DNA from: Ruminococcus sp.
GTDB lineage: Bacteria > Bacillota > Clostridia > Oscillospirales > Ruminococcaceae
Direction: 5' to 3'
Length of the DNA: 58,560 nt
Assembly: GCA_017478965.1 (NCBI GenBank)
Contig: JAFVCV010000051.1
Coordinates: 1-58,560 of the forward strand
Shown here in pieces: positions 1 to 58,560 of the stretch (position 1 is the first letter of the stretch; each line of letters starts with the position of its first letter). Under the pieces are notes generated by a model. The model saw only the letters and a list, made by a program, of their open reading frames with translations. It was not told where the DNA came from and did no database searches. The position numbers were made by a program, and so were the translations under genes.

Positions 1-58
1 CCCGGCGCATGAGCGCTATACGGTCTGCTGCATACGGCTTTGTTATATATATTACAAG

Positions 59-90
59 AAAAAGCACTTGCTGATCGGCAGGTGCTTTTT
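59..90. terminator. Bidirectional intrinsic terminator
   Basis: A nine-base perfect stem (AAAAAGCAC / GTGCTTTTT) around a short loop gives a T-run on either strand. It may end a gene lying left of the window; bases 1-58 are too short to identify anything. Confidence 0.7.
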
Positions 91-134
91 GTACCTATAT
101 AACGGCTCATTACAGCCATCTCTGCTGCGGCAGG

Positions 135-174
135 AGAAAAAACAAAGGCTCCCGCACATCGCTGTATGGGAGCC
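135..174 (-). terminator. Terminator of tRNA-Leu
   Basis: Seven-base stem GGCTCCC / GGGAGCC (148-154 with 168-174). Read on the minus strand it is followed by a T-rich tract (complement of the A-run at 136-146). It sits directly downstream of the tRNA gene. Confidence 0.75.
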
Positions 175-198
175 GTATCGTATGCAGGCACAGCCCGC

Positions 199-285
199 TG
201 GTGCCGGTGACCGGGGTCGAACCGGTACGGTATCGCTACCATCGGATTTTGAGTCCGACACGTCTGCCAATTCCATCACACCGGC
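199..285 (-). tRNA. tRNA-Leu (anticodon CAA)
   Basis: On the minus strand the sequence folds as a class II tRNA. The 7-bp acceptor stem is GCCGGTG / CACCGGC, followed by discriminator A and an encoded CCA (201-199). The anticodon stem TCGGA / TCCGA encloses the loop CTCAAAA, giving anticodon CAA, which reads UUG leucine codons. There is a long variable arm and a TTCGA T-loop. It has its own strong promoter and terminator, so it is a single-gene unit. Confidence 0.95.
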
Positions 286-322
286 AAATGTATTCTCAGG
301 ACAAAGCCTGATTAACTTAAAT

Positions 323-351
323 ATTATACCACATAAGGCTGAGATTGTCAA
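323..351 (-). promoter_or_regulatory. Sigma-A promoter of tRNA-Leu
   Basis: Minus strand: -35 TTGACA (346-351), 17-base spacer, -10 TATAAT (323-328), both perfect. The -10 is preceded by TGTGG, a TRTG-type extension. Confidence 0.85.
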
Positions 352-420
352 GAGTTTCCGGATAAAATATTTTCTGTGAAAATTTATGCAGAATTACTAT
401 CAATTTCGCATAAAATCCTG

Positions 421-449
421 TTGATTTTTTCTGGAAAATATGTTAGAAT
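421..449 (+). promoter_or_regulatory. Promoter of the response regulator/CheX pair
   Basis: -35 TTGATT (421-426), 17-base spacer, -10 TAGAAT (444-449), about 60 bases ahead of the ATG at 513. Confidence 0.6.
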
Positions 450-512
450 TAATTAGACAGGGTGCAGGCCGTGGCGGCCTGATTTTTATCGCCCTGTGAA
501 AGGGAGGTTACT

Positions 513-893
513 ATGGTCGTTCAGGATCTTAAAGTTCTGATCTGCGACGATTCGATGTTCGCAAGGAAGAAGTTGAATATGACTATCGCTGATATCGGTG
601 TGAAGGAGATATATGAGGCCGCTGACGGGGAGGAGGCTGTGGAGAAGTATAAAGCCCACAGGCCCGACGTGGTCTTTATGGACATTATCATGCCTAAGGT
701 AACAGGCATAGAGGCTCTCAAACAGATAATCGAGTTCGATCCCGACGCCAAGATAGTTATGGCGTCGTCTGTGGGCACTCAGGGACATCTGAAGGAGGCC
801 CTTCGTGCGGGAGCGTCTGATTTTCTTCAAAAGCCTATTTCTGACGAGGATACCAAGGCGATCCTTGAACACGCTGCGAAGGGGGTGCTGTAA
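513..893 (+). CDS. CheY-like single-domain response regulator
   Basis: A 126-residue stand-alone receiver domain with no output domain. Seen: acidic pair D12-D13, phospho-acceptor D57 in the FMDIIMP stretch, switch Ser85/Ser86 and conserved K107 followed by P. These are the full CheY active-site set, so phosphorylation by a histidine kinase is expected from family knowledge. The ATG at 513 follows an AGGGAGG site at a good distance. The stop is immediately followed by the ATG of a CheX-type phosphatase gene, so the two are co-transcribed and probably work as regulator and dephosphorylating partner. No kinase, flagellar or other chemotaxis gene lies in the window, so the input is unknown and motility control should not be assumed. 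Confidence 0.9.
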   Translation: MVVQDLKVLICDDSMFARKKLNMTIADIGVKEIYEAADGEEAVEKYKAHRPDVVFMDIIMPKVTGIEALKQIIEFDPDAKIVMASSVGTQGHLKEALRAGASDFLQKPISDEDTKAILEHAAKGVL

Positions 894-1778
894 ATGTTTG
901 CGCAGTTTTTCGGAGGATATCTGCTGAATAAAAAGCTTGTCACAGCGGAGGATCTGACGCAGGCCTTTGAGGACAAGAAGAATACCCGTATGCGTTTAGG
1001 CGTGCTGGCAATAAATGCAGGGCTCATGACCGCTGAACAGGTGGAGCACGTCAACATAACGCAGCAGAGCGTGGACAAGCGTTTCGGAGACCTGGCCGTT
1101 GATCTGGGGTATATCACCTCTGAACAGGTCGATAAGCTGCTGAGCCAGCAGCCTACTGAATACCTTCTTCTGGGGCAGACTCTTGTGAATAACGGGGTGC
1201 TGACCAATGCTGAGTTTGAGAAGGCCATAAATGATTACAAGACCGACAACAGCCTGACGGACAGCGACCTGGAGGGGAACAAGAGCGACAATCTGACCAA
1301 ACTGGTCAGCGAGTTCTACCACCTGGAAAAGGCCAATAACGCCAAAGTTCTGTCGGATTATGTGACTATGCTGTTCAAGAATATCATAAGGTTCATAGAC
1401 GGCGATTTTACCCCTCTGGAGGCTGTGGTCGTCAGGGAATTCGACGCAAACTGTCTGGTGAAGCAGAGGATAACCGGTTCCTATGAGGCTGTGACCTGTG
1501 TGACTGCTGATGAGGACGTTTATGCGGAGTTCGCTAAGCGCTTTGCCGGGGAAGCCATGGGGGACGTTTCAGGGTTCGTCCATGAGACTGTGGGCGAGTT
1601 CCTTAATGTCGTGAACGGGCTTTTCGCTGTGAACGAGTCCAATGAGAACGGCGCCGAGCTGACCATGACCCCGCAGGAAAGCGTAGTCAACAGCAAGGTG
1701 AGCTTCCAGAATCCGGCCTACTGTATACCTGTTGTGTTCGGTTTCGGCGAAGTGGATTTCATCGTTTCGGCTCAGTGA
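894..1778 (+). CDS. CheX-type phosphatase-like protein with four MshEN-like N-terminal repeats
   Basis: A 294-residue protein. The C-terminal half (about 150-294) resembles the CheC/CheX/FliY phosphatase fold and carries the signature E-x2-N-x3-G at E235, N238 and G242, the residues such enzymes use to dephosphorylate CheY-P (family knowledge). The N-terminal part has four units starting near residues 5, 34, 63 and 92, an exact 29-residue period. Units 2 and 3 match the MshEN cyclic-di-GMP motif well: R-[LF]-G at 34-36 and 63-65, G at 43 and 72, M/I at 45 and 74, V at 50 and 79, Q at 57 and 86, with a five-residue spacer. Units 1 and 4 are degenerate. The gene starts directly after the CheY-like gene stop with a GGGGGTG ribosome site. 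Whether it binds a nucleotide is inference. Confidence 0.75.
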   Translation: MFAQFFGGYLLNKKLVTAEDLTQAFEDKKNTRMRLGVLAINAGLMTAEQVEHVNITQQSVDKRFGDLAVDLGYITSEQVDKLLSQQPTEYLLLGQTLVNNGVLTNAEFEKAINDYKTDNSLTDSDLEGNKSDNLTKLVSEFYHLEKANNAKVLSDYVTMLFKNIIRFIDGDFTPLEAVVVREFDANCLVKQRITGSYEAVTCVTADEDVYAEFAKRFAGEAMGDVSGFVHETVGEFLNVVNGLFAVNESNENGAELTMTPQESVVNSKVSFQNPAYCIPVVFGFGEVDFIVSAQ

Positions 1779-1864
1779 GCGGGCTGGGCTGACAGAAAAA
1801 TCACAATTATTAACTACTGTTTTTGTCACTTTAGCAATTAACGAAGAGACTTTTCAGGGCGCTT

Positions 1865-1999
1865 TGTGGTAAAATCTAGTCACAGAATAGTAATGTGACG
1901 GCCTGGCTGCGCCTTTGTGAACGTGACAAAACGGTATTGACCGTTCTGTTCATTATTTGCTGCGGACAGCCTGTGCTGTTCGCAGAAATTTTATCACAA
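1865..1999 (+). promoter_or_regulatory. Structured leader upstream of the isomerase-like gene
   Basis: A possible -10 TAAAAT lies at 1870-1875 with no convincing -35. Downstream are an inverted repeat GTCACA-N9-TGTGAC (1879-1899), a hairpin AACGGT-ATTG-ACCGTT (1930-1945) and a ten-pair stem with a CTGT loop (1961-1970 with 1975-1984). No known riboswitch is recognised. Confidence 0.45.
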
Positions 2000-2026
2000 T
2001 GATATTATAAAATGGAGGTCTGTATT

Positions 2027-3526
2027 ATGAACAAGTTAGGTAATATACCTGAGATCAAGCTGGGTCTGGTAGCTGTTTCCCGTGACTGTTTCCCTATGAG
2101 CCTTTCTGAGAACCGCCGCATAGCCGTTGTCAAGGCTTACAGCGAAAAGTACGGTGCGGACAACCTTTACGAATGTCCCACAGTTATCGAGAACGAGGTA
2201 CATATGCGCAAGGCGCTTGCTGAGGTCAATGAGGCCGGCTGCAACGCTCTGGTGGTATACCTTGGCAACTTTGGTCCCGAGACTCCTGAGACTCTGCTGG
2301 CTAAGTATTTTGACGGCCCTGCAATGTTCGTGGCAGCTGCTGAGGACGACTGCGGCAGTGAGCTGGTGAATACCAGAGGCGATGCTTACTGCGGTATGCT
2401 CAACGCCAGCTATAACCTGAAGCTCAGGGGCGTAAAGGCTTATATCCCCGAGTATCCTGTAGGCACCGCTGACGAGGTGGCCGACATGATAAATGAATTT
2501 ATCCCTGTGGCACGTACTATCGTTGGTCTGAGAAATCTGAAGATCATCACCTTCGGTCCCCGTCCTCAGGACTTTCTGGCCTGCAATGCACCTATCGCAA
2601 GGCTCTATGACCTGGGCGTTGAGATCGAGGAGAACTCTGAGCTGGACCTGTTCGCTGCCTATAACGAGCACGCCGGCGATGAGAGGATATCCGCAGTGGT
2701 CGAGGATATGGCTAAGGAGCTTGGCGACGGCAACAAGATGGCTGGTATACTGCCTAAGCTGGCTCAGTATGAGATCACTCTGCTTGACTGGGCTGAGGCT
2801 CATAAGGGCGAGAGGAGCTTTGTGGCATTTGCAAACAAGTGCTGGCCTTCCTTCCAGACTCAGTTCGGCTTTGTTCCCTGCTATGTAAACGGCAGACTGG
2901 GCGCAAGGGGCATACCTGTTTCCTGCGAAGTTGATATCTACGGCGCACTGAGCGAATACATCGGCGAGTGCATCTCTGACGATGTCGTTACTCTGCTGGA
3001 TATCAACAACACCGTACCCGGCAATATCTACAGAGAGGATATCGAGGGCAAGTTCGGCTATACCCAGCACGATACCTTCATGGGCTTCCACTGCGGCAAC
3101 GGCTCGGCCTGCATACTCAATAACCCTGTGATGAAGTATCAGCTCATCATGCACAGAACTCTTGAGCCTGACAGTGAGCCTGATATTTCAAGAGGTACTC
3201 TTGAGGGCGACATCAAGCCCGGCGAGATCACATTCTTCAGACTCCAGTCCACTGCTGACGCCACTCTGCGTTCTTATGCAGCTCAGGGCGAGATACTGCC
3301 TGTTGCTACACGTTCCTTCGGTACCATCGGCATCTTCGGCATCAAGGAGATGGGCAGGTTCTACAGATACGTTCTGGTCGAGAAGGGCTATCCTCACCAC
3401 GGCGCTGTTGTATTCGGCCACCACGGCAAGGCTATCTTCAATGTTCTTGATTACTTCGGCATTGAGGATACAGAGTTCAACAGACCTGCCGGTATGCTCT
3501 ATAATAAGGAAAATCCTTATAAGTAA
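2027..3526 (+). CDS. L-fucose/L-arabinose isomerase family protein
   Basis: A 499-residue cytoplasmic protein resembling the FucI/AraA sugar-isomerase family (COG2407 type), which interconverts aldoses and ketoses with a bound Mn2+. Candidate metal ligands are the Glu in SCEVDIYG, the Asp in TLLDINN and the His in FGHHGKA, in the order known from FucI. The upstream ATG at 2012 overlaps the GGAGG site, so the start is placed at 2027, eight bases after it. The codons look like those of a well-expressed gene. It has a long hairpin-rich leader and is followed after 38 bases by a small unknown gene. The substrate cannot be read from sequence; fucose, arabinose and other sugars are all possible. 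Confidence 0.75.
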   Translation: MNKLGNIPEIKLGLVAVSRDCFPMSLSENRRIAVVKAYSEKYGADNLYECPTVIENEVHMRKALAEVNEAGCNALVVYLGNFGPETPETLLAKYFDGPAMFVAAAEDDCGSELVNTRGDAYCGMLNASYNLKLRGVKAYIPEYPVGTADEVADMINEFIPVARTIVGLRNLKIITFGPRPQDFLACNAPIARLYDLGVEIEENSELDLFAAYNEHAGDERISAVVEDMAKELGDGNKMAGILPKLAQYEITLLDWAEAHKGERSFVAFANKCWPSFQTQFGFVPCYVNGRLGARGIPVSCEVDIYGALSEYIGECISDDVVTLLDINNTVPGNIYREDIEGKFGYTQHDTFMGFHCGNGSACILNNPVMKYQLIMHRTLEPDSEPDISRGTLEGDIKPGEITFFRLQSTADATLRSYAAQGEILPVATRSFGTIGIFGIKEMGRFYRYVLVEKGYPHHGAVVFGHHGKAIFNVLDYFGIEDTEFNRPAGMLYNKENPYK

Positions 3527-3564
3527 AAAATATCCTGTACCGCAGGGCAAAGCGGGGTGACTGT

Positions 3565-4167
3565 ATGGAATATCATGTCGGAGGTATGAGGCTGAGACTG
3601 CCTGAGGGCTACTCTGCCCCTGCGATGCAGGAGCAGGAGCCGGCGGAGACATTGACGCTCATGAAAGAGACTGTGGAGATGTCGGCAGTGGTCACTGTGA
3701 GGACGGTCGGGCCTGATGAGGTCCTGCCTGAGGGGGAATGGACCCTTATAGACCGGCTCCATGAGGGGCTTGGGGACAGGCAGGGGATCATAGAGGTCAG
3801 GAGCGGCAGCACAGCGCAGGGCAGGAGGTATATCTATAGCCTGGTCAAGAACGGCAAGGACCCGGAGGGGGTCTGGTATGAGCTCAATGGAGACTTTTGC
3901 TTTGAAGGCGGAGTCCTCAGGGTCAGCGGCCGTTTCGATGAGGAGGCTGCGGGGGTCGAGAGGGAGAATATCGTGTTCAATCTTTCAGCCCGCATGAATG
4001 AAATAGATATCATGACCTACAGCTGGTATCAGGACCCCTACGAGGAAGGACTGGTCAAGGGACTCAGGATGAATATGTCTGAGGAGGAACAGTTCGACGA
4101 GTACTTTCCGGCCCACCCGCTGAGCCAGGCAAGAGCGCTGATGAGGGATATCATCGAGCTAAACTGA
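3565..4167 (+). CDS. Hypothetical protein, 200 residues
   Basis: A soluble, acidic protein with no signal peptide or membrane segment and no motif that I recognise. It starts with a short beta-type stretch (EYHVGGMRLRLPEGY) and ends in an amphipathic helix. Starting ATG at 3565 follows a GCGGGGTG site. It lies 38 bases after the isomerase-like gene and is closed by a good terminator, so the two may share a transcript. Base composition matches its neighbours. Function unknown. Confidence 0.65.
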   Translation: MEYHVGGMRLRLPEGYSAPAMQEQEPAETLTLMKETVEMSAVVTVRTVGPDEVLPEGEWTLIDRLHEGLGDRQGIIEVRSGSTAQGRRYIYSLVKNGKDPEGVWYELNGDFCFEGGVLRVSGRFDEEAAGVERENIVFNLSARMNEIDIMTYSWYQDPYEEGLVKGLRMNMSEEEQFDEYFPAHPLSQARALMRDIIELN

Positions 4168-4173
4168 ATATTC

Positions 4174-4205
4174 ACCGCCTTCGGGACACCGGGGGCGGTT
4201 TTTGT
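4174..4205 (+). terminator. Intrinsic terminator after the 200-residue gene
   Basis: ACCGCC / GGCGGT stem (4174-4179 with 4194-4199), then a T-run. Confidence 0.75.
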
Positions 4206-4269
4206 TTACCGGAAGATCGGTACGAAAGAACGGACTGATGTAAAAAATCTAAAAAATTTTAAAAAACAC

Positions 4270-4298
4270 TTGCAATTTGTGAAAAAGTGTGGTATAAT
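4270..4298 (+). promoter_or_regulatory. Promoter of the SRP RNA
   Basis: -35 TTGCAA (4270-4275), 17-base spacer, -10 TATAAT (4293-4298) preceded by TGTGG. It gives a start near 4305. Confidence 0.85.
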
Positions 4299-4303
4299 AC
4301 ATA

Positions 4304-4497
4304 AGTACCCTGAGTAAGGGTGTTGAATATGATGATTAATATTTCGGAATTTATGTTCCTCATCAATCCGAGATATAGGTGTGCGGGTCCTGTACAATGA
4401 AACGCTGTGAACCATGTCAGGCGGGGAACCGAGCAGCATTAAGCAGACTGTTTCGTGTGATACAGTTTCGCCTGCACGCCTATATGTCGGATTGATT
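4304..4497 (+). ncRNA. ffs: Signal recognition particle RNA (SRP RNA)
   Basis: The core is a long hairpin whose outer arms are CAATCCG (4364-4370) and CGGATTG (4488-4494). Its tip carries the universal domain IV: GTGAACCATGTCAGG, a GGAA tetraloop, then GAGCAGCATTAAG, nearly identical to Bacillus-type SRP RNA. Relative to that type, the TCC/GGA pairs flanking the tetraloop are replaced by CGG/CCG, which keeps pairing. The 60 bases before the core contain a small hairpin (ACCCT / AGGGT) and may be the Alu-like domain. The 3' end is a T-run. It lies directly before dnaX, the usual Firmicutes order. The 5' end is inferred from the promoter. Confidence 0.88.
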
Positions 4498-4523
4498 TTT
4501 TGTATAAAAGGGGAGGCGCAGTG

Positions 4524-6161
4524 ATGTATCAGGCTTTATACAGGAAATGGAGGCCGAAGACCTTCGATGACGTTGTATCGCAGCCCCATATCACTACTAC
4601 GCTGAAAAACCAGATAGTCGGCAATAAAACGGCTCACGCCTACCTGTTTACAGGCTCGAGAGGCACCGGCAAGACCACCTGTGCCAGAATATTTGCCAAG
4701 GCGGTCAACTGCGAAGATCCAAGGGACGGTATGCCTTGCCTGGAATGCAGGATATGCAGGGCTGCCGATAACGGTTCGCTGCCCGATCTTATCGAGATAG
4801 ACGCCGCCTCCAACGCCAGCGTCAACGACATGAGAGAGCTGAGGGAAGGGGTGATGTTCACCCCGGAGATGTGCAGGTATAAGATATACATTATCGACGA
4901 GGTACATATGCTTTCCACAGAGGCTTTCAATGCCTTGCTGAAAACTATGGAGGAACCGCCGCCCCATGTGAAATTCATTCTGGCGACAACTGAGATACAT
5001 AAGGTGCCTGCCACCATAATCTCCAGGTGTCAGCACTTCGATTTCAACCGGATAAAGACCGAGGATATCGTGGCAAGGCTCACCTATATCGCAGGTCAGG
5101 AAGGGTTTGTGCTGCATGAGGACGCTGCCGAGCTGATAGCAAGGCTATCTGACGGCGGCATGAGGGACGCTCTGTCGCTCTTGGATCAGTGCGTGGCTTT
5201 CAGCGAGGAGATAGACCTTGAGACTGTGTCCTCTGCATCAGGCATTGCGGGCAGGGACTACCTGTTCGATATCCTTGACAGGATAGCCGAAAAGGACGCT
5301 GCCGGGGCGCTGAGAGTCATAAACAAGCTCTATTCCATGTCCAAGGACCTTAAAGTCCTGGCGGGGGAGCTGCTTGAACAGATGCGGAACGTCATGATAA
5401 CCTCTACTATCGACAACGGCCGGGATCTTATCACCTGCCTGCCGGAGGAGTTCGCAAGGCTGGACAGTATCGCCGGTAAGATGACCCTCAGCGAGATACT
5501 GGGCTGCATAAATGTTTTGCAGGAGTGCTCGGACAGGTTCGCCCGGAGCACCTCAAAAAGGATAGAGCTGGAAATGTGCATGATAAGGCTGTGCAGCGGC
5601 AGCTATGGGAAGTCTGCGGCCGTTGTTCAGACTCAGGGCAGCGACAGCACGGTGCTGCTGAACAGGATAGCGCAGCTGGAAAATGCAGTGAAAAATGCAA
5701 GCTATACTGCCGCCGGAGCGAGCCAGAACGCTGCGGGCGGACAAAGCGGTCCCGCCCAGCAGGCTGTGAAAAAGCCGCCGGCTCCGCCGGACCCGGATTT
5801 CAAGAAGATCGACCCCAAGGACATCGTACCGATGGCCAACTGGGAGGATATGCTCAGGCAGATAAGCGAAAAGGACCCCTCTATCAGCGGGTTCATGAAA
5901 AGGTCAAAGGCGTTTAAGGGCGGCAACACGCTCTTTATCGTGGTGGACAATGACTTCTTTTTCTCAAAGTTCAAGGAGCTGAATGCCACTGAGGTCATCA
6001 AGGAGGTCTATGAACTGAATTTCGGACCCAGCGACCCGCCTCTGAGGATAGTGGCGAAGAGCGCTAAGAACGTTTCACCGGAGGATAAGGACAACCCCAT
6101 AAACCAGCTGCTGGAAAAGGCAAAAAAGATGGAGATGGACGTTGTCATCAAGAAAAAGTAA
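4524..6161 (+). CDS. dnaX: DNA polymerase III subunit gamma/tau
   Basis: A 545-residue clamp-loader ATPase that loads the beta sliding clamp at the replication fork. Seen: Walker A GSRGTGKTT near residue 45, a four-cysteine zinc module (CEDPRDGMPCLECRIC), Walker B DEVHML and sensor SRC. A Pro/Ala/Gln-rich linker follows, then a C-terminal tau-like domain. The start is set at 4524 because a GGGGAGG site precedes it; the alternative TTG at 4500 lies inside the SRP terminator. It is followed by ybaB and recR. No AAAAAAG-type slippery site is obvious, so a short gamma form made by frameshifting is not supported. Confidence 0.96.
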   Translation: MYQALYRKWRPKTFDDVVSQPHITTTLKNQIVGNKTAHAYLFTGSRGTGKTTCARIFAKAVNCEDPRDGMPCLECRICRAADNGSLPDLIEIDAASNASVNDMRELREGVMFTPEMCRYKIYIIDEVHMLSTEAFNALLKTMEEPPPHVKFILATTEIHKVPATIISRCQHFDFNRIKTEDIVARLTYIAGQEGFVLHEDAAELIARLSDGGMRDALSLLDQCVAFSEEIDLETVSSASGIAGRDYLFDILDRIAEKDAAGALRVINKLYSMSKDLKVLAGELLEQMRNVMITSTIDNGRDLITCLPEEFARLDSIAGKMTLSEILGCINVLQECSDRFARSTSKRIELEMCMIRLCSGSYGKSAAVVQTQGSDSTVLLNRIAQLENAVKNASYTAAGASQNAAGGQSGPAQQAVKKPPAPPDPDFKKIDPKDIVPMANWEDMLRQISEKDPSISGFMKRSKAFKGGNTLFIVVDNDFFFSKFKELNATEVIKEVYELNFGPSDPPLRIVAKSAKNVSPEDKDNPINQLLEKAKKMEMDVVIKKK

Positions 6162-6272
6162 TAAGGAAGAAGGCAGTACCCGTCCCTGAGGGAGGGGGAG
6201 GCTTTAAATACGGCGGACGAACAGGTCCGCTGAAAAAAAGGAAAACAAAATCAAAAATAAGGAGTAATCGTA

Positions 6273-6623
6273 ATGAAAGCAAGAGTACCTAACGGTATGG
6301 GCAAGGGCCCTTCAAACAATATGAATCAGATGCTGAAACAGGCTAAGGAGATGCAGGATAAGATAACTGCGCTCCAGGCTGACCTGGAGGAGAGAGAGTT
6401 CACAGGCACAGCAGGCGGCGGCGTCGTTGAGTGCAAGATCAACGGCAAGAGGAACGTGCTGTCCCTCAAACTGGACCCGGATATCGTTGATAAGGACAAT
6501 ATCGAGGATCTGCAGGATATGATAATGGCAGCCTTCAATGCAGCCGTTGATACTCTCGATGAGATCAGCGAGGCTGAGATGGAAAAGCTCACAGGCGGAG
6601 TTTCCTTCCCGGGCCTGTTCTGA
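6273..6623 (+). CDS. ybaB: YbaB/EbfC-family nucleoid-associated protein
   Basis: A 116-residue DNA-binding protein of the YbaB/EbfC family, whose members form dimers that bind and bridge DNA. Seen: N-terminal helix MNQMLKQAKEMQDKI, the central TGTAGGGVVECKINGK strand region, and the C-terminal acidic helices ending EMEKLTGG. ATG 6273 follows an AAGGAGTAA site. It lies between dnaX and recR, the conserved order in most bacteria, and is co-transcribed with them. The 111-base gap after dnaX holds a GCGGAC / GTCCGC stem (6213-6230) followed by As, not a terminator. Confidence 0.95.
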   Translation: MKARVPNGMGKGPSNNMNQMLKQAKEMQDKITALQADLEEREFTGTAGGGVVECKINGKRNVLSLKLDPDIVDKDNIEDLQDMIMAAFNAAVDTLDEISEAEMEKLTGGVSFPGLF

Positions 6624-6630
6624 GGGGATA

Positions 6631-7233
6631 ATGGCTGAGTCTAATGCACTGCCACTGGTGCTGCTGTCGGAACAGTTCGCTAAACTGCCGGGCATAGGCA
6701 TGAAATCCGCCCAGAGACTGGCTTACCATGTCATGTCAATGTCGAAGGAGGACGCAGAGGCCTTTGCAGCGGCCATCGTGAACGTTCATAAGACCGTTCA
6801 TCTTTGCAGCTGCTGCCAGAATTATACCGACCTGCCCATGTGCCCCATTTGCAGCGATGTCAGGAGGGACCATTCCACCGTGTGCGTGGTCGAGGGGCCT
6901 AAGGACGTTTCTGCTTTCGAGAGGACCAGGGAATATAAGGGGACATATCATGTTCTTCACGGGCTGATCTCGCCTATCGACGGGATAACGCCGGACAAGA
7001 TAAGGATAAAGGAGCTTCTTGGCAGGATAGACAAGGGCGGCATAAGCGAGGTCATAATGGCTACGAACCCCACTGTTGAGGGGGAGGCGACGGCTATGTA
7101 TATCTCAAAGCTGCTAAAACCCCTGGGCGTCAAGGTCACAAGGCTGGCTTTCGGTCTGCCTATCGGGGGGATACTGGAGTATGCGGACGAGATAACGCTC
7201 TATAAGGCTCTGGAAAACCGGAGCGAGATCTGA
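6631..7233 (+). CDS. recR: Recombination mediator protein RecR
   Basis: A 200-residue protein of the RecFOR pathway, which helps load RecA at gaps in DNA. Seen: N-terminal helix-hairpin-helix with LPGIGMKSAQRLAYH, a four-cysteine zinc finger (CSCCQNYTDLPMCPIC), and a Toprim domain with the VVEGPKD and TVEGEATAMY motifs. Length equals the family norm. It starts at the ATG at 6631, seven bases after the ybaB stop, with AGGGG as ribosome site, so it is tightly coupled to ybaB. A strong terminator closes the operon. Confidence 0.96.
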   Translation: MAESNALPLVLLSEQFAKLPGIGMKSAQRLAYHVMSMSKEDAEAFAAAIVNVHKTVHLCSCCQNYTDLPMCPICSDVRRDHSTVCVVEGPKDVSAFERTREYKGTYHVLHGLISPIDGITPDKIRIKELLGRIDKGGISEVIMATNPTVEGEATAMYISKLLKPLGVKVTRLAFGLPIGGILEYADEITLYKALENRSEI

Positions 7234-7268
7234 AGGAAGTATCTAGCAGTAAAACTAAAAAATGTCAG

Positions 7269-7302
7269 GTGCCGGTCTTTTTCTTGGGACCGGCACTTTT
7301 TC
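7269..7302 (+). terminator. Terminator of the dnaX-ybaB-recR operon
   Basis: GTGCCGGTC / GACCGGCAC stem (7269-7277 with 7288-7296), then a T-run. Confidence 0.85.
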
Positions 7303-7604
7303 TGCTCCGGAAGAGGGAACGGGCTGTGAATTATTTAACAGGACCTAGAAGGAGGGTAAGAAACTTTCATATATTACCAGCCCATGTAAAAATTCACATG
7401 GGAATACCGCAGCTGCGGAGAAAAATAAGTTAACTGAGCTAACTTTTAATATATATTATAACATATATGACATATATATTTGTGAATAATAGACAGTATT
7501 CTGTTAGTATAAACTAACCGAATTATATAAAACTAACTGACGATTTTGCGTAAAATTGCATAAAAAAATCATTGCAACTTTGTGTATTAATTTTTAGAAA
7601 ATGC
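7303..7604 (+). other. AT-rich intergenic region upstream of hydCBA
   Basis: About 300 bases without a gene. It holds an inverted repeat CCCATGT / ACATGGG (7381-7402), a perfect palindrome CCGCAGCTGCGG (7408-7419), AAGTTA-N7-TAACTT (7427-7445), the operator-like palindrome at 7503-7518, and another half-site ACTAAC near 7532. An AGGAGGG near 7350 has no reading frame behind it. Confidence 0.5.
7498..7519. promoter_or_regulatory. Operator-like palindrome GTTAGT-N4-ACTAAC (copy 1)
   Basis: Core GTTAGT-ATAA-ACTAAC at 7503-7518. The 22-base stretch is repeated at 27793-27814 with two mismatches, where it overlaps an ABC-exporter promoter. Regulator unknown. Confidence 0.55.
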
Positions 7605-7633
7605 TTGAAAATAGTGCCGAAATAAGTTATAAT
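7605..7633 (+). promoter_or_regulatory. Promoter of hydCBA
   Basis: -35 TTGAAA (7605-7610), 17-base spacer, perfect -10 TATAAT (7628-7633). The roughly 100-base leader holds GTTAAC and pairing ATGCC / GGCAT segments. Confidence 0.8.
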
Positions 7634-7734
7634 AATAGTGTTAACTATGCCGTGTAGCCGGTATGTCTGCCGGTATATGGGGCATATATTTTATGGTATG
7701 TTTTATGCAAGAAAAATCATAAGGAGGTTATTTT

Positions 7735-8229
7735 ATGACTGAAAAAACCGTTGTTCCTTTTCAGGGTACTCCTGAACAGGAGGCTCAGCTGAAGGAAGTC
7801 ATTGCCAAGCACCATGACCAGCCGGGTGGACTGATGCCTACTCTGCAGGAGGCGCAGGGAATTTACGGCTATCTCCCTATCGAGGTACAGAGAATGATCG
7901 CTGACGGACTGGGTATGTCGCTGTCTGAGGTATACGGCGTGGCTACTTTCTATTCGCAGTTCTCCCTGACCCCCAAGGGCAAGCATAAGATCAGCGTCTG
8001 TCTTGGTACGGCTTGCTATGTCAAGGGTTCTGACAAGATACTCGAGGCAGTTGAGGCAAAGCTTGGCATCAAGAGCGGCGAATGTACTGCCGACGGCAAG
8101 TTCTCTATCGACTCATGCCGCTGCGTAGGCGCCTGCGGTCTGGCACCTGTAATGCTGGTAGACGAAGACGTTTACGGTAAGCTTACCCCTGAACAGGTAG
8201 GCAAGATACTTGACAAGTATGATGACTGA
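7735..8229 (+). CDS. hydC: NuoE-type [2Fe-2S] subunit of NADH-linked [FeFe] hydrogenase
   Basis: A 164-residue subunit resembling NuoE and HydC of electron-bifurcating hydrogenases. The thioredoxin-like domain binds one [2Fe-2S] cluster through C89, C94, C130 and C134 (CLGTAC ... CRCVGAC). It passes electrons between the flavin subunit and the hydrogenase. ATG 7735 follows AAGGAGG. It is the first gene of hydC-hydB-hydA, the order known from Thermotoga HydABC and from Ruminococcus albus. The complex couples NADH and reduced ferredoxin oxidation to H2 formation in the cytoplasm, letting a fermenter dispose of NADH. Confidence 0.93.
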   Translation: MTEKTVVPFQGTPEQEAQLKEVIAKHHDQPGGLMPTLQEAQGIYGYLPIEVQRMIADGLGMSLSEVYGVATFYSQFSLTPKGKHKISVCLGTACYVKGSDKILEAVEAKLGIKSGECTADGKFSIDSCRCVGACGLAPVMLVDEDVYGKLTPEQVGKILDKYDD

Positions 8230-8245
8230 TAGGAGGTAAGGCAGT

Positions 8246-10138
8246 ATGACCATCGAACAACTTAATGAAATAAAAGCTAAGCGGGCCGATATCGTCAAAG
8301 TCAGAACGATAATCCGTGAAGAAGGCGAGAAGCTGGCCAAGGAAACTGCATACCGCAAGCAGATACTTGTCTGCGGCGGTACAGGCTGTACTTCATCGGG
8401 CAGCATGAAGATACTGGAGGCTCTTAATGAAGAGCTGAAGGCTACCGGGATACAGGACGAGATACTGGTGGTAAGGACCGGCTGTTTCGGACTTTGCTCC
8501 CTTGGCCCTATCGTTATAGTTTATCCTGAGGGCGCTTTCTACGCTCAGGCCACAGTTGAGGGCATAAAGAGGATCGTTGACGAGCACCTGGTAAAGGGTG
8601 AGATCTGCAAGGACCTGCTCTATAAGGAGACTGTTCATGAGGACGGCTCCATAATCTCCCTTTATGAGACTAATTTCTACAAGAAGCAGAAGAGGATAGC
8701 TCTGCGCAACTGCGGCGTTATCGACCCTGAGAACATTGAAGAATATATCGCTACTGAAGGATATCAGGCTCTGTACAAGGTGCTCGATTCCATGACACCT
8801 GACCAGGTGGCACAGGAGGTGCTTGACTCCGGCCTGAGAGGCAGAGGCGGCGCAGGATTCCCCACCGGCAGAAAGTGGATGTTCACCAAGGACGCTCCGG
8901 GAGATGTTAAGTATGTTGCTTGCAACGCCGATGAAGGCGACCCGGGCGCATTCATGGACAGATCTATACTTGAGGGCGACCCCCATGCCATAATCGAGGC
9001 TATGACCATCGCCGCTTACACTGTAGGCGCTAACCAGGGCTATGTTTATGTACGTGCAGAATATCCTGTGGCTGTCCACAGACTTTCTATAGCTTTGCAG
9101 CAGGCAAGAGACTACGGTCTGCTGGGCAAGAACATCTTCGGCAAGGGCTTTGATTTCGATATCGAGATAAGACTTGGCGCCGGCGCTTTCGTCTGCGGTG
9201 AGGAAACTGCACTGCTGACCTCCATCGAGGGCAACAGAGGCGAGCCCAGGCCCAGACCTCCTTTCCCTGCTGTCAAGGGTCTTTTTGGCAAGCCTACCCT
9301 GCTCAACAACGTTGAGACTTATTCAAATATAGCACAGATAATCAGAAACGGCGCCGCATGGTACGCATCTATGGGTACCGAGAAGTCCAAGGGCACCAAG
9401 GTGTTCGCACTGGGCGGCAAGATCACCAACGTTGGTCTGGTAGAGATACCTATGGGTACCACTCTGCGTGAGATCGTTGAGGAGATCGGCGGCGGCATAC
9501 CTAACGGCAAGAAGTTCAAGGCAGCCCAGACCGGCGGTCCTTCGGGCGGATGTATCCCTGCGCAGTACATAGATACGCCTATAGATTACGAGAGCCTGTC
9601 TGCTCTTGGATCTATGATGGGTTCCGGCGGACTTATCGTTATGGATGAGGACAACTGCATGGTGGACGTTTCCAAGTTCTACCTTAACTTCACCGTTGAC
9701 GAGAGCTGCGGTAAGTGTACCCCCTGCCGTATAGGCACCAGAAAGCTCTATCAGCTCCTGGAGAAGATAACAGACGGAAAGGGCGAGATGAAGGACCTGG
9801 ATACCATCGACGAGCTGGCTAACCACATGAAGAGCTCTTCGCTGTGCGCTCTGGGCCAGAGTGCTCCGAACCCTGTTCTTTCAACTCTCCAGTATTTCAA
9901 GGATGAGTATATCGCCCACATCGAGGGCAAGTGCTGTCCTTCCGGCGTGTGCAAGAACCTGCTGCAGTATAACATCATCGCCGACAAGTGCAAGGGCTGT
10001 ACTCTTTGCGCAAGGAACTGTCCTGCAAAGGCTATCACCGGTACAGTAAAGCAGCCCCACGTTATAGATCAGAGCAAGTGCATCAAGTGCGGCGTATGTA
10101 TCTCAAACTGTAAGTTCGGCGCTATCATAAAGAAGTAA
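8246..10138 (+). CDS. hydB: NuoF-type flavoprotein subunit of electron-bifurcating hydrogenase
   Basis: A 630-residue subunit that binds FMN and NAD(H), the likely bifurcation site. Domains in order: an N-terminal [2Fe-2S] thioredoxin-like domain (C43, C48, C80, C84), the NuoF core with the glycine-rich GRGGAGFPTGRKW and CNADEGDPGAF motifs, an SLBB-like part, the [4Fe-4S] motif CGKCTPCRIG plus a later Cys, and two C-terminal ferredoxin-type clusters (CKGCTLCARNC and CIKCGVCISNC). This extra C-terminal ferredoxin domain separates HydB/HndC from NuoF of complex I. It starts 16 bases after hydC with a TAGGAGG site. Confidence 0.95.
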   Translation: MTIEQLNEIKAKRADIVKVRTIIREEGEKLAKETAYRKQILVCGGTGCTSSGSMKILEALNEELKATGIQDEILVVRTGCFGLCSLGPIVIVYPEGAFYAQATVEGIKRIVDEHLVKGEICKDLLYKETVHEDGSIISLYETNFYKKQKRIALRNCGVIDPENIEEYIATEGYQALYKVLDSMTPDQVAQEVLDSGLRGRGGAGFPTGRKWMFTKDAPGDVKYVACNADEGDPGAFMDRSILEGDPHAIIEAMTIAAYTVGANQGYVYVRAEYPVAVHRLSIALQQARDYGLLGKNIFGKGFDFDIEIRLGAGAFVCGEETALLTSIEGNRGEPRPRPPFPAVKGLFGKPTLLNNVETYSNIAQIIRNGAAWYASMGTEKSKGTKVFALGGKITNVGLVEIPMGTTLREIVEEIGGGIPNGKKFKAAQTGGPSGGCIPAQYIDTPIDYESLSALGSMMGSGGLIVMDEDNCMVDVSKFYLNFTVDESCGKCTPCRIGTRKLYQLLEKITDGKGEMKDLDTIDELANHMKSSSLCALGQSAPNPVLSTLQYFKDEYIAHIEGKCCPSGVCKNLLQYNIIADKCKGCTLCARNCPAKAITGTVKQPHVIDQSKCIKCGVCISNCKFGAIIKK

Positions 10139-10161
10139 GGGCAGAGGGAGGTATAATATTT

Positions 10162-11904
10162 ATGGAAAATCAGATGGTTAATCTTAAAATAAACGGTATC
10201 CCCGTGCAGGTCCCTGCAGGTTCTACCGTTCTTGAGGCTGCCAAGGCTGCCAATGTGGATATCCCCACACTCTGCTATCTTAAAGATACCAACTGCATAG
10301 GCGCTTGCCGTATATGCGTAGTTGAGGTCATCGGCGGAAGAGGTCTTGTTGCTGCCTGCACACACCCTGTAAGCGAGGGCATGGAGGTGCTGACCAACAC
10401 ACCTAAGGTAAGAAAGTCCAGAAAGACCACTGTGGAGCTGCTGCTTTCCAACCACAACAAGAAGTGTCTCTCCTGCAACCGTGCAAATAACTGCGAACTC
10501 CAGAAGCTTTCAGTAGCCTACGGCGCTGACGAGGATAAATTCCAGCCTGAGGTGATGGACAAGCCTATCGACGATTCTTCACCCTATATCGTAAGAGACA
10601 ATAACAAGTGCATCAACTGTGCAAGATGTATAGGCGCTTGTAAGAATCTCCAGGGCATCAGCGTTATCGGCAATATCAGAAGAGGCTTCAACGTTCACGT
10701 TGGCTGCGCTTTTGAGGCTGATCTGGCAGATTCTCCCTGCGTTGGCTGCGGTCAGTGTATAGTAGCCTGTCCTGTGGGCGCTCTTACTGAGAAGAGCAAC
10801 GAGCAGGAGGTATGGGACGCTATAGCCGATCCCAAGAAGCAGGTGGTATTCTTCACTGCTCCTTCTATCAGGGCTACTCTGGGCGAAGAATTCGGTCTGC
10901 CTATTGGCACGAATGTTGAAAAGCAGATGGTCGAGGCTATCAGAAGACTGGGCGCTGATAAGGTGTTCAATATGGACGTTACCGCCGACCTGACAATAAT
11001 GGAAGAGGCTAACGAGCTTATCGAGAGGATACAGGATGGCGGCACTCTGCCTATGTTCACTTCATGCTGCCCTGGCTGGGTAAAGTTCTGTGAGCATTAT
11101 TATCCTGACTTCCTGCCGCATCTTTCCAGCTGCAAGTCACCTCAGCAGATGTTCGGCGCTGTTCTCAAGAGCTACTACTGCCAGAAGAACGGTATTGATC
11201 CCAAGGATCTGTTCGTTGTCAGCGTTATCCCCTGCACCGCCAAGAAGTTCGAGGTAACAAGGGAAGAGCAGAGAAACGGCGATTATGACGACGTTGATGT
11301 TGCACTGACCACAAGAGAGCTGGGCAGGATGATAAGGAGAGCCGGCCTTGCCTTCACTGACCTGAAGGGTGAAGAGTTCGACGATCCCTTCGAGACTGCC
11401 ACCGGCGCAGGCGCTATATTCGGCGCTACCGGCGGCGTTATGGAGGCTGCCCTGAGAACTGCCGCTGTCAAGCTTGACGGCGAGTGCAAGGCACTGGAGT
11501 TCAAGGAGGTAAGAGGTACCAAGGGCATCAAGGAGGCCGAGTACACGGTGGGCGGCGTCAATGTCAAGGTGGCCGTTGCTTCCGGTCTTGCCAATGCAAG
11601 AGAGCTTATCGAGGCTATCAAGAAGGGCGAGAAGGATTACCAGTTCGTGGAGATCATGGCTTGTCCCGGCGGCTGCATCAACGGCGGCGGTCAGCCTGTT
11701 CAGAGCGACAGCGTAAGGAATTTCGTAGACCTGAAGGCTATCAGAGCAAAGGCTCTTTACGATGCAGACGAGAACCTCCAGTACAGGAGATCTCACGAGA
11801 GCCCTGTTATGGACCTGCTGTATAAGGACTTCTTCGAGGCTCCCGGCGCTCATAAGGCTCACCAGTATCTGCACACTACCTACGTTCAGAGAGGTAAGTA
11901 CTGA
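10162..11904 (+). CDS. hydA: [FeFe] hydrogenase catalytic subunit
   Basis: A 580-residue catalytic subunit that makes or oxidises H2. In order: N-terminal [2Fe-2S] domain (CYLKDTNCIGACRIC), His-ligated cluster (H-x3-C-x2-C-x5-C), two [4Fe-4S] clusters (CINCARCIGAC, CVGCGQCIVAC), then the H-cluster domain with L1 TSCCPGW, L2 IPCTAKKFE and L3 MACPGGCINGGGQP, and a C-terminal small-subunit-like tail. All H-cluster cysteines are present, so it should be active. Maturases HydEFG are not in the window. It ends the operon and is followed by a strong terminator. The symbol hndD is used for the same family. Confidence 0.96.
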   Translation: MENQMVNLKINGIPVQVPAGSTVLEAAKAANVDIPTLCYLKDTNCIGACRICVVEVIGGRGLVAACTHPVSEGMEVLTNTPKVRKSRKTTVELLLSNHNKKCLSCNRANNCELQKLSVAYGADEDKFQPEVMDKPIDDSSPYIVRDNNKCINCARCIGACKNLQGISVIGNIRRGFNVHVGCAFEADLADSPCVGCGQCIVACPVGALTEKSNEQEVWDAIADPKKQVVFFTAPSIRATLGEEFGLPIGTNVEKQMVEAIRRLGADKVFNMDVTADLTIMEEANELIERIQDGGTLPMFTSCCPGWVKFCEHYYPDFLPHLSSCKSPQQMFGAVLKSYYCQKNGIDPKDLFVVSVIPCTAKKFEVTREEQRNGDYDDVDVALTTRELGRMIRRAGLAFTDLKGEEFDDPFETATGAGAIFGATGGVMEAALRTAAVKLDGECKALEFKEVRGTKGIKEAEYTVGGVNVKVAVASGLANARELIEAIKKGEKDYQFVEIMACPGGCINGGGQPVQSDSVRNFVDLKAIRAKALYDADENLQYRRSHESPVMDLLYKDFFEAPGAHKAHQYLHTTYVQRGKY

Positions 11905-11930
11905 TATCTGAAATAAACTGATATTTTAAA

Positions 11931-11958
11931 GACCCGGACGTCGTGCCGGGTCTTTTTT
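11931..11958 (+). terminator. Terminator of hydCBA
   Basis: GACCCGG / CCGGGTC stem (11931-11937 with 11946-11952), then six or more Ts. Confidence 0.88.
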
Positions 11959-11973
11959 GTTTCTGCCTTGTAC

Positions 11974-12002
11974 TTGCAAATCATGGCCGGCTGTGGTATA
12001 AT
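11974..12002 (+). promoter_or_regulatory. Promoter of the DUF4241/DUF2185 gene
   Basis: -35 TTGCAA (11974-11979), 17-base spacer, -10 TATAAT (11997-12002) with TGTGG before it. It matches 23 of 29 positions of the DUF3737 promoter at 21136. Confidence 0.85.
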
Positions 12003-12041
12003 CTTTTAAGGTAAGAACATAATTGCAGAGGAGGATGGAAA

Positions 12042-13076
12042 ATGACAAGAGAAGAGCTATGGAGAAGAAACCGTGAATATATCAGCAGACCTGTGCTGGA
12101 CCCGCTGAAGATCGAGGCTCAGTTCGTTGACAGCGGCCTCAGGAGGACAGTGACGGCGGGGAACATTGACATTACCAGCGGGAGAGTCACCGTGGGGGAC
12201 CCCCTGGCCTATATGGGCACCGGAAAGCTCTGCCCAACGGCGGAGGTGGAGATACCGGAAGGGAGCTACCCGGTCCAGCTGGCTGTATCTCTCACGGACG
12301 TGGAGGGACCGAGGATATGTACCGCAAGGCTGAAAATAAGCCGAAAAAGGCCTGTGAGCTACCGGCTGGCTGAGGCGGTCAAGGGCACCGAGCCGTTCAG
12401 GACCAGCGATGGGAATTACTGCATGATACCTGTGGATGCGGGCATGATGGCTTTTGCAGATGCAAAGACCGCTGAGGCTTACGGTGAGTTTCTTGAAGGC
12501 TGGCATCGGGAGAACCCGGAGGGGAACCACTATGACGATTATTTTGCCCCCATGTTCAGGGAGAGCGCCGAGAAACAGCCAGAGGTCCAGCGGGCGGGAG
12601 GAGACTTTATATCTTTCACCGTACCCGGAACTGGGCACAGCCTTGTCATGAACGCTGCGGGCTTTGGCGACGGACTTTATTCCCTCTTTGTCGGTATCGA
12701 CGAGGAGGGGCAGGTCTGTGAGCTGACGGTCCCCCTCATCGACCCTGAGGACCTTGAAAAGGCCAACGACGACTACAACGCACTCTACCCCGGATACGCC
12801 CTTTGTATAGCCACCAGGCACGTCGCTGACGGCGGTGCCATAGCCTATATGTGCCGCAACGAGCCTATGGAGGAATTTCCCGACAGCGGCTGGCGTTTTT
12901 ACGGTTATGAGGAGGACGATGAGTACTGGGACAACAGCGAGAACTACACCTACCTGGATATCCACACCGTTGCTGAGATGGTGCCGGAGGTGGTGCCTTT
13001 CCTGCAAAGTCCCGTCGGCTCGCAGTTCTTCGGTGATGAGAGCGGCAACTTCGTCCCTATAGACGAAGAGGACTAG
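12042..13076 (+). CDS. DUF4241-DUF2185 (Imm33-like) fusion protein
   Basis: A 344-residue cytoplasmic protein. The first two thirds look like DUF4241 (key stretch IPVDAGMMAFAD followed by FISFTVPGTG). The last 90 residues look like DUF2185, listed in Pfam as immunity family Imm33: GAIAYMCRNEP, DSGWRFYGYEED and SPVGSQF are seen. Such domains occur in polymorphic-toxin immunity proteins (family knowledge), but no toxin gene lies beside it. It has its own promoter and shares a bidirectional terminator with the convergent SH3 gene. ATG 12042 follows GGAGGA. Function is unproven. Confidence 0.75.
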   Translation: MTREELWRRNREYISRPVLDPLKIEAQFVDSGLRRTVTAGNIDITSGRVTVGDPLAYMGTGKLCPTAEVEIPEGSYPVQLAVSLTDVEGPRICTARLKISRKRPVSYRLAEAVKGTEPFRTSDGNYCMIPVDAGMMAFADAKTAEAYGEFLEGWHRENPEGNHYDDYFAPMFRESAEKQPEVQRAGGDFISFTVPGTGHSLVMNAAGFGDGLYSLFVGIDEEGQVCELTVPLIDPEDLEKANDDYNALYPGYALCIATRHVADGGAIAYMCRNEPMEEFPDSGWRFYGYEEDDEYWDNSENYTYLDIHTVAEMVPEVVPFLQSPVGSQFFGDESGNFVPIDEED

Positions 13077-13091
13077 GATACGGACCAAAAT

Positions 13092-13119
13092 AAAAAGACC
13101 GCAGTCTGCGGTCTTTTTT
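13092..13119. terminator. Bidirectional terminator between convergent genes
   Basis: AAAAAGACCGCA / TGCGGTCTTTTTT with a three-base loop; it serves both the DUF4241 gene and the SH3 gene. Confidence 0.9.
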
Positions 13120-13144
13120 GTTCGTTATTTCTTTGTCAGCCTGC

Positions 13145-13720
13145 TCACTCGGCGGGCTTTGTGAAGTAGGTGTTCCAGGCGTAGCCTTCTGTACCGTTGT
13201 ATTCAACGTAGTACCACCCGTTCTCGTTGCGGTAATATTTGACCTCTGCCCCGTAGGGTATGGTCAGCAAATTCTCAGAACTGGAGGTGGGCTGAGGGTG
13301 GAGATACACCGCACCGGTGCAGGTGATGGTCTGGGAGGTACCCTCCTCCTCTTCATCATCATCGTCCTCATCTTCATCTTTCTTGGTCTTAGCCTTGGTG
13401 CTCTTCTTGGTGGTCTCCCTCTCCGTGACCGTCTTGGTATCAGGATACTCATAGGAGGTGGAGGTCACAGAGCCGGTCTTCTTGGGAGAGTTCAGCTCAG
13501 TGTTGAACAGGTTCTTCGCAAAGACCATTATGACCACGGTAACGAGCAGAAACGTCAGCATTACTGCAATGATGCCCTTCACAGTAGCGCTGATGGCGGC
13601 GGCATTGTCCTTCTGGGGGGGCTGCTGATAGTTCTCAGGCGGCCTGCGCCTGCGCTGCTGATCACGATTTCTGTTGCGGTTGCCGTTATTATAATTATTA
13701 TACTGATTATTGTCAGGCAT
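13145..13720 (-). CDS. Membrane-anchored protein with C-terminal SH3 domain
   Basis: A 191-residue protein. Residues 1-40 are Asn/Arg/Gln-rich and positively charged, followed by one membrane segment (about 48-68, IIAVMLTFLLVTVVIMVF). Next is an extended Ser/Thr/Lys linker with a very acidic run (about 113-126), then a bacterial SH3 domain (about 135-188, with VYLHPQPTS, LLTIPYGAEV and GWYYVEYNG). The charge bias suggests the N-terminus is inside and the SH3 domain outside, where it would bind cell wall or peptide ligands. AAAGGAAG precedes the ATG. Specific role unknown. Confidence 0.8.
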   Translation of the reverse strand: MPDNNQYNNYNNGNRNRNRDQQRRRRPPENYQQPPQKDNAAAISATVKGIIAVMLTFLLVTVVIMVFAKNLFNTELNSPKKTGSVTSTSYEYPDTKTVTERETTKKSTKAKTKKDEDEDDDDEEEEGTSQTITCTGAVYLHPQPTSSSENLLTIPYGAEVKYYRNENGWYYVEYNGTEGYAWNTYFTKPAE

Positions 13721-13762
13721 CTAATTGTTCTTCCTTTCCGGGATATATATATTTACTTAACT

Positions 13763-13791
13763 ATTATACAATTTTCAGCATGATTTGTCAA
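13763..13791 (-). promoter_or_regulatory. Promoter of the SH3 membrane-protein gene
   Basis: Minus strand: perfect TTGACA (13786-13791), 17-base spacer, perfect TATAAT (13763-13768). Confidence 0.88.
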
Positions 13792-13965
13792 TTAAAAATT
13801 GGTTACATTCTCTTCTTTCGTCATTTCTCACAAATATTACAGAGCTGCGGCCGGACCTACTGTGATATAAAGGCGGTGGCGGAGTCAATGATAACTTTAT
13901 TGAGCTTGCGTATTAACCAGCTTTTGTAGGAAAGGTAAAAAATCGGGAACTTTTTGTTAAGTGGC

Positions 13966-13994
13966 TTTTAATCAGGATTATTATGTGCTATAAT
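13966..13994 (+). promoter_or_regulatory. Possible promoter of the PPi-phosphofructokinase gene
   Basis: Good -10 TATAAT (13989-13994) with a weak -35 TTTTAA (13966-13971) and 17-base spacing. The rest of the 375-base gap (13721-14095) shows nothing else besides the divergent SH3 promoter. Confidence 0.5.
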
Positions 13995-14095
13995 ATAATA
14001 AAATATGATGATATGAAAAATGCGAAAAAAAGGGAAATTTATAGCTTCCGGGAAGGCAGTCCCCGGAACGTTAAAAAATTATCAGGAGGAACAGT

Positions 14096-15298
14096 ATGAA
14101 CATTGCAGTAGCACAGTCGGGGGGGCCGACCTGCGCCATAAACGCATCTCTGGTGGGTGTGTTCAAGGAGGCGCTGAAGGCCCCTGATATCGACGCAGTT
14201 TTCGGTTCTATAAACGGGATCGAGGGCATCATCAAGGACGAACTCATAGATCTGAGGCCCGTCATCAGGACCAATGAGGACATGGAACTTTTAAGGCAGA
14301 CGCCTTCCACGGTTCTGGGTTCCTGCCGCTATAAGCTCCCGCCGGCAGAGGAAGGCGGCGAGATCTACGAGAAGATCGCAGCCTGCTTTGAAAAACACCG
14401 CATCGAGGCTTTTTTCTACATAGGCGGCAACGACTCTATGGATACGGTGGACAAGCTTTCTGCGTATCTTCTTAGCATAGGCTCCGGGGTAAGGGTCGTG
14501 GGCATACCGAAGACCATCGACAACGACCTGCCCATAACGGACCATACGCCGGGTTTCGGTTCGGCGGCGAAATACGTTGCGGCCACTGTTCAGGAGATCA
14601 TCAGGGACAGCTCTGTCTACTCGATCGAGAGCGTGACCATCATCGAGATAATGGGCCGCCACGCAGGCTGGCTGACGGCCTCTACCTGTGTGCTGAGGGC
14701 CAACGACGAGGTCGCTCCGCACCTTATCTACCTGCCGGAATGCGAGTTCAGCGCTGAGAAGTTCTTAGAAGACGTCCGCAGTATGCAGGCCAAATACAAG
14801 GCTGTGGTAGTGGCGGTCTCCGAGGGAGTAAGGCTGCCGGAGGACAGCCGCAAGTCCGTAGCGGTGGACGGGTTCGGCCATGAGTACCTTTCGGGCATCG
14901 GAAAGACCTTAGAGCAGCTTGTCAGGAACAATATCGGCTGCAAGGTCAGGAGCGTGGAGCTGAACGTCATGCAGCGGTGTTCTTCACATATCTGCTCAAA
15001 GACCGACATCGACGAGGCGGAGCTCATCGGGGCAGAGGGGGTAAAACACGCACTTTCCGGCGAGACCGGTGTGATGATGTGTTTCAGGCGGCTCAGTGAC
15101 GTGCCGTATGTTATGGACATCGTCGGGGTCGGCGCCGGACAGGTGGCCAACAAGGAAAAGTTCTTCCCTCTGGAGTGGATAAACGATTCGCATAACGATG
15201 TGCGGCCCGAGGCGGTAAGGTATTTCCTGCCGCTTATACAGGGCGAGGTAAAGATCAGCATGAGAAACGGTATGCCTCTTCATTACAAGCTCAAATGA
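14096..15298 (+). CDS. Pyrophosphate-dependent 6-phosphofructokinase
   Basis: A 400-residue phosphofructokinase-family enzyme that phosphorylates fructose-6-phosphate in glycolysis. The phosphate-donor site reads GGNDS (110-114), with Asp where ATP enzymes have Gly, and PKTIDND (K139) where ATP enzymes have PGTIDND. Both changes are the known marks of pyrophosphate specificity, so PPi is the predicted donor and the step would be reversible. IMGRHAGW binds the sugar phosphate. ATG 14096 follows CAGGAGG. It is a single-gene unit ended by a strong terminator. Confidence 0.9.
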   Translation: MNIAVAQSGGPTCAINASLVGVFKEALKAPDIDAVFGSINGIEGIIKDELIDLRPVIRTNEDMELLRQTPSTVLGSCRYKLPPAEEGGEIYEKIAACFEKHRIEAFFYIGGNDSMDTVDKLSAYLLSIGSGVRVVGIPKTIDNDLPITDHTPGFGSAAKYVAATVQEIIRDSSVYSIESVTIIEIMGRHAGWLTASTCVLRANDEVAPHLIYLPECEFSAEKFLEDVRSMQAKYKAVVVAVSEGVRLPEDSRKSVAVDGFGHEYLSGIGKTLEQLVRNNIGCKVRSVELNVMQRCSSHICSKTDIDEAELIGAEGVKHALSGETGVMMCFRRLSDVPYVMDIVGVGAGQVANKEKFFPLEWINDSHNDVRPEAVRYFLPLIQGEVKISMRNGMPLHYKLK

Positions 15299-15316
15299 GC
15301 TGAGATCAGATAAGCA

Positions 15317-15343
15317 GAAGCCCCCTTTTACGGGGGCTTTTTT
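15317..15343 (+). terminator. Terminator of the PFK gene
   Basis: AGCCCCC / GGGGGCT stem, then TTTTT. Confidence 0.88.
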
Positions 15344-15654
15344 CATAACTTTTGCTCTTTCAGCCGGAAGGCCAAAAGTGCGAAATTTTCGGGCCGAAAA
15401 GAAAATGTCTATCAGAAATGTAAACAATCATGATATAATATTAATCATAATTCACAATTAATATACACTGATTACAGTAATATTAAACAAAACAAAATTA
15501 ATAAGTATACAACATTTAACCGCAGGTTGCTTATCAAAAATTGCGGTATACTTAACAATTATTGCTGATATCGGGGTTTCATTTTTTTACATAATCAAAA
15601 TTTGCTATAAATCAGAGAAATTTTTTCAATTATTGCTTAGTTTTATTAGGGGTA
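15344..15654 (+). other. AT-rich intergenic region before the binding-protein gene
   Basis: About 310 bases with no gene. It contains an imperfect hairpin ACTTTTG / CAAAAGT (15348-15379) and a larger inverted repeat at 15502-15554, where TAAGTATAC plus ACCGCA pair with TGCGGTATACTTA around an eight-base bulge. It is possibly an operator or RNA element for the transporter operon. Confidence 0.4.
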
Positions 15655-15683
15655 TTCACAAATCAAAGATTAAATGATATAAT
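15655..15683 (+). promoter_or_regulatory. Promoter of the sugar ABC importer operon
   Basis: -35 TTCACA (15655-15660), 17-base spacer, -10 TATAAT (15678-15683). Confidence 0.7.
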
Positions 15684-15760
15684 AATTACATCAAAGGTAA
15701 AGCAATTTTTAGTGAAAAATACTGAAAGGCAAAAACAATTATTTTATGGAGGTTGTACTT

Positions 15761-17464
15761 ATGAAAAAGATCAAGTCGATCGCCGCATTTACGTTAGCGC
15801 TTGCCATGATGGCAGGCATGGGCGCTTGCGGCAAAACCGATTCAGACTCAGACAGCAAGGGCGGCTCTGCTAACAATGCCGGCGGCGGATCTGTGGAGGT
15901 CGATGAGGATGGCATAAAGACATTCACAGCGTTCTTCGCAGTACCCGGCAACGAGGTGGACAAGGGCAACAGAGTGCAGGAAGCTATCGCTAAGGAGATA
16001 GGCGCAAGATGCGAGATGAAGTGGCTGACCGGCCAGACTGCTGACGAGGCAGTGGGCATCATGATCGCCGGTGAGGAGTATCCTGACTTCATCGACGGCT
16101 CTACCGGCTATTCCAAGCTCCTCGATGCAGGCGCACTGATACCCCTTGACGAGTATTGGGACGATTATCCGAACATCAAGAACTTCTACTCCGAGGCTGA
16201 GTGGAACTCTGTTAAGGTAGACGGCCACGTTTACATCGTTCCTCAGTTCGGCAACGACTATATGTACAGCACTGACTGCGTACATAACGACGAGGCTTTC
16301 TGGATCCAGACCAGAGTACTGAAGTGGGACAATTATCCCAAGATCGAGACTCTCGACGAGTATTTCGACCTTATCGAGAGATATCTGGAAGCTAATCCTA
16401 CCATGGAAGACGGCACACCCAACATCGGCTATGAGATACTCTGCGATGACTGGAGATACTTCTGCCTGGAGAACGCTCCTTTCTTCCTTGACGGTTATCC
16501 GAACGACGGCTGCTGCATAGTTGACAGAGACACCCACAAGGCTATCGACTACAACACCACTCCTACTGCAAAGAGATATTTCCAGAAGCTCAACGAAGAG
16601 TACAAGAAGGGTATCATCGACCCCGAGACCTTCACCATGAACTATGATACATATATCTCCAAGCTGTCCACCGGCCGTGTATGCGGTATGGTAGACCAGC
16701 ACTGGGACTTCAACGATGCTGAGCTTGCTATCAAGTCTCAGGGCCTTGATGACAACACCTATGTTCCTGTAGGCGTAGTTATCGACAAGGGCATCGAGGA
16801 GCACTATCACAGCGGTTCTACTCTCGACGTATCCAACGGCGTTGGCATCACCACCAGCTGCAAGGATATCCCCGGCGCACTGAAGTTCATGAACGACCTG
16901 CTCGATCCTAAGATCCTGACTCTGCGTAACTGGGGCGAGAAGGATGTTGACTATCTCGTAGGCGATGACGGTATCTTCTACAGAACTGACGAGATGAGAT
17001 CCAACGCTAACGACCAGACCTACATCAACGCTAACCTCTGCCCTTACGCTTACTTCCCCAACTACAAGGGCATGGACCACGATGAGATCAACGCCTGCAA
17101 TCCTTCCAGCCAGCCTTCTGAGTTCTATGAGAGCCTGCCTGAGCCTGTAAAGGAGTGCTTCGACGCTTACGGCGTACAGACCTACGTTCAGATGACCAAC
17201 AAGTCCGGTGAGAATGCTCCCTGGTATCCTATGTGGTCTTACTCCAACACCTTCACTGCTGATACCGACTACGGCCTTGCTAAGGTAAATATGGACGAAG
17301 TTAAGCATGAGTATCTGCCTAAGGTAGTTATCGCTGACGACTTCGATGCAGCTTGGGACGAGTACATGAGCGTTTACAACGAGAGATGCGACATCGACTG
17401 CTATCTGAACGCTCTTGATACTGAGATCCAGAGAAGAATAGACGTTGCTGAGGGTAATTCATAA
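15761..17464 (+). CDS. Lipoprotein solute-binding protein of a sugar ABC importer (LplA-type)
   Basis: A 567-residue extracellular binding protein anchored by lipid. The signal peptide (KKIKS, then a hydrophobic run) ends in a lipobox MGAC with C23, followed by a Ser/Asp/Gly-rich linker. The mature part resembles the large COG1653 family of oligosaccharide-binding proteins working with LplB/YtcP permeases. The ATG at 15746 overlaps the GGAGG site, so the start is 15761. Codons look like those of an abundant protein. A strong stem-loop without T-run separates it from the permease genes, a usual way to make more binding protein than permease. No ATPase gene is nearby, so a shared MsmX-type ATPase is likely (inference). 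Substrate unknown. Confidence 0.9.
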   Translation: MKKIKSIAAFTLALAMMAGMGACGKTDSDSDSKGGSANNAGGGSVEVDEDGIKTFTAFFAVPGNEVDKGNRVQEAIAKEIGARCEMKWLTGQTADEAVGIMIAGEEYPDFIDGSTGYSKLLDAGALIPLDEYWDDYPNIKNFYSEAEWNSVKVDGHVYIVPQFGNDYMYSTDCVHNDEAFWIQTRVLKWDNYPKIETLDEYFDLIERYLEANPTMEDGTPNIGYEILCDDWRYFCLENAPFFLDGYPNDGCCIVDRDTHKAIDYNTTPTAKRYFQKLNEEYKKGIIDPETFTMNYDTYISKLSTGRVCGMVDQHWDFNDAELAIKSQGLDDNTYVPVGVVIDKGIEEHYHSGSTLDVSNGVGITTSCKDIPGALKFMNDLLDPKILTLRNWGEKDVDYLVGDDGIFYRTDEMRSNANDQTYINANLCPYAYFPNYKGMDHDEINACNPSSQPSEFYESLPEPVKECFDAYGVQTYVQMTNKSGENAPWYPMWSYSNTFTADTDYGLAKVNMDEVKHEYLPKVVIADDFDAAWDEYMSVYNERCDIDCYLNALDTEIQRRIDVAEGNS

Positions 17465-17507
17465 CTTTACCTCAGATAACTGATAAAGACAAAAACATTC
17501 CCGTTAT

Positions 17508-17540
17508 CTTCCCCGCACTTTTGCATACGGTGCGGGGAAG
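17508..17540 (+). other. Intergenic stem-loop, likely mRNA-stabilising
   Basis: An 11-pair perfect stem CTTCCCCGCAC / GTGCGGGGAAG with an 11-base loop and no T-run after it. Its position after the binding-protein gene fits a 3' mRNA protector or partial attenuator. Confidence 0.6.
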
Positions 17541-17760
17541 TAATGCGGAAATGGATAGTACACAATTTATCCCCAGCAAAACGGATAAGTCGGATATTTT
17601 ATTTTAATAGGGTCGGTATGATCCCCTGTTGCCCTCAGCAAAGAAAGCCATCGAGGGAATTACCGCATGAGCGGAGCCTGATAAAGAGTGACCTTCTTTA
17701 TTGAGGAAAATGGGGGATAGTGAGAATAATATCGTTAATTTTCACGGAGGTGCTTATTTG

Positions 17761-18750
17761 ATGTCTAAAAATGTCGCTCTTGCGGCCGATGGCAATGCCG
17801 CAGCGTTAAAGGCAGAAAACAAGAAGTCTTTCTGGAAACAGGTCAAGAACCAGAAAACGCTCATACTTCTTTCGATACCTTTTGTGGTGTATGTCATCAT
17901 TTTCTGCTATGTCCCCCTGGTGGGCTGGATAATGGCCTTCCAGAACTACAAGCCGGCAAAGGGCCTTTTGAATTCTGAATTCGTGGGCCTGGATAAGTTC
18001 AAAAGACTTTTCGGCGTGGCTCCCTTCCCTAAGAACGATGTGTTCTTAGGCGTTATAAGAAATACCCTTGCGATGGGTCTTATCAACCTGGTGCTTGGCA
18101 CCGTGTGCGCTATCGCATTTGCCATACTCCTGAGCGAGTTCCGCAGCAGAGGCGGCAAGAAGGTCATCCAGACCATCTCTTATCTTCCCCACTTCCTTTC
18201 GTGGGTCATCGTTGCCGGCATCGTGTTCGACGTGCTGTCTATGGAAAACGGTATGCTCAACAAGCTCCTGGTGGGCCTTGGGATAGTCGATAAGGGCGTT
18301 AACTGGCTGGCTGAGCCAAAGTACTTCTGGTGGATAGTAGCATTCACCAACCTATGGAAGGAGACAGGCTGGAACAGCATAATCTACCTGGCCGCCATAA
18401 CCTCCATCAATCCCGATCTTTATGAGGCTGCCTCCATCGACGGCGCCGGAAGACTTTCAAGGATCTGGCACATCACTCTGCCGGGCCTGAAGCCTACGAT
18501 ACTAATCCTGCTCATCATGAACGTGGGCAACGTCCTCAACGCAGGTTTCGATATCCAGTACCTGCTGGGCAACGGACTTGTACAGAGGTATTCACAGACC
18601 ATAGATATCTATGTTCTTAAATACGGTATAAGCCAGGGCGACTACTCCATAGGTACCGCAGCTGGTATCTTCAAGAGCCTTGTCAGCATCATACTGATAT
18701 TCCTTGCCAACAGGACCGCAAAGGCCATGGGCGAAGAGCATCTGTTCTAA
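17761..18750 (+). CDS. Sugar ABC transporter permease, LplB-type
   Basis: A 329-residue inner-membrane permease with about six membrane segments. The first is near residues 35-55 (LILLSIPFVVYVIIF), and the EAA loop for the ATPase is near LYEAASIDGAGRLSRIWHIT. It is related to LplB/YteP permeases. The start is placed at 17761 because a CGGAGG site lies before it; an upstream TTG at 17701 has no good site. It pairs with the next permease to form the channel fed by the lipoprotein encoded upstream. Confidence 0.92.
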   Translation: MSKNVALAADGNAAALKAENKKSFWKQVKNQKTLILLSIPFVVYVIIFCYVPLVGWIMAFQNYKPAKGLLNSEFVGLDKFKRLFGVAPFPKNDVFLGVIRNTLAMGLINLVLGTVCAIAFAILLSEFRSRGGKKVIQTISYLPHFLSWVIVAGIVFDVLSMENGMLNKLLVGLGIVDKGVNWLAEPKYFWWIVAFTNLWKETGWNSIIYLAAITSINPDLYEAASIDGAGRLSRIWHITLPGLKPTILILLIMNVGNVLNAGFDIQYLLGNGLVQRYSQTIDIYVLKYGISQGDYSIGTAAGIFKSLVSIILIFLANRTAKAMGEEHLF

Positions 18751-18763
18751 GGGAGGGAGAAAA

Positions 18764-19717
18764 ATGGCAGAACTTACAAAAGCTATCGCAGAGGAAAAGC
18801 CCTCTGTCAAGCCTAAAAAGAAAAGCTCCACCAGCAGAAGATCAACCGGGGACATCGTGTTCGACGTTATAAACACCATCATACTTATAGTTTTCACGGT
18901 CATAATCCTTTACCCGCTGCTGAACATGGTGGCGATCTCCTTCAATGACGGTACTGACGCACTCCGTGGCGGCATCTACCTCTGGCCCAGAGCATTTACT
19001 ACCAAGAACTATTCCACCGTGCTCTCAAAGCAGAGTATGCCGGTGGCTGTAAGGGTAACAGTCCTCAGGACCATTATCGGTACTCTTTCTTCCACCTTCG
19101 TTACCGCACTTTTAGCTTACATACTGAGCCGTAAGGAGTTCCTGTTCAAGAAACAGCTCTCACTGCTCTATGTTATCACGATGTATGTTTCGGGCGGACT
19201 TATCCCCGTGTTCTTAGTATACAAAAAACTGAACCTGACTCACAGCTTCTGGGTATATATAATCCCCGGCATGGTAAGTGCATGGAATATGCTGGTGCTC
19301 AGGACCTACATGAACGGTCTGCCGGACAGCCTGGCAGAAAGCGCTATGATGGACGGTGCGGGCCATCTTACCATATTCTTCCGCATCATACTGCCCCTTT
19401 GTATGCCTGTTATCGCAACGGTATCGCTTTTCACAGCAGTTTATCACTGGAACTCCTGGTTCGATGTTATGATCTATAACAACGGAGCTAAGGACGCAAA
19501 CCTGACTACCTTGCAGTTCGAGCTGCAAAAGCTGCTGTCCTCCGTTACAAACAACAGCGCATCGGCAGAAACTATGAAGGAGGCCAACAACACCGTAACT
19601 CCTACCACCGTAAGAGCTGCCGCCACTGTTGTTACCTCGCTGCCTATCATCTGTCTGTATCCTTTCTTACAGAGATACTTCGTTGCCGGTCTGACCATCG
19701 GCGGCGTAAAGGAATAA
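18764..19717 (+). CDS. Sugar ABC transporter permease, YtcP/LplC-type
   Basis: A 317-residue second permease. It has a charged N-terminal tail (Lys/Ser-rich, about 1-35), then membrane segments starting at about 38-60 (IINTIILIVFTVIIL when read with neighbours), and the EAA-type loop SLAESAMMDGAGHLTIFFRIILP. It belongs to the carbohydrate MalG/YtcP permease group. The true start is 18764, behind GGGAGGGAG and 13 bases after the first permease. The operon ends with a strong terminator at 19741. Confidence 0.92.
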   Translation: MAELTKAIAEEKPSVKPKKKSSTSRRSTGDIVFDVINTIILIVFTVIILYPLLNMVAISFNDGTDALRGGIYLWPRAFTTKNYSTVLSKQSMPVAVRVTVLRTIIGTLSSTFVTALLAYILSRKEFLFKKQLSLLYVITMYVSGGLIPVFLVYKKLNLTHSFWVYIIPGMVSAWNMLVLRTYMNGLPDSLAESAMMDGAGHLTIFFRIILPLCMPVIATVSLFTAVYHWNSWFDVMIYNNGAKDANLTTLQFELQKLLSSVTNNSASAETMKEANNTVTPTTVRAAATVVTSLPIICLYPFLQRYFVAGLTIGGVKE

Positions 19718-19740
19718 GGCTCAGAAAAAGAGAAAAATGT

Positions 19741-19767
19741 CCCCACGCAGCGTGGGGATTTTTTTTT
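19741..19767 (+). terminator. Terminator of the ABC importer operon
   Basis: CCCCACG / CGTGGGG stem with a CAG loop, then a long T-run. Confidence 0.9.
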
Positions 19768-19779
19768 GTTATGGCGTTA

Positions 19780-19808
19780 TTGACAGCGGAGGGAAGATGT
19801 GTTATCAT
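19780..19808 (+). promoter_or_regulatory. Promoter of the 176-residue membrane-protein gene
   Basis: Perfect -35 TTGACA (19780-19785), 17-base spacer, -10 TATCAT (19803-19808). Confidence 0.75.
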
Positions 19809-19841
19809 AGTTTTAGCAAAGAACGGAGGAAGTGGAGCAAA

Positions 19842-20372
19842 ATGGCAAACATGGCGGAAAGATACCGTCAGGCTGAGTCCATGCTCATGGGTATGGACAG
19901 ACTGTCGGAAAAATATGCCGGGTGCAGGAAGGTCTCGGAGAGTGAGCTGCCGTACAGAGCGCCGGCGGATATGCACGAGAGCATGGCTGCGGCAGAGGTA
20001 CTTAAAAAGCAGAAGATCAGGATGGTGATATTGACCTGCGGCTTTGTGCTGATGGCGGTCATCTGCATCGCAATGAGCCGCACACCGGCTATGGTGATAT
20101 TTATGCTGCTTTTTGCAGCTCTGCCGCTGTTTCTTACAATAAAGACATTTACCCTGACGCCAAAGGTGGTGAGCGGGACCGTGGTGTTCAAAAGAAAGGT
20201 CCACCGCCGTAAGCAGGGGACGAACTATTATGTCAGCGTCCTTTGCACAGAGACCGGCGAGGGGCTGATCTGCTCACGGCTTGAGATATCTGCCAGGGAT
20301 TTCGACCGGGCCGCTGAGGGGGTCCCGGTGGTGGTAGTGAAGACTGCCGGAATGGGAGTGGCAGTTTTATAG
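19842..20372 (+). CDS. Hypothetical two-TM membrane protein
   Basis: A 176-residue protein with a soluble N-terminal part (about 1-65), two adjacent membrane segments (about 66-86 and 90-108, ending FLTIKTF), then a C-terminal domain rich in Val and basic residues (VVFKRKVHRRKQG). I do not recognise the family. The start ATG at 19842 is 12 bases after GGAGG; ATG 19851 is an alternative. It has its own promoter. It is convergent with the Hsp20 gene. Confidence 0.6.
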   Translation: MANMAERYRQAESMLMGMDRLSEKYAGCRKVSESELPYRAPADMHESMAAAEVLKKQKIRMVILTCGFVLMAVICIAMSRTPAMVIFMLLFAALPLFLTIKTFTLTPKVVSGTVVFKRKVHRRKQGTNYYVSVLCTETGEGLICSRLEISARDFDRAAEGVPVVVVKTAGMGVAVL

Positions 20373-20373
20373 C

Positions 20374-20408
20374 AAAAAAATGCCCGGAGACCGTAAGCCT
20401 CCGGGCAT
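20374..20408 (-). terminator. Terminator of the Hsp20 gene
   Basis: Minus strand: ATGCCCGGAG / CTCCGGGCAT stem, then a run of seven Ts. Confidence 0.88.
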
Positions 20409-20419
20409 CAGTATCTGTG

Positions 20420-20845
20420 TCATTCGATCGCGATGAACTTCTTTTCCGGTATCTCTTTCTTGGGGTCCTTCTTGGGAACGTTGAGGATAAGGACGCCGTT
20501 TTCAAATTTTGCCTTGATGTCCTCCTCCTTGATCTGGTCGCCAACGAAATAGCTCCTGCTGTAAGAGCCGGTGTAACGCTCACGCCTTATATACTTGCCT
20601 TCCTTGTCCTTCTCGTCGTTGTTTGTGGAAACTGTGGCGCTGACGGTCAGATAACCGTTGTTCAGCTCTGCTTTCACATCTTCTTTCTTTACGCCGGGCA
20701 GGTCAACAGCAAGCTCATAGCCTTCGGCAGTTTCTTTTACGTCGGTCTTCATGGGCTGAACAGGCGGCTGAGGACGGCGCTGCGGAAAGTCAAGATCAAA
20801 AAAGTCATCAAACACGTTTCTGTTAAAAATATCAGGGTACAACAT
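20420..20845 (-). CDS. Small heat shock protein, Hsp20 family
   Basis: A 141-residue ATP-independent holdase of the alpha-crystallin type. The alpha-crystallin domain (about 33-130) shows YELAVDLPGVKKEDVK and the closing GVLILNVPK motif (the usual GVLTITxPK), and the C-terminal EKKFIAIE ends near the IxI anchor. A GGAAGGAG site precedes the ATG. Its promoter overlaps a CIRCE element, so control by the HrcA repressor is expected: induced when unfolded protein titrates GroEL. Confidence 0.95.
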   Translation of the reverse strand: MLYPDIFNRNVFDDFFDLDFPQRRPQPPVQPMKTDVKETAEGYELAVDLPGVKKEDVKAELNNGYLTVSATVSTNNDEKDKEGKYIRRERYTGSYSRSYFVGDQIKEEDIKAKFENGVLILNVPKKDPKKEIPEKKFIAIE

Positions 20846-20992
20846 AATTCAAAACTCCTTCCAAACTATTTTACTGTGTCCCGGCCGGAATGTGTGCCGC
20901 TTAGCGTTCCACGGACTGACCGGGGTCTTACTATTGTGAACCTACTTGGAGCTTTCCCCGTCTTACGGGGCCTCTTTTCTTGTTCTGATATT

Positions 20993-21020
20993 ATTATACC
21001 ACATTTTTTAGCACTGTCAA
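20993..21020 (-). promoter_or_regulatory. Promoter of the Hsp20 gene
   Basis: Minus strand: TTGACA (21015-21020), 16-base spacer, TATAAT (20993-20998). The -35 lies inside the CIRCE element. The leader is about 145 bases. Confidence 0.82.
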
Positions 21021-21034
21021 GGGGAGAGTGCTAA
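21008..21034. promoter_or_regulatory. CIRCE element (HrcA operator)
   Basis: TTAGCACTG-N9-GAGTGCTAA. This is the 9-9-9 CIRCE geometry with a single mismatch in the left arm (consensus TTAGCACTC-N9-GAGTGCTAA). It overlaps the -35 box of the Hsp20 promoter. Confidence 0.92.
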
Positions 21035-21135
21035 TTTTCAGCCAGGTTTCATTTTTGTCACACAATTATCAAAATTTAGTGCGGTAGGCAGACTGAAACT
21101 AAGGGAATGACTTTTTTGAGGCCTATGTCAGGGGC

Positions 21136-21164
21136 TTGTAAATCATGGATAAATGTGGTATAAT
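21136..21164 (+). promoter_or_regulatory. Promoter of the DUF3737 gene
   Basis: -35 TTGTAA (21136-21141), 17-base spacer, TATAAT (21159-21164) with TGTGG before it. Near copy of the promoter at 11974. Confidence 0.85.
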
Positions 21165-21225
21165 TATCTGGTCAGCAAATGTCTGAAAAGCGATGAAACT
21201 AAAGCAATGGACCGGGGGCAAGTTT

Positions 21226-22083
21226 ATGAAAGAGATCTACAGCGGGATATTCACAGGGGAAAGGGCCGAATTTGCAGTGAGAGACAGGATCTACAGGGAC
21301 AGCATTTTCTGCGGCGGCGAGTCGCCCCTCAAACACAGCAGCGGCATAGAGCTTAAAAACTCCATGTTCAAATGGAAATACCCGCTGTGGTACAGCAGGG
21401 ATATCCAGGTGGAGGACTGCGCCGTTTTCGAGATGGGCCGGGCAGGTATCTGGTATACGGAGAATATCAGAATGGTGAATACTGTATACGAGGCGCCTAA
21501 GGGGTTCAGAAGATGCACAGGGGTAAGCCTTGAAAAGGTGGACTTTCCCAATGCACAGGAAACTTTGTGGGACTGCGGCGGGGTAAGCCTTCGCAATGTT
21601 ACCGCAAAGGGGGACTATTTCGGCATGAACTGCCGGGACGTGGAGGTAAACGGCCTTATCCTCACTGGGAACTACTGTTTTGACGGCTGCCGGAACGTGG
21701 CGGTGAAGAACTCAAAGCTCCTCAGCAAGGACGCTTTCTGGAACTGTGAGAATGTCCTGGTGGAGGACAGCTTTATCTCAGGGGAATACTTAGCCTGGAA
21801 CTCAGAGCACGTGACCTTCGTCAACTGCGTCATAGAGAGCCTTCAGGGGCTGTGTTTTGTCAAGGACCTGACTCTTGAGAGGTGCAGGCTATTAAACACC
21901 ACCCTAGCTTTTGAGTATTCCACCGTTAACGCCGACATCGTGGGAAGTATAGACAGCGTCAAGAACCCCGCCGGAGGAAGGATAAGCTGTGAGGACATAG
22001 GGGAGCTGATAATGGAAAGCGACAGGGTAGACTGTTCTGAAACTGTCATTGAATATAGGGGGGTGAACGGCAGTGAGGTATGA
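21226..22083 (+). CDS. DUF3737 family protein, right-handed beta-helix
   Basis: A 285-residue protein whose short repeats of about 20 residues (such as SLRNVTAKGDYFGMNC and EVNGLILTGNYCFDGC) predict a right-handed parallel beta-helix, as in DUF3737. No signal peptide is present. Many DUF3737 genes neighbour PLP-dependent lyases, as here. The start is 21226, with GGGGGC before it; ATG 21193 upstream is weaker. The end overlaps the next gene by 11 bases, so the two are translationally coupled. Biochemical role unknown. Confidence 0.85.
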   Translation: MKEIYSGIFTGERAEFAVRDRIYRDSIFCGGESPLKHSSGIELKNSMFKWKYPLWYSRDIQVEDCAVFEMGRAGIWYTENIRMVNTVYEAPKGFRRCTGVSLEKVDFPNAQETLWDCGGVSLRNVTAKGDYFGMNCRDVEVNGLILTGNYCFDGCRNVAVKNSKLLSKDAFWNCENVLVEDSFISGEYLAWNSEHVTFVNCVIESLQGLCFVKDLTLERCRLLNTTLAFEYSTVNADIVGSIDSVKNPAGGRISCEDIGELIMESDRVDCSETVIEYRGVNGSEV

Positions 22084-23251
22084 CTTTGACAGGAACGTGG
22101 ACCGCAGCGGGACCAATTCGTATAAATGGGACGTGGGTCCGGGGGAGCTGCCCATGTGGGTGGCGGATATGGATATCCCCACCGCTGAGGAGGTAGTAAG
22201 GGCTATAGTGAAAAGAGCCGAGCATGGCATCTTCGGCTACTCCACGGTGCCGGAGGAATGGTACAGGGCATATATAGGCTGGTGGGAGAGCCGCCATGGC
22301 ATCATCTACAAAAAAGAAGACCTTGTTTTCAGCACCGGGGTCATACCTATTATTTCCAGCTGTGTGAGAAAGCTCACCACTCCGGGAGAAAAGGTGCTGC
22401 TCATGACACCGGTATACAACGTATTTTTTAACTGTATAAAAAACAACGGCAGGGTCCCGGAGGAGTTTGAACTGAGTTTTGACGGGCAGGGGTACAGTAT
22501 CGACTTTGATAAGCTGGAAAAGGCCATGCAGGACCCACAGACCTCTATGCTGCTGCTCTGCGATCCACATAACCCCATCGGGAAAATATGGGACAGAGAG
22601 ACTTTGAGCAGGATAGGTGAACTGGCCTTTGACAACGGGGTGCTGGTCATATCTGACGAGATACACTGCGACCTTACGGATCCGGGAACGGAGTATGTTC
22701 CCTTTGCGTCGGCGTCGGAAAAGTGCAGAGAAAACTGCGTGGTCTGCATATCGCCCACCAAGGCATTCAATCTTGCGGGCATACAGACTGCCTGTGCGGC
22801 GGTGCCCAACGGGCGGCTAAGGCACAAGGTCTGGCGGGCGCTGAACACCGATGAAGTGGCCGAGCCGAACGCCTTTGCGGTGCAGGCGGCGGTGGCGGCC
22901 TTTGAAGAGGGCGGACAGTGGCTGGACGAACTGAGAGAGCATATTTTCCGTAATAAACAGCGTGTGAAAAAGTTTCTGGAAGAGAGGGTGCCGGAGATAA
23001 AGCTGCTGCCCTCACAGGCCACCTATCTGCTCTGGCTGGACGGCTCTGCCTTTGGTATGAAGAGCCGGGAGCTGGCTGAGTTTATCCGCAGCCGCACCGG
23101 GCTGTTCCTTTCCGAGGGCGGGATATACGGCAGCAGAGAGAAGGAGCTTTGTCATCTGAGAATGAACATTGCCTGCCCCTCACCGACTTTGGAGGACGGG
23201 CTTAAAAGACTTGAAAAGGCCGCTTTACTTTTGAGAGAGAATATGGTATAA
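22073..23251 (+). CDS. MalY/PatB-type PLP-dependent C-S lyase (cystathionine beta-lyase family)
   Basis: A 392-residue fold-type I PLP enzyme resembling MalY and PatB, which cleave cystathionine or similar C-S compounds and also act as aminotransferase-like proteins. Seen: the family start RYDFDRNVDRSGTNSYKW, PMWVADMD, CDPHNPIGKIW, SDEIHCDL, and the PLP lysine in SPTKAFNLAG. It starts with GTG at 22073 inside the end of the DUF3737 gene; no ATG fits the family start. The sulfur-linked gene metY lies elsewhere in the window (37205). The proA promoter lies inside its 3' end. Confidence 0.88.
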   Translation: MRYDFDRNVDRSGTNSYKWDVGPGELPMWVADMDIPTAEEVVRAIVKRAEHGIFGYSTVPEEWYRAYIGWWESRHGIIYKKEDLVFSTGVIPIISSCVRKLTTPGEKVLLMTPVYNVFFNCIKNNGRVPEEFELSFDGQGYSIDFDKLEKAMQDPQTSMLLLCDPHNPIGKIWDRETLSRIGELAFDNGVLVISDEIHCDLTDPGTEYVPFASASEKCRENCVVCISPTKAFNLAGIQTACAAVPNGRLRHKVWRALNTDEVAEPNAFAVQAAVAAFEEGGQWLDELREHIFRNKQRVKKFLEERVPEIKLLPSQATYLLWLDGSAFGMKSRELAEFIRSRTGLFLSEGGIYGSREKELCHLRMNIACPSPTLEDGLKRLEKAALLLRENMV

Positions 23252-23252
23252 T
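23224..23252 (+). promoter_or_regulatory. Promoter of proA inside the MalY gene end
   Basis: -35 TTTACT (23224-23229), 17-base spacer, -10 TATAAT (23247-23252) preceded by ATGG. Confidence 0.65.
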
Positions 23253-23338
23253 ATAGCAGACCCGTTAAAGTATACAGGGGCAGGATACTGAAAAATAAGA
23301 GGGGAGAAGAGGCTCCCCGCCTTTGGAGGAATAAGGAT

Positions 23339-24613
23339 ATGGACGTTAAAGAAGAGGTATACAAGCTGAAAAAAGTTTCGCCTGTGCTGGCTGCTTCGCC
23401 GGCAGAGCTGAGAAACGCCGCTCTTGAAAGGGTGGCCGTGCTGCTGGAGGAGCATAAGGAGGAGGTCTTTGAGGAGAACCGGAAGGACCTGGCAGCGGCG
23501 GAGGACAACAATGTATCTGCGGCCGTGGCCAAAAGGCTTAAATTTGACGAGGGCAAGCTCGCCGCCTCGGTCCAGGGACTGAGACAGCTGATCGGCCTGG
23601 ATGATCCGCTCAACAAGACCACCCTGGCAAGACAGCTCGACGAAGGGCTGATACTCAGAAGAGTGACCTGCCCTATTGGTGTTATCGGTGTAATTTTCGA
23701 GGCCAGGCCCGATGCGCTGATACAGATATCCTCCCTGTGCATCAAAAGCGGCAACTGCGCCGTGCTAAAGGGCGGCAAGGAGACTGCCTGCACAAACCGC
23801 ATACTTTTCAGCATAATAAAGCAGGGGGTCACTGAGGCGGGCCTGCCGGAGAACTGTATGCTCCAGGTGGAGCTGCACAACGAGATAGACGAGCTGCTGG
23901 AATGCGACGGCTGCGTGGACCTGCTCATACCCAGGGGGTCCAACAAGTTCGTGCAGTATATAATGAATAATACGAAGATACCCGTTATGGGCCATGCGGA
24001 CGGCATATGCCATATCTATACCGACAAGGCTGCCGACCTTGAAAAGGCCTTGAGGATAATCATTGACGCCAAGACTCAGTACACTGCTGCCTGCAATGCT
24101 GTGGAGACGCTGCTCGTCCATAAGGATATTGCGCCGGAGTTTCTGCCTATGCTGGCCAGGGCCGCCCGGAATGCCGGCATCACTCTAAGGGGTACCGCTG
24201 CGGTGACGGAGCTTATCGGCGGGGAGACTATCACAGTGGCTGATTTCAGGGAGTATCTTGACCTGACGGCTTAGGTGGACATCGTTGACGACATCGACAG
24301 TGCTGTTTCACATATCAACACCTACGGTTCACACCATACTGACGCCATCATCACCGAAGATAAGGCTGCTGCGGAGCATTTCATGCAGCTGGTGGATTCC
24401 GCCGGGGTATACTGCAACTGCTCCACCAGATTTGCCGACGGTTTCAGGTACGGTTTCGGCGCTGAGGTGGGCATAAGCACCGGCAAGATACACGCAAGAG
24501 GCCCTGTGGGGCTGGAGGGCCTGGTGACCTATAAGTACAAGCTCTACGGCACGGACCAGATAGTGGCAGACTACGCCGAGGGGAGAAAGCATTTCGATTT
24601 CAAAGATCTGTAA
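23339..24613 (+). pseudogene. proA: Gamma-glutamyl phosphate reductase interrupted by an in-frame amber stop
   Basis: The two halves join in one frame to a full-length ProA of 423 residues plus the stop position. ProA reduces gamma-glutamyl phosphate to glutamate semialdehyde in proline synthesis. The first half (23339-24274, 311 residues) contains NAD(P)-binding parts, GVIFEARPDAL and the catalytic Cys in YTAACNAVET. The second half (24275-24613, 112 residues) has [25 protein letters not shown] and [17 protein letters not shown]. The only fault is TAG at 24272-24274, where Bacillus ProA has Ser in LILSVKVV; TCG to TAG is one base. A GTG follows the stop directly, so weak restart is conceivable. 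No proB is nearby. It could be a real mutation, an assembly error or a split gene. Confidence 0.8.
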
Positions 24614-24632
24614 AAAAGGCCGAGAAAACAAT

Positions 24633-24668
24633 AATACCGCAGAACAGCAATGCTCTGCGGTATTTTTT
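24633..24668. terminator. Terminator between proA and the ABC exporter
   Basis: AATACCGCAGA / TCTGCGGTATT stem, then Ts on the plus strand; the minus side has a weaker T-tract. Confidence 0.82.
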
Positions 24669-24679
24669 ATGGAGGAGGT

Positions 24680-26977
24680 CTATTCCATTCCCTTCAGTAC
24701 TTCTACCATGTCGATGCGCTTTATTCGCTTTGAGAACATAAAGCCTACCAGTATAGCCACCAGCATAACAAAGCAGCCAGACAGCAGATAGGTGGAGGGC
24801 TTTATGTAGCAGGGCCAGTCGATGGAGTCGCCGTTGGAGTCCATCATGGCCTGGAGGGGCGCTCTGCCGAGCGGTATGCCGCAGATCACGCCGATCACTG
24901 AAAGCCAAAGGTTCTGGGTGGAGATGAGTTTTCTTATCCTGCCGCTGCCAAAGCCCAGGACTTTCAGGGTCGCAAACTCCTTCTCCCTCTCGTTGAAGGA
25001 AAGGTTGCCGGAATTGTAAAGGACTATGATTATAAGCAGCGCCGAGAAGAATATCATGAAGTAGACCAGCAGGTCCATGACCTCCATGCTTTTGTCAAAG
25101 GCAGCCATAAGGTCCTTCATGTTGTGGACAGCAGCAACGCTGCCGCTGGTTTTAAGCGATGAACAGTCGTTCTTTGATACCATCATCTCTGGCCTGAACT
25201 CAAAGCCGGCCTTTTCGTAGTCCTCCCTGAGGATCGTGATGCCGGTGATAGAGGGGTGGCGGGAGATAAGGCCTATCTTGCTCTGGTTCCATTCGGTGCC
25301 GTCAGCGGTTTTCCAGTAGACCGTGTCACCTTTTTCAAGACCCAGCCTGTTCGCCTGTTTCATGGTAAGGGCAACGGTGCCTTCCTCTATGGGCATGATA
25401 TCCAGATCAACGTCAGAGAGCCTGAAAAGTCCCTTTCCCTCGGTCACTGTCAGCTTGCAGCTTATTATATCGTCCGAAGTCGGGTGGTCCTTGCCGGCGA
25501 TGGAGATAAGGCTCATGCTGACCAGCTCGCCGTCCTTTTCCTGAGCCATCAGCTCTGCGTCCTCCAAAGAACAGCTGTCGCTGAACAGGACCTGACAGTC
25601 ATAATTCTGAATGTCTTTAAAATACCAGTCTTTTACATAGTCCACCGTGTCGTAAGCACCCAGGCCCAGGGTCATTATCATCATTCCCATGCAGGTGCCG
25701 AAAATGCCCATAACAGCACGGAGCTTTGAGCGGGCGATGTCTCTGAGGTCGTATCTTGTATTGAAACTGAGCTTATCCCAGAAGGGGAGCTTTTCAAATA
25801 TGCAGGGCTTTGCAGAGGCCGCTGTGGCTGGTCTGAGTGCCTCGGAGGGGTGTATCTTCAGTATCTGACGGCAGCTGAGATATGCCGCAAGGGTGCAGAT
25901 AAGTACTATTGCGGCAAGGAGAACAAAGCTCTTGTAGTCAAACCCAGCCTCCCAGCCGGGGACGGAATAGAATTCTCCGGCGAACATCTTGACCATAATG
26001 CGTCCCAGGGTCAGTATCCCGAGGGCTATGCCTGCAAGGCCGCCTAAGGTGCTGAGCACCATGCTGAAGCTCAGATAGTGTGCCATTATTTTGCGGTTCT
26101 TCATTCCCAGAGCGTTGAGGGTGCCTATCTGGGTGCGCTGCTGGCTCACCATACGTTTCATGGTGGTGGTTATGACCAGCAGGGCGATAGCCACGAAGAC
26201 CGCACTGAAAATAAATGAAAAGCTGTCGTGCTGGGCAAGCTCGTCAGTCAGCCGGTTGTAGCCGTCGATGCTCTTGCGGTCGGCTAAGAATGAGTAGTTC
26301 CCCTCAAGAGCTTTATCTATCTTGTCCTCCAGTTTAAGCGGGTCCCCGTCGCAGGTGAAGATGATCTGAGTGAATACCCTCAGCTCCTGCGGCAGTACCT
26401 CTCTGGAAAGATAGACAAAACCTATATTGTGATAGTCTGCATCTGTGTCCGAGGAGGCCACGCAGTACTCATATTCCGGTGTGATGACCAGGCCCTTTAT
26501 CTCCTTTTCGATGTCCTGACCCAGAACGTGGACAGTGAACTTATCACCGACCTTCAGTCCCCAGGAGTCTGCGAACCTGTAGAAGAGCCACACGCCCTCG
26601 GTGTCATCAGGGTCGTACTCGCTGCCCTCCATGACATAGGGCCGGGTGAGGACGTTCTCGTCCTCGAAATAGCAGTATATCTCAGCAGTGTGATACTTTT
26701 CGTCAGCCTTTCCAAGTACCTGTGTCCTTAACTGGACTTCGTTTATACCGTCTATGTCCCTGACCTTCTGCGCCTGCTCTGTGCTGAAGTCTGAACCGAA
26801 TATCCATCCGTCGCAAAAGTCCACTTCATCGTTGAACTTCGCTCTGGCCTTGTTTCCGCCGATGACATTGGACTGAAAGCCAGTATAGCACCACATAGCC
26901 ACCATTGACAGCAGGAATATCGAAAAAAACTGTGCCAGATTGCTCCTGATATCACGCAGCATTTTTTTCCAAAGCAT
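24680..26977 (-). CDS. FtsX-type ABC exporter permease
   Basis: A 765-residue permease with an N-terminal membrane segment (about 13-33, FFSIFLLSMVAMWCY), a large extracytoplasmic domain, three membrane segments of the first FtsX domain (from about 245: FIFSAVFVAIALLVITTTM), and a second FtsX domain at the C-terminus (FMIFFSALLIIIVLYNSG, then FATLKVLGFGSGRI). This is the MacB/LolC-like class that works on membrane or extracellular substrates rather than importing. It lies 31 bases after its ATPase gene in the minus-strand operon. Substrate unknown; peptide or lipid export or antibiotic response are options. Confidence 0.88.
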   Translation of the reverse strand: MLWKKMLRDIRSNLAQFFSIFLLSMVAMWCYTGFQSNVIGGNKARAKFNDEVDFCDGWIFGSDFSTEQAQKVRDIDGINEVQLRTQVLGKADEKYHTAEIYCYFEDENVLTRPYVMEGSEYDPDDTEGVWLFYRFADSWGLKVGDKFTVHVLGQDIEKEIKGLVITPEYEYCVASSDTDADYHNIGFVYLSREVLPQELRVFTQIIFTCDGDPLKLEDKIDKALEGNYSFLADRKSIDGYNRLTDELAQHDSFSFIFSAVFVAIALLVITTTMKRMVSQQRTQIGTLNALGMKNRKIMAHYLSFSMVLSTLGGLAGIALGILTLGRIMVKMFAGEFYSVPGWEAGFDYKSFVLLAAIVLICTLAAYLSCRQILKIHPSEALRPATAASAKPCIFEKLPFWDKLSFNTRYDLRDIARSKLRAVMGIFGTCMGMMIMTLGLGAYDTVDYVKDWYFKDIQNYDCQVLFSDSCSLEDAELMAQEKDGELVSMSLISIAGKDHPTSDDIISCKLTVTEGKGLFRLSDVDLDIMPIEEGTVALTMKQANRLGLEKGDTVYWKTADGTEWNQSKIGLISRHPSITGITILREDYEKAGFEFRPEMMVSKNDCSSLKTSGSVAAVHNMKDLMAAFDKSMEVMDLLVYFMIFFSALLIIIVLYNSGNLSFNEREKEFATLKVLGFGSGRIRKLISTQNLWLSVIGVICGIPLGRAPLQAMMDSNGDSIDWPCYIKPSTYLLSGCFVMLVAILVGFMFSKRIKRIDMVEVLKGME

Positions 26978-27008
26978 ATTACTTTCCTTCTTTCTCTCGC
27001 CAATGGCC

Positions 27009-27716
27009 TTACCATTCGATATCGTTGACCGAAAGGGGCTTATCGTTGGTCTTGATGGACTTTATCTTACCGTTTCGCATATGTATTATCTTGTTGGCAC
27101 ATTTTGCGATATCCGCATTATGGGTAACAAGGATAACGGTATGGCCCTTCTCGGTGGAGAGCTTTTGAAGAAGGTCGATGACCAGCTTGCCTGTTTCGGA
27201 ATCCAGAGCGCCGGTGGGTTCGTCGCCAAGGATCATCTTCGGGGCTTTTGCCAGTGCCCTTGCTATTGATACCCTCTGCTGCTGGCCGCCGGACATCTGG
27301 GTGGGGAATTTGTGTTTCTGGTCGCTCAGTCCCACCTGGTCGAGCATTTCACCTGGGTCAAGGGCGTCTTTCTTGATATCCTTTACCAGAGCCACGTTCT
27401 CATAGGCTGTAAGCCCCGGTATGAGGTTATAGAACTGGAAAATAAACCCTACGGTGTCCGCCCGGTACTGAGAGAGCTTTTTGTCGTTGTAGGTGGATAT
27501 CTCCTGTCCTTCCACTATTACCTTGCCCTCAGTGGGAACGTCCATTCCACCAAGCATATTGAGCACCGTGGATTTGCCGGCGCCTGACTGGCCTAATATG
27601 ACCACGAACTCGCCCTCGTCTATGGTAAAGCTCACATGGTCCACGGCGATCTGAAGGCCGTCGCCCTTACCGTAGGTCTTTACCACGTCCTTGAATTCTA
27701 CTGCGATCTGACTCAT
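27009..27716 (-). CDS. ABC exporter ATP-binding protein, LolD/MacB type
   Basis: A 235-residue ATPase with Walker A GQSGAGKST, Q-loop FIFQFYNLIP, signature MSGGQQQRVS, Walker B MILGDEPTGALD and H-loop VTHNAD. The LolD/MacB group is recognised by the FQFYNLIPGLTAYENV stretch. It starts at the ATG at 27716; an upstream GTG overlaps the AGGAG site. It forms the exporter with the downstream FtsX permease. The promoter overlaps an operator-like palindrome, suggesting repression by an unlinked regulator. Confidence 0.93.
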   Translation of the reverse strand: MSQIAVEFKDVVKTYGKGDGLQIAVDHVSFTIDEGEFVVILGQSGAGKSTVLNMLGGMDVPTEGKVIVEGQEISTYNDKKLSQYRADTVGFIFQFYNLIPGLTAYENVALVKDIKKDALDPGEMLDQVGLSDQKHKFPTQMSGGQQQRVSIARALAKAPKMILGDEPTGALDSETGKLVIDLLQKLSTEKGHTVILVTHNADIAKCANKIIHMRNGKIKSIKTNDKPLSVNDIEW

Positions 27717-27792
27717 TAGTCTCACTCCTGTTCATTTATCCCTATCCCGCCGGTAATTGTGTTTCTGTCAGGCGGGAAGACACGGTTTGTAA

Positions 27793-27814
27793 ATTCTGTT
27801 AGTAGTAACTAACC
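27793..27814. promoter_or_regulatory. Operator-like palindrome GTTAGT-N4-ACTAAC (copy 2)
   Basis: Core GTTAGT-AGTA-ACTAAC (27798-27813), eight bases downstream of the exporter -10 box, where a repressor would act. A further half-site GTTAGT (27871-27876) lies above the -35. It nearly matches 7498-7519. Confidence 0.65.
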
Positions 27815-27821
27815 ATATAAA

Positions 27822-27850
27822 ATTATAACACAGTAAAATATTCAAGTCAA
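27822..27850 (-). promoter_or_regulatory. Promoter of the ABC exporter operon
   Basis: Minus strand: TTGACT (27845-27850), 17-base spacer, TATAAT (27822-27827). Confidence 0.85.
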
Positions 27851-27902
27851 GGTTTTAGGGCCACAAAAAAGTTAGTTTCGACAAATTTGAGATGAAATGA
27901 GT

Positions 27903-27947
27903 AAACGGCCCTTGAACAAAAGAGCCGTTTTGTATATTTTATACAAA
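27903..27947 (-). terminator. Possible terminator of the P1B-ATPase operon plus AT-rich palindrome
   Basis: AAACGGC / GCCGTTT stem (27903-27909 with 27924-27930) with only a short T-tract on the minus strand. It adjoins an eight-base-arm palindrome TTTGTATA-TTT-TATACAAA (27929-27947). Confidence 0.4.
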
Positions 27948-27981
27948 TCTCATTACCTGTTTTTTACTGATACGTAGAATA

Positions 27982-30141
27982 TCATTCAGCCAGAGCAGGC
28001 ACAACGCCTTCATGCCACAGGACCTCAGCCAGGTCCTCACTTTCGTCAAGTGTCTTTGGCTCGTCAAGATAATTGCGCATACTTCCAAGTGCGATGGCAA
28101 TTGTGGAAGTATTGTGCAGGAAAGCCGAAGAGGTGGGCGCAAGTACGCCTGCGGCCCCCAGTACCATGAGACTGAAATTAAAGCCGATGATCGTCCTGTA
28201 ATTCAGGTCTATCCTTTCCATCAGCCTTATGCTCAGCTTTTTGAGTCTTACCAGACATTCCAGGTCCTCGGCGGAAATGGTGATGTCAGCCACCTCTCTT
28301 GCTATGGCGGCACCGGTGCTTATGGCGACCCCGGCGTCGGCCTCGGAAAGGGCAGGGGAGTCGTTGACCCCGTCGCCTACCATTATGACCTTATGTCCGT
28401 TTTGCCGTTCACGCCTGATGAATCCGGCCTTGTCCTCCGGCAGGACCTCCGCATAGAATTCGTCCGCCCCCACAGCCTCGGCCACGGCCTTTGCGGTCCT
28501 CCTGCTGTCGCCTGTCATCATCACTACCCGCTTTATGCCAAGGCCTTTGAGCTGTCTGAGCACGGTGCGAGCCTCTTTCCTGATGGGGTCCTCTATACAG
28601 ATCACCGCAGCCAGCTCGCCGCCCACAGCCAGGTAAAGATGAGAATACCTGTCAGGAAGCTGTCTGAACTTCTCTTCCTCGCCCTGGGGTATCTTACAGT
28701 CCTCGTCCTCAAAGATGAAGTGGCTGCTGCCGATAAGGGCTTTCTTTCCGTCTATGGAGCTAGAAATGCCATGGGCCACCACGTATTCCACCCTGGAATG
28801 GCGCTCCTCATGGTCAAGGCCCTTGTCCTTGGCGGCCTTTACCACCGCATTGGCGATGGAGTGGGGATAATGCTCCTCCAGGCAGGCGGCCAGTCTCAGG
28901 ACCTCGTCCTCATCGTTCCCTCCGAAGGGTATGACCTTAGCGACCGTGGGCGTCGAATGAGTCAGGGTCCCGGTCTTATCAAAAACTATGGTGTCGGCTT
29001 CGGCTACTGCTTCCAGGAACTTTCCGCCCTTTACTGTCATGCCAAGGCTGCTGCCCTCTCTCATGGCGGAGATGACAGATATAGGCATAGCCAGCTTCAG
29101 CGCACAGGAGAAGTCCACCATCAGTATGGAGATGGCTTTGGTGGCGTTCCTTGTCAGCAGATATGTCAGCAGCGTCCCTCCCAGGCAGTAGGGCACCAGC
29201 TTGTCGGCCAGGTGGTCGGCTTTGCTCTCAGCGGAGGATTTAAGCTTTTCGCTCTCCTCTATCATCTTGACTATCCGGTCATATTTTCCGCTGCCGGTGA
29301 GCTTGTCAACGCTTACGGTACAGCTGCCCTGCTCCACAACAGTCCCGGCATATACATAGCTGCCCGCAGCCTTATGGACAGGCAGAGCCTCCCCGGTCAG
29401 CGAGGCCTGATTGACCTCAGCGTCACCCTCAACGACCTTGCCGTCCAGAGGTATCATGCTGCCGGTCCTGACTACGATCTCATCGCCCAGCTTTACCTGC
29501 TTTATAGGTATAAGTACCTCGGTGCCGCCGGTCCTTACCCAGACCTTATCCACACCCAGAGACATGGTCCTGGCCAGGTCGTCCACCGAACGCTTGTGGG
29601 TCCAGTCCTCCAGCATCTCCCCTAATTTCAGCAGGAACATCACAGAGGATGCGGTCTTCTGGTCGCCCCTTATGAGAGAGACAGTGATAGCGGTGGCGTC
29701 AAGAATAGACACCTCTATCTTGCCCCTTGCGATCGACCTGAGTGCCTCCCTTATATAGCCCGAGGCTTTAACTATGGACATAGCCAGCCTTATCGGCGCC
29801 GGGAGTATCCTCTTGCCTATGAACCTTTTAACAAGAGAATAGAAAAGCTTGTCCTCGAACTCCCTGTCCAGTGCCCTGCCAGTGTGCTCCGGGACCAGGG
29901 CGGCGTTCTCAGGGTCGCTGAAAGAAAACTTCGCCAGGGCCTTTATGACCCTTTCCCTGTCGCTTTTATGCAAAAAGAATATAACTGCGTCCCCGGTCCT
30001 GTCATAGACCCTGACGTCCTTGACAAAAGGCTTGCTCCTGAGATAATACTCCAGCACATCCGCATCGGAAAGAGACATTTTCTTTCCGAGCACCCTTACC
30101 CGGAGCCGGCCCTTTGAGCTATGGAGTATCCTGCATCTCAT
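27982..30141 (-). CDS. P1B-6-like heavy-metal P-type ATPase (ferrosome FezB-like)
   Basis: A 719-residue P-type ATPase. Residues 1-100 look like a degenerate metal-associated domain without CxxC. Seen: TGEALP (249-254), intramembrane motif S345-C346-A347-L, phosphorylation site D388 in DKTGTLT, EEHYPHSIANA in place of the usual HP motif, MTGD, and GDGVNDSPAL. The SCA membrane motif is the one assigned to subgroup P1B-6, whose members FezB build iron-storing ferrosomes in several anaerobes (family knowledge). Typical CPC, CPH or SPC motifs are absent. The start overlaps the preceding gene by four bases, so both are translationally coupled. Metal specificity (iron) is inference. Confidence 0.85.
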   Translation of the reverse strand: MRCRILHSSKGRLRVRVLGKKMSLSDADVLEYYLRSKPFVKDVRVYDRTGDAVIFFLHKSDRERVIKALAKFSFSDPENAALVPEHTGRALDREFEDKLFYSLVKRFIGKRILPAPIRLAMSIVKASGYIREALRSIARGKIEVSILDATAITVSLIRGDQKTASSVMFLLKLGEMLEDWTHKRSVDDLARTMSLGVDKVWVRTGGTEVLIPIKQVKLGDEIVVRTGSMIPLDGKVVEGDAEVNQASLTGEALPVHKAAGSYVYAGTVVEQGSCTVSVDKLTGSGKYDRIVKMIEESEKLKSSAESKADHLADKLVPYCLGGTLLTYLLTRNATKAISILMVDFSCALKLAMPISVISAMREGSSLGMTVKGGKFLEAVAEADTIVFDKTGTLTHSTPTVAKVIPFGGNDEDEVLRLAACLEEHYPHSIANAVVKAAKDKGLDHEERHSRVEYVVAHGISSSIDGKKALIGSSHFIFEDEDCKIPQGEEEKFRQLPDRYSHLYLAVGGELAAVICIEDPIRKEARTVLRQLKGLGIKRVVMMTGDSRRTAKAVAEAVGADEFYAEVLPEDKAGFIRRERQNGHKVIMVGDGVNDSPALSEADAGVAISTGAAIAREVADITISAEDLECLVRLKKLSIRLMERIDLNYRTIIGFNFSLMVLGAAGVLAPTSSAFLHNTSTIAIALGSMRNYLDEPKTLDESEDLAEVLWHEGVVPALAE

Positions 30142-30431
30142 TTTTCAGTCTCGTCCTTGTCTTCGCTCTCGTCCTCGATGATATCTTCCTTTTCACAGCA
30201 GCACTTTTCCTTCTGCATCTTCTCGTTTATATCCTTAGCGTCAGACAGGATATCTCCGCAGCCTTCACGAACGGCAGTAACGCCCTCCATGACAGCGTCC
30301 TTGCAACGGATAGCAGCGGCCGTCGTGTGGGCATAGACCTTCTTTGCGGTCTTGCTGGAAAGGATCTTAACGCCTGCGGTAGAAAAAAGCATACCGCCTA
30401 TAAAAACTACTGATTTTCCTAAAATGCTCAT
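30138..30431 (-). CDS. Small membrane-associated protein paired with the P1B-ATPase
   Basis: A 97-residue protein. It has a glycine-containing hydrophobic N-terminus (about 4-25, VVFIGGMLFSTAGVKIL), an amphipathic central helix (about 30-70), then a C-terminal tail with three Cys in a row (CCC) and mostly acidic residues (EDESEDKDE). The layout resembles small proteins of the DUF6110/YtxH kind that accompany P1B-6 ATPases and could be the local counterpart of the small Fez proteins (inference). The ATGA overlap with the ATPase start supports joint function. An AAAGGACG site precedes the ATG. The Cys/acid tail could bind metal. Confidence 0.7.
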   Translation of the reverse strand: MSILGKSVVFIGGMLFSTAGVKILSSKTAKKVYAHTTAAAIRCKDAVMEGVTAVREGCGDILSDAKDINEKMQKEKCCCEKEDIIEDESEDKDETEK

Positions 30432-30470
30432 AAAGCCACGTCCTTTCAGTTAAATGAATTAATTGTTTTT

Positions 30471-30488
30471 GGTTAACTATTGTATACC
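30471..30488. promoter_or_regulatory. Operator-like repeat at the P1B-ATPase start site
   Basis: GGTTAAC-TATT-GTATACC, three bases below the -10 box of the minus-strand promoter; five of seven arm positions are symmetric. Confidence 0.5.
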
Positions 30489-30491
30489 ATC

Positions 30492-30521
30492 ATTATAACA
30501 CTGAAAAAAGCAATTTGTCAA
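30492..30521 (-). promoter_or_regulatory. Promoter of the P1B-ATPase operon
   Basis: Minus strand: TTGACA (30516-30521), 18-base spacer, TATAAT (30492-30497). Confidence 0.85.
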
Positions 30522-30534
30522 CACAAACTGTTAA

Positions 30535-30558
30535 AAAAGTTAACCAATGTTAACTTTT
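30535..30558. promoter_or_regulatory. 24-base perfect palindrome upstream of the P1B-ATPase promoter
   Basis: Ten-base arms AAAAGTTAAC / GTTAACTTTT with CAAT between, 13 bases above the -35. With 30471-30488 it brackets the promoter. It fits GTTA-N8-TAAC like the sites at 7503 and 27798. Confidence 0.7.
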
Positions 30559-30581
30559 AGTGCGGTCCCCCCATAAGATAC

Positions 30582-30608
30582 AAAAAATCCCCCGCAGGAG
30601 GGGGATTT
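30582..30608 (-). terminator. Terminator of the ligase/amidotransferase operon
   Basis: Minus strand: AAATCCCCC / GGGGGATTT stem, then six Ts. Confidence 0.85.
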
Positions 30609-30628
30609 CTCGTTATAGATCTTTAAGA

Positions 30629-31378
30629 CTAGATATTCATAGCGTCCATAGCTGTGATGTATTGCAGGTTCGGCACGAAAACGCCCTTGTGCCTGTCGCC
30701 GGTCAGGAACTTTTTTCCGTCCTTGTAGGCCATCAGCTGGGCTATGGGGACCTGGCTCCAGTCGCCGCCGTCCACCGGTGAGGTGGCGAACATCACTCCC
30801 GAGCCGAAGGGCCTCTGGAACATGGTGTCCTTCATATTCTTATGGATATACAAAAGCTCCCCGTCGTATATCATCAGATTCAGCTTGTTCCTCGGGGCCA
30901 TCTCCTTGACGAAGTCGTTTATCAGGGCGAACCTGCCCTCGGCGCTGAGACTGCCCCAGGTCTGGGCGCTGTTGACAGTCTCCATAAGATAAAGGAACAG
31001 TCTTTCTGAGTCGGTGTCGCCCTTCTGTCTTGAAAGCATCGGTATGAGCCTGCTGCCGGAATAGATGGTGCCGTTATGGATGAGGGTCCAGGTCCGGCCG
31101 GTGATATCGCTGCCGGAGAAGGGGTGGCAGTTCACTTCTTTCACAGAGCCTACGGTAGCAAATCTTATATGGCCTAAAAGGGTCTTCTGGGGACCTAGCC
31201 CGTCAATGAGCTTTTTTAGCCTGGGGCTGTCTATGGCCCTGATGCCCTCGTGAACGGTGCCGCACCCGTGCATCATTCCCCAGCCGTGGGGGTGTCTGAC
31301 GCTGTGAGAATAGAACTCTCTCAGCTCAGCCCTTATATCCGTTGGTCCTGCGGCGCTAAAGCCGAACAGCTCGCACAT
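30629..31378 (-). CDS. Class II glutamine amidotransferase, EgtC/DUG3/YafJ-like
   Basis: A 249-residue N-terminal-nucleophile hydrolase with catalytic Cys2 directly after the start Met (MCELFGF). Other family marks: GWGMM, HIRFATVG, NCHPF, LIHNGTI and GDTDSERLF. Such stand-alone GATase II proteins hydrolyse gamma-glutamyl bonds in known cases: EgtC in ergothioneine synthesis and DUG3 in glutathione breakdown. It is the last gene of a tight operon with two gamma-glutamyl ligase-family genes, 13 bases after the previous stop, so a gamma-glutamyl substrate is very plausible (inference). Confidence 0.85.
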   Translation of the reverse strand: MCELFGFSAAGPTDIRAELREFYSHSVRHPHGWGMMHGCGTVHEGIRAIDSPRLKKLIDGLGPQKTLLGHIRFATVGSVKEVNCHPFSGSDITGRTWTLIHNGTIYSGSRLIPMLSRQKGDTDSERLFLYLMETVNSAQTWGSLSAEGRFALINDFVKEMAPRNKLNLMIYDGELLYIHKNMKDTMFQRPFGSGVMFATSPVDGGDWSQVPIAQLMAYKDGKKFLTGDRHKGVFVPNLQYITAMDAMNI

Positions 31379-31391
31379 TTTTCATCGCCTC

Positions 31392-32552
31392 TTATCCATA
31401 GATATGCACAGGGTCGATAAGCGTGCATAGCCGCTTTCTGAGTTTCTCCTTTTCGTATTCAAGAACTTCCTGTGCTTTGTTGTCTGATCTGAAGGTCTTC
31501 TGCATTTCCGTGATGATCTGCCCGGCCCTTTCCAGTATGGGCACGCCCTGTATCTCTACGCCGGAAAGGTCGTAAAGGGCGGCGGCACGGTGGTCCCTGA
31601 CTGCCTGCTCCTGCATTTCGGGGGTGAAGTCCACATCAGGCAGACGGCTCAGATACATTATCAGCAGATGGGTGAATTGAAGGTCGTTACTGTTTATCCC
31701 AAGAGGTTCCAGGGGGTCAAGGTCAAACATTCTCAGCTCCACATGGCTTATCCCCTTTCGCAGGGCCTCAACGCTGTTGACGCCCACAGGTTTGAGTCTT
31801 ATGGGGAGGTAAAGCTCGCTTATGGAGAACAGCAGCCCTTTCTGGATATAGCGTTCGATACTTCCGCAAAGGCTTTCCAGGCTGGAAAGATCAAGTACAG
31901 GTGTGAACTCGTTCCAGTAGCCCCGCTCAGAGTTCCTGATAGAAGCATACGGGCTTTTCACCGTCCCCTCCGCTCCGTCACGGTCGAAGGAAAGGTCGTA
32001 GAACGGGCTTGCGGCAGAGATCAGCATAGGCAGCCAGCTATGGATAGACAGCTGCTTATAGAGCCTGAGATAAAAGCTGTTCCTGAACTCCGTCAGTTCC
32101 TGTCCGCCGCTTATGGAGGCAAGATACCCGTCGGTGAAAGAAAAATTGAAATGTATCCCCGAGAACAGCATAAGTTTCTTGCCGTAGCGCATTGATAGCT
32201 GCTCACGGTAGTGCAGTTTACCGATATGCTCACCCGAAAAGGCTGCCACCGGTATCTCATCTTCTCCGGTGATATGGGGAGGATTGCTGTAGAGCCAGAG
32301 CCGTTCTCCCTGTTTTTCAAGCTTTTCCCTGACCCGGCGGTCAAGGCCCTCAAGCTCCCTGAGCATCTCGTCGATGCTCCCGCACACCGGGGTGATGAGC
32401 TCGATCTGGTTCTCACAGAAGTCCCGGGTTATGCCCGGTTCCTCACCGAAAGGGTGAGGGGTCATGGCCAGCCTGCCGAAGCGGTCCACTCTCAGGGTTT
32501 CCCTTTCCAGTCCGAAATTTCCTTCAAAAAATGATCTGTCGTTCATATCCAT
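31392..32552 (-). CDS. Glutamate-cysteine ligase family protein, GshA type I
   Basis: A 386-residue protein resembling the gamma-glutamylcysteine synthetase of E. coli GshA and the N-terminal half of GshAB. Seen: FGLERETLRVDRFGRLAMTP, the ITRDFCENQIELITPV metal and substrate region, and GIHFNFSF. It is shorter than E. coli GshA (about 518), and no GshB-like ATP-grasp domain follows. The start is placed at 32552 (MDMNDRSF), 13 bases after the upstream stop. It ligates an amine to the gamma-carboxyl of Glu in known members; cysteine as partner is not assured. Middle gene of the three-gene operon. Confidence 0.82.
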   Translation of the reverse strand: MDMNDRSFFEGNFGLERETLRVDRFGRLAMTPHPFGEEPGITRDFCENQIELITPVCGSIDEMLRELEGLDRRVREKLEKQGERLWLYSNPPHITGEDEIPVAAFSGEHIGKLHYREQLSMRYGKKLMLFSGIHFNFSFTDGYLASISGGQELTEFRNSFYLRLYKQLSIHSWLPMLISAASPFYDLSFDRDGAEGTVKSPYASIRNSERGYWNEFTPVLDLSSLESLCGSIERYIQKGLLFSISELYLPIRLKPVGVNSVEALRKGISHVELRMFDLDPLEPLGINSNDLQFTHLLIMYLSRLPDVDFTPEMQEQAVRDHRAAALYDLSGVEIQGVPILERAGQIITEMQKTFRSDNKAQEVLEYEKEKLRKRLCTLIDPVHIYG

Positions 32553-32565
32553 TGCGGCACGGCCC

Positions 32566-33951
32566 TCACAGCTGAGAATAGCTTTCGATGAATTCACGGA
32601 TATCCACCCCATTTTCAATGCCCCTGACCATCTCACGGGCCGGATTGGTCAGCCGCTCTGCCCGTTCAAACAGTGGGTCAAGGAAATGCTCCTCGTTCTT
32701 CCCACGTTCTTTAAGTCCGCTTCCTGCCAGCTCCAGGATCCTGCAAAGCTGGGCGCTCAGGGCGACCTTGTCTATGAACGGCGGTATCTCACGCTTTGAG
32801 AGCATATCCTGCAGCTCAGCGGCTGTGTAGCCGTGGGAATAGATGAGGGTGTCGTTCTCTATCAGCTCTCTGAGCTCATAGATCTTTCCTGTGAGTCCGG
32901 TGTGGAACGCAGCTACCGTCATAACGTCCCTGATGGGCTGACAGCAGGAGCTGCGGTATTCAATGGTCCCCCGGAAGGTCAGGTCCTCGAACTTGAAGGT
33001 CCTCAGATAGCTAAGATCTCCGTCCTCCGGAGTGAATTCCACGCTCCGGTAGGCCTGGCCGTCAAAGTATTCTCCGCAGACCTTGTCCAGCCCGAAATAG
33101 TCCCTTACGGCCGTGGGTCTGAAGTCTATGTACCTGCCCTCACGCATCGTACAGTACACCGACTGTGACTTTATATATTCCAGCAGCTCGTCTATATTAT
33201 TTAGTCTCTGGGAAAACATACCGATATTATGGGGATTGTAACCCTGCATACTTCTTTCCCACAGCATATTCCTTGCGCAAAGGTAGTCCGGATATTCCGG
33301 CAGGTAGGAATTGGCAAAGAGCAGGGCCTTATAAGGCTCCAGCATACCGAAGATATTCAGGGTGTCGATGAGGCTGTCATGCTCCACGTCCAGCTGCACC
33401 TGGGAGGCGCTGGTAAAGGTGCCGAAATCAGGCCTGTCGTGGAACCGCATATTGATGCTGTTCTCATATTTATGATAAGAATGGAGGTAGTGATAGAGCA
33501 TCCTGTACCTCTCGTTCGGCACCGGTCGGTTGTGGTTTACATTATACCCCGGGTTTATGCCCATGCCGGTCAGGGTAGATCCTGCGGCGCCAAGCTTATC
33601 CTGGAGAAAGATGTAATAGTCCCTGAAACGGCCGTAAAGCTCGTTCAGATCGCTGCCCTTCCCCATTGACAGCTCCAGATTTGAATAGGAACAGTCGAAG
33701 GACAGATTGTCCCCGGACACCGGCTCGGTCATAGAATTGACGCAGCCGTCGTCATCAGTGCCGGTTATCTCAAAAGCGAAATGCTCTCTGAACGCTCCTG
33801 CGGCATTGATGACCTCCTCCTCATTCACCGGTCTGCCGTCGGTCCTTACCACTGGCATTTCTATCTCTATGCCGATGCTGGGTTCTCTATTCCTCAGTGT
33901 GGGTGCAATATATTTATCATAGAGAGCCTCGCTGAGCTTTTCACCGTTCAT
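32566..33951 (-). CDS. Glutamate-cysteine ligase family protein, GCS2/EgtA type
   Basis: A 461-residue protein of the second, distantly related ligase family (GCS2, which includes plant-type GshA and EgtA). Seen: IGIEIEMPVV with acidic metal ligands near the N-terminus, NLELSMG, MRFHDRPDF then ASQVQLDV, and RGTIEYRSSCCQP. Start at 33951 behind AAGGAG; an upstream TTG overlaps that region. It is first in an operon with a type I ligase and a GATase II, under its own strong promoter. Two ligases of different type side by side is unusual and suggests a two-step gamma-glutamyl product (inference). Confidence 0.8.
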   Translation of the reverse strand: MNGEKLSEALYDKYIAPTLRNREPSIGIEIEMPVVRTDGRPVNEEEVINAAGAFREHFAFEITGTDDDGCVNSMTEPVSGDNLSFDCSYSNLELSMGKGSDLNELYGRFRDYYIFLQDKLGAAGSTLTGMGINPGYNVNHNRPVPNERYRMLYHYLHSYHKYENSINMRFHDRPDFGTFTSASQVQLDVEHDSLIDTLNIFGMLEPYKALLFANSYLPEYPDYLCARNMLWERSMQGYNPHNIGMFSQRLNNIDELLEYIKSQSVYCTMREGRYIDFRPTAVRDYFGLDKVCGEYFDGQAYRSVEFTPEDGDLSYLRTFKFEDLTFRGTIEYRSSCCQPIRDVMTVAAFHTGLTGKIYELRELIENDTLIYSHGYTAAELQDMLSKREIPPFIDKVALSAQLCRILELAGSGLKERGKNEEHFLDPLFERAERLTNPAREMVRGIENGVDIREFIESYSQL

Positions 33952-34031
33952 ACAAATCAACTCCTTGGTCCTGAAAAAAACTGGTCTGAAATAAGAAAAT
34001 AAATCCTATCTGTCTTATCTGAATTATTCGT

Positions 34032-34060
34032 ATTATACCATATCTTTCCTCATTTGTCAA
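34032..34060 (-). promoter_or_regulatory. Promoter of the ligase/amidotransferase operon
   Basis: Minus strand: perfect TTGACA (34055-34060), 17-base spacer, perfect TATAAT (34032-34037) with TATGG before it. Confidence 0.88.
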
Positions 34061-34079
34061 GGGGCTTATGTGCGGCAGC

Positions 34080-34106
34080 AAAAAGCGCCTGTCCCTCCGG
34101 ACAGGC
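34080..34106 (-). terminator. Terminator of the 95-residue membrane-protein gene
   Basis: Minus strand: GCCTGTCC / GGACAGGC stem, then GCTTTTTG. Confidence 0.8.
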
Positions 34107-34123
34107 ACTTAAATACTTTCATT

Positions 34124-34411
34124 CTAATTATATTTCATGAAACTCAACAGCAGGCCACCCAGGCCCACAACGCAGTAGATGCCGACGATGGCGGCAACAG
34201 CTCTGAAAAGCCAGCCTACATAGGGAATGGCGCCAAGGATAATGAAGATGAGCGCAGCGATTATCAGACCGCCTACGTAGATGCCGGAATATTTCAGTAC
34301 GCTTTTTATGTTGTACATATCGACCTTTCTGTTCAGCGGAAAAACGTCATCAAACTCCATTATTGCCAGTTTGTCCCTGATCTTCTGTATAAATTCCTTT
34401 ATCTGCTCCAT
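34124..34411 (-). CDS. Small two-TM membrane protein
   Basis: A 95-residue protein with a basic, soluble N-terminus (1-40), then two membrane segments (about 43-61 and 67-90, GLIIAALIFIILG and AVAAIVGIYCVVGLGGLLL). No family is recognised. The ATG at 34411 follows GGGGGG; longer upstream reading is unlikely because it crosses the promoter. It stands alone with its own promoter and terminator. Function unknown. Confidence 0.65.
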   Translation of the reverse strand: MEQIKEFIQKIRDKLAIMEFDDVFPLNRKVDMYNIKSVLKYSGIYVGGLIIAALIFIILGAIPYVGWLFRAVAAIVGIYCVVGLGGLLLSFMKYN

Positions 34412-34477
34412 AAAAGCAGCCCCCCTATAATAAGTTTTCTGCACAGCGGCGAAAAAGCAAACCGTTCCTTTGTTTAA

Positions 34478-34506
34478 ATTATACAACAATTCTAACAAAT
34501 ATGCAA
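34478..34506 (-). promoter_or_regulatory. Promoter of the 95-residue membrane-protein gene
   Basis: Minus strand: TTGCAT (34501-34506), 17-base spacer, TATAAT (34478-34483). Confidence 0.65.
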
Positions 34507-34567
34507 TAAGCCAGACAGATTTCTGTAGGTCTGCACAATTAATCCGTTCTTCTTTTGTAGGATAAAG

Positions 34568-34597
34568 CAAAAGCCGGTCCAAGTAAACGGACCGGCT
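34568..34597 (-). terminator. Terminator of secDF
   Basis: Minus strand: AGCCGGTCC / GGACCGGCT stem, then TTTTG. Confidence 0.8.
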
Positions 34598-34609
34598 GAT
34601 ATCCTTGGG

Positions 34610-35587
34610 TCATCTTCTGCCCTGTCTTACAGGCTCTGTCTTGGTCTTTTTCTTGCTGGGGTTCTTCTCTCTGTAGCGTCTCCACATTACCCACAGGGTA
34701 GGGGCTATGCAGTTTGAAGAATAAACGCCGGCCAGCATACCCACGATAAGGGGCAGTGCAAAGCTCAGTATAGAAGTAACGTCATTCAGAGCGCAGACTA
34801 CGCAGACAGTAGCCATGGCAGCGACGGTGGTAACGGTGGTATGGATAGACCTGCCGAGGGTCTGGGTAATGGAAAGGTTCACAAGGTCTTCCAGCTCGGT
34901 CTTGCTGCCTATAAGGCCCTGGTTCTCACGGATACGGTCATAGATTATGATAGTGGCATTAATGGAGTAGCCCAGAATGGTGAGCAGCACTGCCATGAAG
35001 TTAGCGTTGATATCAAATCTGAATATCACAAAAGACCCGTATACCATGCAAAGGTCGTGGAAAAGCGCCACGACGGAGAAAAGTCCTGCGGAGATACCGC
35101 CGATCTTTCTGAACCGGAAACCAATGTAGATGATGGTGACTATCATTGCAAAAATGACCGCAACGATACATTTCAGGAAGAAGTCCAGGCCGTTGGAGGC
35201 GTTTACGTCGCTGCTCTCCACCAGCTCCAGCTCGTTATCGGGGAAGGCGGCCAGCAGGGCCTCTTTCAGCTCATTCTGCTTGACCTCGTTTATGCCCTGG
35301 GTAGAGGAGAGCTGTATCTTTACAGTGTCCTGGCCCGTGGCTGTGTTTTTGCCGGTGGTGACGGTGGAGCTTTGTCCTAATGTATCGCTCACTACCTGCT
35401 TTACATCGTTGACGCTGATGGCATCCTTATAGCTGTAGGTGATTATCGTACCGCCCTTGAACTGTATATCAACATTCAGACCCAGAACGAAGGTCAGCAC
35501 GATGAACAGGACGATAAGTCCTATGGATATGCAGTAGAACAGCTTGCGGTGGCCTACCACATCCAGTACTTTCTTTTCCTTATCCAT
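34610..35587 (-). CDS. secF: Protein translocase subunit SecF
   Basis: A 325-residue membrane subunit that, with SecD, uses the proton gradient to help protein export through SecYEG. Seen: first membrane segment (LFYCISIGLIVLFIVLTF), then the periplasm-side domain starting at FKGGTIITY, and five further segments with the conserved GYSINATIIIYDRIREN motif. It starts at 35587 within the end of secD (8-base overlap), so it is translationally coupled. The C-terminal tail is Lys/Arg-rich. Confidence 0.95.
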   Translation of the reverse strand: MDKEKKVLDVVGHRKLFYCISIGLIVLFIVLTFVLGLNVDIQFKGGTIITYSYKDAISVNDVKQVVSDTLGQSSTVTTGKNTATGQDTVKIQLSSTQGINEVKQNELKEALLAAFPDNELELVESSDVNASNGLDFFLKCIVAVIFAMIVTIIYIGFRFRKIGGISAGLFSVVALFHDLCMVYGSFVIFRFDINANFMAVLLTILGYSINATIIIYDRIRENQGLIGSKTELEDLVNLSITQTLGRSIHTTVTTVAAMATVCVVCALNDVTSILSFALPLIVGMLAGVYSSNCIAPTLWVMWRRYREKNPSKKKTKTEPVRQGRR

Positions 35588-36986
35588 TCTTCCGCACCTC
35601 CTTAGCACCGTAAAGTGAACGCTTCTTGAACACCTTGTACTTAGAGAGCGAGGTGGTCATGAGTCTGGAACAGAATATGCCAAAGAAGAAGTTGAGCACG
35701 ATACCTATGAGAAGGGTATAGCCCAGAGAATAGATGGTGCCTGCTGTCGATGCGCCGAAGGCCATGAACAGGGGCTTCAGGATGGTACCGAAAACACTGT
35801 CCGTAGGTCCGAAAGCGCCCATGAGTATGACAGCCACGAAAACGACCGTGATATTTCCGTCGAAGACAGCGGCCCAGGCACGCTTATAGCCAAGCTCGAT
35901 GGCGCCGTTGAGGGACTTGCCGTTATTCAGCTCTTCCTTTATTCTCTCAGCCACGATAACGTTGGCGTCAACGCCCATACCGATGGCAAGTATGATACCT
36001 GCGATACCGGGTATGGTGAGCGTAAAGCTCTCAAAGCCTGCGAAGAAGCCCGAGGTGAAAGCAAGGGTGCCTGCCACCTGGCCGAACAGGGCGATGCCTG
36101 CAACCAGGCCGGGAAGTCTGTAAACGGCTATCATGTAGATAAAGATGAACACGAAAGCGATAGCTCCTGCCAGTACCATAGCGTTCTTGGCGCCCTCGCC
36201 CAGGGTAGCGGAAACGATGTTCGTGCTGGTAGTCCTGAGGTTAAAGGGCAGTGCGCCGGCATTGATCTTGTCAGCCAGCGACTTGGCCTCTTCATAGGTA
36301 AAATTACCGCTTATCTGACAGCTGCCGTCGGTGATAGGCTCGTTGACGCTGGGGGCCGATATCATAGTGTCGTCCATCCAGATAGAGATGACTCCGGAGC
36401 CTGCCAGCTCAGTGGTGGCATCGCTGAAGCTCTGCTTGCCGCTTTCCTCCAGCTCCAGGCTGACCACATAGGTCACATTGCCGGTGGTCTGGTCCTGCTG
36501 ATAACCGGCCTCGGCGTGCTTGACGTCCGTACCGGTCAGAACTATGTTCTCATCATCAAGTCCGGTGGCCTGATCTCTTCCCTTCATGAATATGAGCTGT
36601 GCAGTGTCGCCCAGCTCGGAGATAGCGGCCTCCGGGTCGAAATCAGTCTCGCCCACCTGCCATGGGAAGGATACCATTATACGGTGCTTGGTGTTATCTG
36701 CATAGACCTCGCTGTCGGTGATATTGAGACTCACCAGTCTCTGCTCGATGACTGCCTTAGCGGCGTCCATCTCCTCCTTGCTGATATCCTCTCTGTCGGT
36801 ATCAGGCTCGAATGTGGCGTTTACGCCGCCCTGTATGTCGATACCCCAGCGTATCTCATCAACGCCTTTTATGCGGGTCGTCCTCACATCGCCCCAGTAA
36901 GTATGCCATCCTGCGTAAGTCAGGTATGCAAAGGCGAGAATAAGCACCAGTACGACCCAGAAAACGGGTTTTGTGATCTTTCGCAC
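35580..36986 (-). CDS. secD: Protein translocase subunit SecD
   Basis: A 468-residue partner of SecF. Seen: an N-terminal membrane segment, the WGIDIQGGVNATFEPD entry to the outside domain, the Val/Ala-rich P1 domain, and the C-terminal segments with IPGIAGIILAIGMGVDANVIVAERIKE. The separate-gene secD-secF arrangement is used rather than a fusion. GGAGG precedes the ATG. It has its own promoter. Confidence 0.95.
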   Translation of the reverse strand: MRKITKPVFWVVLVLILAFAYLTYAGWHTYWGDVRTTRIKGVDEIRWGIDIQGGVNATFEPDTDREDISKEEMDAAKAVIEQRLVSLNITDSEVYADNTKHRIMVSFPWQVGETDFDPEAAISELGDTAQLIFMKGRDQATGLDDENIVLTGTDVKHAEAGYQQDQTTGNVTYVVSLELEESGKQSFSDATTELAGSGVISIWMDDTMISAPSVNEPITDGSCQISGNFTYEEAKSLADKINAGALPFNLRTTSTNIVSATLGEGAKNAMVLAGAIAFVFIFIYMIAVYRLPGLVAGIALFGQVAGTLAFTSGFFAGFESFTLTIPGIAGIILAIGMGVDANVIVAERIKEELNNGKSLNGAIELGYKRAWAAVFDGNITVVFVAVILMGAFGPTDSVFGTILKPLFMAFGASTAGTIYSLGYTLLIGIVLNFFFGIFCSRLMTTSLSKYKVFKKRSLYGAKEVRKNG

Positions 36987-37042
36987 TTTAGCTCCTCCTA
37001 TAGATCAATTTTATTGTGTACAAAAAACACATTCACCCATAC

Positions 37043-37071
37043 ATTATATAACTTTTCCCATGAAAAGTCAA
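37043..37071 (-). promoter_or_regulatory. Promoter of secDF
   Basis: Minus strand: TTGACT (37066-37071), 17-base spacer, TATAAT (37043-37048). Confidence 0.85.
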
Positions 37072-37161
37072 GTGTTTTTTTGATATTGTGCCCTTCCCCC
37101 ATAAAAGTGCGGGTCATCCTGCCGCCAGCGGCACTGCTGACGATAGGTAAAACGCAGAACA

Positions 37162-37190
37162 GCCGCCGTTCTCTCATCGAGAGCGGCGGC
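37162..37190 (-). terminator. Likely terminator of metY
   Basis: Imperfect GCCGCC-type stem (37162-37173 with 37179-37190). The T-tract on the minus strand is spread out, so it is weak. Confidence 0.5.
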
Positions 37191-37204
37191 CGGTAAACGG
37201 TCTT

Positions 37205-38473
37205 TTACAGTGCGGCAAAGGCCTGTTTCAGGTCGTCAAGGATATCCTCCCCGTTCTCAAGGCCTACAGAAAGCCTTATCATGCCGCCGTCGATGCCGGC
37301 AGCGGCCAGCTGTTCGTCAGTGAGCTGTCTGTGGGTAGCGGAGGCCGGGTGCAGCACGCAGGTGCGGATATCAGCCACATGGACCTCGTTGGAGGCCAGT
37401 TTCAGGCTGTCCATGAACTTAACGGCGGTATCTCTGCCGCCCTTTATGCTGAAACTGATAACGCCGGAGGCTCCCAGGGGCAGATACTTCTGTACCAGGG
37501 GATAGTACTTGTTGCCTTTCAGACCGGGGTAGAACACGGACTCGACCTTGTCATTGCTGTCAAGATATTCAGCCACGATCTTTGCGTTTTCCACATACTG
37601 TTTCATTCTGACCGGCAGTGTCTCCAGGCCCAGGTTGAGCAGGAAGGAGGAGTTAGCGGCAGGATAGCACCCGAAGTCCCTCATCAGCTGCATCCTTGCT
37701 TTGACGATAAAGGGGGCGAAGGGGTATTTTTCGGTGTAGACCGTGCCGTGATAGCTCTCGTCCGGCTCGGTCATGCAAGGGAATTTGCCGCTCTTTGCCC
37801 AGTCGAACTTTCCGCTGTCAACTATAACGCCGCCCACCTGGACCGCATGGCCGTCCATATACTTCGAGGTGGAGTGCATAACGATATCAGCGCCCCACTC
37901 GATGGGCCTGCAAAGGTATGGGGTAGCGAAGGTATTGTCAACTATGAGAGGAACGCCGTTTCTGTGGGCGGCGTCTGCGAACTTTTCGATATCCAGCACC
38001 GTCAGTGCAGGGTTGGCGATCGTCTCGCCGAAGACAAGCTTTGTGTTGGGCTTGAATGCAGCGTCAAGCTCCTCAGCGGTGCAGTCCGGGTCAACGAATA
38101 TGCACTCTATGCCAAGCCTTTTCATGGTGATATTGAAAAGGTTTATCGTGCCGCCGTAGATGGCAGTAGAGGATATAAAGCTGTCGCCGGCCTGGCAGAT
38201 ATTGAGTATGCAGCACAGTGTAGCGGCCTGTCCCGAAGAGGTACACATTGCGGCCACACCGCCTTCGAGAGCTGCTATCTTCTTCTCCACTGCGTCGGTG
38301 GTGGGGTTCTCGAACCTGGAATATATCAGGCTCCTCGTGGGGTCGTCAAATACTGCGGCGACCTCGTCGGTGGAATCATATACATAGGTGGTGCTCTGTA
38401 CTATCGGCACGACTCTCGGCTCGCCGTTCTTAGGCTTATAGCCTTCGTGCAGACATTGTGTTTCGATCTTCAT
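37205..38473 (-). CDS. metY: O-acetylhomoserine sulfhydrylase
   Basis: A 422-residue PLP enzyme of the Cys/Met metabolism family, which makes homocysteine from O-acetylhomoserine and sulfide. Seen: start IETQCLHEGY, the STTYVYDSTDE strand, YSRFENPT, VDNTFATPY, and the PLP lysine in HSTSKYMDGH. Its length fits MetY rather than the shorter MetB/MetC. No SAM riboswitch is seen ahead of it. It lies 59 bases after the 219-residue gene and may be read from the purB transcript. AAAGGAAG precedes the ATG. Confidence 0.9.
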   Translation of the reverse strand: MKIETQCLHEGYKPKNGEPRVVPIVQSTTYVYDSTDEVAAVFDDPTRSLIYSRFENPTTDAVEKKIAALEGGVAAMCTSSGQAATLCCILNICQAGDSFISSTAIYGGTINLFNITMKRLGIECIFVDPDCTAEELDAAFKPNTKLVFGETIANPALTVLDIEKFADAAHRNGVPLIVDNTFATPYLCRPIEWGADIVMHSTSKYMDGHAVQVGGVIVDSGKFDWAKSGKFPCMTEPDESYHGTVYTEKYPFAPFIVKARMQLMRDFGCYPAANSSFLLNLGLETLPVRMKQYVENAKIVAEYLDSNDKVESVFYPGLKGNKYYPLVQKYLPLGASGVISFSIKGGRDTAVKFMDSLKLASNEVHVADIRTCVLHPASATHRQLTDEQLAAAGIDGGMIRLSVGLENGEDILDDLKQAFAAL

Positions 38474-38532
38474 TCAGTGTTCTTCCTTTCGCATATATTT
38501 TTTTGAGTCCGTAAAAAGGGACTTGTTTACAT

Positions 38533-39192
38533 TTACCGGCCAAGCCTTACCTTGCTCATGCTGACAGCGCTCTCCATAGCTATCCTGGCAGCCTCGGTGA
38601 CGTTCATTGAGCTTGCGAAGGCATAGACCAGCTTTTGCAGAGCGGTGCCGAAGATGGTGTGCAGAGCGCCTTCCGGGGCATACTCTGCCGCTATGCGGCT
38701 CAGGGGCTGCCAGAGGTTTTCAAGATAAGTCTCCATACTGTCCCCGGTCCGGCAGCTGCGGACCTTGCCGAACTGCTCGCCGCCCACAGTGTAAGAGATA
38801 TATCTGAAAATATCGTTTATGTCCGGCAGGGTGCCGCCTCTCTGCCTGACCGCTCCGCCGACCATGGACCATAGAGAATACCTGTCGTTGACCAGGGGGG
38901 CGTTGAGCAGATCGCCGAAGAAATAGTGCCTGCCCTGCTTGTCGGAAACTATGTTGAATACCAGGTCCTCGGCTAAGCCCCGCTGTTTCATATAGATATC
39001 CCTCACGTCCTTCTGGCAGGAATAGCCGGCGCAGGAACCGAGAGCGCACAGGGCGCTCTGAGGGTGTACCTCGCCTGAGGGCCCTTTCATGGCGCCGAGG
39101 AGCCTTGCACAAAGCTCATCGGCACCCTTTCTTATCTTTGCCAGCTCTTCCTCAGCCAGGTCCCTGCCGTCGCCGCAAACAGGCTCAGACAT
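38533..39192 (-). CDS. Hypothetical protein coupled to purB
   Basis: A 219-residue soluble protein, rich in Cys near residues 48-60 (CALGSCAGYSC) and with a long C-terminal helical part. No family is recognised. Its ATG lies inside the last codons of purB (8-base overlap), so translation is coupled. A role near purine metabolism or simple genetic linkage are both possible. No membrane or signal segment is seen. Confidence 0.7.
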   Translation of the reverse strand: MSEPVCGDGRDLAEEELAKIRKGADELCARLLGAMKGPSGEVHPQSALCALGSCAGYSCQKDVRDIYMKQRGLAEDLVFNIVSDKQGRHYFFGDLLNAPLVNDRYSLWSMVGGAVRQRGGTLPDINDIFRYISYTVGGEQFGKVRSCRTGDSMETYLENLWQPLSRIAAEYAPEGALHTIFGTALQKLVYAFASSMNVTEAARIAMESAVSMSKVRLGR

Positions 39193-40624
39193 TTATCTCA
39201 GCCACGTCGTCGGAAACGCCGTTGGCCTCCACCACGGGCTTAACGCAGTCAGCGATGAACTCCTCGACCTGCTGAGGGCAGCGGCCGATGAAGTTCTCAG
39301 GCTTCATGATCTCGTCCATCTCTTCCTTAGTGATGCTGAAATCAGGGCTTTCCAGTATCAGCTCGCAGAGATCGTTGTCAAGACCTTCTTCCTTGACTCT
39401 CCTTCCGGCCTGCATGGACAGCTGTCTGATGACCTCATGGAGCTTCTGCCTGTTGCCGCCCTTCTTGACCTCGCTCATAAGTATGTTCTCCGTGGCCATA
39501 AAGGGCAGCTCTGCCATAACACGGCGCCTGATGATCTTCTCATATACCACCAGGCCGTTTGCAGGGTCGGTGACGTTGAGCATTATGTTCAGGATAGCGT
39601 CAACTCCCAGGAAGGCCTCAGCCACAGATATCCTCTTGTTGGCGGAATCGTCAAGGGTCCTCTCGAACCACTGCGTTCCTGCCGTAAAAGCAGGGTTGAG
39701 CACGTCCACCATAACATATCTTGCAAGAGAGGTTATCCTCTCGTCACGCATGGGGTTGCGCTTATAGGCCATTGCAGAGGACCCTATCTGGGTCTTCTCG
39801 AAAGGCTCCTCGATCTCCTTGAAGCTCTGGAGAAGTCTTATATCGTTAGAGAACTTGCTGGCGGACTGAGCGATGCCGGCCAGGACCGAGCACACCTGAT
39901 AGTCCATCTTTCTCGAATAGGTCTGACCCGAAACGGGGACTACTGCGTCGAAGCCCATCTCCTCGGCGATGAGCCTTTCCAGTTCCTTTATCTTGTCGGT
40001 GTCGCCGGCGAAAAGCTCCATAAATGACGCCTGAGTGCCGGTAGTGCCTTTTGAGCCTAAGAGTTTCAGATTTTTCAGCCTGAATTCCAGGTCTTCCAGG
40101 TCCATGAGCAGCTCGTTGCACCAGAGCGTGGCTCTTTTGCCCACGGTGGTCAGCTGGGCAGGCTGGAGGTGGGTATAGGCCAGACAAGGCAGGGCCTTAT
40201 ACTTCTCAGCAAACTGAGATAGCTGATAGATGACCTTCACCAGCTTTCTCTTTATGACCTCCATAGCGTCCCTCATGATTATGACGTCGGTGTTGTCGCC
40301 CACATAGCATGAAGTAGCCCCCAGGTGGATAATGGGATCAGCCTTGGGGCAGCAGGCGCCGTAGGTATGGACATGGGCCATAACGTCGTGGCGGACCAGC
40401 TTTTCCTCACGGGCGGCCATTTCATAGTCGATATTCTCAATATTGGCCTCAAGCTCGTCCACCTGCTCCTGAGTGATCCCCAGGCCCAGTTTCATCTCGG
40501 CCCTTGCCAGAGCTACCCAGAGCCTTCTCCAGGTGGTGAACTTCTTGTCAGCGGAAAAGATATACTGCATCTCCTTGCTGGCATATCTTGTACAGAACGG
40601 TGACTCATAGCTGTTAGTTGACAT
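39185..40624 (-). CDS. purB: Adenylosuccinate lyase
   Basis: A 479-residue enzyme acting twice in purine synthesis: cleavage of SAICAR and of adenylosuccinate. The fumarase/lyase signature GSSAMAYKRNPMRDERI carries the catalytic-loop Ser. The true start is 40624 (MSTNSYESP), behind AGAGG; the longer reading upstream passes through the promoter and a terminator and is not coding. It forms an operon with a 219-residue unknown gene and perhaps metY. Confidence 0.94.
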   Translation of the reverse strand: MSTNSYESPFCTRYASKEMQYIFSADKKFTTWRRLWVALARAEMKLGLGITQEQVDELEANIENIDYEMAAREEKLVRHDVMAHVHTYGACCPKADPIIHLGATSCYVGDNTDVIIMRDAMEVIKRKLVKVIYQLSQFAEKYKALPCLAYTHLQPAQLTTVGKRATLWCNELLMDLEDLEFRLKNLKLLGSKGTTGTQASFMELFAGDTDKIKELERLIAEEMGFDAVVPVSGQTYSRKMDYQVCSVLAGIAQSASKFSNDIRLLQSFKEIEEPFEKTQIGSSAMAYKRNPMRDERITSLARYVMVDVLNPAFTAGTQWFERTLDDSANKRISVAEAFLGVDAILNIMLNVTDPANGLVVYEKIIRRRVMAELPFMATENILMSEVKKGGNRQKLHEVIRQLSMQAGRRVKEEGLDNDLCELILESPDFSITKEEMDEIMKPENFIGRCPQQVEEFIADCVKPVVEANGVSDDVAEINV

Positions 40625-40666
40625 AAAACATGACCTCTTTCGTGTTTGATAAAAAAATACACTGTA

Positions 40667-40695
40667 ATTATAACACATAGTCCCGAAAAAGTAAA
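40667..40695 (-). promoter_or_regulatory. Promoter of purB
   Basis: Minus strand: TTTACT (40690-40695), 17-base spacer, TATAAT (40667-40672). Confidence 0.65.
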
Positions 40696-40721
40696 GCCCT
40701 GAGCAAAAAATCCTCCCAAAC

Positions 40722-40752
40722 AAAAAGGAGCCGGCACAGAGCCGACTCCTTT
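40722..40752 (-). terminator. Terminator of the cytidylate-kinase-like gene
   Basis: AAAAGGAG / CTCCTTTT with inner CGGC / GCCG, one mismatch; T-runs on both strands. Confidence 0.8.
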
Positions 40753-40815
40753 TCGTAGTAAGGAAAGTAAAATGAATTAAAAACATGAAAGTCTGTATCA
40801 ATACGCCTATCACAC

Positions 40816-41454
40816 CTATCTTTCTGCCCGGTCCTCACGGAGCCTGACATACTCGGCGATAAGCTTTACTGTGCCGTCGATACCCAGTCTTGAGGTATTC
40901 ACACACAGGTCGTAATTAGAAGAATTGCCCCACTTCATATCGGTATAGTAATTATAGTAGGACGCACGGCGCTTGTCGGTCTTCCTGATGAAGTCCTCCA
41001 CCTTGTTCTTCTCAATGTCGTATCTGCCCAGGATACGCTGTTTCTTGTCCGCCATATCTCCCATAAGGAAAATATCGACTACGTTAGGCATATTCCTCAG
41101 CACATAGTCCGCACAGCGCCCGACTATCACGCAGGGACCCTGCTCGCCAAGCTTCTTTATGGTGTCGAACTGAGCCAAGAAGATCTTATGGTTCAGCGGC
41201 AGATCGGGATTGAGCCTGCCGTCTGCACTTACGGGATAGCTGCCCATGACCAGAGAAAACAGAAAGCTGTTGGTGTGGCTCTCGTCATTCCTTACGAAAA
41301 GCTCCTCACAGATGCCGCTCTCCTTCGAGGCGAGCTCCAGCAGTTCCTTATCGTAGAAAGGGATATCAAAAGCCTTCGCAAGCTCCTTGCCGACCTCACG
41401 GCCGCCGCTGCCGAATTCACGGCTGATGGTAATGATAGATCTGATAGAACTCAT
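40816..41454 (-). CDS. Cytidylate kinase-like family protein
   Basis: A 212-residue P-loop protein resembling the cytidylate-kinase-like family: ITISREFGSGGREVG is the altered P-loop region, PFYDKELLELA and CVIVGRCADYVL follow, and the end has SRLGIDGTVKLI. Real CMP kinases usually start ITIDGPAGSGKST, which differs, so the true substrate is uncertain. ATG 41454 follows GAGGGGTG. Monocistronic with its own terminator. Confidence 0.82.
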   Translation of the reverse strand: MSSIRSIITISREFGSGGREVGKELAKAFDIPFYDKELLELASKESGICEELFVRNDESHTNSFLFSLVMGSYPVSADGRLNPDLPLNHKIFLAQFDTIKKLGEQGPCVIVGRCADYVLRNMPNVVDIFLMGDMADKKQRILGRYDIEKNKVEDFIRKTDKRRASYYNYYTDMKWGNSSNYDLCVNTSRLGIDGTVKLIAEYVRLREDRAER

Positions 41455-41514
41455 AAGCCCACACCCCTCTCTGCCGGTCATATCACGAAGGTCTTTCCCC
41501 CGACCTCTGATAGT

Positions 41515-41543
41515 ATTATATCACATTTTTTGTAATTTGTACA
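41515..41543 (-). promoter_or_regulatory. Promoter of the cytidylate-kinase-like gene
   Basis: Minus strand: TGTACA (41538-41543), 17-base spacer, TATAAT (41515-41520) with TGTGA before it; the -35 is weak. Confidence 0.55.
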
Positions 41544-41651
41544 CAATTTTTCAGAAAAATCTTTCACAAATTTATGTAATATTTTTTGTGTATTATTAAT
41601 ATTGACAATTGTAAATCAACTTTTATAGGGTATTTCGGCGCATATACCATC

Positions 41652-41680
41652 TTGAAAAAAGCGCAGGGGTGTGGTATAAT
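41652..41680 (+). promoter_or_regulatory. Promoter of prfC
   Basis: -35 TTGAAA (41652-41657), 17-base spacer, TATAAT (41675-41680) with TGTGG before it. Confidence 0.85.
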
Positions 41681-41736
41681 TCTAAAGATAGTGCATATAA
41701 CGGCCCTTTGCAGGGCGTCTGATGACGGAGGAAGCT

Positions 41737-43344
41737 ATGGCTAGTTTGAAAGATGAGATAAACAGGCGCAGGACCTTTGCGATAATCTCGCACCCTGACG
41801 CCGGCAAGACCACCCTTACTGAAAAATTCCTGCTCTACGGCGGCGCCATCGCCCAGGCCGGCGCAGTTAAGGGAAAGAAGAATTCAAGGCACGCAGTTTC
41901 GGACTGGATGGAGATAGAAAAGCAGAGAGGTATCTCTGTGACCTCGTCGGTGATGCAGTTCCAGTACGGCGGATACTGCATAAATATCCTTGACACACCG
42001 GGCCACCAGGACTTCTCGGAGGACACATACCGGACCCTGATGGCAGCGGACAGTGCGGTCATGGTCATCGACGCATCCAAGGGCGTTGAGAACCAGACCA
42101 GAAAGCTGTTCAAGGTCTGTGTCATGAGGCATATACCCATATTCACGTTTATAAATAAGATGGACCGTGAGGCCCGCAGTCCTTTCGACTTAGTTGAACA
42201 GATCGAGAGCGAGCTGGGCATACAGACCTACCCTGTGAACTGGCCCATAGGCTGCGGCAAGGAGTTCAAGGGGGTTTATGACCGTGAGAAAAAGCACATA
42301 ATCTCATTTGAGAACGAGGACGAGACAGCCTTCGGCAAGCACAAGGCCGCCGCCACCGAGGTGGAGCTGGGGGATCCGTCCCTTGATGAACTGATCGGTG
42401 CTGAGCTCCATTCGACTCTCAGCGACGACATCGAGCTGCTGGACGGAGCCAGCTATGATTTCGACATTGATAAGGTAAGGCACGGGGAGCTGTCGCCGGT
42501 GTTCTTCGGCTCTGCTCTGACGAATTTCGGCGTCGAGCCTTTCCTGGAGAGGTTCCTTGAGATGACTACCTCCCCCACGGCCAGAATGTCCAGCGAGGGG
42601 CTCATAGACCCGTTCAGTGAGGATTTTTCAGCTTTCGTGTTCAAGATCCAGGCCAATATGAACAAGGCCCACAGGGACAGGATAACCTTCCTGAGAGTAT
42701 GCTCAGGGAAATTCGATAAGGAGATGGACGTTCTCCATGTTCAGGGCAATAAGAAGATGAGGCTCTCTCAGCCCCAGCAGATAATGGCCCAGGAGAGGGA
42801 GATCATCGACGAGGCCTATGCGGGGGACATAATCGGCGTGTTCGACCCGGGCATCTTCGCCATAGGGGATACCATATGTTCGCCTAAGAGAAAATTCGAG
42901 TTCGAGCCTATACCTACCTTTGCACCGGAGCATTTTATGCGGGTAAGGCAGAAGGATACCCTGAAGAGAAAGCAGTTTGAAAAGGGCACCGCACAGATAG
43001 CCCAGGAGGGTGCGATACAGATATTCAAGGAGCCTGACACAGGCCTTGAAGAGGTCATCGTGGGCGTTGTGGGAGTTTTGCAGCTGGAGGTCTTCGAGTA
43101 CAGGATGAAGAACGAGTATAACTGCGAGCTTTTCAAGGAAGGGCTGTCCTATTCGTATATAAGGTGGATAGACAATAAGGACATCGACGTGAAAAAGCTG
43201 AAGCTCTCAAGCGACACCAAGGTGGTGCAGGACTTCAAGGGCAACTTCCTGCTGCTCTTCACCAGCGAGTGGAACATCAGGTGGGCTCTGGAGAAGAACG
43301 AGGGTCTGGAGCTTTCCGAATTCAACCGTGGCGCTTTGCAGTGA
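41737..43344 (+). CDS. prfC: Peptide chain release factor 3
   Basis: A 535-residue translational GTPase that removes release factors 1 and 2 from the ribosome after termination. Seen: G1 SHPDAGKTTLTEK, switch region EKQRGISVTSSV, G3 DTPGHQDF and G4 NKMDRE. The length and the domain after the G domain fit RF3 rather than elongation factor G. The start is 41737; the ATG at 41722 overlaps the GGAGG site. Monocistronic, closed by a terminator at 43361. Confidence 0.95.
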   Translation: MASLKDEINRRRTFAIISHPDAGKTTLTEKFLLYGGAIAQAGAVKGKKNSRHAVSDWMEIEKQRGISVTSSVMQFQYGGYCINILDTPGHQDFSEDTYRTLMAADSAVMVIDASKGVENQTRKLFKVCVMRHIPIFTFINKMDREARSPFDLVEQIESELGIQTYPVNWPIGCGKEFKGVYDREKKHIISFENEDETAFGKHKAAATEVELGDPSLDELIGAELHSTLSDDIELLDGASYDFDIDKVRHGELSPVFFGSALTNFGVEPFLERFLEMTTSPTARMSSEGLIDPFSEDFSAFVFKIQANMNKAHRDRITFLRVCSGKFDKEMDVLHVQGNKKMRLSQPQQIMAQEREIIDEAYAGDIIGVFDPGIFAIGDTICSPKRKFEFEPIPTFAPEHFMRVRQKDTLKRKQFEKGTAQIAQEGAIQIFKEPDTGLEEVIVGVVGVLQLEVFEYRMKNEYNCELFKEGLSYSYIRWIDNKDIDVKKLKLSSDTKVVQDFKGNFLLLFTSEWNIRWALEKNEGLELSEFNRGALQ

Positions 43345-43360
43345 ATATATTTTTGGACAT

Positions 43361-43392
43361 ATCCCGTCTGCGTACCGCAGGCGGGATTTTTT
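43361..43392 (+). terminator. Terminator of prfC
   Basis: ATCCCGTCTGCG / CGCAGGCGGGAT stem with a TAC loop, then six Ts. Confidence 0.88.
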
Positions 43393-43445
43393 GTACAAAA
43401 AAACAGACTTTTGTCCGAAGGTCCGGAGATATCCTTTGCAGGTAC

Positions 43446-43474
43446 TTGAAACTTTTTTGTAAGTGTGTTACAAT
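43446..43474 (+). promoter_or_regulatory. Promoter of the MoxR-VWA operon
   Basis: -35 TTGAAA (43446-43451), 17-base spacer, -10 TACAAT (43469-43474). Confidence 0.7.
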
Positions 43475-43517
43475 AAAGAAAACTATCTGTTAATTATATT
43501 GGACCGGAGTGATAGAT

Positions 43518-44627
43518 ATGGACGAAATGAATTACATCAAACCTCCTGTGGAGATACGCTATGCTGACGAACTGAGGGTACTGGCCGAAAATGACAAGGG
43601 CAGGAAGCCGGAGAACTGGAAACTCTCCCCCAAGGCAGTCAGGACCTTTATCCTTGGGGGCGACATAGAGACCCCTGGGGGCAGGGTCAGGATAGAGCGA
43701 AAGTTCTACGGCAACGACGCTCTGGTGGAGCGCTGCATAATCACCCTGGCCGGAAGCAGGGGCCTTATGCTGGTGGGAGAGCCGGGAACGGCAAAGACCA
43801 TGCTCTCCGAGCTGCTCTCAGCGGCCTGCTGCGGGTGCAGCACCAACACCGTGCAGGGTACCGCCGGCACCACGGAGGACATGATAAAGTACAGCTGGAA
43901 CTACGCTTTGCTGCTCTCGAAAGGGCCGTGCAGAGAGGCCCTTGTGCCTTCGCCGCTGCTCATCGGCATGGAGAAGGGCATATTCGCCAGGTTCGAGGAG
44001 ATAACCCGTACCCCAGCCGAGATACAGGACAGCCTTATCTCGGTCATGAGCGACCAGATACTCAATATCCCTGAGCTGGAGGAGGGGGGCCTGGTGCTGG
44101 CAAGGCCGGGCTTTAACATCATCGGGACCGCAAACACCCGTGACAAGGGCGTTAACGAGATGTCCGGGGCGCTGAAAAGACGTTTCAATTTCGAGACGGT
44201 GGAGCCTGTGAGCGACGTAAGGCTGGAGAAGGAGATAATATTGAAAGAGGCCCGTGACCTGGCGAAGTCAAAGCACATCGATCTGCCGGCTGACACCGAC
44301 GTGGCCGAGCTTCTGGCTGTGACCTACCATGAGCTGAGAGAGGGAATCACCGCCGAAGGCACTGTGGTGGAAAGGCCGGGAGCGGTCATGAGCACCGCCG
44401 AGGCAGTCTCGGTGTTCTATCAGACCCTCAGCCATGCCTGGTATTACGGCGACGGCAGGCCTGACCCTCAGGTGCTGACGCAGAACCTGGTGGGTGCTGT
44501 CTGCAAGGAGAACAAGGACGACCTGGAAAAACTGAAAGCCTATTTCAGGACGGCAGTCAGGGAGAAGGCATTAAGGAAGGGTGGAGCATGGGAAGGATTC
44601 CTGAAAACGGCGGCTTTGCTGAAATAA
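43518..44627 (+). CDS. MoxR-type AAA+ ATPase (YehL-like)
   Basis: A 369-residue AAA+ protein. Walker A GEPGTAKT and the Walker B-like FEEITRTP are seen, then GTANTRDKGVNEMSGALKRR, the sensor and arginine-finger region. MoxR ATPases act as chaperones that work with VWA-domain proteins (family knowledge). The start is 43518; GTG 43509 is an alternative within the ribosome site. It is the first gene of a five-gene operon that matches E. coli yehL-yehM-yehP-yehQ plus yehI in order of domains and in length. Confidence 0.9.
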   Translation: MDEMNYIKPPVEIRYADELRVLAENDKGRKPENWKLSPKAVRTFILGGDIETPGGRVRIERKFYGNDALVERCIITLAGSRGLMLVGEPGTAKTMLSELLSAACCGCSTNTVQGTAGTTEDMIKYSWNYALLLSKGPCREALVPSPLLIGMEKGIFARFEEITRTPAEIQDSLISVMSDQILNIPELEEGGLVLARPGFNIIGTANTRDKGVNEMSGALKRRFNFETVEPVSDVRLEKEIILKEARDLAKSKHIDLPADTDVAELLAVTYHELREGITAEGTVVERPGAVMSTAEAVSVFYQTLSHAWYYGDGRPDPQVLTQNLVGAVCKENKDDLEKLKAYFRTAVREKALRKGGAWEGFLKTAALLK

Positions 44628-47014
44628 AGGAGCTTGGGGCATATTCGGAGCTGATCCGCTTTGATACCCGGGGACAGGTTATGTTTTTCCCCGTAAGGCA
44701 CCACAGCCCGGTCTGCTCCTATCATCTCATCAATGCCATCAGGGCCTATGAGCCGGAGATCATCCTCATCGAAGGCCCGGACACTGCTGACGGACTGATA
44801 GACGTGCTGACGGACCCGAAAACAGTCCTGCCGGCGGCATTCTACTATTTTTACAAGGACAGGAAAAAGCTCGTCAGCGAGGACGGCGGGGACTATAAGT
44901 GCTATTATCCTTTCCTCAAGTCTTCACCGGAGTACAATGCGATGGTAATGGCCAGGGAGCTGGGCATACCGGCCAGATTCATTGACCTGCCCTACAGTGA
45001 GATAATAATAAACACTGCTGAGAACGCAGGTCTCAGGACCATGAGCGAAAAGCACAGCTATGCAGACGACGGCGGACTCAAAAACAACAGCTTTTACCGC
45101 AGACTTGCTGAAAAAACAGGGCTGAGGGACTTCGAGGAATTCTGGGAAAAGTATTTTGAGACCGAGGGCCTGCTGCTTTCAACAGAGAAGTTTTTTGTAC
45201 AGATGCACACCTACTGCATACTTTCCCGGCTCGGCATGAGCGAGGAGGAGCTGAGATCAGACGGCACCCTTGCCAGGGAGGCCTATATGGCCGGCAGGAT
45301 CAGCCGGGCCATGAAGGACTACCGCAGAGTCATGGCGGTGACGGGGGGACTTCACAGCTCCGGTCTCTGGGAGCGAATAAAAAGGGGAGAGACGGACGGA
45401 CCGAAGCTCCACAAGATCGCCGACGACTGTCAGGGCGTATTTCCCACGGCCTATTCCTACGAGGCCGCAGACGCTCTGCACGGCTATGTCTCAGGCATGA
45501 GGTATCCGGGATTTTACGATACGGTCACAGAAAGACTTCAGGGAGGTGCAGAGCCGCAGAAGGTCTATGACGATCTTTGCCTGGAGCTGCTGGTCAGGAC
45601 CGCTAAGGAGTGCTCGAAACGTGACATACCGGTCTCCATAGCAGACGTTGCTTCGGCACAGAGCCTTATGAAGGGTCTGGCTGCTCTGAGGAACGTCAGG
45701 CAGTGCGGTATCTGCGAGACTATCGACGCCGTGGTATCGTCGTTTATCAAGGGCGAGAAGACCGTGTCCTCAGCCATGCCGGTGGATATAGTCAAAAAGC
45801 TGGCCACAGGCGACGCTGTGGGCCATATCGGGGACAAGAGCCATGTGCCGCCCCTGGTGGCTGATTTTGAGGAGCAGTGTGAAAAGTTCAAGCTCAGATA
45901 CCGCAGCGTGGTCCCGCAGGAGACAGAGGCGGCTCTCTTTTCCGCAGGAAAGGGACTGGAGCTGAGCCGTTTCCTGCACAGAACGGCCTATCTGGGGACG
46001 AACTTTGCCCAGAGGACCAAGGGGCCTGACCTTCACACAGGTACGGACCGCAGCAGGGTCAGGGAGGAATGGAGGTACAAGCGGACCCCTGAGGTGGACG
46101 CTGTTCTCACCGACAGGACTACCGACGGGTCTACCATCGAGGAGGCCTGCCGGACCTATGCACGCAGGGTGCTGAGGACCGAGAGAAGATGCTGTGCCGC
46201 CGCACAGACTGAGGTGGACTGCTTTCTCATGGGCATAAGTTTAGGCGATGAGGGCCGGGAGCTTATGGAGGAGATACTGGCCGGGGACGGAGACTTTTTC
46301 TCGGTAGGGGGCGGCCTGGGCTGTTTTGAGACACTTTACAGCCTTCAGCAGCTATACCGCTTTGAGGAGCCGCTGACCGTGACTTATCTGAGGAGGTGCC
46401 TTGCAAGGCTCATAGCCTCCCTGCCTTCCATGGCGGCGGCGCCTTCGGAAAGAGCCGGTGAGTGCGTCGGCATAATGAAGAGGATCTACGGCATAACTGA
46501 CGGTCTTGTGAAAGAGGAGCGTGAAGCTTTCAGGGAGGCGCTTTGCACCCTTTGCGGGGCAAAGGACAAGGAGAGCGAGGTCTACGGCGGGGCCATGGGC
46601 CTGCTATATGCAATGGACAACAGCCGCAGGGACATGGCGGAGGCCGCAATGATGGGCTATCTGCGGGGGACTCCGGAGGTCAGGAAGAAAGGCTCAGGGT
46701 TTTTGAAGGGCCTTTTTGCCACTGCAAGGGACATAGTGATGGCGGACGATACCTTTCTGAAAATGACAGACGAGCTGATAACGGTCATGGACCGTGAGGA
46801 GTTCATGGAGGTGCTGCCGGCCATGAAACTGGCGTTCAGCTATTTTACACCCGCAGAGATACAGCAGACCGCAAGAGCCGCCGCCATGCTCCACGGCGTG
46901 GACGAGATGGATATCCTTTACAGCGAGGCGCTCAATGAGGGACTGATAGAGGTCGGCAGCAGGCTCGACAAAGAGGTCATGAAGATCCTGAAGGAGGAAG
47001 ATGGGCTTGAGTGA
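44588..47014 (+). CDS. DUF5682 family protein (YehM-like)
   Basis: An 808-residue protein. The N-terminal part (about 30-65) has FFPVRHHSPVCSYHL followed by ILIEGPDTADG; the His pair and Glu recall TraB/ChaN-type hydrolase folds (inference, weak). The rest is helical with no motif I can name. It overlaps the MoxR gene by 40 bases and the VWA gene by 14, so the products are made together. It matches DUF5682 proteins found with MoxR and VWA partners. Confidence 0.82.
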   Translation: MGRIPENGGFAEIKELGAYSELIRFDTRGQVMFFPVRHHSPVCSYHLINAIRAYEPEIILIEGPDTADGLIDVLTDPKTVLPAAFYYFYKDRKKLVSEDGGDYKCYYPFLKSSPEYNAMVMARELGIPARFIDLPYSEIIINTAENAGLRTMSEKHSYADDGGLKNNSFYRRLAEKTGLRDFEEFWEKYFETEGLLLSTEKFFVQMHTYCILSRLGMSEEELRSDGTLAREAYMAGRISRAMKDYRRVMAVTGGLHSSGLWERIKRGETDGPKLHKIADDCQGVFPTAYSYEAADALHGYVSGMRYPGFYDTVTERLQGGAEPQKVYDDLCLELLVRTAKECSKRDIPVSIADVASAQSLMKGLAALRNVRQCGICETIDAVVSSFIKGEKTVSSAMPVDIVKKLATGDAVGHIGDKSHVPPLVADFEEQCEKFKLRYRSVVPQETEAALFSAGKGLELSRFLHRTAYLGTNFAQRTKGPDLHTGTDRSRVREEWRYKRTPEVDAVLTDRTTDGSTIEEACRTYARRVLRTERRCCAAAQTEVDCFLMGISLGDEGRELMEEILAGDGDFFSVGGGLGCFETLYSLQQLYRFEEPLTVTYLRRCLARLIASLPSMAAAPSERAGECVGIMKRIYGITDGLVKEEREAFREALCTLCGAKDKESEVYGGAMGLLYAMDNSRRDMAEAAMMGYLRGTPEVRKKGSGFLKGLFATARDIVMADDTFLKMTDELITVMDREEFMEVLPAMKLAFSYFTPAEIQQTARAAAMLHGVDEMDILYSEALNEGLIEVGSRLDKEVMKILKEEDGLE

Positions 47015-48167
47015 AACGCAAAGCGGCATAAAGGAGCTGAGCCGGGGGGAGATATCCGCCAACAGATGGCGGCTCATCTTAGGCAGCCAGTCGGACAGGT
47101 CCTTAGGATTCAGCGGCAGCGAGAGGGAGATAATGCAGCTGAGAGACATGGAGGAGCTGCTGGACCATCTCTATAACAGAGGTCAGGGCGGCGACGTCAG
47201 GAAGGACCAGCGGCAGGGCGGTCCCGGCGGCTCGCAGCTGACGGCGGCAAAGTGGATAACAAGGATAAGGGAGCTTTTTCCTAACGACACCGCAGAGGTC
47301 CTGGAAAAACACGCCCTGGACGAGTTCGGCATGACGGAGCTGCTGACGGACAAAAAGGTGCTGGAGGGCCTCAGGCCGGACATGGACCTGCTCAAAAATG
47401 TTTTGCAGCTCAAACACCTTATGAAAGGCGAGGTGCTGCAGGTGGCAAGACAGATCGCCGTGAAGGTGGCGGAGGAGCTTAGACAGAAGCTTGAGAACGA
47501 TATCCGCCGCAGCATTTTAGGCCGCATCGACCGAAACAGCTCCAGCCCGGTCCATTCGGCAAGAAATCTGGACATAAGGAAGACGGTCCGGAGGAACCTG
47601 AAAAACTACGACTCCGAGAACGGCAGGCTCATGCTCAAGGAAATATATTTTTCAAACCGGGTCAAGAGGTACAATAACAAGACCGTTATCATCGCAGTCG
47701 ATGAGAGCGGGTCTATGTTAGGCTCGGTGATCTACAGTGCGGTCATGGCGCAGATAATCTCAAAGCTGCCCTTTGCGGACCTGCGGCTGGTCATATTTGA
47801 CACCTCGGTGGTGGACCTGACCTCTGAGGCCGACGACCCGGTCCAGGTGCTGATGAGCGTGCAGCTGGGCGGCGGCACAGACATCGGCAAGGCCCTTGCA
47901 TACTGCGAGACTCTTATCGGGACGCCGTCGCAGACCTGTGTGCTGTGCATAACAGACCTTTACGAAGGCGGCTCGGAAAGACTGCTGATGAATGTCAGCC
48001 GCAATATCATCCTGAGCGGCGCCAAGCTCAGCTTTCTGACGGCCCTTGACGAAGAGGCCCACGCCTCCTACGACGTAAGGCTTGGGCAGAAGCTGGCGGA
48101 TATGGGAGCCTTCGTAGGGGCCATGACGCCCAACCGCCTGGGGGAGTATATAGGAAGTATGTTCTGA
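47001..48167 (+). CDS. VWA-domain protein (YehP-like)
   Basis: A 388-residue protein. Residues 1-220 are helical and charged; the C-terminal von Willebrand A domain has the metal site D234-x-S236-x-S238 in VDESGSM and the later GGGTDIGKAL. A VWA protein with an intact metal site is the usual MoxR partner. There is no signal or membrane segment, so it acts in the cytoplasm. It overlaps the end of the DUF5682 gene. Confidence 0.88.
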   Translation: MGLSETQSGIKELSRGEISANRWRLILGSQSDRSLGFSGSEREIMQLRDMEELLDHLYNRGQGGDVRKDQRQGGPGGSQLTAAKWITRIRELFPNDTAEVLEKHALDEFGMTELLTDKKVLEGLRPDMDLLKNVLQLKHLMKGEVLQVARQIAVKVAEELRQKLENDIRRSILGRIDRNSSSPVHSARNLDIRKTVRRNLKNYDSENGRLMLKEIYFSNRVKRYNNKTVIIAVDESGSMLGSVIYSAVMAQIISKLPFADLRLVIFDTSVVDLTSEADDPVQVLMSVQLGGGTDIGKALAYCETLIGTPSQTCVLCITDLYEGGSERLLMNVSRNIILSGAKLSFLTALDEEAHASYDVRLGQKLADMGAFVGAMTPNRLGEYIGSMF

Positions 48168-48189
48168 ATTCTGGTCAAGAGGTAAGTAT

Positions 48190-49941
48190 ATGTTAACGGA
48201 CAAGGAACTGATAAATGCCCTTTCGGCGGCGGACGAGGCGCTGCTGACGGGGCTTGCGAACAAGGGCATTTATAAGAGAGCCTGCAAGGATACAGAGGGA
48301 GTCAGCGCCGACTTCACCGAGAAGGACGGCTGCGCAGAGCTTACTGTAGGCGGCGAGAGGGTGACGGTAAAGGTCCCCCTGGGGGAAAGCCTTTGCAGCT
48401 GCCCCTCCAGGACTGTTTGCAGGCATATCATCGGGGCGGTGCTGATCCTCAGGGAGCAGCTGCCGGCTGACCTGTCCGGTGAGGTCCGGGAGGGAACGCC
48501 CCCGCAGCCTGTTCCTCAGCCGGAGCAGCAGCCCGTCCCGGAGCCGGAGGAGCCGCCGGCGGCTAGGACCGTCCTAAGTCCCAGGGAACTCAGAGAGGTC
48601 AGGGAGACTGCCGGGGTCTGCATGGGACTTCTGGGGGACATAGCCGCAAGAGGCCTGGTAAGGCTGCCGGACAGCGCTCCGGCAGATCTGGAGATAGCCG
48701 CAGTAAAGTGTCACGCTGCCCGTATGGCAGACGCCGAGCGGGCCGTCAGGGATATCAGCGGCAGACTGGAGGACTGTCTGAACAGGAGGGCGTCGTTCAG
48801 CACCGAGGTCTTCGCTGAGAAGCTGGCCGGGTGCTATGGGCTGCTGGAAAGGCTTGACCGGGCTGATCTCTGGGAAGACGACCTGGGGAGCTTCCGGCGG
48901 GAATATAAGGAGGTCCCCGGCACACTGACGCTGCTGCCTGTGGGTATGAGGCATCATTGGGGGACTGAGCACCAGGGCGAGATCTATTATTTCCTGGATA
49001 CTGACAGCGGCAGGTTCCTGACTTTTTCGGACCTGAGGCCGGTGTTCTACGACACGGTAAAGACCCGCCGCCAGACCAGGGCGATGCCATGGGGGCTGAG
49101 CGTGCCGCTGAGGTCTATGATGAAGACGAAGATGACCCTGTCCGGAGCAAGGCTCAGCGGCAGCAAGCTCTCCTCTTCACAGGAAACGGCCGTGCTCTCA
49201 CAGGGCAAAGCAGACCTGAACTGTACTGCGGTCCACAGGGCCGTGACCTATGATCTGAGAAAGATAGCCGCAGAGCTTTACGGGAAAACTGACAATGAGG
49301 AAAGGCTCTACATAATACACCCGGAAAGCTGTGAAAAGAGCACGTTTGACAGGTACAGCCAGGAATTCGTCATGAGCATCACGGACTGTATGAAAAACAC
49401 CGTCAGGGTCAAGGCTCAGTACCGTGAGGAGACTAAGGACTTTATCAGGGAGCTGGAGAGCGTCACCGGCCATATGACGGATAACAGTGATAAGTTTTAC
49501 ACCATGCTGGTCTCGGCCCGGATAGAGGACGGCGAGCTGGTGCTTTTCCCCATAGAGGTCTACGACTTCATCGAGCCGCCTGAGCCGGAGCATTATACCC
49601 TGCCGGACAGGTTCGCAGAGATGGCCGATGAGGGCGGATACGCCGAGGAACTGCTCAGGGTGCTTGGGCGCATCGAGGAGGAGATGAGCTCCATGGTCCG
49701 CTGCGGACTTTCGGGAGCGGGCGGCGATAAGGGGCTGACTAAGCTTTGCCGCAGCTGCGGCATGACCGGTCTTGCCCGGTTCACGGAGGAACTTGAAAGG
49801 GCTGCCGGGTCCTACAGGCACAGCATGGAGGGCAGCGCTGAGGAGGTACTGAAGCGCATGGATACGCTTTACAGATATATAAGAACAGCCCGCAGCAGGC
49901 TCAGCACTGCGGCGGCGCTCATAAGAATGGGAGGTAGTTAG
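48190..49941 (+). CDS. SWIM zinc-finger protein (YehQ-like)
   Basis: A 583-residue protein with a SWIM finger near the N-terminus: C69-x-C71, then C77-x-H79 (CSCPSRTVCRHI), which should bind zinc and nucleic acid or protein. A Pro/Glu/Gln-rich linker (about 100-125) joins it to a long helical C-terminal region. Starts 22 bases after the VWA gene and ends three bases before the DUF4132 gene. Base use matches the operon. Confidence 0.85.
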   Translation: MLTDKELINALSAADEALLTGLANKGIYKRACKDTEGVSADFTEKDGCAELTVGGERVTVKVPLGESLCSCPSRTVCRHIIGAVLILREQLPADLSGEVREGTPPQPVPQPEQQPVPEPEEPPAARTVLSPRELREVRETAGVCMGLLGDIAARGLVRLPDSAPADLEIAAVKCHAARMADAERAVRDISGRLEDCLNRRASFSTEVFAEKLAGCYGLLERLDRADLWEDDLGSFRREYKEVPGTLTLLPVGMRHHWGTEHQGEIYYFLDTDSGRFLTFSDLRPVFYDTVKTRRQTRAMPWGLSVPLRSMMKTKMTLSGARLSGSKLSSSQETAVLSQGKADLNCTAVHRAVTYDLRKIAAELYGKTDNEERLYIIHPESCEKSTFDRYSQEFVMSITDCMKNTVRVKAQYREETKDFIRELESVTGHMTDNSDKFYTMLVSARIEDGELVLFPIEVYDFIEPPEPEHYTLPDRFAEMADEGGYAEELLRVLGRIEEEMSSMVRCGLSGAGGDKGLTKLCRSCGMTGLARFTEELERAAGSYRHSMEGSAEEVLKRMDTLYRYIRTARSRLSTAAALIRMGGS

Positions 49942-49944
49942 AAA

Positions 49945-52900
49945 ATGCTTTATGCAAAGGAAAACGGCAGCTTTGACGAGCTGGAGAGCGTCATGACGGA
50001 CCTGGGGATCAGCCCTGGCAATATCGCTGTGGCGGCTGAATATACCGACACTGCCAGGGACAGGGACGACAGTCTGCTAAAAAAGGTCGTCAGACAGGAT
50101 ATAGTTCTCACCAACCGTGACTGGCAGAAGTCCGACAAGCTCATAAAGGCCATCAGGAAGAACGTGGTACGTATGAGGGACGAGGAGAAGTTCAGAAGGC
50201 TGCTGTGCTTTGCCTATACGCTCATGGGAAATCTGTCCTGCTATTTTCTGGAGGCTAAGGAGGGGAACTTCACTTCCCGGATGGAGTTTATGGAGAGCGC
50301 TTTAGAGCCGATACTCGGGGAGGATGCGAAGTATGCCGCCTTTGCGGCCTGCTTTACCCTGATGCCGGGGATCTATCTGGACCTTGGGACAAGAAGTATC
50401 CAGAGCATAGGTTCACGGGATATTCCGGATATTGACGGCGAGACCTACGCCAAGGCTTCGTATTTCTGCCGGGACTTTGACGTGAGGATACCTGCGGTCC
50501 TCTGCGACCGTGCCCTTGCCAGGCTGGAGGAACCGGTGAAAAAGCCCGGTATTTTAGGCATCTTCCCCGGAAGAAAGGAAAACAGCACCGCCGCAGAGCT
50601 GGCCTGCAGCAGGCTGAAGGTCCTGATAAAGCAGGTGCCTAAAGGCGGCACCCCGGAGTATCGCATACTTCTGGCAGCCTGCGCCGAGGGAGCTTATTTT
50701 GATAAGGAGCTGGAACGCTTTTTCAAGGCCAATATCCCCGGCCAAGCAGGAGGGGTTTTGAATATAGCTTTTTCCTTGAGCTCTCCCTACTACCGCACCG
50801 CCGACCTTATCGAGAACTGTCCGGCTGCGGTGGACGCTGACTATATCCGAAACTTTGCCATGCTGAATGACAACGCCGTGGGCGGCACCAAGCAGGAGCG
50901 GCTGGGCAGGCTGTATCAGATCAATAAGGCCGCCTATAAGTCCGTCATGCTAACAAATGTGGCGCCCTTCATCGCAGTGGAGATGGAAAAGGCGGCCATG
51001 GCAGCAGACAAGGACTACGACCCCGCCGGTACTGATATCAAGGGCGCAAAACAGCGTGATATCTCAAAGCTCATCGCCGGCTGCTTTCCTGACTGTGCGG
51101 ACATGGTGAGAAAATACACCATGGGACTAGTGACTCTCGAAGAGGTCCTGCCGGAGCTAAAAAAAGCGGCGCCGATGCCGAAATGGGGCGATAAGGCCGA
51201 CAGATATTACGACGCCTTCGGGGCGGACGATTTCATGGCAAGGTGCTTTACGGTCATGATGACTGCCGCAGAGAAGATAAGCTATCTCAGATATATCGAC
51301 AATTATACCGGTTTTGTTTTCGTCGGCCATGAGGAGGAGGGAATCTCCATGCTCCTCAGGGAGGGACTTGACCTTGGCACCGTAGTGTCGTCAGTGTCTC
51401 ATTACATTGACGACAGCTACAATAAGGAGAGTATGCTGCCTAAGGTCCAGACTGCTCTCAGACACCATGCTCCGGAGCTGTCTGACCTTGATATCTCTTC
51501 CCAGAGCGTTACGGGCAGATGCCTGATACTGAGCATACTTTCAGCCTATGCGGATAAATATAAGGACAGGCTCCTTGCAGCCGCCGATGACAGCAGCAAG
51601 GCCGTCAGAGATGTACTCACCGGTGTACTGGCGGAAAGACCCGACTGGCATGAAGATATCTGCTCCATGCTAAATACCAGAAAGGCTGCCAAGAGAGAAC
51701 TTGCGCTCAACGTTATAGAAAAGCAGGGCGCAGAGGGCTATGCTGAGGAACTGAGAGCCGCCATGGAGGCCGAAAAGTCGGAGAAGATAAAGACCCGTAT
51801 CGCTCTTCTGCTGGGCCTGAGCACCGGCAGTGCCGAGGAGGCCCGCAAGACCCTGACCCTGGAAGAGACTGTTAAGGAACTGACAAAGGGCAGCAAGGTG
51901 AGAAAGCTGGACCAGTTCTTCACTATGCCCTATAAGCCGGTCCGCAGCAAGTCCGGAGAGGAGCTTGGCGAGGATAACCTCAAGGCTCTGCTGATGAGTT
52001 TTGCGGGAATGGACCGCTGCGGTGTGTCTGAAACAGGAAAGGCCATCGCCGGTCAGATGGACGAAAAAGATCTGAGCGTGTTCGTGCAGGAGGTGTTCGG
52101 CCGGTGGCTTGACCTCGGTGCGCAGGCAAAGACCAAGTGGGTGCTCTATTTTGCAGCGGTCTGCGGCGGCGAGAGCATTGTCTCCGTCATGGTGCGTTAT
52201 ATCAAGGAATGGGGCGAGAATTCCCGTGGGGCCATAGCAGCAGAGGCAGTGAAGGCCCTTGCTCTCAACGGCAGCCCTATGGCTTTTATGAACGTTGACA
52301 ATATGTCAAGGAAGTTCAAGAACAAGCAGGTGCGTGCCGCAGCCGGTGAGGCACTTAGAAATGCCGCCGAGGAGCTTGGCATCACCACCGAGGAGCTTGC
52401 CGACAAGATAGTGCCTGACCTGGGATTTGGCGAGGATATGTGCAGGGTCTTCGATTACGGCCCGAGACAGTTCAGGGTGTTCATCACACCGTCCCTAGAG
52501 CTGGAGATATATAACGGCGACAAGAAGGTCAAGTCCATGCCGAAACCGGGCGCAAGCGACGACAAGGACAAGGCCGGAGCCGCCTATGAGGCCTTCAAGG
52601 AAATGAAAAAGCAGATGAAGACGGTCATCACCACCCAGAAGGCCAGGCTGGAATACGTGCTGATGTGCGACAGAAAATGGAGCTTTGGATCCTGGGAAGG
52701 GCTTTTTGTCAGGAACCCCATCATGCACAGCTTTGCCATCGGGCTGATCTGGGGCATTTATAAGGACGGCAGGCTGGAAAGCACATTCAGATACATGGAG
52801 GACGGCACCTTCAACAGCATGGACGAGGAAGAGACAGAGATAAGCCCTGATGCCGTTATCGGACTTGTCCACCCGATCGAACTTACTGAGGAGGAGAGAA

Positions 52901-53397
52901 AGACCTGGACCGAGCAGCTGAGCGACTACGAGATAGTCCAGCCCTTTATGCAGCTTAGCCGGAAGATCTATGAGCCTGAGAAGGACGAGAAAAACGGCAT
53001 AAATGTCCTGAGGTTCGTGGGAAAGGAGATCAACAGCCTTTCACTTATCGGAAAGATGACCAAGCTCGGCTGGTATAAGGGCGAGGCAGAGGACGGCGGC
53101 GCATTCTATACCTTCTACCGAAACGACGTGGCCCGCAGGATAAAGAATTCTGACGGGACCTACAGTTCAGAGGGCTTCGGCGCAGAGCTGGTGTTCTCGG
53201 GGGCCAGCATACAGGCCTACGACTTCGAGGGGGAGGACGTTACTATAGACAGACTGTTCTTCTTCAGGCCCGACAGCAGGCCATGGTACTATAGCACCGA
53301 GCCGGAGAAATACCTGCCCGTAAACGAACTTAACAGCCGTTATTTCAGCGAGGTCATCATGCAGCTGACCTCGGTCTTCGGCGAGGAGGAAAGCTAG
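49945..53397 (+). CDS. DUF4132 family protein (YehI/MolR-like)
   Basis: An 1150-residue protein, largely alpha-helical with HEAT-like repeats (such as VRAAAGEALRNAAEELGITTEE around 790-820). The C-terminal third (about 830-1130) carries the DUF4132 signature region: YGPRQFRVF, RKWSFGSWEGLFVRNP and LVHPIELTEEE. E. coli YehI is of the same size and domain content. It completes the operon. Its role is unknown; adaptor or substrate-recognition scaffold for the MoxR/VWA pair is inference. Confidence 0.85.
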   Translation: MLYAKENGSFDELESVMTDLGISPGNIAVAAEYTDTARDRDDSLLKKVVRQDIVLTNRDWQKSDKLIKAIRKNVVRMRDEEKFRRLLCFAYTLMGNLSCYFLEAKEGNFTSRMEFMESALEPILGEDAKYAAFAACFTLMPGIYLDLGTRSIQSIGSRDIPDIDGETYAKASYFCRDFDVRIPAVLCDRALARLEEPVKKPGILGIFPGRKENSTAAELACSRLKVLIKQVPKGGTPEYRILLAACAEGAYFDKELERFFKANIPGQAGGVLNIAFSLSSPYYRTADLIENCPAAVDADYIRNFAMLNDNAVGGTKQERLGRLYQINKAAYKSVMLTNVAPFIAVEMEKAAMAADKDYDPAGTDIKGAKQRDISKLIAGCFPDCADMVRKYTMGLVTLEEVLPELKKAAPMPKWGDKADRYYDAFGADDFMARCFTVMMTAAEKISYLRYIDNYTGFVFVGHEEEGISMLLREGLDLGTVVSSVSHYIDDSYNKESMLPKVQTALRHHAPELSDLDISSQSVTGRCLILSILSAYADKYKDRLLAAADDSSKAVRDVLTGVLAERPDWHEDICSMLNTRKAAKRELALNVIEKQGAEGYAEELRAAMEAEKSEKIKTRIALLLGLSTGSAEEARKTLTLEETVKELTKGSKVRKLDQFFTMPYKPVRSKSGEELGEDNLKALLMSFAGMDRCGVSETGKAIAGQMDEKDLSVFVQEVFGRWLDLGAQAKTKWVLYFAAVCGGESIVSVMVRYIKEWGENSRGAIAAEAVKALALNGSPMAFMNVDNMSRKFKNKQVRAAAGEALRNAAEELGITTEELADKIVPDLGFGEDMCRVFDYGPRQFRVFITPSLELEIYNGDKKVKSMPKPGASDDKDKAGAAYEAFKEMKKQMKTVITTQKARLEYVLMCDRKWSFGSWEGLFVRNPIMHSFAIGLIWGIYKDGRLESTFRYMEDGTFNSMDEEETEISPDAVIGLVHPIELTEEERKTWTEQLSDYEIVQPFMQLSRKIYEPEKDEKNGINVLRFVGKEINSLSLIGKMTKLGWYKGEAEDGGAFYTFYRNDVARRIKNSDGTYSSEGFGAELVFSGASIQAYDFEGEDVTIDRLFFFRPDSRPWYYSTEPEKYLPVNELNSRYFSEVIMQLTSVFGEEES

Positions 53398-53440
53398 AAA
53401 AGCACAAAATGTAATGTAATTTTACATATAAAGCTATTTT

Positions 53441-53487
53441 GCTCCGCCCTGGAATGTGGTATCATATTACTTGGGCGGAGCCGGGTT
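53441..53487 (+). terminator. Inverted repeat: terminator of the MoxR operon or operator of GH43
   Basis: Nine-base perfect arms GCTCCGCCC (53441-53449) and GGGCGGAGC (53473-53481), followed by CGGGTTTT. The 23-base loop holds a -10-like TATCAT (53460-53465, preceded by TGTGG), so the element may both end the upstream operon and start the next gene. Confidence 0.55.
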
Positions 53488-53526
53488 TTCTGCCCGTTGA
53501 GAAAATGACGATAAGGAGTGTTAACT

Positions 53527-54855
53527 ATGCCAAATCCGATACTTCCCCTGTGGGAATACATACCTGACGGCGAGCCGAGAGTCTTCGGGGACAGGGTCTA
53601 TCTCTACGGATCCCATGACAGAGCCGGCTGCGACAAATTCTGCGATCATAAGCTGAAGGTCTGGTCAGCCCCGGTGAACGATCTGAACAACTGGCAGTGC
53701 CACGGAGACAGCTTCCGCACCAAGGACGGCGGCGAAAGGCCTGCCACCGCCACCTGGACCAGAAACGAATGCTATGCCCCCGACGTGGTGGAGAACAACG
53801 GGAAATATTACCTGTTCTCCTACATCGTTGGCGCAAAGGGCGCTGTGGGCGTCTCTGACAAGCCTGAGGGTCCCTTTGAGCTGGTGGGTCAATACAAGTA
53901 TGATGAAAATACCCAGGTAGGTGACGACGGTATCTTCAACGACGCCGGCGTGCTGGTGGACGACGACGGCAGGGTCTATGTCTACTATGGCTTTGAGAAG
54001 TCAAATATGAACGAGCTTGATCCTAAGACCATGTGCGGCGTCCTGCCGGGGAGCTATATGGCCACTGTCATCGACGACAGGGAAGAGGTCCCGGCGGAAA
54101 GTCGGTTCTTCGAGGCCAGCTCGCCCCGGAAGATAAACGGGCGCTACTACCTTATCTACTCTCCCAGAAGGGGCAGCAGGCTGGCCTATGCCATCAGCGA
54201 GTCACCCAGGGGACCGTTTGAATACAAGGGCTACATAATCGACAACGGCGTTGATTATCCCGGCGGGAACAACCACGGCTCCGTGGCGAATATCAACGGC
54301 CAGTGGTATGTTTTCTACCATAAGATGACCAATAACACTATCATGAGCCGCAGGGCCTGCGTGGAGAAGATAGAGATACTGCCCGACGGGACTATCCCCC
54401 CGGTGGAGATGACCTCTCTTGGCTTTGAAGAGTCCCTTGACCCCTACAAGCCCACCCCCGCTGAGATAGCCTGTGTGCTCAAAGGCCCATATGTGGCCGA
54501 GAAGAATATCTTCTGCCGTGTGCTGACGGAGATACACGACGGCTGCGTATTCGGCTATAAGTATTTTGACTTCGGTGACGACTACACCGGCGACAGCATG
54601 ACCCTTGCCATGAAGGTCAGGGGAATGGGAACAAAGAGCCGGGTGAAGGTCATCATAGACAACTATGAGAACGGCGAGGAGATAGGGGAGCTTGAGATAG
54701 GCATGGACAGCGGCGTTTACCGCACCAAGGTGAAGAACGTCACCGGCCGCCATGCCCTGTACTTCAAGCCCTGCCACGGCATAGAGGGCTGGATGAAGCC
54801 CAATTACGACGCCAAGAACCTTTTCGAGGCAGAGGAGTTCGTTTTCCTGAAATGA
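53527..54855 (+). CDS. GH43-family glycoside hydrolase, intracellular
   Basis: A 442-residue enzyme of the five-bladed beta-propeller GH43 type, acting on arabinose- or xylose-containing oligosaccharides in known cases. Seen: start PLWEYIPDGEPRVF with GDRVYLYGSHD, NECYAPDVVENNGKYYLF, then FEASSPRKINGRYYLIYS, and NHGSVANINGQWYVFYH. A C-terminal beta-sandwich domain (about 320-442) resembles a carbohydrate-binding module. There is no signal peptide, so it acts inside the cell on imported oligosaccharides. ATG 53527 follows AAGGAG. Confidence 0.88.
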   Translation: MPNPILPLWEYIPDGEPRVFGDRVYLYGSHDRAGCDKFCDHKLKVWSAPVNDLNNWQCHGDSFRTKDGGERPATATWTRNECYAPDVVENNGKYYLFSYIVGAKGAVGVSDKPEGPFELVGQYKYDENTQVGDDGIFNDAGVLVDDDGRVYVYYGFEKSNMNELDPKTMCGVLPGSYMATVIDDREEVPAESRFFEASSPRKINGRYYLIYSPRRGSRLAYAISESPRGPFEYKGYIIDNGVDYPGGNNHGSVANINGQWYVFYHKMTNNTIMSRRACVEKIEILPDGTIPPVEMTSLGFEESLDPYKPTPAEIACVLKGPYVAEKNIFCRVLTEIHDGCVFGYKYFDFGDDYTGDSMTLAMKVRGMGTKSRVKVIIDNYENGEEIGELEIGMDSGVYRTKVKNVTGRHALYFKPCHGIEGWMKPNYDAKNLFEAEEFVFLK

Positions 54856-54869
54856 TATACAGCGGTAAA

Positions 54870-54910
54870 GTGTGCCCCCTTGCTGGATCTGAGGGGGCGC
54901 ACGCATTTTT
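54870..54910 (+). terminator. Terminator of the GH43 gene
   Basis: GTGTGCCCCCT / AGGGGGCGCAC stem, then ATTTTT after a few bases. Confidence 0.82.
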
Positions 54911-54940
54911 CGGCATGGGTCAAAAAAATGTGAAAAGCAC

Positions 54941-54969
54941 TTGATTTTTTTCTCAATATATTATATAAT
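54941..54969 (+). promoter_or_regulatory. Promoter of pgk
   Basis: -35 TTGATT (54941-54946), 17-base spacer, -10 TATAAT (54964-54969). Confidence 0.82.
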
Positions 54970-54978
54970 AGACTTGAT

Positions 54979-55002
54979 GGGTCGTTAAAGAGTTAACGAC
55001 CC
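54979..55002. promoter_or_regulatory. Palindrome at the pgk transcription start, Rex-like
   Basis: Ten-base perfect arms GGGTCGTTAA / TTAACGACCC with AGAG between, about +3 to +26. The core GTTAA-N4-TTAAC is that of clostridial Rex sites (TTGTTAA-N4-TTAACAA), but the outer bases differ. Confidence 0.5.
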
Positions 55003-55062
55003 GGCCTATCCCGGCGGACAGTGTGCGCCTGAGGGAAATTTTATATGAGAGGTGTCAGTATT

Positions 55063-56283
55063 ATGGCAGGTTTAAACAAGGTCACAGTCGAAGACATTGA
55101 TGTAAAGGGCAAGAAGGTCCTGGTAAGAGTAGATTTCAACGTTCCTCTGAAGGACGGCGTCATCACCAACGACAACAGGATAACTGCTGCTCTGCCTACG
55201 ATAAACAAGCTGGTAGAGAACGGCGCTAAGGTAGTTCTCTGCTCACATCTGGGCAAGCCCAAGAACGGACCCGAGGCTAAATTCAGCCTTGCTCCCGCTG
55301 CTGCAAGGCTTGCAGAGCTGGTAAGCACTAAGGTGACTTTTGCAGCTGACGATACCGTTGTAGGCGACAATGCCAAGAAGGCAGTTGCCGAGATGAAGGA
55401 CGGCGAGATAGTAGTTCTGGAGAATACCAGATTCAGAGGCGCTGAGGAGACCAAGAACGGCGAGGAGTTCGCTAAGGAGCTGGCTGACCTGGTAGACGGA
55501 CAGGCTTTCGTTATGGACGCTTTCGGTTCCGCTCACAGAGCGCACGCTTCAACAGCAGGCGTTACCAAGTTCGTGAAGGAGACAGCCGTAGGCTATCTGA
55601 TGCAGAAGGAGATAAACTATCTTGGCAACGCAGTTGAGAACCCTGTAAGGCCTTTCGTAGCTATCCTCGGCGGCGCAAAGGTAGCAGACAAGCTCAACGT
55701 TATCTCCAATCTCCTTGAGAAGTGCGATACTCTCATCATCGGCGGCGGCATGGCCTATACTTTCCTGAAGGCTCAGGGCAATGAGGTCGGCAAGAGCCTG
55801 GTGGACGACAGCAAGCTCGACTACTGCAAGGAGATGATCGAGAAGGCAAAGGCCAACGGCAAGAAGCTGCTGCTGCCTATCGACACAGTTGTAGTTGATT
55901 CCTTCCCGGATCCTATCGACGCTGAGATAGCTGTTGAGACCGTTGATTCCGATAAGATACCTGCCGACAAGGAAGGCCTTGATATCGGCGAGAAGACCAG
56001 AGAGCTGTTCGCAAACGAGGTGAAGAGCGCCAAGACCGTTGTTTGGAACGGACCCATGGGCGTGTTCGAGAACCCCACTCTGGCAGCCGGCACCATAGCT
56101 GTGGCCAAGGCTCTTGGCGACACTGACGCTACCACCATCATCGGCGGCGGCGACTCTGCTGCCGCAGTTATCCAGCTGAGCTTTGCTGACAAGATGAGCC
56201 ACATCTCCACCGGCGGCGGCGCATCTCTTGAATATCTGGAGGGCAAGGTCCTTCCCGGTATAGACGTTATCGCTGACAAGTGA
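55063..56283 (+). CDS. pgk: Phosphoglycerate kinase
   Basis: A 406-residue glycolytic enzyme that makes ATP from 1,3-bisphosphoglycerate. Seen: [32 protein letters not shown] and the C-terminal nucleotide site GGGDSAAAV. Codon use is strongly biased, as for an abundant protein. Start 55063 ([11 protein letters not shown]), behind GAGAGGTG; ATG 55045 would add six atypical residues. Followed by a terminator; tpiA lies 1.2 kb further on. Confidence 0.97.
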
Positions 56284-56302
56284 TCTGTTGAAAACGATAG
56301 AT

Positions 56303-56333
56303 AAGGGCAGGCAGTTCATGTCTGCCCTTTTTT
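56303..56333 (+). terminator. Terminator of pgk
   Basis: AAGGGCAG / CTGCCCTT stem, then six Ts. Confidence 0.85.
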
Positions 56334-56361
56334 AGACTGAATATGGATCAGGAGGGAAGAT

Positions 56362-56724
56362 ATGTACGAGGAACTTTCGCAATGGTTAGACAGGGTCCTG
56401 GAGGGGGGACTGCCGGAGAATGCTGCGGCGGTCAATCTGAATATCTACGAGGAGGGCGATGGCGGCTGGTCCGTGCAGCTCATCGCTTCGGACAGGTATG
56501 ACGGAGAGGACGACAGCTGGGCCTGCTTTGAGGTCTTTACTACCGGGGAGGATCTGTACTGCTGGGAAAAGGACTACCCCTGGGAGGAGGCCGAGGAGGA
56601 CCTGCTGGAATGGGCAGGCCGGTATCTGGAGGAGGGACAGTATGCGGATATCCTCAAAAAGCTGAAGGCTGTGGGAGCCGGCTTTGTTGATGGGGACCTG
56701 CATATCCTCTACGAAAAGGAGTGA
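56362..56724 (+). CDS. Hypothetical acidic protein, 120 residues
   Basis: A small cytoplasmic, strongly acidic protein rich in Trp and Tyr (WEKDYPWEEAEEDLLEW). No family is recognised. Its ATG follows AGGAGGG. The stop is four bases before the next gene (ATG 56729), which encodes a membrane protein, so the two form a unit. Confidence 0.65.
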   Translation: MYEELSQWLDRVLEGGLPENAAAVNLNIYEEGDGGWSVQLIASDRYDGEDDSWACFEVFTTGEDLYCWEKDYPWEEAEEDLLEWAGRYLEEGQYADILKKLKAVGAGFVDGDLHILYEKE

Positions 56725-56728
56725 TGGC

Positions 56729-57274
56729 ATGACAGGATTTTTTCTTACCCTTGCCGAGGACAGCGATCCCTACAAGGACAGCCCCTTTGCAGGCGCTCTT
56801 ACCGGCGCACAGACCGGCATAGGGATAGTACTGACAGTGGTGGGGGTACTTATCATATATTTCGCAGTTAAAATGTTCAGGGGCTACAGCTTTTTCCCGG
56901 AGAAGACCGCTGCGGTGGTGAAAAAGGATACCCGGATCATCACTGAGGCCGTAGTGACCGGCAAGCATAAGACTGTGATCCCCGATAACGGCAGCGGCAG
57001 AAGGACCTTTATGGAGGCCGAGATAACCTATACTGTTGAGGGGGAGAGCTATAAGCAGCTCATAGCTGACGACGGTTATGAAGAGGGCGATAAGGTAAGG
57101 ATAGGCTATGAGCCTGAGGACCCGTCGGAGTTCTATGTGGCGGACGGCGGGGACGGTGCAGAAACTCAGACTGATGAGGAGATGCCCGAAACGAACAGCA
57201 AAGCGCCCATAGCCATTATGATAGGCGTTCTGGGGCTGATACTCATTGCGGTGGGGATATTCCTGGTGCTGTAA
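56729..57274 (+). CDS. Membrane protein with DUF3592-like layout
   Basis: A 181-residue protein: N-terminal segment (about 31-52, GIVLTVVGVLIIYFAVKMF), a beta-rich outer or inner domain (about 60-140, with AVVTGKHKTV and KVRIGYEPEDPSEFYV), and a C-terminal membrane segment (about 161-181, IGVLGLILIAVGIFLVL). The layout is that of DUF3592-type proteins. Starts at 56729 behind AAGGAG. Function unknown. Confidence 0.68.
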   Translation: MTGFFLTLAEDSDPYKDSPFAGALTGAQTGIGIVLTVVGVLIIYFAVKMFRGYSFFPEKTAAVVKKDTRIITEAVVTGKHKTVIPDNGSGRRTFMEAEITYTVEGESYKQLIADDGYEEGDKVRIGYEPEDPSEFYVADGGDGAETQTDEEMPETNSKAPIAIMIGVLGLILIAVGIFLVL

Positions 57275-57324
57275 AAAAGTCCTCAGAAGACAAGTCCCCG
57301 GAAAAAGGAGAGGATAAGATCAAA

Positions 57325-57393
57325 ATGCTCAGAGCAGCACTGATGACCGCAGCGGCAGTTTTCGCATTGATGTCTGCCGCCTGCAGCGGCTGA
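57325..57393 (+). CDS. Mini-lipoprotein, 22 residues
   Basis: A tiny reading frame, MLRAALMTAAAVFALMSAAC followed by SG and a stop. It is a complete lipoprotein signal peptide: basic residue, hydrophobic run, lipobox SAAC with Cys20, and only two residues after the Cys. Ribosome site AAGGAG lies about 15 bases upstream, with GAGAGG closer. Known short lipoproteins of this kind include entericidins, lysis proteins and peptide-pheromone precursors, but no clear homologue is recognised. It could be a decayed gene. Confidence 0.45.
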   Translation: MLRAALMTAAAVFALMSAACSG

Positions 57394-57434
57394 GGAATAT
57401 TCCCAGACAAAAGTATGACGTGAACCAAAAAATA

Positions 57435-57464
57435 TTGACAACATGGGGGCTTTTGGTGTATAAT
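57435..57464 (+). promoter_or_regulatory. Promoter of tpiA
   Basis: Perfect -35 TTGACA (57435-57440), 18-base spacer, TATAAT (57459-57464). A hairpin AACGGC-AAA-GCCGTT (57475-57489) lies at about +5 to +20. Confidence 0.82.
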
Positions 57465-57521
57465 AAAGGTACAAAACGGCAAAGCCGTTAATGGATCAAA
57501 ATGCGAAAAGGAGTTTTTAGT

Positions 57522-58298
57522 ATGAAAAAGTCAGTAAGAAAGGCTATTATCGCCGGCAACTGGAAGATGAACAAGACAAGACCCGAGGCTAAGGCATTGC
57601 TGGAGGCTATCAAGCCCCTGGTGGCTAACGCAGAGGGGAAGGTAGAGGTCATCGCCTGCGTGCCTTTCACCAATCTTGAAACAGCAGTAAACACCACCGC
57701 AGGCTCTAATGTCAAGGTGGGCGCAGAGAACGTTCATTTTGAGAAGAGCGGCGCTTTCACCGGTGAGATCAGCGCAGATATGCTGACAGAGCTGGGCGTT
57801 GAGTATGTGGTCATCGGCCACAGTGAGAGAAGACAGTATTTCGGTGAGACTGACGAGACTGTCAACAAGAGGACCAAGGCCGCCCTGGCAGCAGGATTGA
57901 AGCCCATCGTCTGCGTAGGCGAGCTGCTCTGGGAGAGAGAGTGCGGTATCACTGAGGAGGTCATCGCAAGGCAGATAAAGCTGGACCTGTTCGATGTCAG
58001 CGCAGAGGACGTTAAGAAGACCGTCATCGCATACGAGCCTGTCTGGGCCATCGGCACCGGCAAGACCGCTACCGCTGACCAGGCTGAGGAGGTATGCGCA
58101 TTCATAAGAGCAACTCTGGCAAAGCTCTATGACGAAGATACCGCTCAGGCAGTGACTATCCAGTACGGCGGTTCCATGAACGCCAAGAACGCCGCAGAGC
58201 TGCTCTCCAAGGAGAATGTTGACGGAGGCCTTATCGGCGGCGCATCTCTGAAGGCAGAGGACTTCAATACAATAGTCCAGGCTGCTGTAGAGGGGTAA
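57522..58298 (+). CDS. tpiA: Triose-phosphate isomerase
   Basis: A 258-residue glycolytic enzyme interconverting dihydroxyacetone phosphate and glyceraldehyde-3-phosphate. Seen: AGNWKMNKT with the catalytic Lys, VIGHSERRQYF with the catalytic His, AYEPVWAIGTGKTA with the catalytic Glu and loop 6, and the phosphate-binding IQYGGSMNAKN and GGLIGGASL. Start 57522 follows AAAAGGAG; a short upstream ATG at 57501 covers the site. No clear terminator is seen after it. Confidence 0.97.
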   Translation: MKKSVRKAIIAGNWKMNKTRPEAKALLEAIKPLVANAEGKVEVIACVPFTNLETAVNTTAGSNVKVGAENVHFEKSGAFTGEISADMLTELGVEYVVIGHSERRQYFGETDETVNKRTKAALAAGLKPIVCVGELLWERECGITEEVIARQIKLDLFDVSAEDVKKTVIAYEPVWAIGTGKTATADQAEEVCAFIRATLAKLYDEDTAQAVTIQYGGSMNAKNAAELLSKENVDGGLIGGASLKAEDFNTIVQAAVEG

Positions 58299-58391
58299 AA
58301 CTGTACCAGGGACGGAGGTGATGATCCCAGATCTCTCAATAATTTTGTTATCATTCACAGCAAGAGTTTCAGTTTAAACGAAGGAAAAAAC

Positions 58392-58560
58392 ATGAAAAGA
58401 CTTATAATTTTTGTTCTTCTGACAGGTCTGGTCTTATCCTCCTGCGGGCAGGTGGACAAATCAACAGCGTCCACAGCACAGGCACAGGAAAGATCGGAGG
58501 TCCCCGCAGACCATTCCGGAGAGCCTATGCCTGAGTATGTCATTTATACCGACGATACTA
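58392..58560 (+). CDS. Lipoprotein, cut by the window end
   Basis: The first 56 residues of a protein with a lipoprotein signal peptide (MKRLIIFVLLTGLVL, lipobox LSSC with Cys18), then a Ser/Thr/Ala/Gln-rich linker. The ribosome site is AAGGAA (58381-). No stop occurs before 58560, so the gene continues outside. The family cannot be told. Confidence 0.75.
   Translation, partial: MKRLIIFVLLTGLVLSSCGQVDKSTASTAQAQERSEVPADHSGEPMPEYVIYTDDT

Follow-up and report, generated by a model that had tools for sequence, protein, structure and literature searches.

Two gamma-glutamyl ligases and a class II glutamine amidotransferase form a conserved operon in Ruminococcus that points to sulfur handling without glutathione

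We found that genes for two gamma-glutamyl ligases (gcs2 and gshA) and a class II glutamine amidotransferase (GATase; gat) lie together in Ruminococcus sp. and in related genomes, and that this trio points to a sulfur-handling pathway in rumen bacteria of the Ruminococcus group that works without glutathione. We consider it about an even call that the trio is the two-ligase form of a sulfur-metabolism module, "gamma-glutamyl ligase plus class II GATase", which would cap and uncap cysteine. At least one of the ligases probably attaches glutamate to cysteine, and the GATase probably takes it off again; we infer all the reactions, cysteine as the substrate and the purpose of capping and uncapping. 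Among the open-licence PubMed Central titles and abstract openings examined, none describes a gcs2-gshA-GATase operon or a ligase-GATase pair in methionine operons.

The window is the whole 58,560-nt stretch of Ruminococcus sp. DNA that was analysed (GCA_017478965.1, contig JAFVCV010000051.1), and the coordinates in Table 1 are positions in it. As the first-pass annotation had claimed, the three genes form an operon with even spacing: both gaps are 13 bases, and all three genes pass their Pfam cut-offs. The ATG of gcs2 is preceded by an AAGGAG motif. A single strong promoter had also been claimed; a perfect consensus site is present upstream of gcs2, but consensus matches are no proof, with 7 promoter-like sites found versus 4.4 in shuffles. 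Terminator-like sites number 8 versus 4.0 in shuffles. Between the sulfhydrylase gene and gcs2 lie secD and secF, both named by eye, and one small ORF. In the window and in four further loci (L029, L137, L147 and L152), the only RNA families to reach the gathering score were a tRNA and the small SRP RNA, which belong to the window but are well away from the operon.

Table 1. The operon and associated features in the window
Feature	Position	Strand	Remarks
gcs2, GCS2-family gamma-glutamyl ligase, first gene	32566..33951	-	461 aa; Pfam GCS2
gshA, type I glutamate-cysteine ligase	31392..32552	-	386 aa from ATG at 32552; Pfam Glu_cys_ligase
gat, class II glutamine amidotransferase / Ntn hydrolase with Cys2	30629..31378	-	249 aa; Pfam GATase_4
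Promoter-like site TTGACA-17-TATAAT	34032..34060	-	12/12 consensus positions; TG before second hexamer
Intrinsic-terminator-like hairpin after gat	30589..30605	-	5-pair stem and T-run
O-acetylhomoserine/O-acetylserine sulfhydrylase (context)	37205..38473	-	TIGR01326, 570 bits, cut-off 495 (NCBIfam)

The gcs2 product matched Pfam GCS2 with 27.9 bits (cut-off 21), and its profile matched the plant glutamate-cysteine ligase 2gwc (E 1.9e-10). It had been called a GCS2/EgtA-type ligase; the family stands, but the protein is EgtA-like only distantly, with 18% identity to a set of EgtA/plant-type ligases (95.5% probability in hhalign) and no NCBIfam match at E 0.001, EgtA included. EgtA itself we take to be a GCS2-type glutamate-cysteine ligase. 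Residues G27, E29, E31, E331 and R333 were invariant in 45 alignment rows, and E29 and E31 are presumably the acidic metal-site pair, if metal is bound as in the superfamily. In a class-wide search, 19 of the 26 genomes with a match had more distant GCS2 proteins (146-228 bits), which were left out because no other trio parts lay beside them in the 5 loci examined.

The gshA product matched Pfam Glu_cys_ligase with 193 bits (cut-off 27), in keeping with its earlier naming as a type I ligase. Its closest likeness is to GshF, and there to the N-terminal half: the match to the GshF model PRK02471 (263.4 bits, cut-off 425) was confined to that half, and the gshA frame stops after the ligase domain. 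We compared 11 positions of E. coli GshA, with the numbering hand-counted from chain coordinates, and the counterparts of E27, E29, D60, E67, Y131, H150, R235, Y241, Y300, E328 and R330 were invariant in 14 of 14 gshA rows. We take these to be metal and substrate sites; the gshA product retains those lining the cysteine site of the E. coli enzyme. To judge from the expected active-site residues, neither ligase looks dead. The ligases had been described as of unrelated type, which means different families only, because both presumably have one superfamily fold in common.

The third product is, as predicted, a Cys2 class II amidotransferase, with 89.5 bits against Pfam GATase_4 (cut-off 23). The cysteine nucleophile after Met1 (C2) and the glutamine-site residues R72, N102, G103 and D123 were invariant in 13 of 13 rows; their individual roles we assume from GlmS. 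A single GATase of this family is encoded in the window's genome; the two further matches there, with 26 and 20 bits, are short segments within long frames. The best-scoring NCBIfam model was EgtC, with 45.3 bits in the window and 58.9 and 62.4 bits in relatives, all far under the curated EgtC cut-off of 218.65, and amidohydrolase EgtC was among the solved relatives (E 8e-4). Since the GATase fold is a glutaminase domain, the protein could supply ammonia from glutamine to a partner instead of hydrolysing gamma-glutamyl peptides. We regard this as most improbable, given that the gat product consists of the GATase domain alone and resembles EgtC, and that its partners are ligases that use an amine.

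Genes of sulfur metabolism recur around the trio. Neighbours of gcs2 loci included genes for cysteine desulfurase/SufS-like (18), SufB-like (11), SufD-like (11), Rrf2-like (11), SufU-like (8), MetY-like (7), MetK (5) and MetI-like (5) proteins, counted in 78 loci with labelled genes from the best 80 of 265, with kinship ignored; several of these 80 loci come from the same genomes as the genus set described below. One example each of SufB, SufC, SufS, SufU, MetK, MetI, MetF and MetE passed its NCBIfam cut-off, the SufD-like example fell under it, and the remaining labels were assigned by eye. These neighbours belong to cysteine/methionine and Fe-S metabolism. No C-S bond-forming enzyme that accompanies the trio throughout was recognised among the largest recurrent neighbour clusters.

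We rejected glutathione synthesis, since GshB (PF02955) turned up in 0 of 29 genomes of the genus, as the first-pass annotation had expected, whereas the same search was positive in 9 of 14 controls. The expected lack of EgtD likewise held, in that the matches are not convincing: PF10017 gave just segments of about 50 residues with 20-23 bits in 5 of the 29 genomes, and two of these, one in the window's genome, exceed the cut-off of 23 when counted with frame neighbours. We read the segments as probably other methyltransferases, and ergothioneine synthesis was set aside on this ground. In ergothioneine synthesis, EgtC is a class II GATase that removes a gamma-glutamyl group (PMC7278568, in part), and EgtA plus EgtC thus resemble the trio in joining a GCS2-type ligase to such a GATase. 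The trio differs in its second, type I ligase, its sulfur-assimilation neighbours, the lack of a convincing EgtD, a GATase that scores far under the EgtC cut-off and a GCS2 protein with no EgtA match at E 0.001. By the same parallel, the gamma-glutamyl group could serve as a transient cap while another sulfur metabolite is built, with the GATase taking it off last as EgtC does. EgtC being the best model for the GATase agrees with this, but the scores far below the cut-off, the unconvincing EgtD and the lack of a recognised, constantly associated C-S bond-forming enzyme make it very unlikely.

Other known systems share single features with the trio. The yeast (Dug2p-Dug3p)2 complex is a gamma-glutamyl hydrolase/transferase (PMC6508711, in part) and is alike at the class level, its class II GATase acting on gamma-glutamyl peptides, whereas the trio GATase is co-encoded with ligases and no Dug2 or Dug1 was recognised among the largest neighbour clusters. 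GshF, a GshA-GshB fusion of some Firmicutes (PMC4360819, in part), is nearest to the type I ligase in its N-terminal half, but the trio is without the ATP-grasp second half. Haloarchaea synthesise gamma-glutamylcysteine, and GshF-like N-terminal ligases occur in Methanosphaera and Methanobrevibacter (PMC7278568, in part); these systems are alike in having a ligase but no GshB and in gamma-glutamylcysteine as the product, presumed in the case of the trio, but the cited part of that source describes neither a GATase partner nor a second ligase for them.

Over the 29 genus genomes, gshA was present in 20. All 20 of these had a strong gat, which adjoined gshA in 19, while full-length gat was found in 0 of the 9 others. 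Similarly, 16 of these 20 genomes carried gcs2 (in G001 only as a remnant), against none of the 9 genomes without gshA. Fisher tests against gshA presence gave 1e-7 for gat and 7e-5 for gcs2, with kinship ignored and with a gshA match in a 515-aa frame of G450 treated as another clade and removed beforehand. Two genomes, G022 and G027, both 99% complete, had gshA and gat without gcs2. Damaged copies, which include the gcs2 remnant of G001, count against the capping module: a second gcs2 copy in G017 is broken, gshA of G144 has two stops within the profile match, and some 14 residues that should follow Cys2 are missing from gat of G008. In three genomes (G005, G011 and G021) gshA-gat and gcs2 lie on separate contigs, as do gat and gshA in G020, which likewise counts against the capping module.

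The whole trio was kept together in 73 of the 95 gcs2 loci examined, with the genes in three different orders. The order gcs2-gshA-gat occurred in 65 loci, 15 of them with a gene for a beta-lactamase-fold protein on the opposite strand in between, and gat-gcs2-gshA and gshA-gat-gcs2 occurred in 5 and 3; in 4 more, gcs2-gshA was cut by a contig end. These counts come from a six-frame profile search with profiles built partly from the loci counted, and genes count as together if they lie no more than 5.5 kb from gcs2, adjacent or not; an earlier reading with a crude longest-ORF picker had missed gcs2 in L072, L079 and L085. A chance neighbourhood of the three genes was rejected because the trio is kept in these loci and gshA and gat co-occur over the genus genomes. 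Against the capping module count the 13 loci with gcs2 alone (one of which, L095, has just 680 bases downstream) and the 5 with gcs2 and gat without gshA beside them. Among Ruminococcus flavefaciens strains, MC2020 and SAb67 show gcs2 by itself in the stretch covered. A single 887-aa frame that joins gcs2 and gshA lies beside gat in one genome; this speaks for the module, although the rarity of the fusion (1 of 12 genomes with gcs2 in that family) speaks against it. The beta-lactamase-fold gene is often linked with the trio; it is sited elsewhere in the window's genome and often beside gshA in relatives, and its product has no obvious signal peptide.

The GATase also occurs with other ligases. 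In another family of the same class, all 18 loci read have it directly behind a ligase of EgtA/plant type, with coding parts that overlap by 5 or 26 bases, and the pair is often beside methionine importer genes; the profile of this ligase was built from 7 of the 18 loci. This pair resembles the trio in its GATase family, its glutamate-cysteine-type ligase and its sulfur context, and differs in that a lone ligase from a third family takes the place of GCS2 and GshA. Furthermore, four genomes of one genus (G535, G537, G538 and G551) have gcs2 and gat without any gshA match. The GATase therefore occurs with a lone ligase in three versions, namely the EgtA/plant type, GshA where GCS2 is missing and GCS2 where GshA is missing, and one ligase thus seems enough for the chemistry. 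The new pathway claimed by the first-pass annotation agrees with the conserved trio, the intact residues, the lack of GshB and the sulfur neighbours, but not as a stand-alone pathway, as the GATase also pairs with single ligases. These pairings would also suit two ligases that share gamma-glutamylcysteine as their product and are distinguished solely by kinetics, feedback or regulation. We consider this unlikely, as the two would then be expected to alternate, yet gcs2 of the genus occurs only with gshA and the pair is kept through three gene orders.

It is possible, but rather doubtful, that the two ligases act in series and build an undescribed gamma-glutamyl thiol, such as doubly gamma-glutamylated cysteine or gamma-Glu-Cys-X, as a glutathione substitute in which the GCS2-fold ligase replaces the ATP-grasp ligase and the GATase serves turnover. 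The GshF-like gshA that lacks the second half, the fused gene, the confinement of gcs2 to gshA-bearing genomes in the genus (16 of 16) and the missing GshB are consistent with it, but the genomes that keep gat with only one of the two ligases argue against it. Nor is any GCS2 enzyme known to us to act on a peptide carboxylate, which counts against a serial order. It is doubtful, too, that such a thiol plays the part of glutathione in rumen Ruminococcus and several related Clostridia and has a recycling arm of its own in the GATase and the beta-lactamase-fold protein.

The simplest reading is plain gamma-glutamylcysteine, made and then re-opened. In this capping and uncapping of cysteine, GshA would spend ATP on coupling glutamate, through its gamma-carboxyl, to cysteine, and the resulting gamma-glutamylcysteine would be a capped cysteine that is less readily oxidised and hidden from desulfhydrases. 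The GATase, as an Ntn hydrolase with Cys2, would cut the gamma-glutamyl amide to free cysteine when needed. GCS2, as the second ligase, may supply this hydrolase too, with another sulfur amino acid or gamma-glutamylcysteine as candidate acceptors, and the beta-lactamase-fold protein may act on the same compounds. Against this stands that a ligase and a hydrolase of one bond in one operon would waste ATP unless regulated.

To our knowledge, the thiol chemistry of strict rumen and gut anaerobes is poorly charted, and the trio opens the question of whether such bacteria hold cysteine in gamma-glutamyl form, and whether as plain gamma-glutamylcysteine or as a new product. Ruminococcus flavefaciens 007c (L082), ATCC 19208 (L089) and Y1 (L098) carry the trio, which makes both points directly testable. 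That different ligases accompany a single GATase family further suggests what genes annotated as "class II glutamine amidotransferase" may do in methionine and cysteine operons.

Lower-scoring GshA-like proteins of about 470-500 aa (G388 contig 34 and G319) were set aside as another clade; an acyl-ACP-thioesterase-like gene, named by eye, adjoins them.

The three ligase and amidotransferase genes form a minus-strand operon in the window, and the spacing proposed in the first-pass annotation, with gcs2, gshA and gat 13 bases from one another, was confirmed. A promoter-like site with full consensus and a TG extension lies upstream of gcs2, and a terminator-like hairpin lies downstream of gat. 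The genes next after the operon have their own full-consensus promoter-like site; relatives of their P-type ATPase were also found at two further gcs2 loci, L035 and L037.

Coordinates of the operon and of other features, in the window unless a contig or locus is named
Feature	Position	Strand	Description
gcs2	32566-33951	minus	461 aa; Pfam GCS2, above cut-off
gshA	31392-32552	minus	386 aa; Pfam Glu_cys_ligase, above cut-off
gat	30629-31378	minus	249 aa; Pfam GATase_4, above cut-off
DUF6110 protein and heavy-metal P-type ATPase	27982-30431	minus	next after operon
Their promoter-like site	30521-30492		full consensus
proA	23339-24613	plus	in-frame TAG at 24272-24274
Distant beta-lactamase-fold copy	G000:C43:13682-14467		44% identity
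Beta-lactamase-fold gene in operon	L041:2247-3185		opposite strand to operon
gat remnant (L145)	G007:C15:10805-11163		residues 3-97 and 219-249
Locus L219, HydE-type gene before gshA-gat	G362:C101:3515-4642
Two ligase-GATase units (L275)	G471:C4:171000-184000

The gshA product was closest to the N-terminal half of GshF (263 bits). Eleven residues of E. coli GshA (E27, E29, D60, E67, Y131, H150, R235, Y241, Y300, E328 and R330, counted by hand from the 1v4g chain coordinates), which we take from the E. coli structure to line the metal and cysteine sites, were all matched in the gshA alignment, and these columns were invariant in 14/14 diverse rows. The GATase residues C2, R72, N102, G103 and D123 were kept in 13/13 rows. 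No NCBIfam model matched the GCS2 protein of the window at E 0.001; the GCS2 half of a fused relative scored 33.9 bits against the plant ligase model TIGR01436, the GCS2 profile matched the plant ligase 2gwc (E 1.9e-10), and 38 columns were invariant across 45 rows, including relatives of 28-31% identity. This GCS2 protein is therefore distant from named proteins.

The genus of the window was represented by 29 genomes, 20 of which carry gshA. Strong gat matches were present in 20/20 of these and full-length ones in 0/9 others (Fisher 1e-7, uncorrected for kinship); gat adjoins gshA in 19 of the 20 and lies on another contig in genome G020. gcs2 was present in 16/20 gshA genomes (a remnant in G001 counted) and 0/9 others (Fisher 7e-5), and the gshA genomes without it were G019 (76% complete), G025 (80%), G022 and G027 (99% each). 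A beta-lactamase-fold protein was found at E < 1e-50 in 20/20 gshA genomes and 4/9 others (Fisher 0.001), the distant copies possibly being another gene. In another family within the class (the second family below; 115 genomes), gcs2 was found in 12 genomes and gshA in 8 of these, a divergent gshA match in G450 being dropped from the count. In this family gat was found in 46/115 (E ≤ 1e-20, one of them partial), all 12 gcs2 genomes among them (Fisher 6e-6 for gcs2 with gat). Among the nine genomes of the window's genus without gshA, G007 has a gat remnant and a retained beta-lactamase-fold gene; it appears to have lost the module.

A gcs2 profile search of one genome per species gave 265 relatives, and the best 80 were used, whose titles name Ruminococcus (mostly ruminant-derived) and other Clostridia. 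Arrangements were counted by six-frame profile search at 95 gcs2 loci: the window, these 80, four class-level and ten family-level loci. The order gcs2-gshA-gat was found at 48/95 loci, at a further 15 with an opposite-strand beta-lactamase-fold gene between gcs2 and gshA, and at two with this gene just outside; gat-gcs2-gshA was found at five and gshA-gat-gcs2 at three. The remainder were gcs2-gshA (four, every one cut by a contig end), gcs2-gat (four), gat-gcs2 (one) and gcs2 alone (13, one near a contig end). A rapid tree built from the 95 GCS2 proteins required 25 arrangement changes, versus a shuffled mean of 40.7; on it, the gat-first loci fall together on one side of a branch, joined by L222 and by L253, the cut locus. 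A single genome has gcs2 and gshA fused into one 887-aa frame; none of the remaining 11 gcs2 genomes in its family shows the fusion, so it may have arisen recently or reflect an error of assembly.

Neighbours at ≤5 kb were clustered at 78 of the 80 best loci. The largest clusters comprised ABC ATPases including SufC (20 loci), cysteine desulfurase/SufS-like (18), TcdA/ThiF-like (14), SufB-like, SufD-like and Rrf2-like (11 each), a second ThiF/MoeB-like enzyme (10), SufU-like (8), MetY-like (7) and a 167-aa protein with no family label (7), with MetK and MetI-like (5 each) among the others that followed. One example each of SufC, SufS, SufB, SufU, MetK, MetI, MetF and MetE passed the NCBIfam cut-off; the SufD example was under it, and the remaining labels were assigned by eye. 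In the window, a MetY-type sulfhydrylase lies 3.3 kb upstream on the operon strand. A gshA-gat pair separate from gcs2 neighbours MetA, a sulfhydrylase and a LysR regulator (L137 and, judged by eye, L139 and L149), is flanked by SUF-like genes and an Rrf2 regulator with a MetA-like gene (L147), or precedes sufC- and sufB-like genes (L152, L153); the short contig pieces of L151 and L154, with gshA-gat and no gcs2, showed no sulfur neighbour. At L219, a radical SAM maturase of the HydE type (544 bits against a cut-off of 254.6) directly precedes gshA-gat, and an Rrf2 regulator follows on the opposite strand.

In the simplest and most likely account, the operon serves to cap and uncap cysteine. 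Its GshA would make gamma-glutamylcysteine and the GATase would re-open it, with sulfur-status regulation, inferred from Rrf2 and LysR, stopping the two from working against each other; GCS2 would be a second gamma-glutamyl ligase. gcs2 persists with gshA through three gene orders, which argues that GCS2 is not a mere duplicate, and gcs2 and gat occur without a gshA match in four genomes, which argues that it is not strictly dependent on gshA. The gcs2 branch of these four genomes is long (1.19 changes per column), and thus GCS2 function may have shifted on it. If GCS2 accepts gamma-glutamylcysteine, the operon product would be an undescribed thiol, and the new gamma-glutamyl metabolite or thiol pathway of the first-pass annotation would be right; if both ligases yield gamma-glutamylcysteine only, this would be unusual but ordinary redundancy.

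The second family has 34 gat genomes without gcs2, of which 17 were read together with a second gat of G471. A ligase of about 406-420 aa lay immediately upstream of gat in 18/18 loci, with a coding overlap of 5 or 26 bases, and was split into two frames in G471; 7 of the 18 loci supplied the profile used for it. Three of these ligases were named, scoring 135-151 bits as plant-type glutamate-cysteine ligase (TIGR01436) and 62-69 bits as EgtA, both under cut-off. metN- and metI-like genes lie just upstream in 7/18 loci (by eye), and for one locus, L270, an ABC ATPase carrying a NIL domain, a permease and a MetQ/NlpA lipoprotein are backed by Pfam and NCBIfam. With an EgtA/plant-type ligase before the GATase at these loci, four ligase sets therefore serve one GATase family: EgtA/plant type, GshA, GCS2, and GCS2 with GshA. 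At L275, genome G471 carries the three-gene operon and an EgtA/plant-type ligase-GATase pair about 10 kb apart.

The protein encoded between gcs2 and gshA has a beta-lactamase fold (Pfam 77 bits) with SxxK, YSN and KWG motifs invariant in 21/21 rows; inspection by eye showed no evident signal peptide. Among solved structures, its sequence relatives are Lsa45, a class C-related serine hydrolase and 6-aminohexanoate-dimer hydrolase. In NCBIfam it resembles 3-succinylated cholic acid synthase, far under the cut-off (80-104 bits versus 800), and it is a candidate hydrolase or acyltransferase. The window's genome has one distant copy on another contig. At L041 and 14 further loci the gene is opposite-strand inside the gcs2-gshA operon, its end overlapping that of gcs2 by 26 bases at L041; this is a non-contiguous operon arrangement, and antisense control is possible.

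Elsewhere in the window, both halves of the interrupted proA (glutamate-5-semialdehyde dehydrogenase) match proA models, and its in-frame TAG is either a real mutation or an assembly error.
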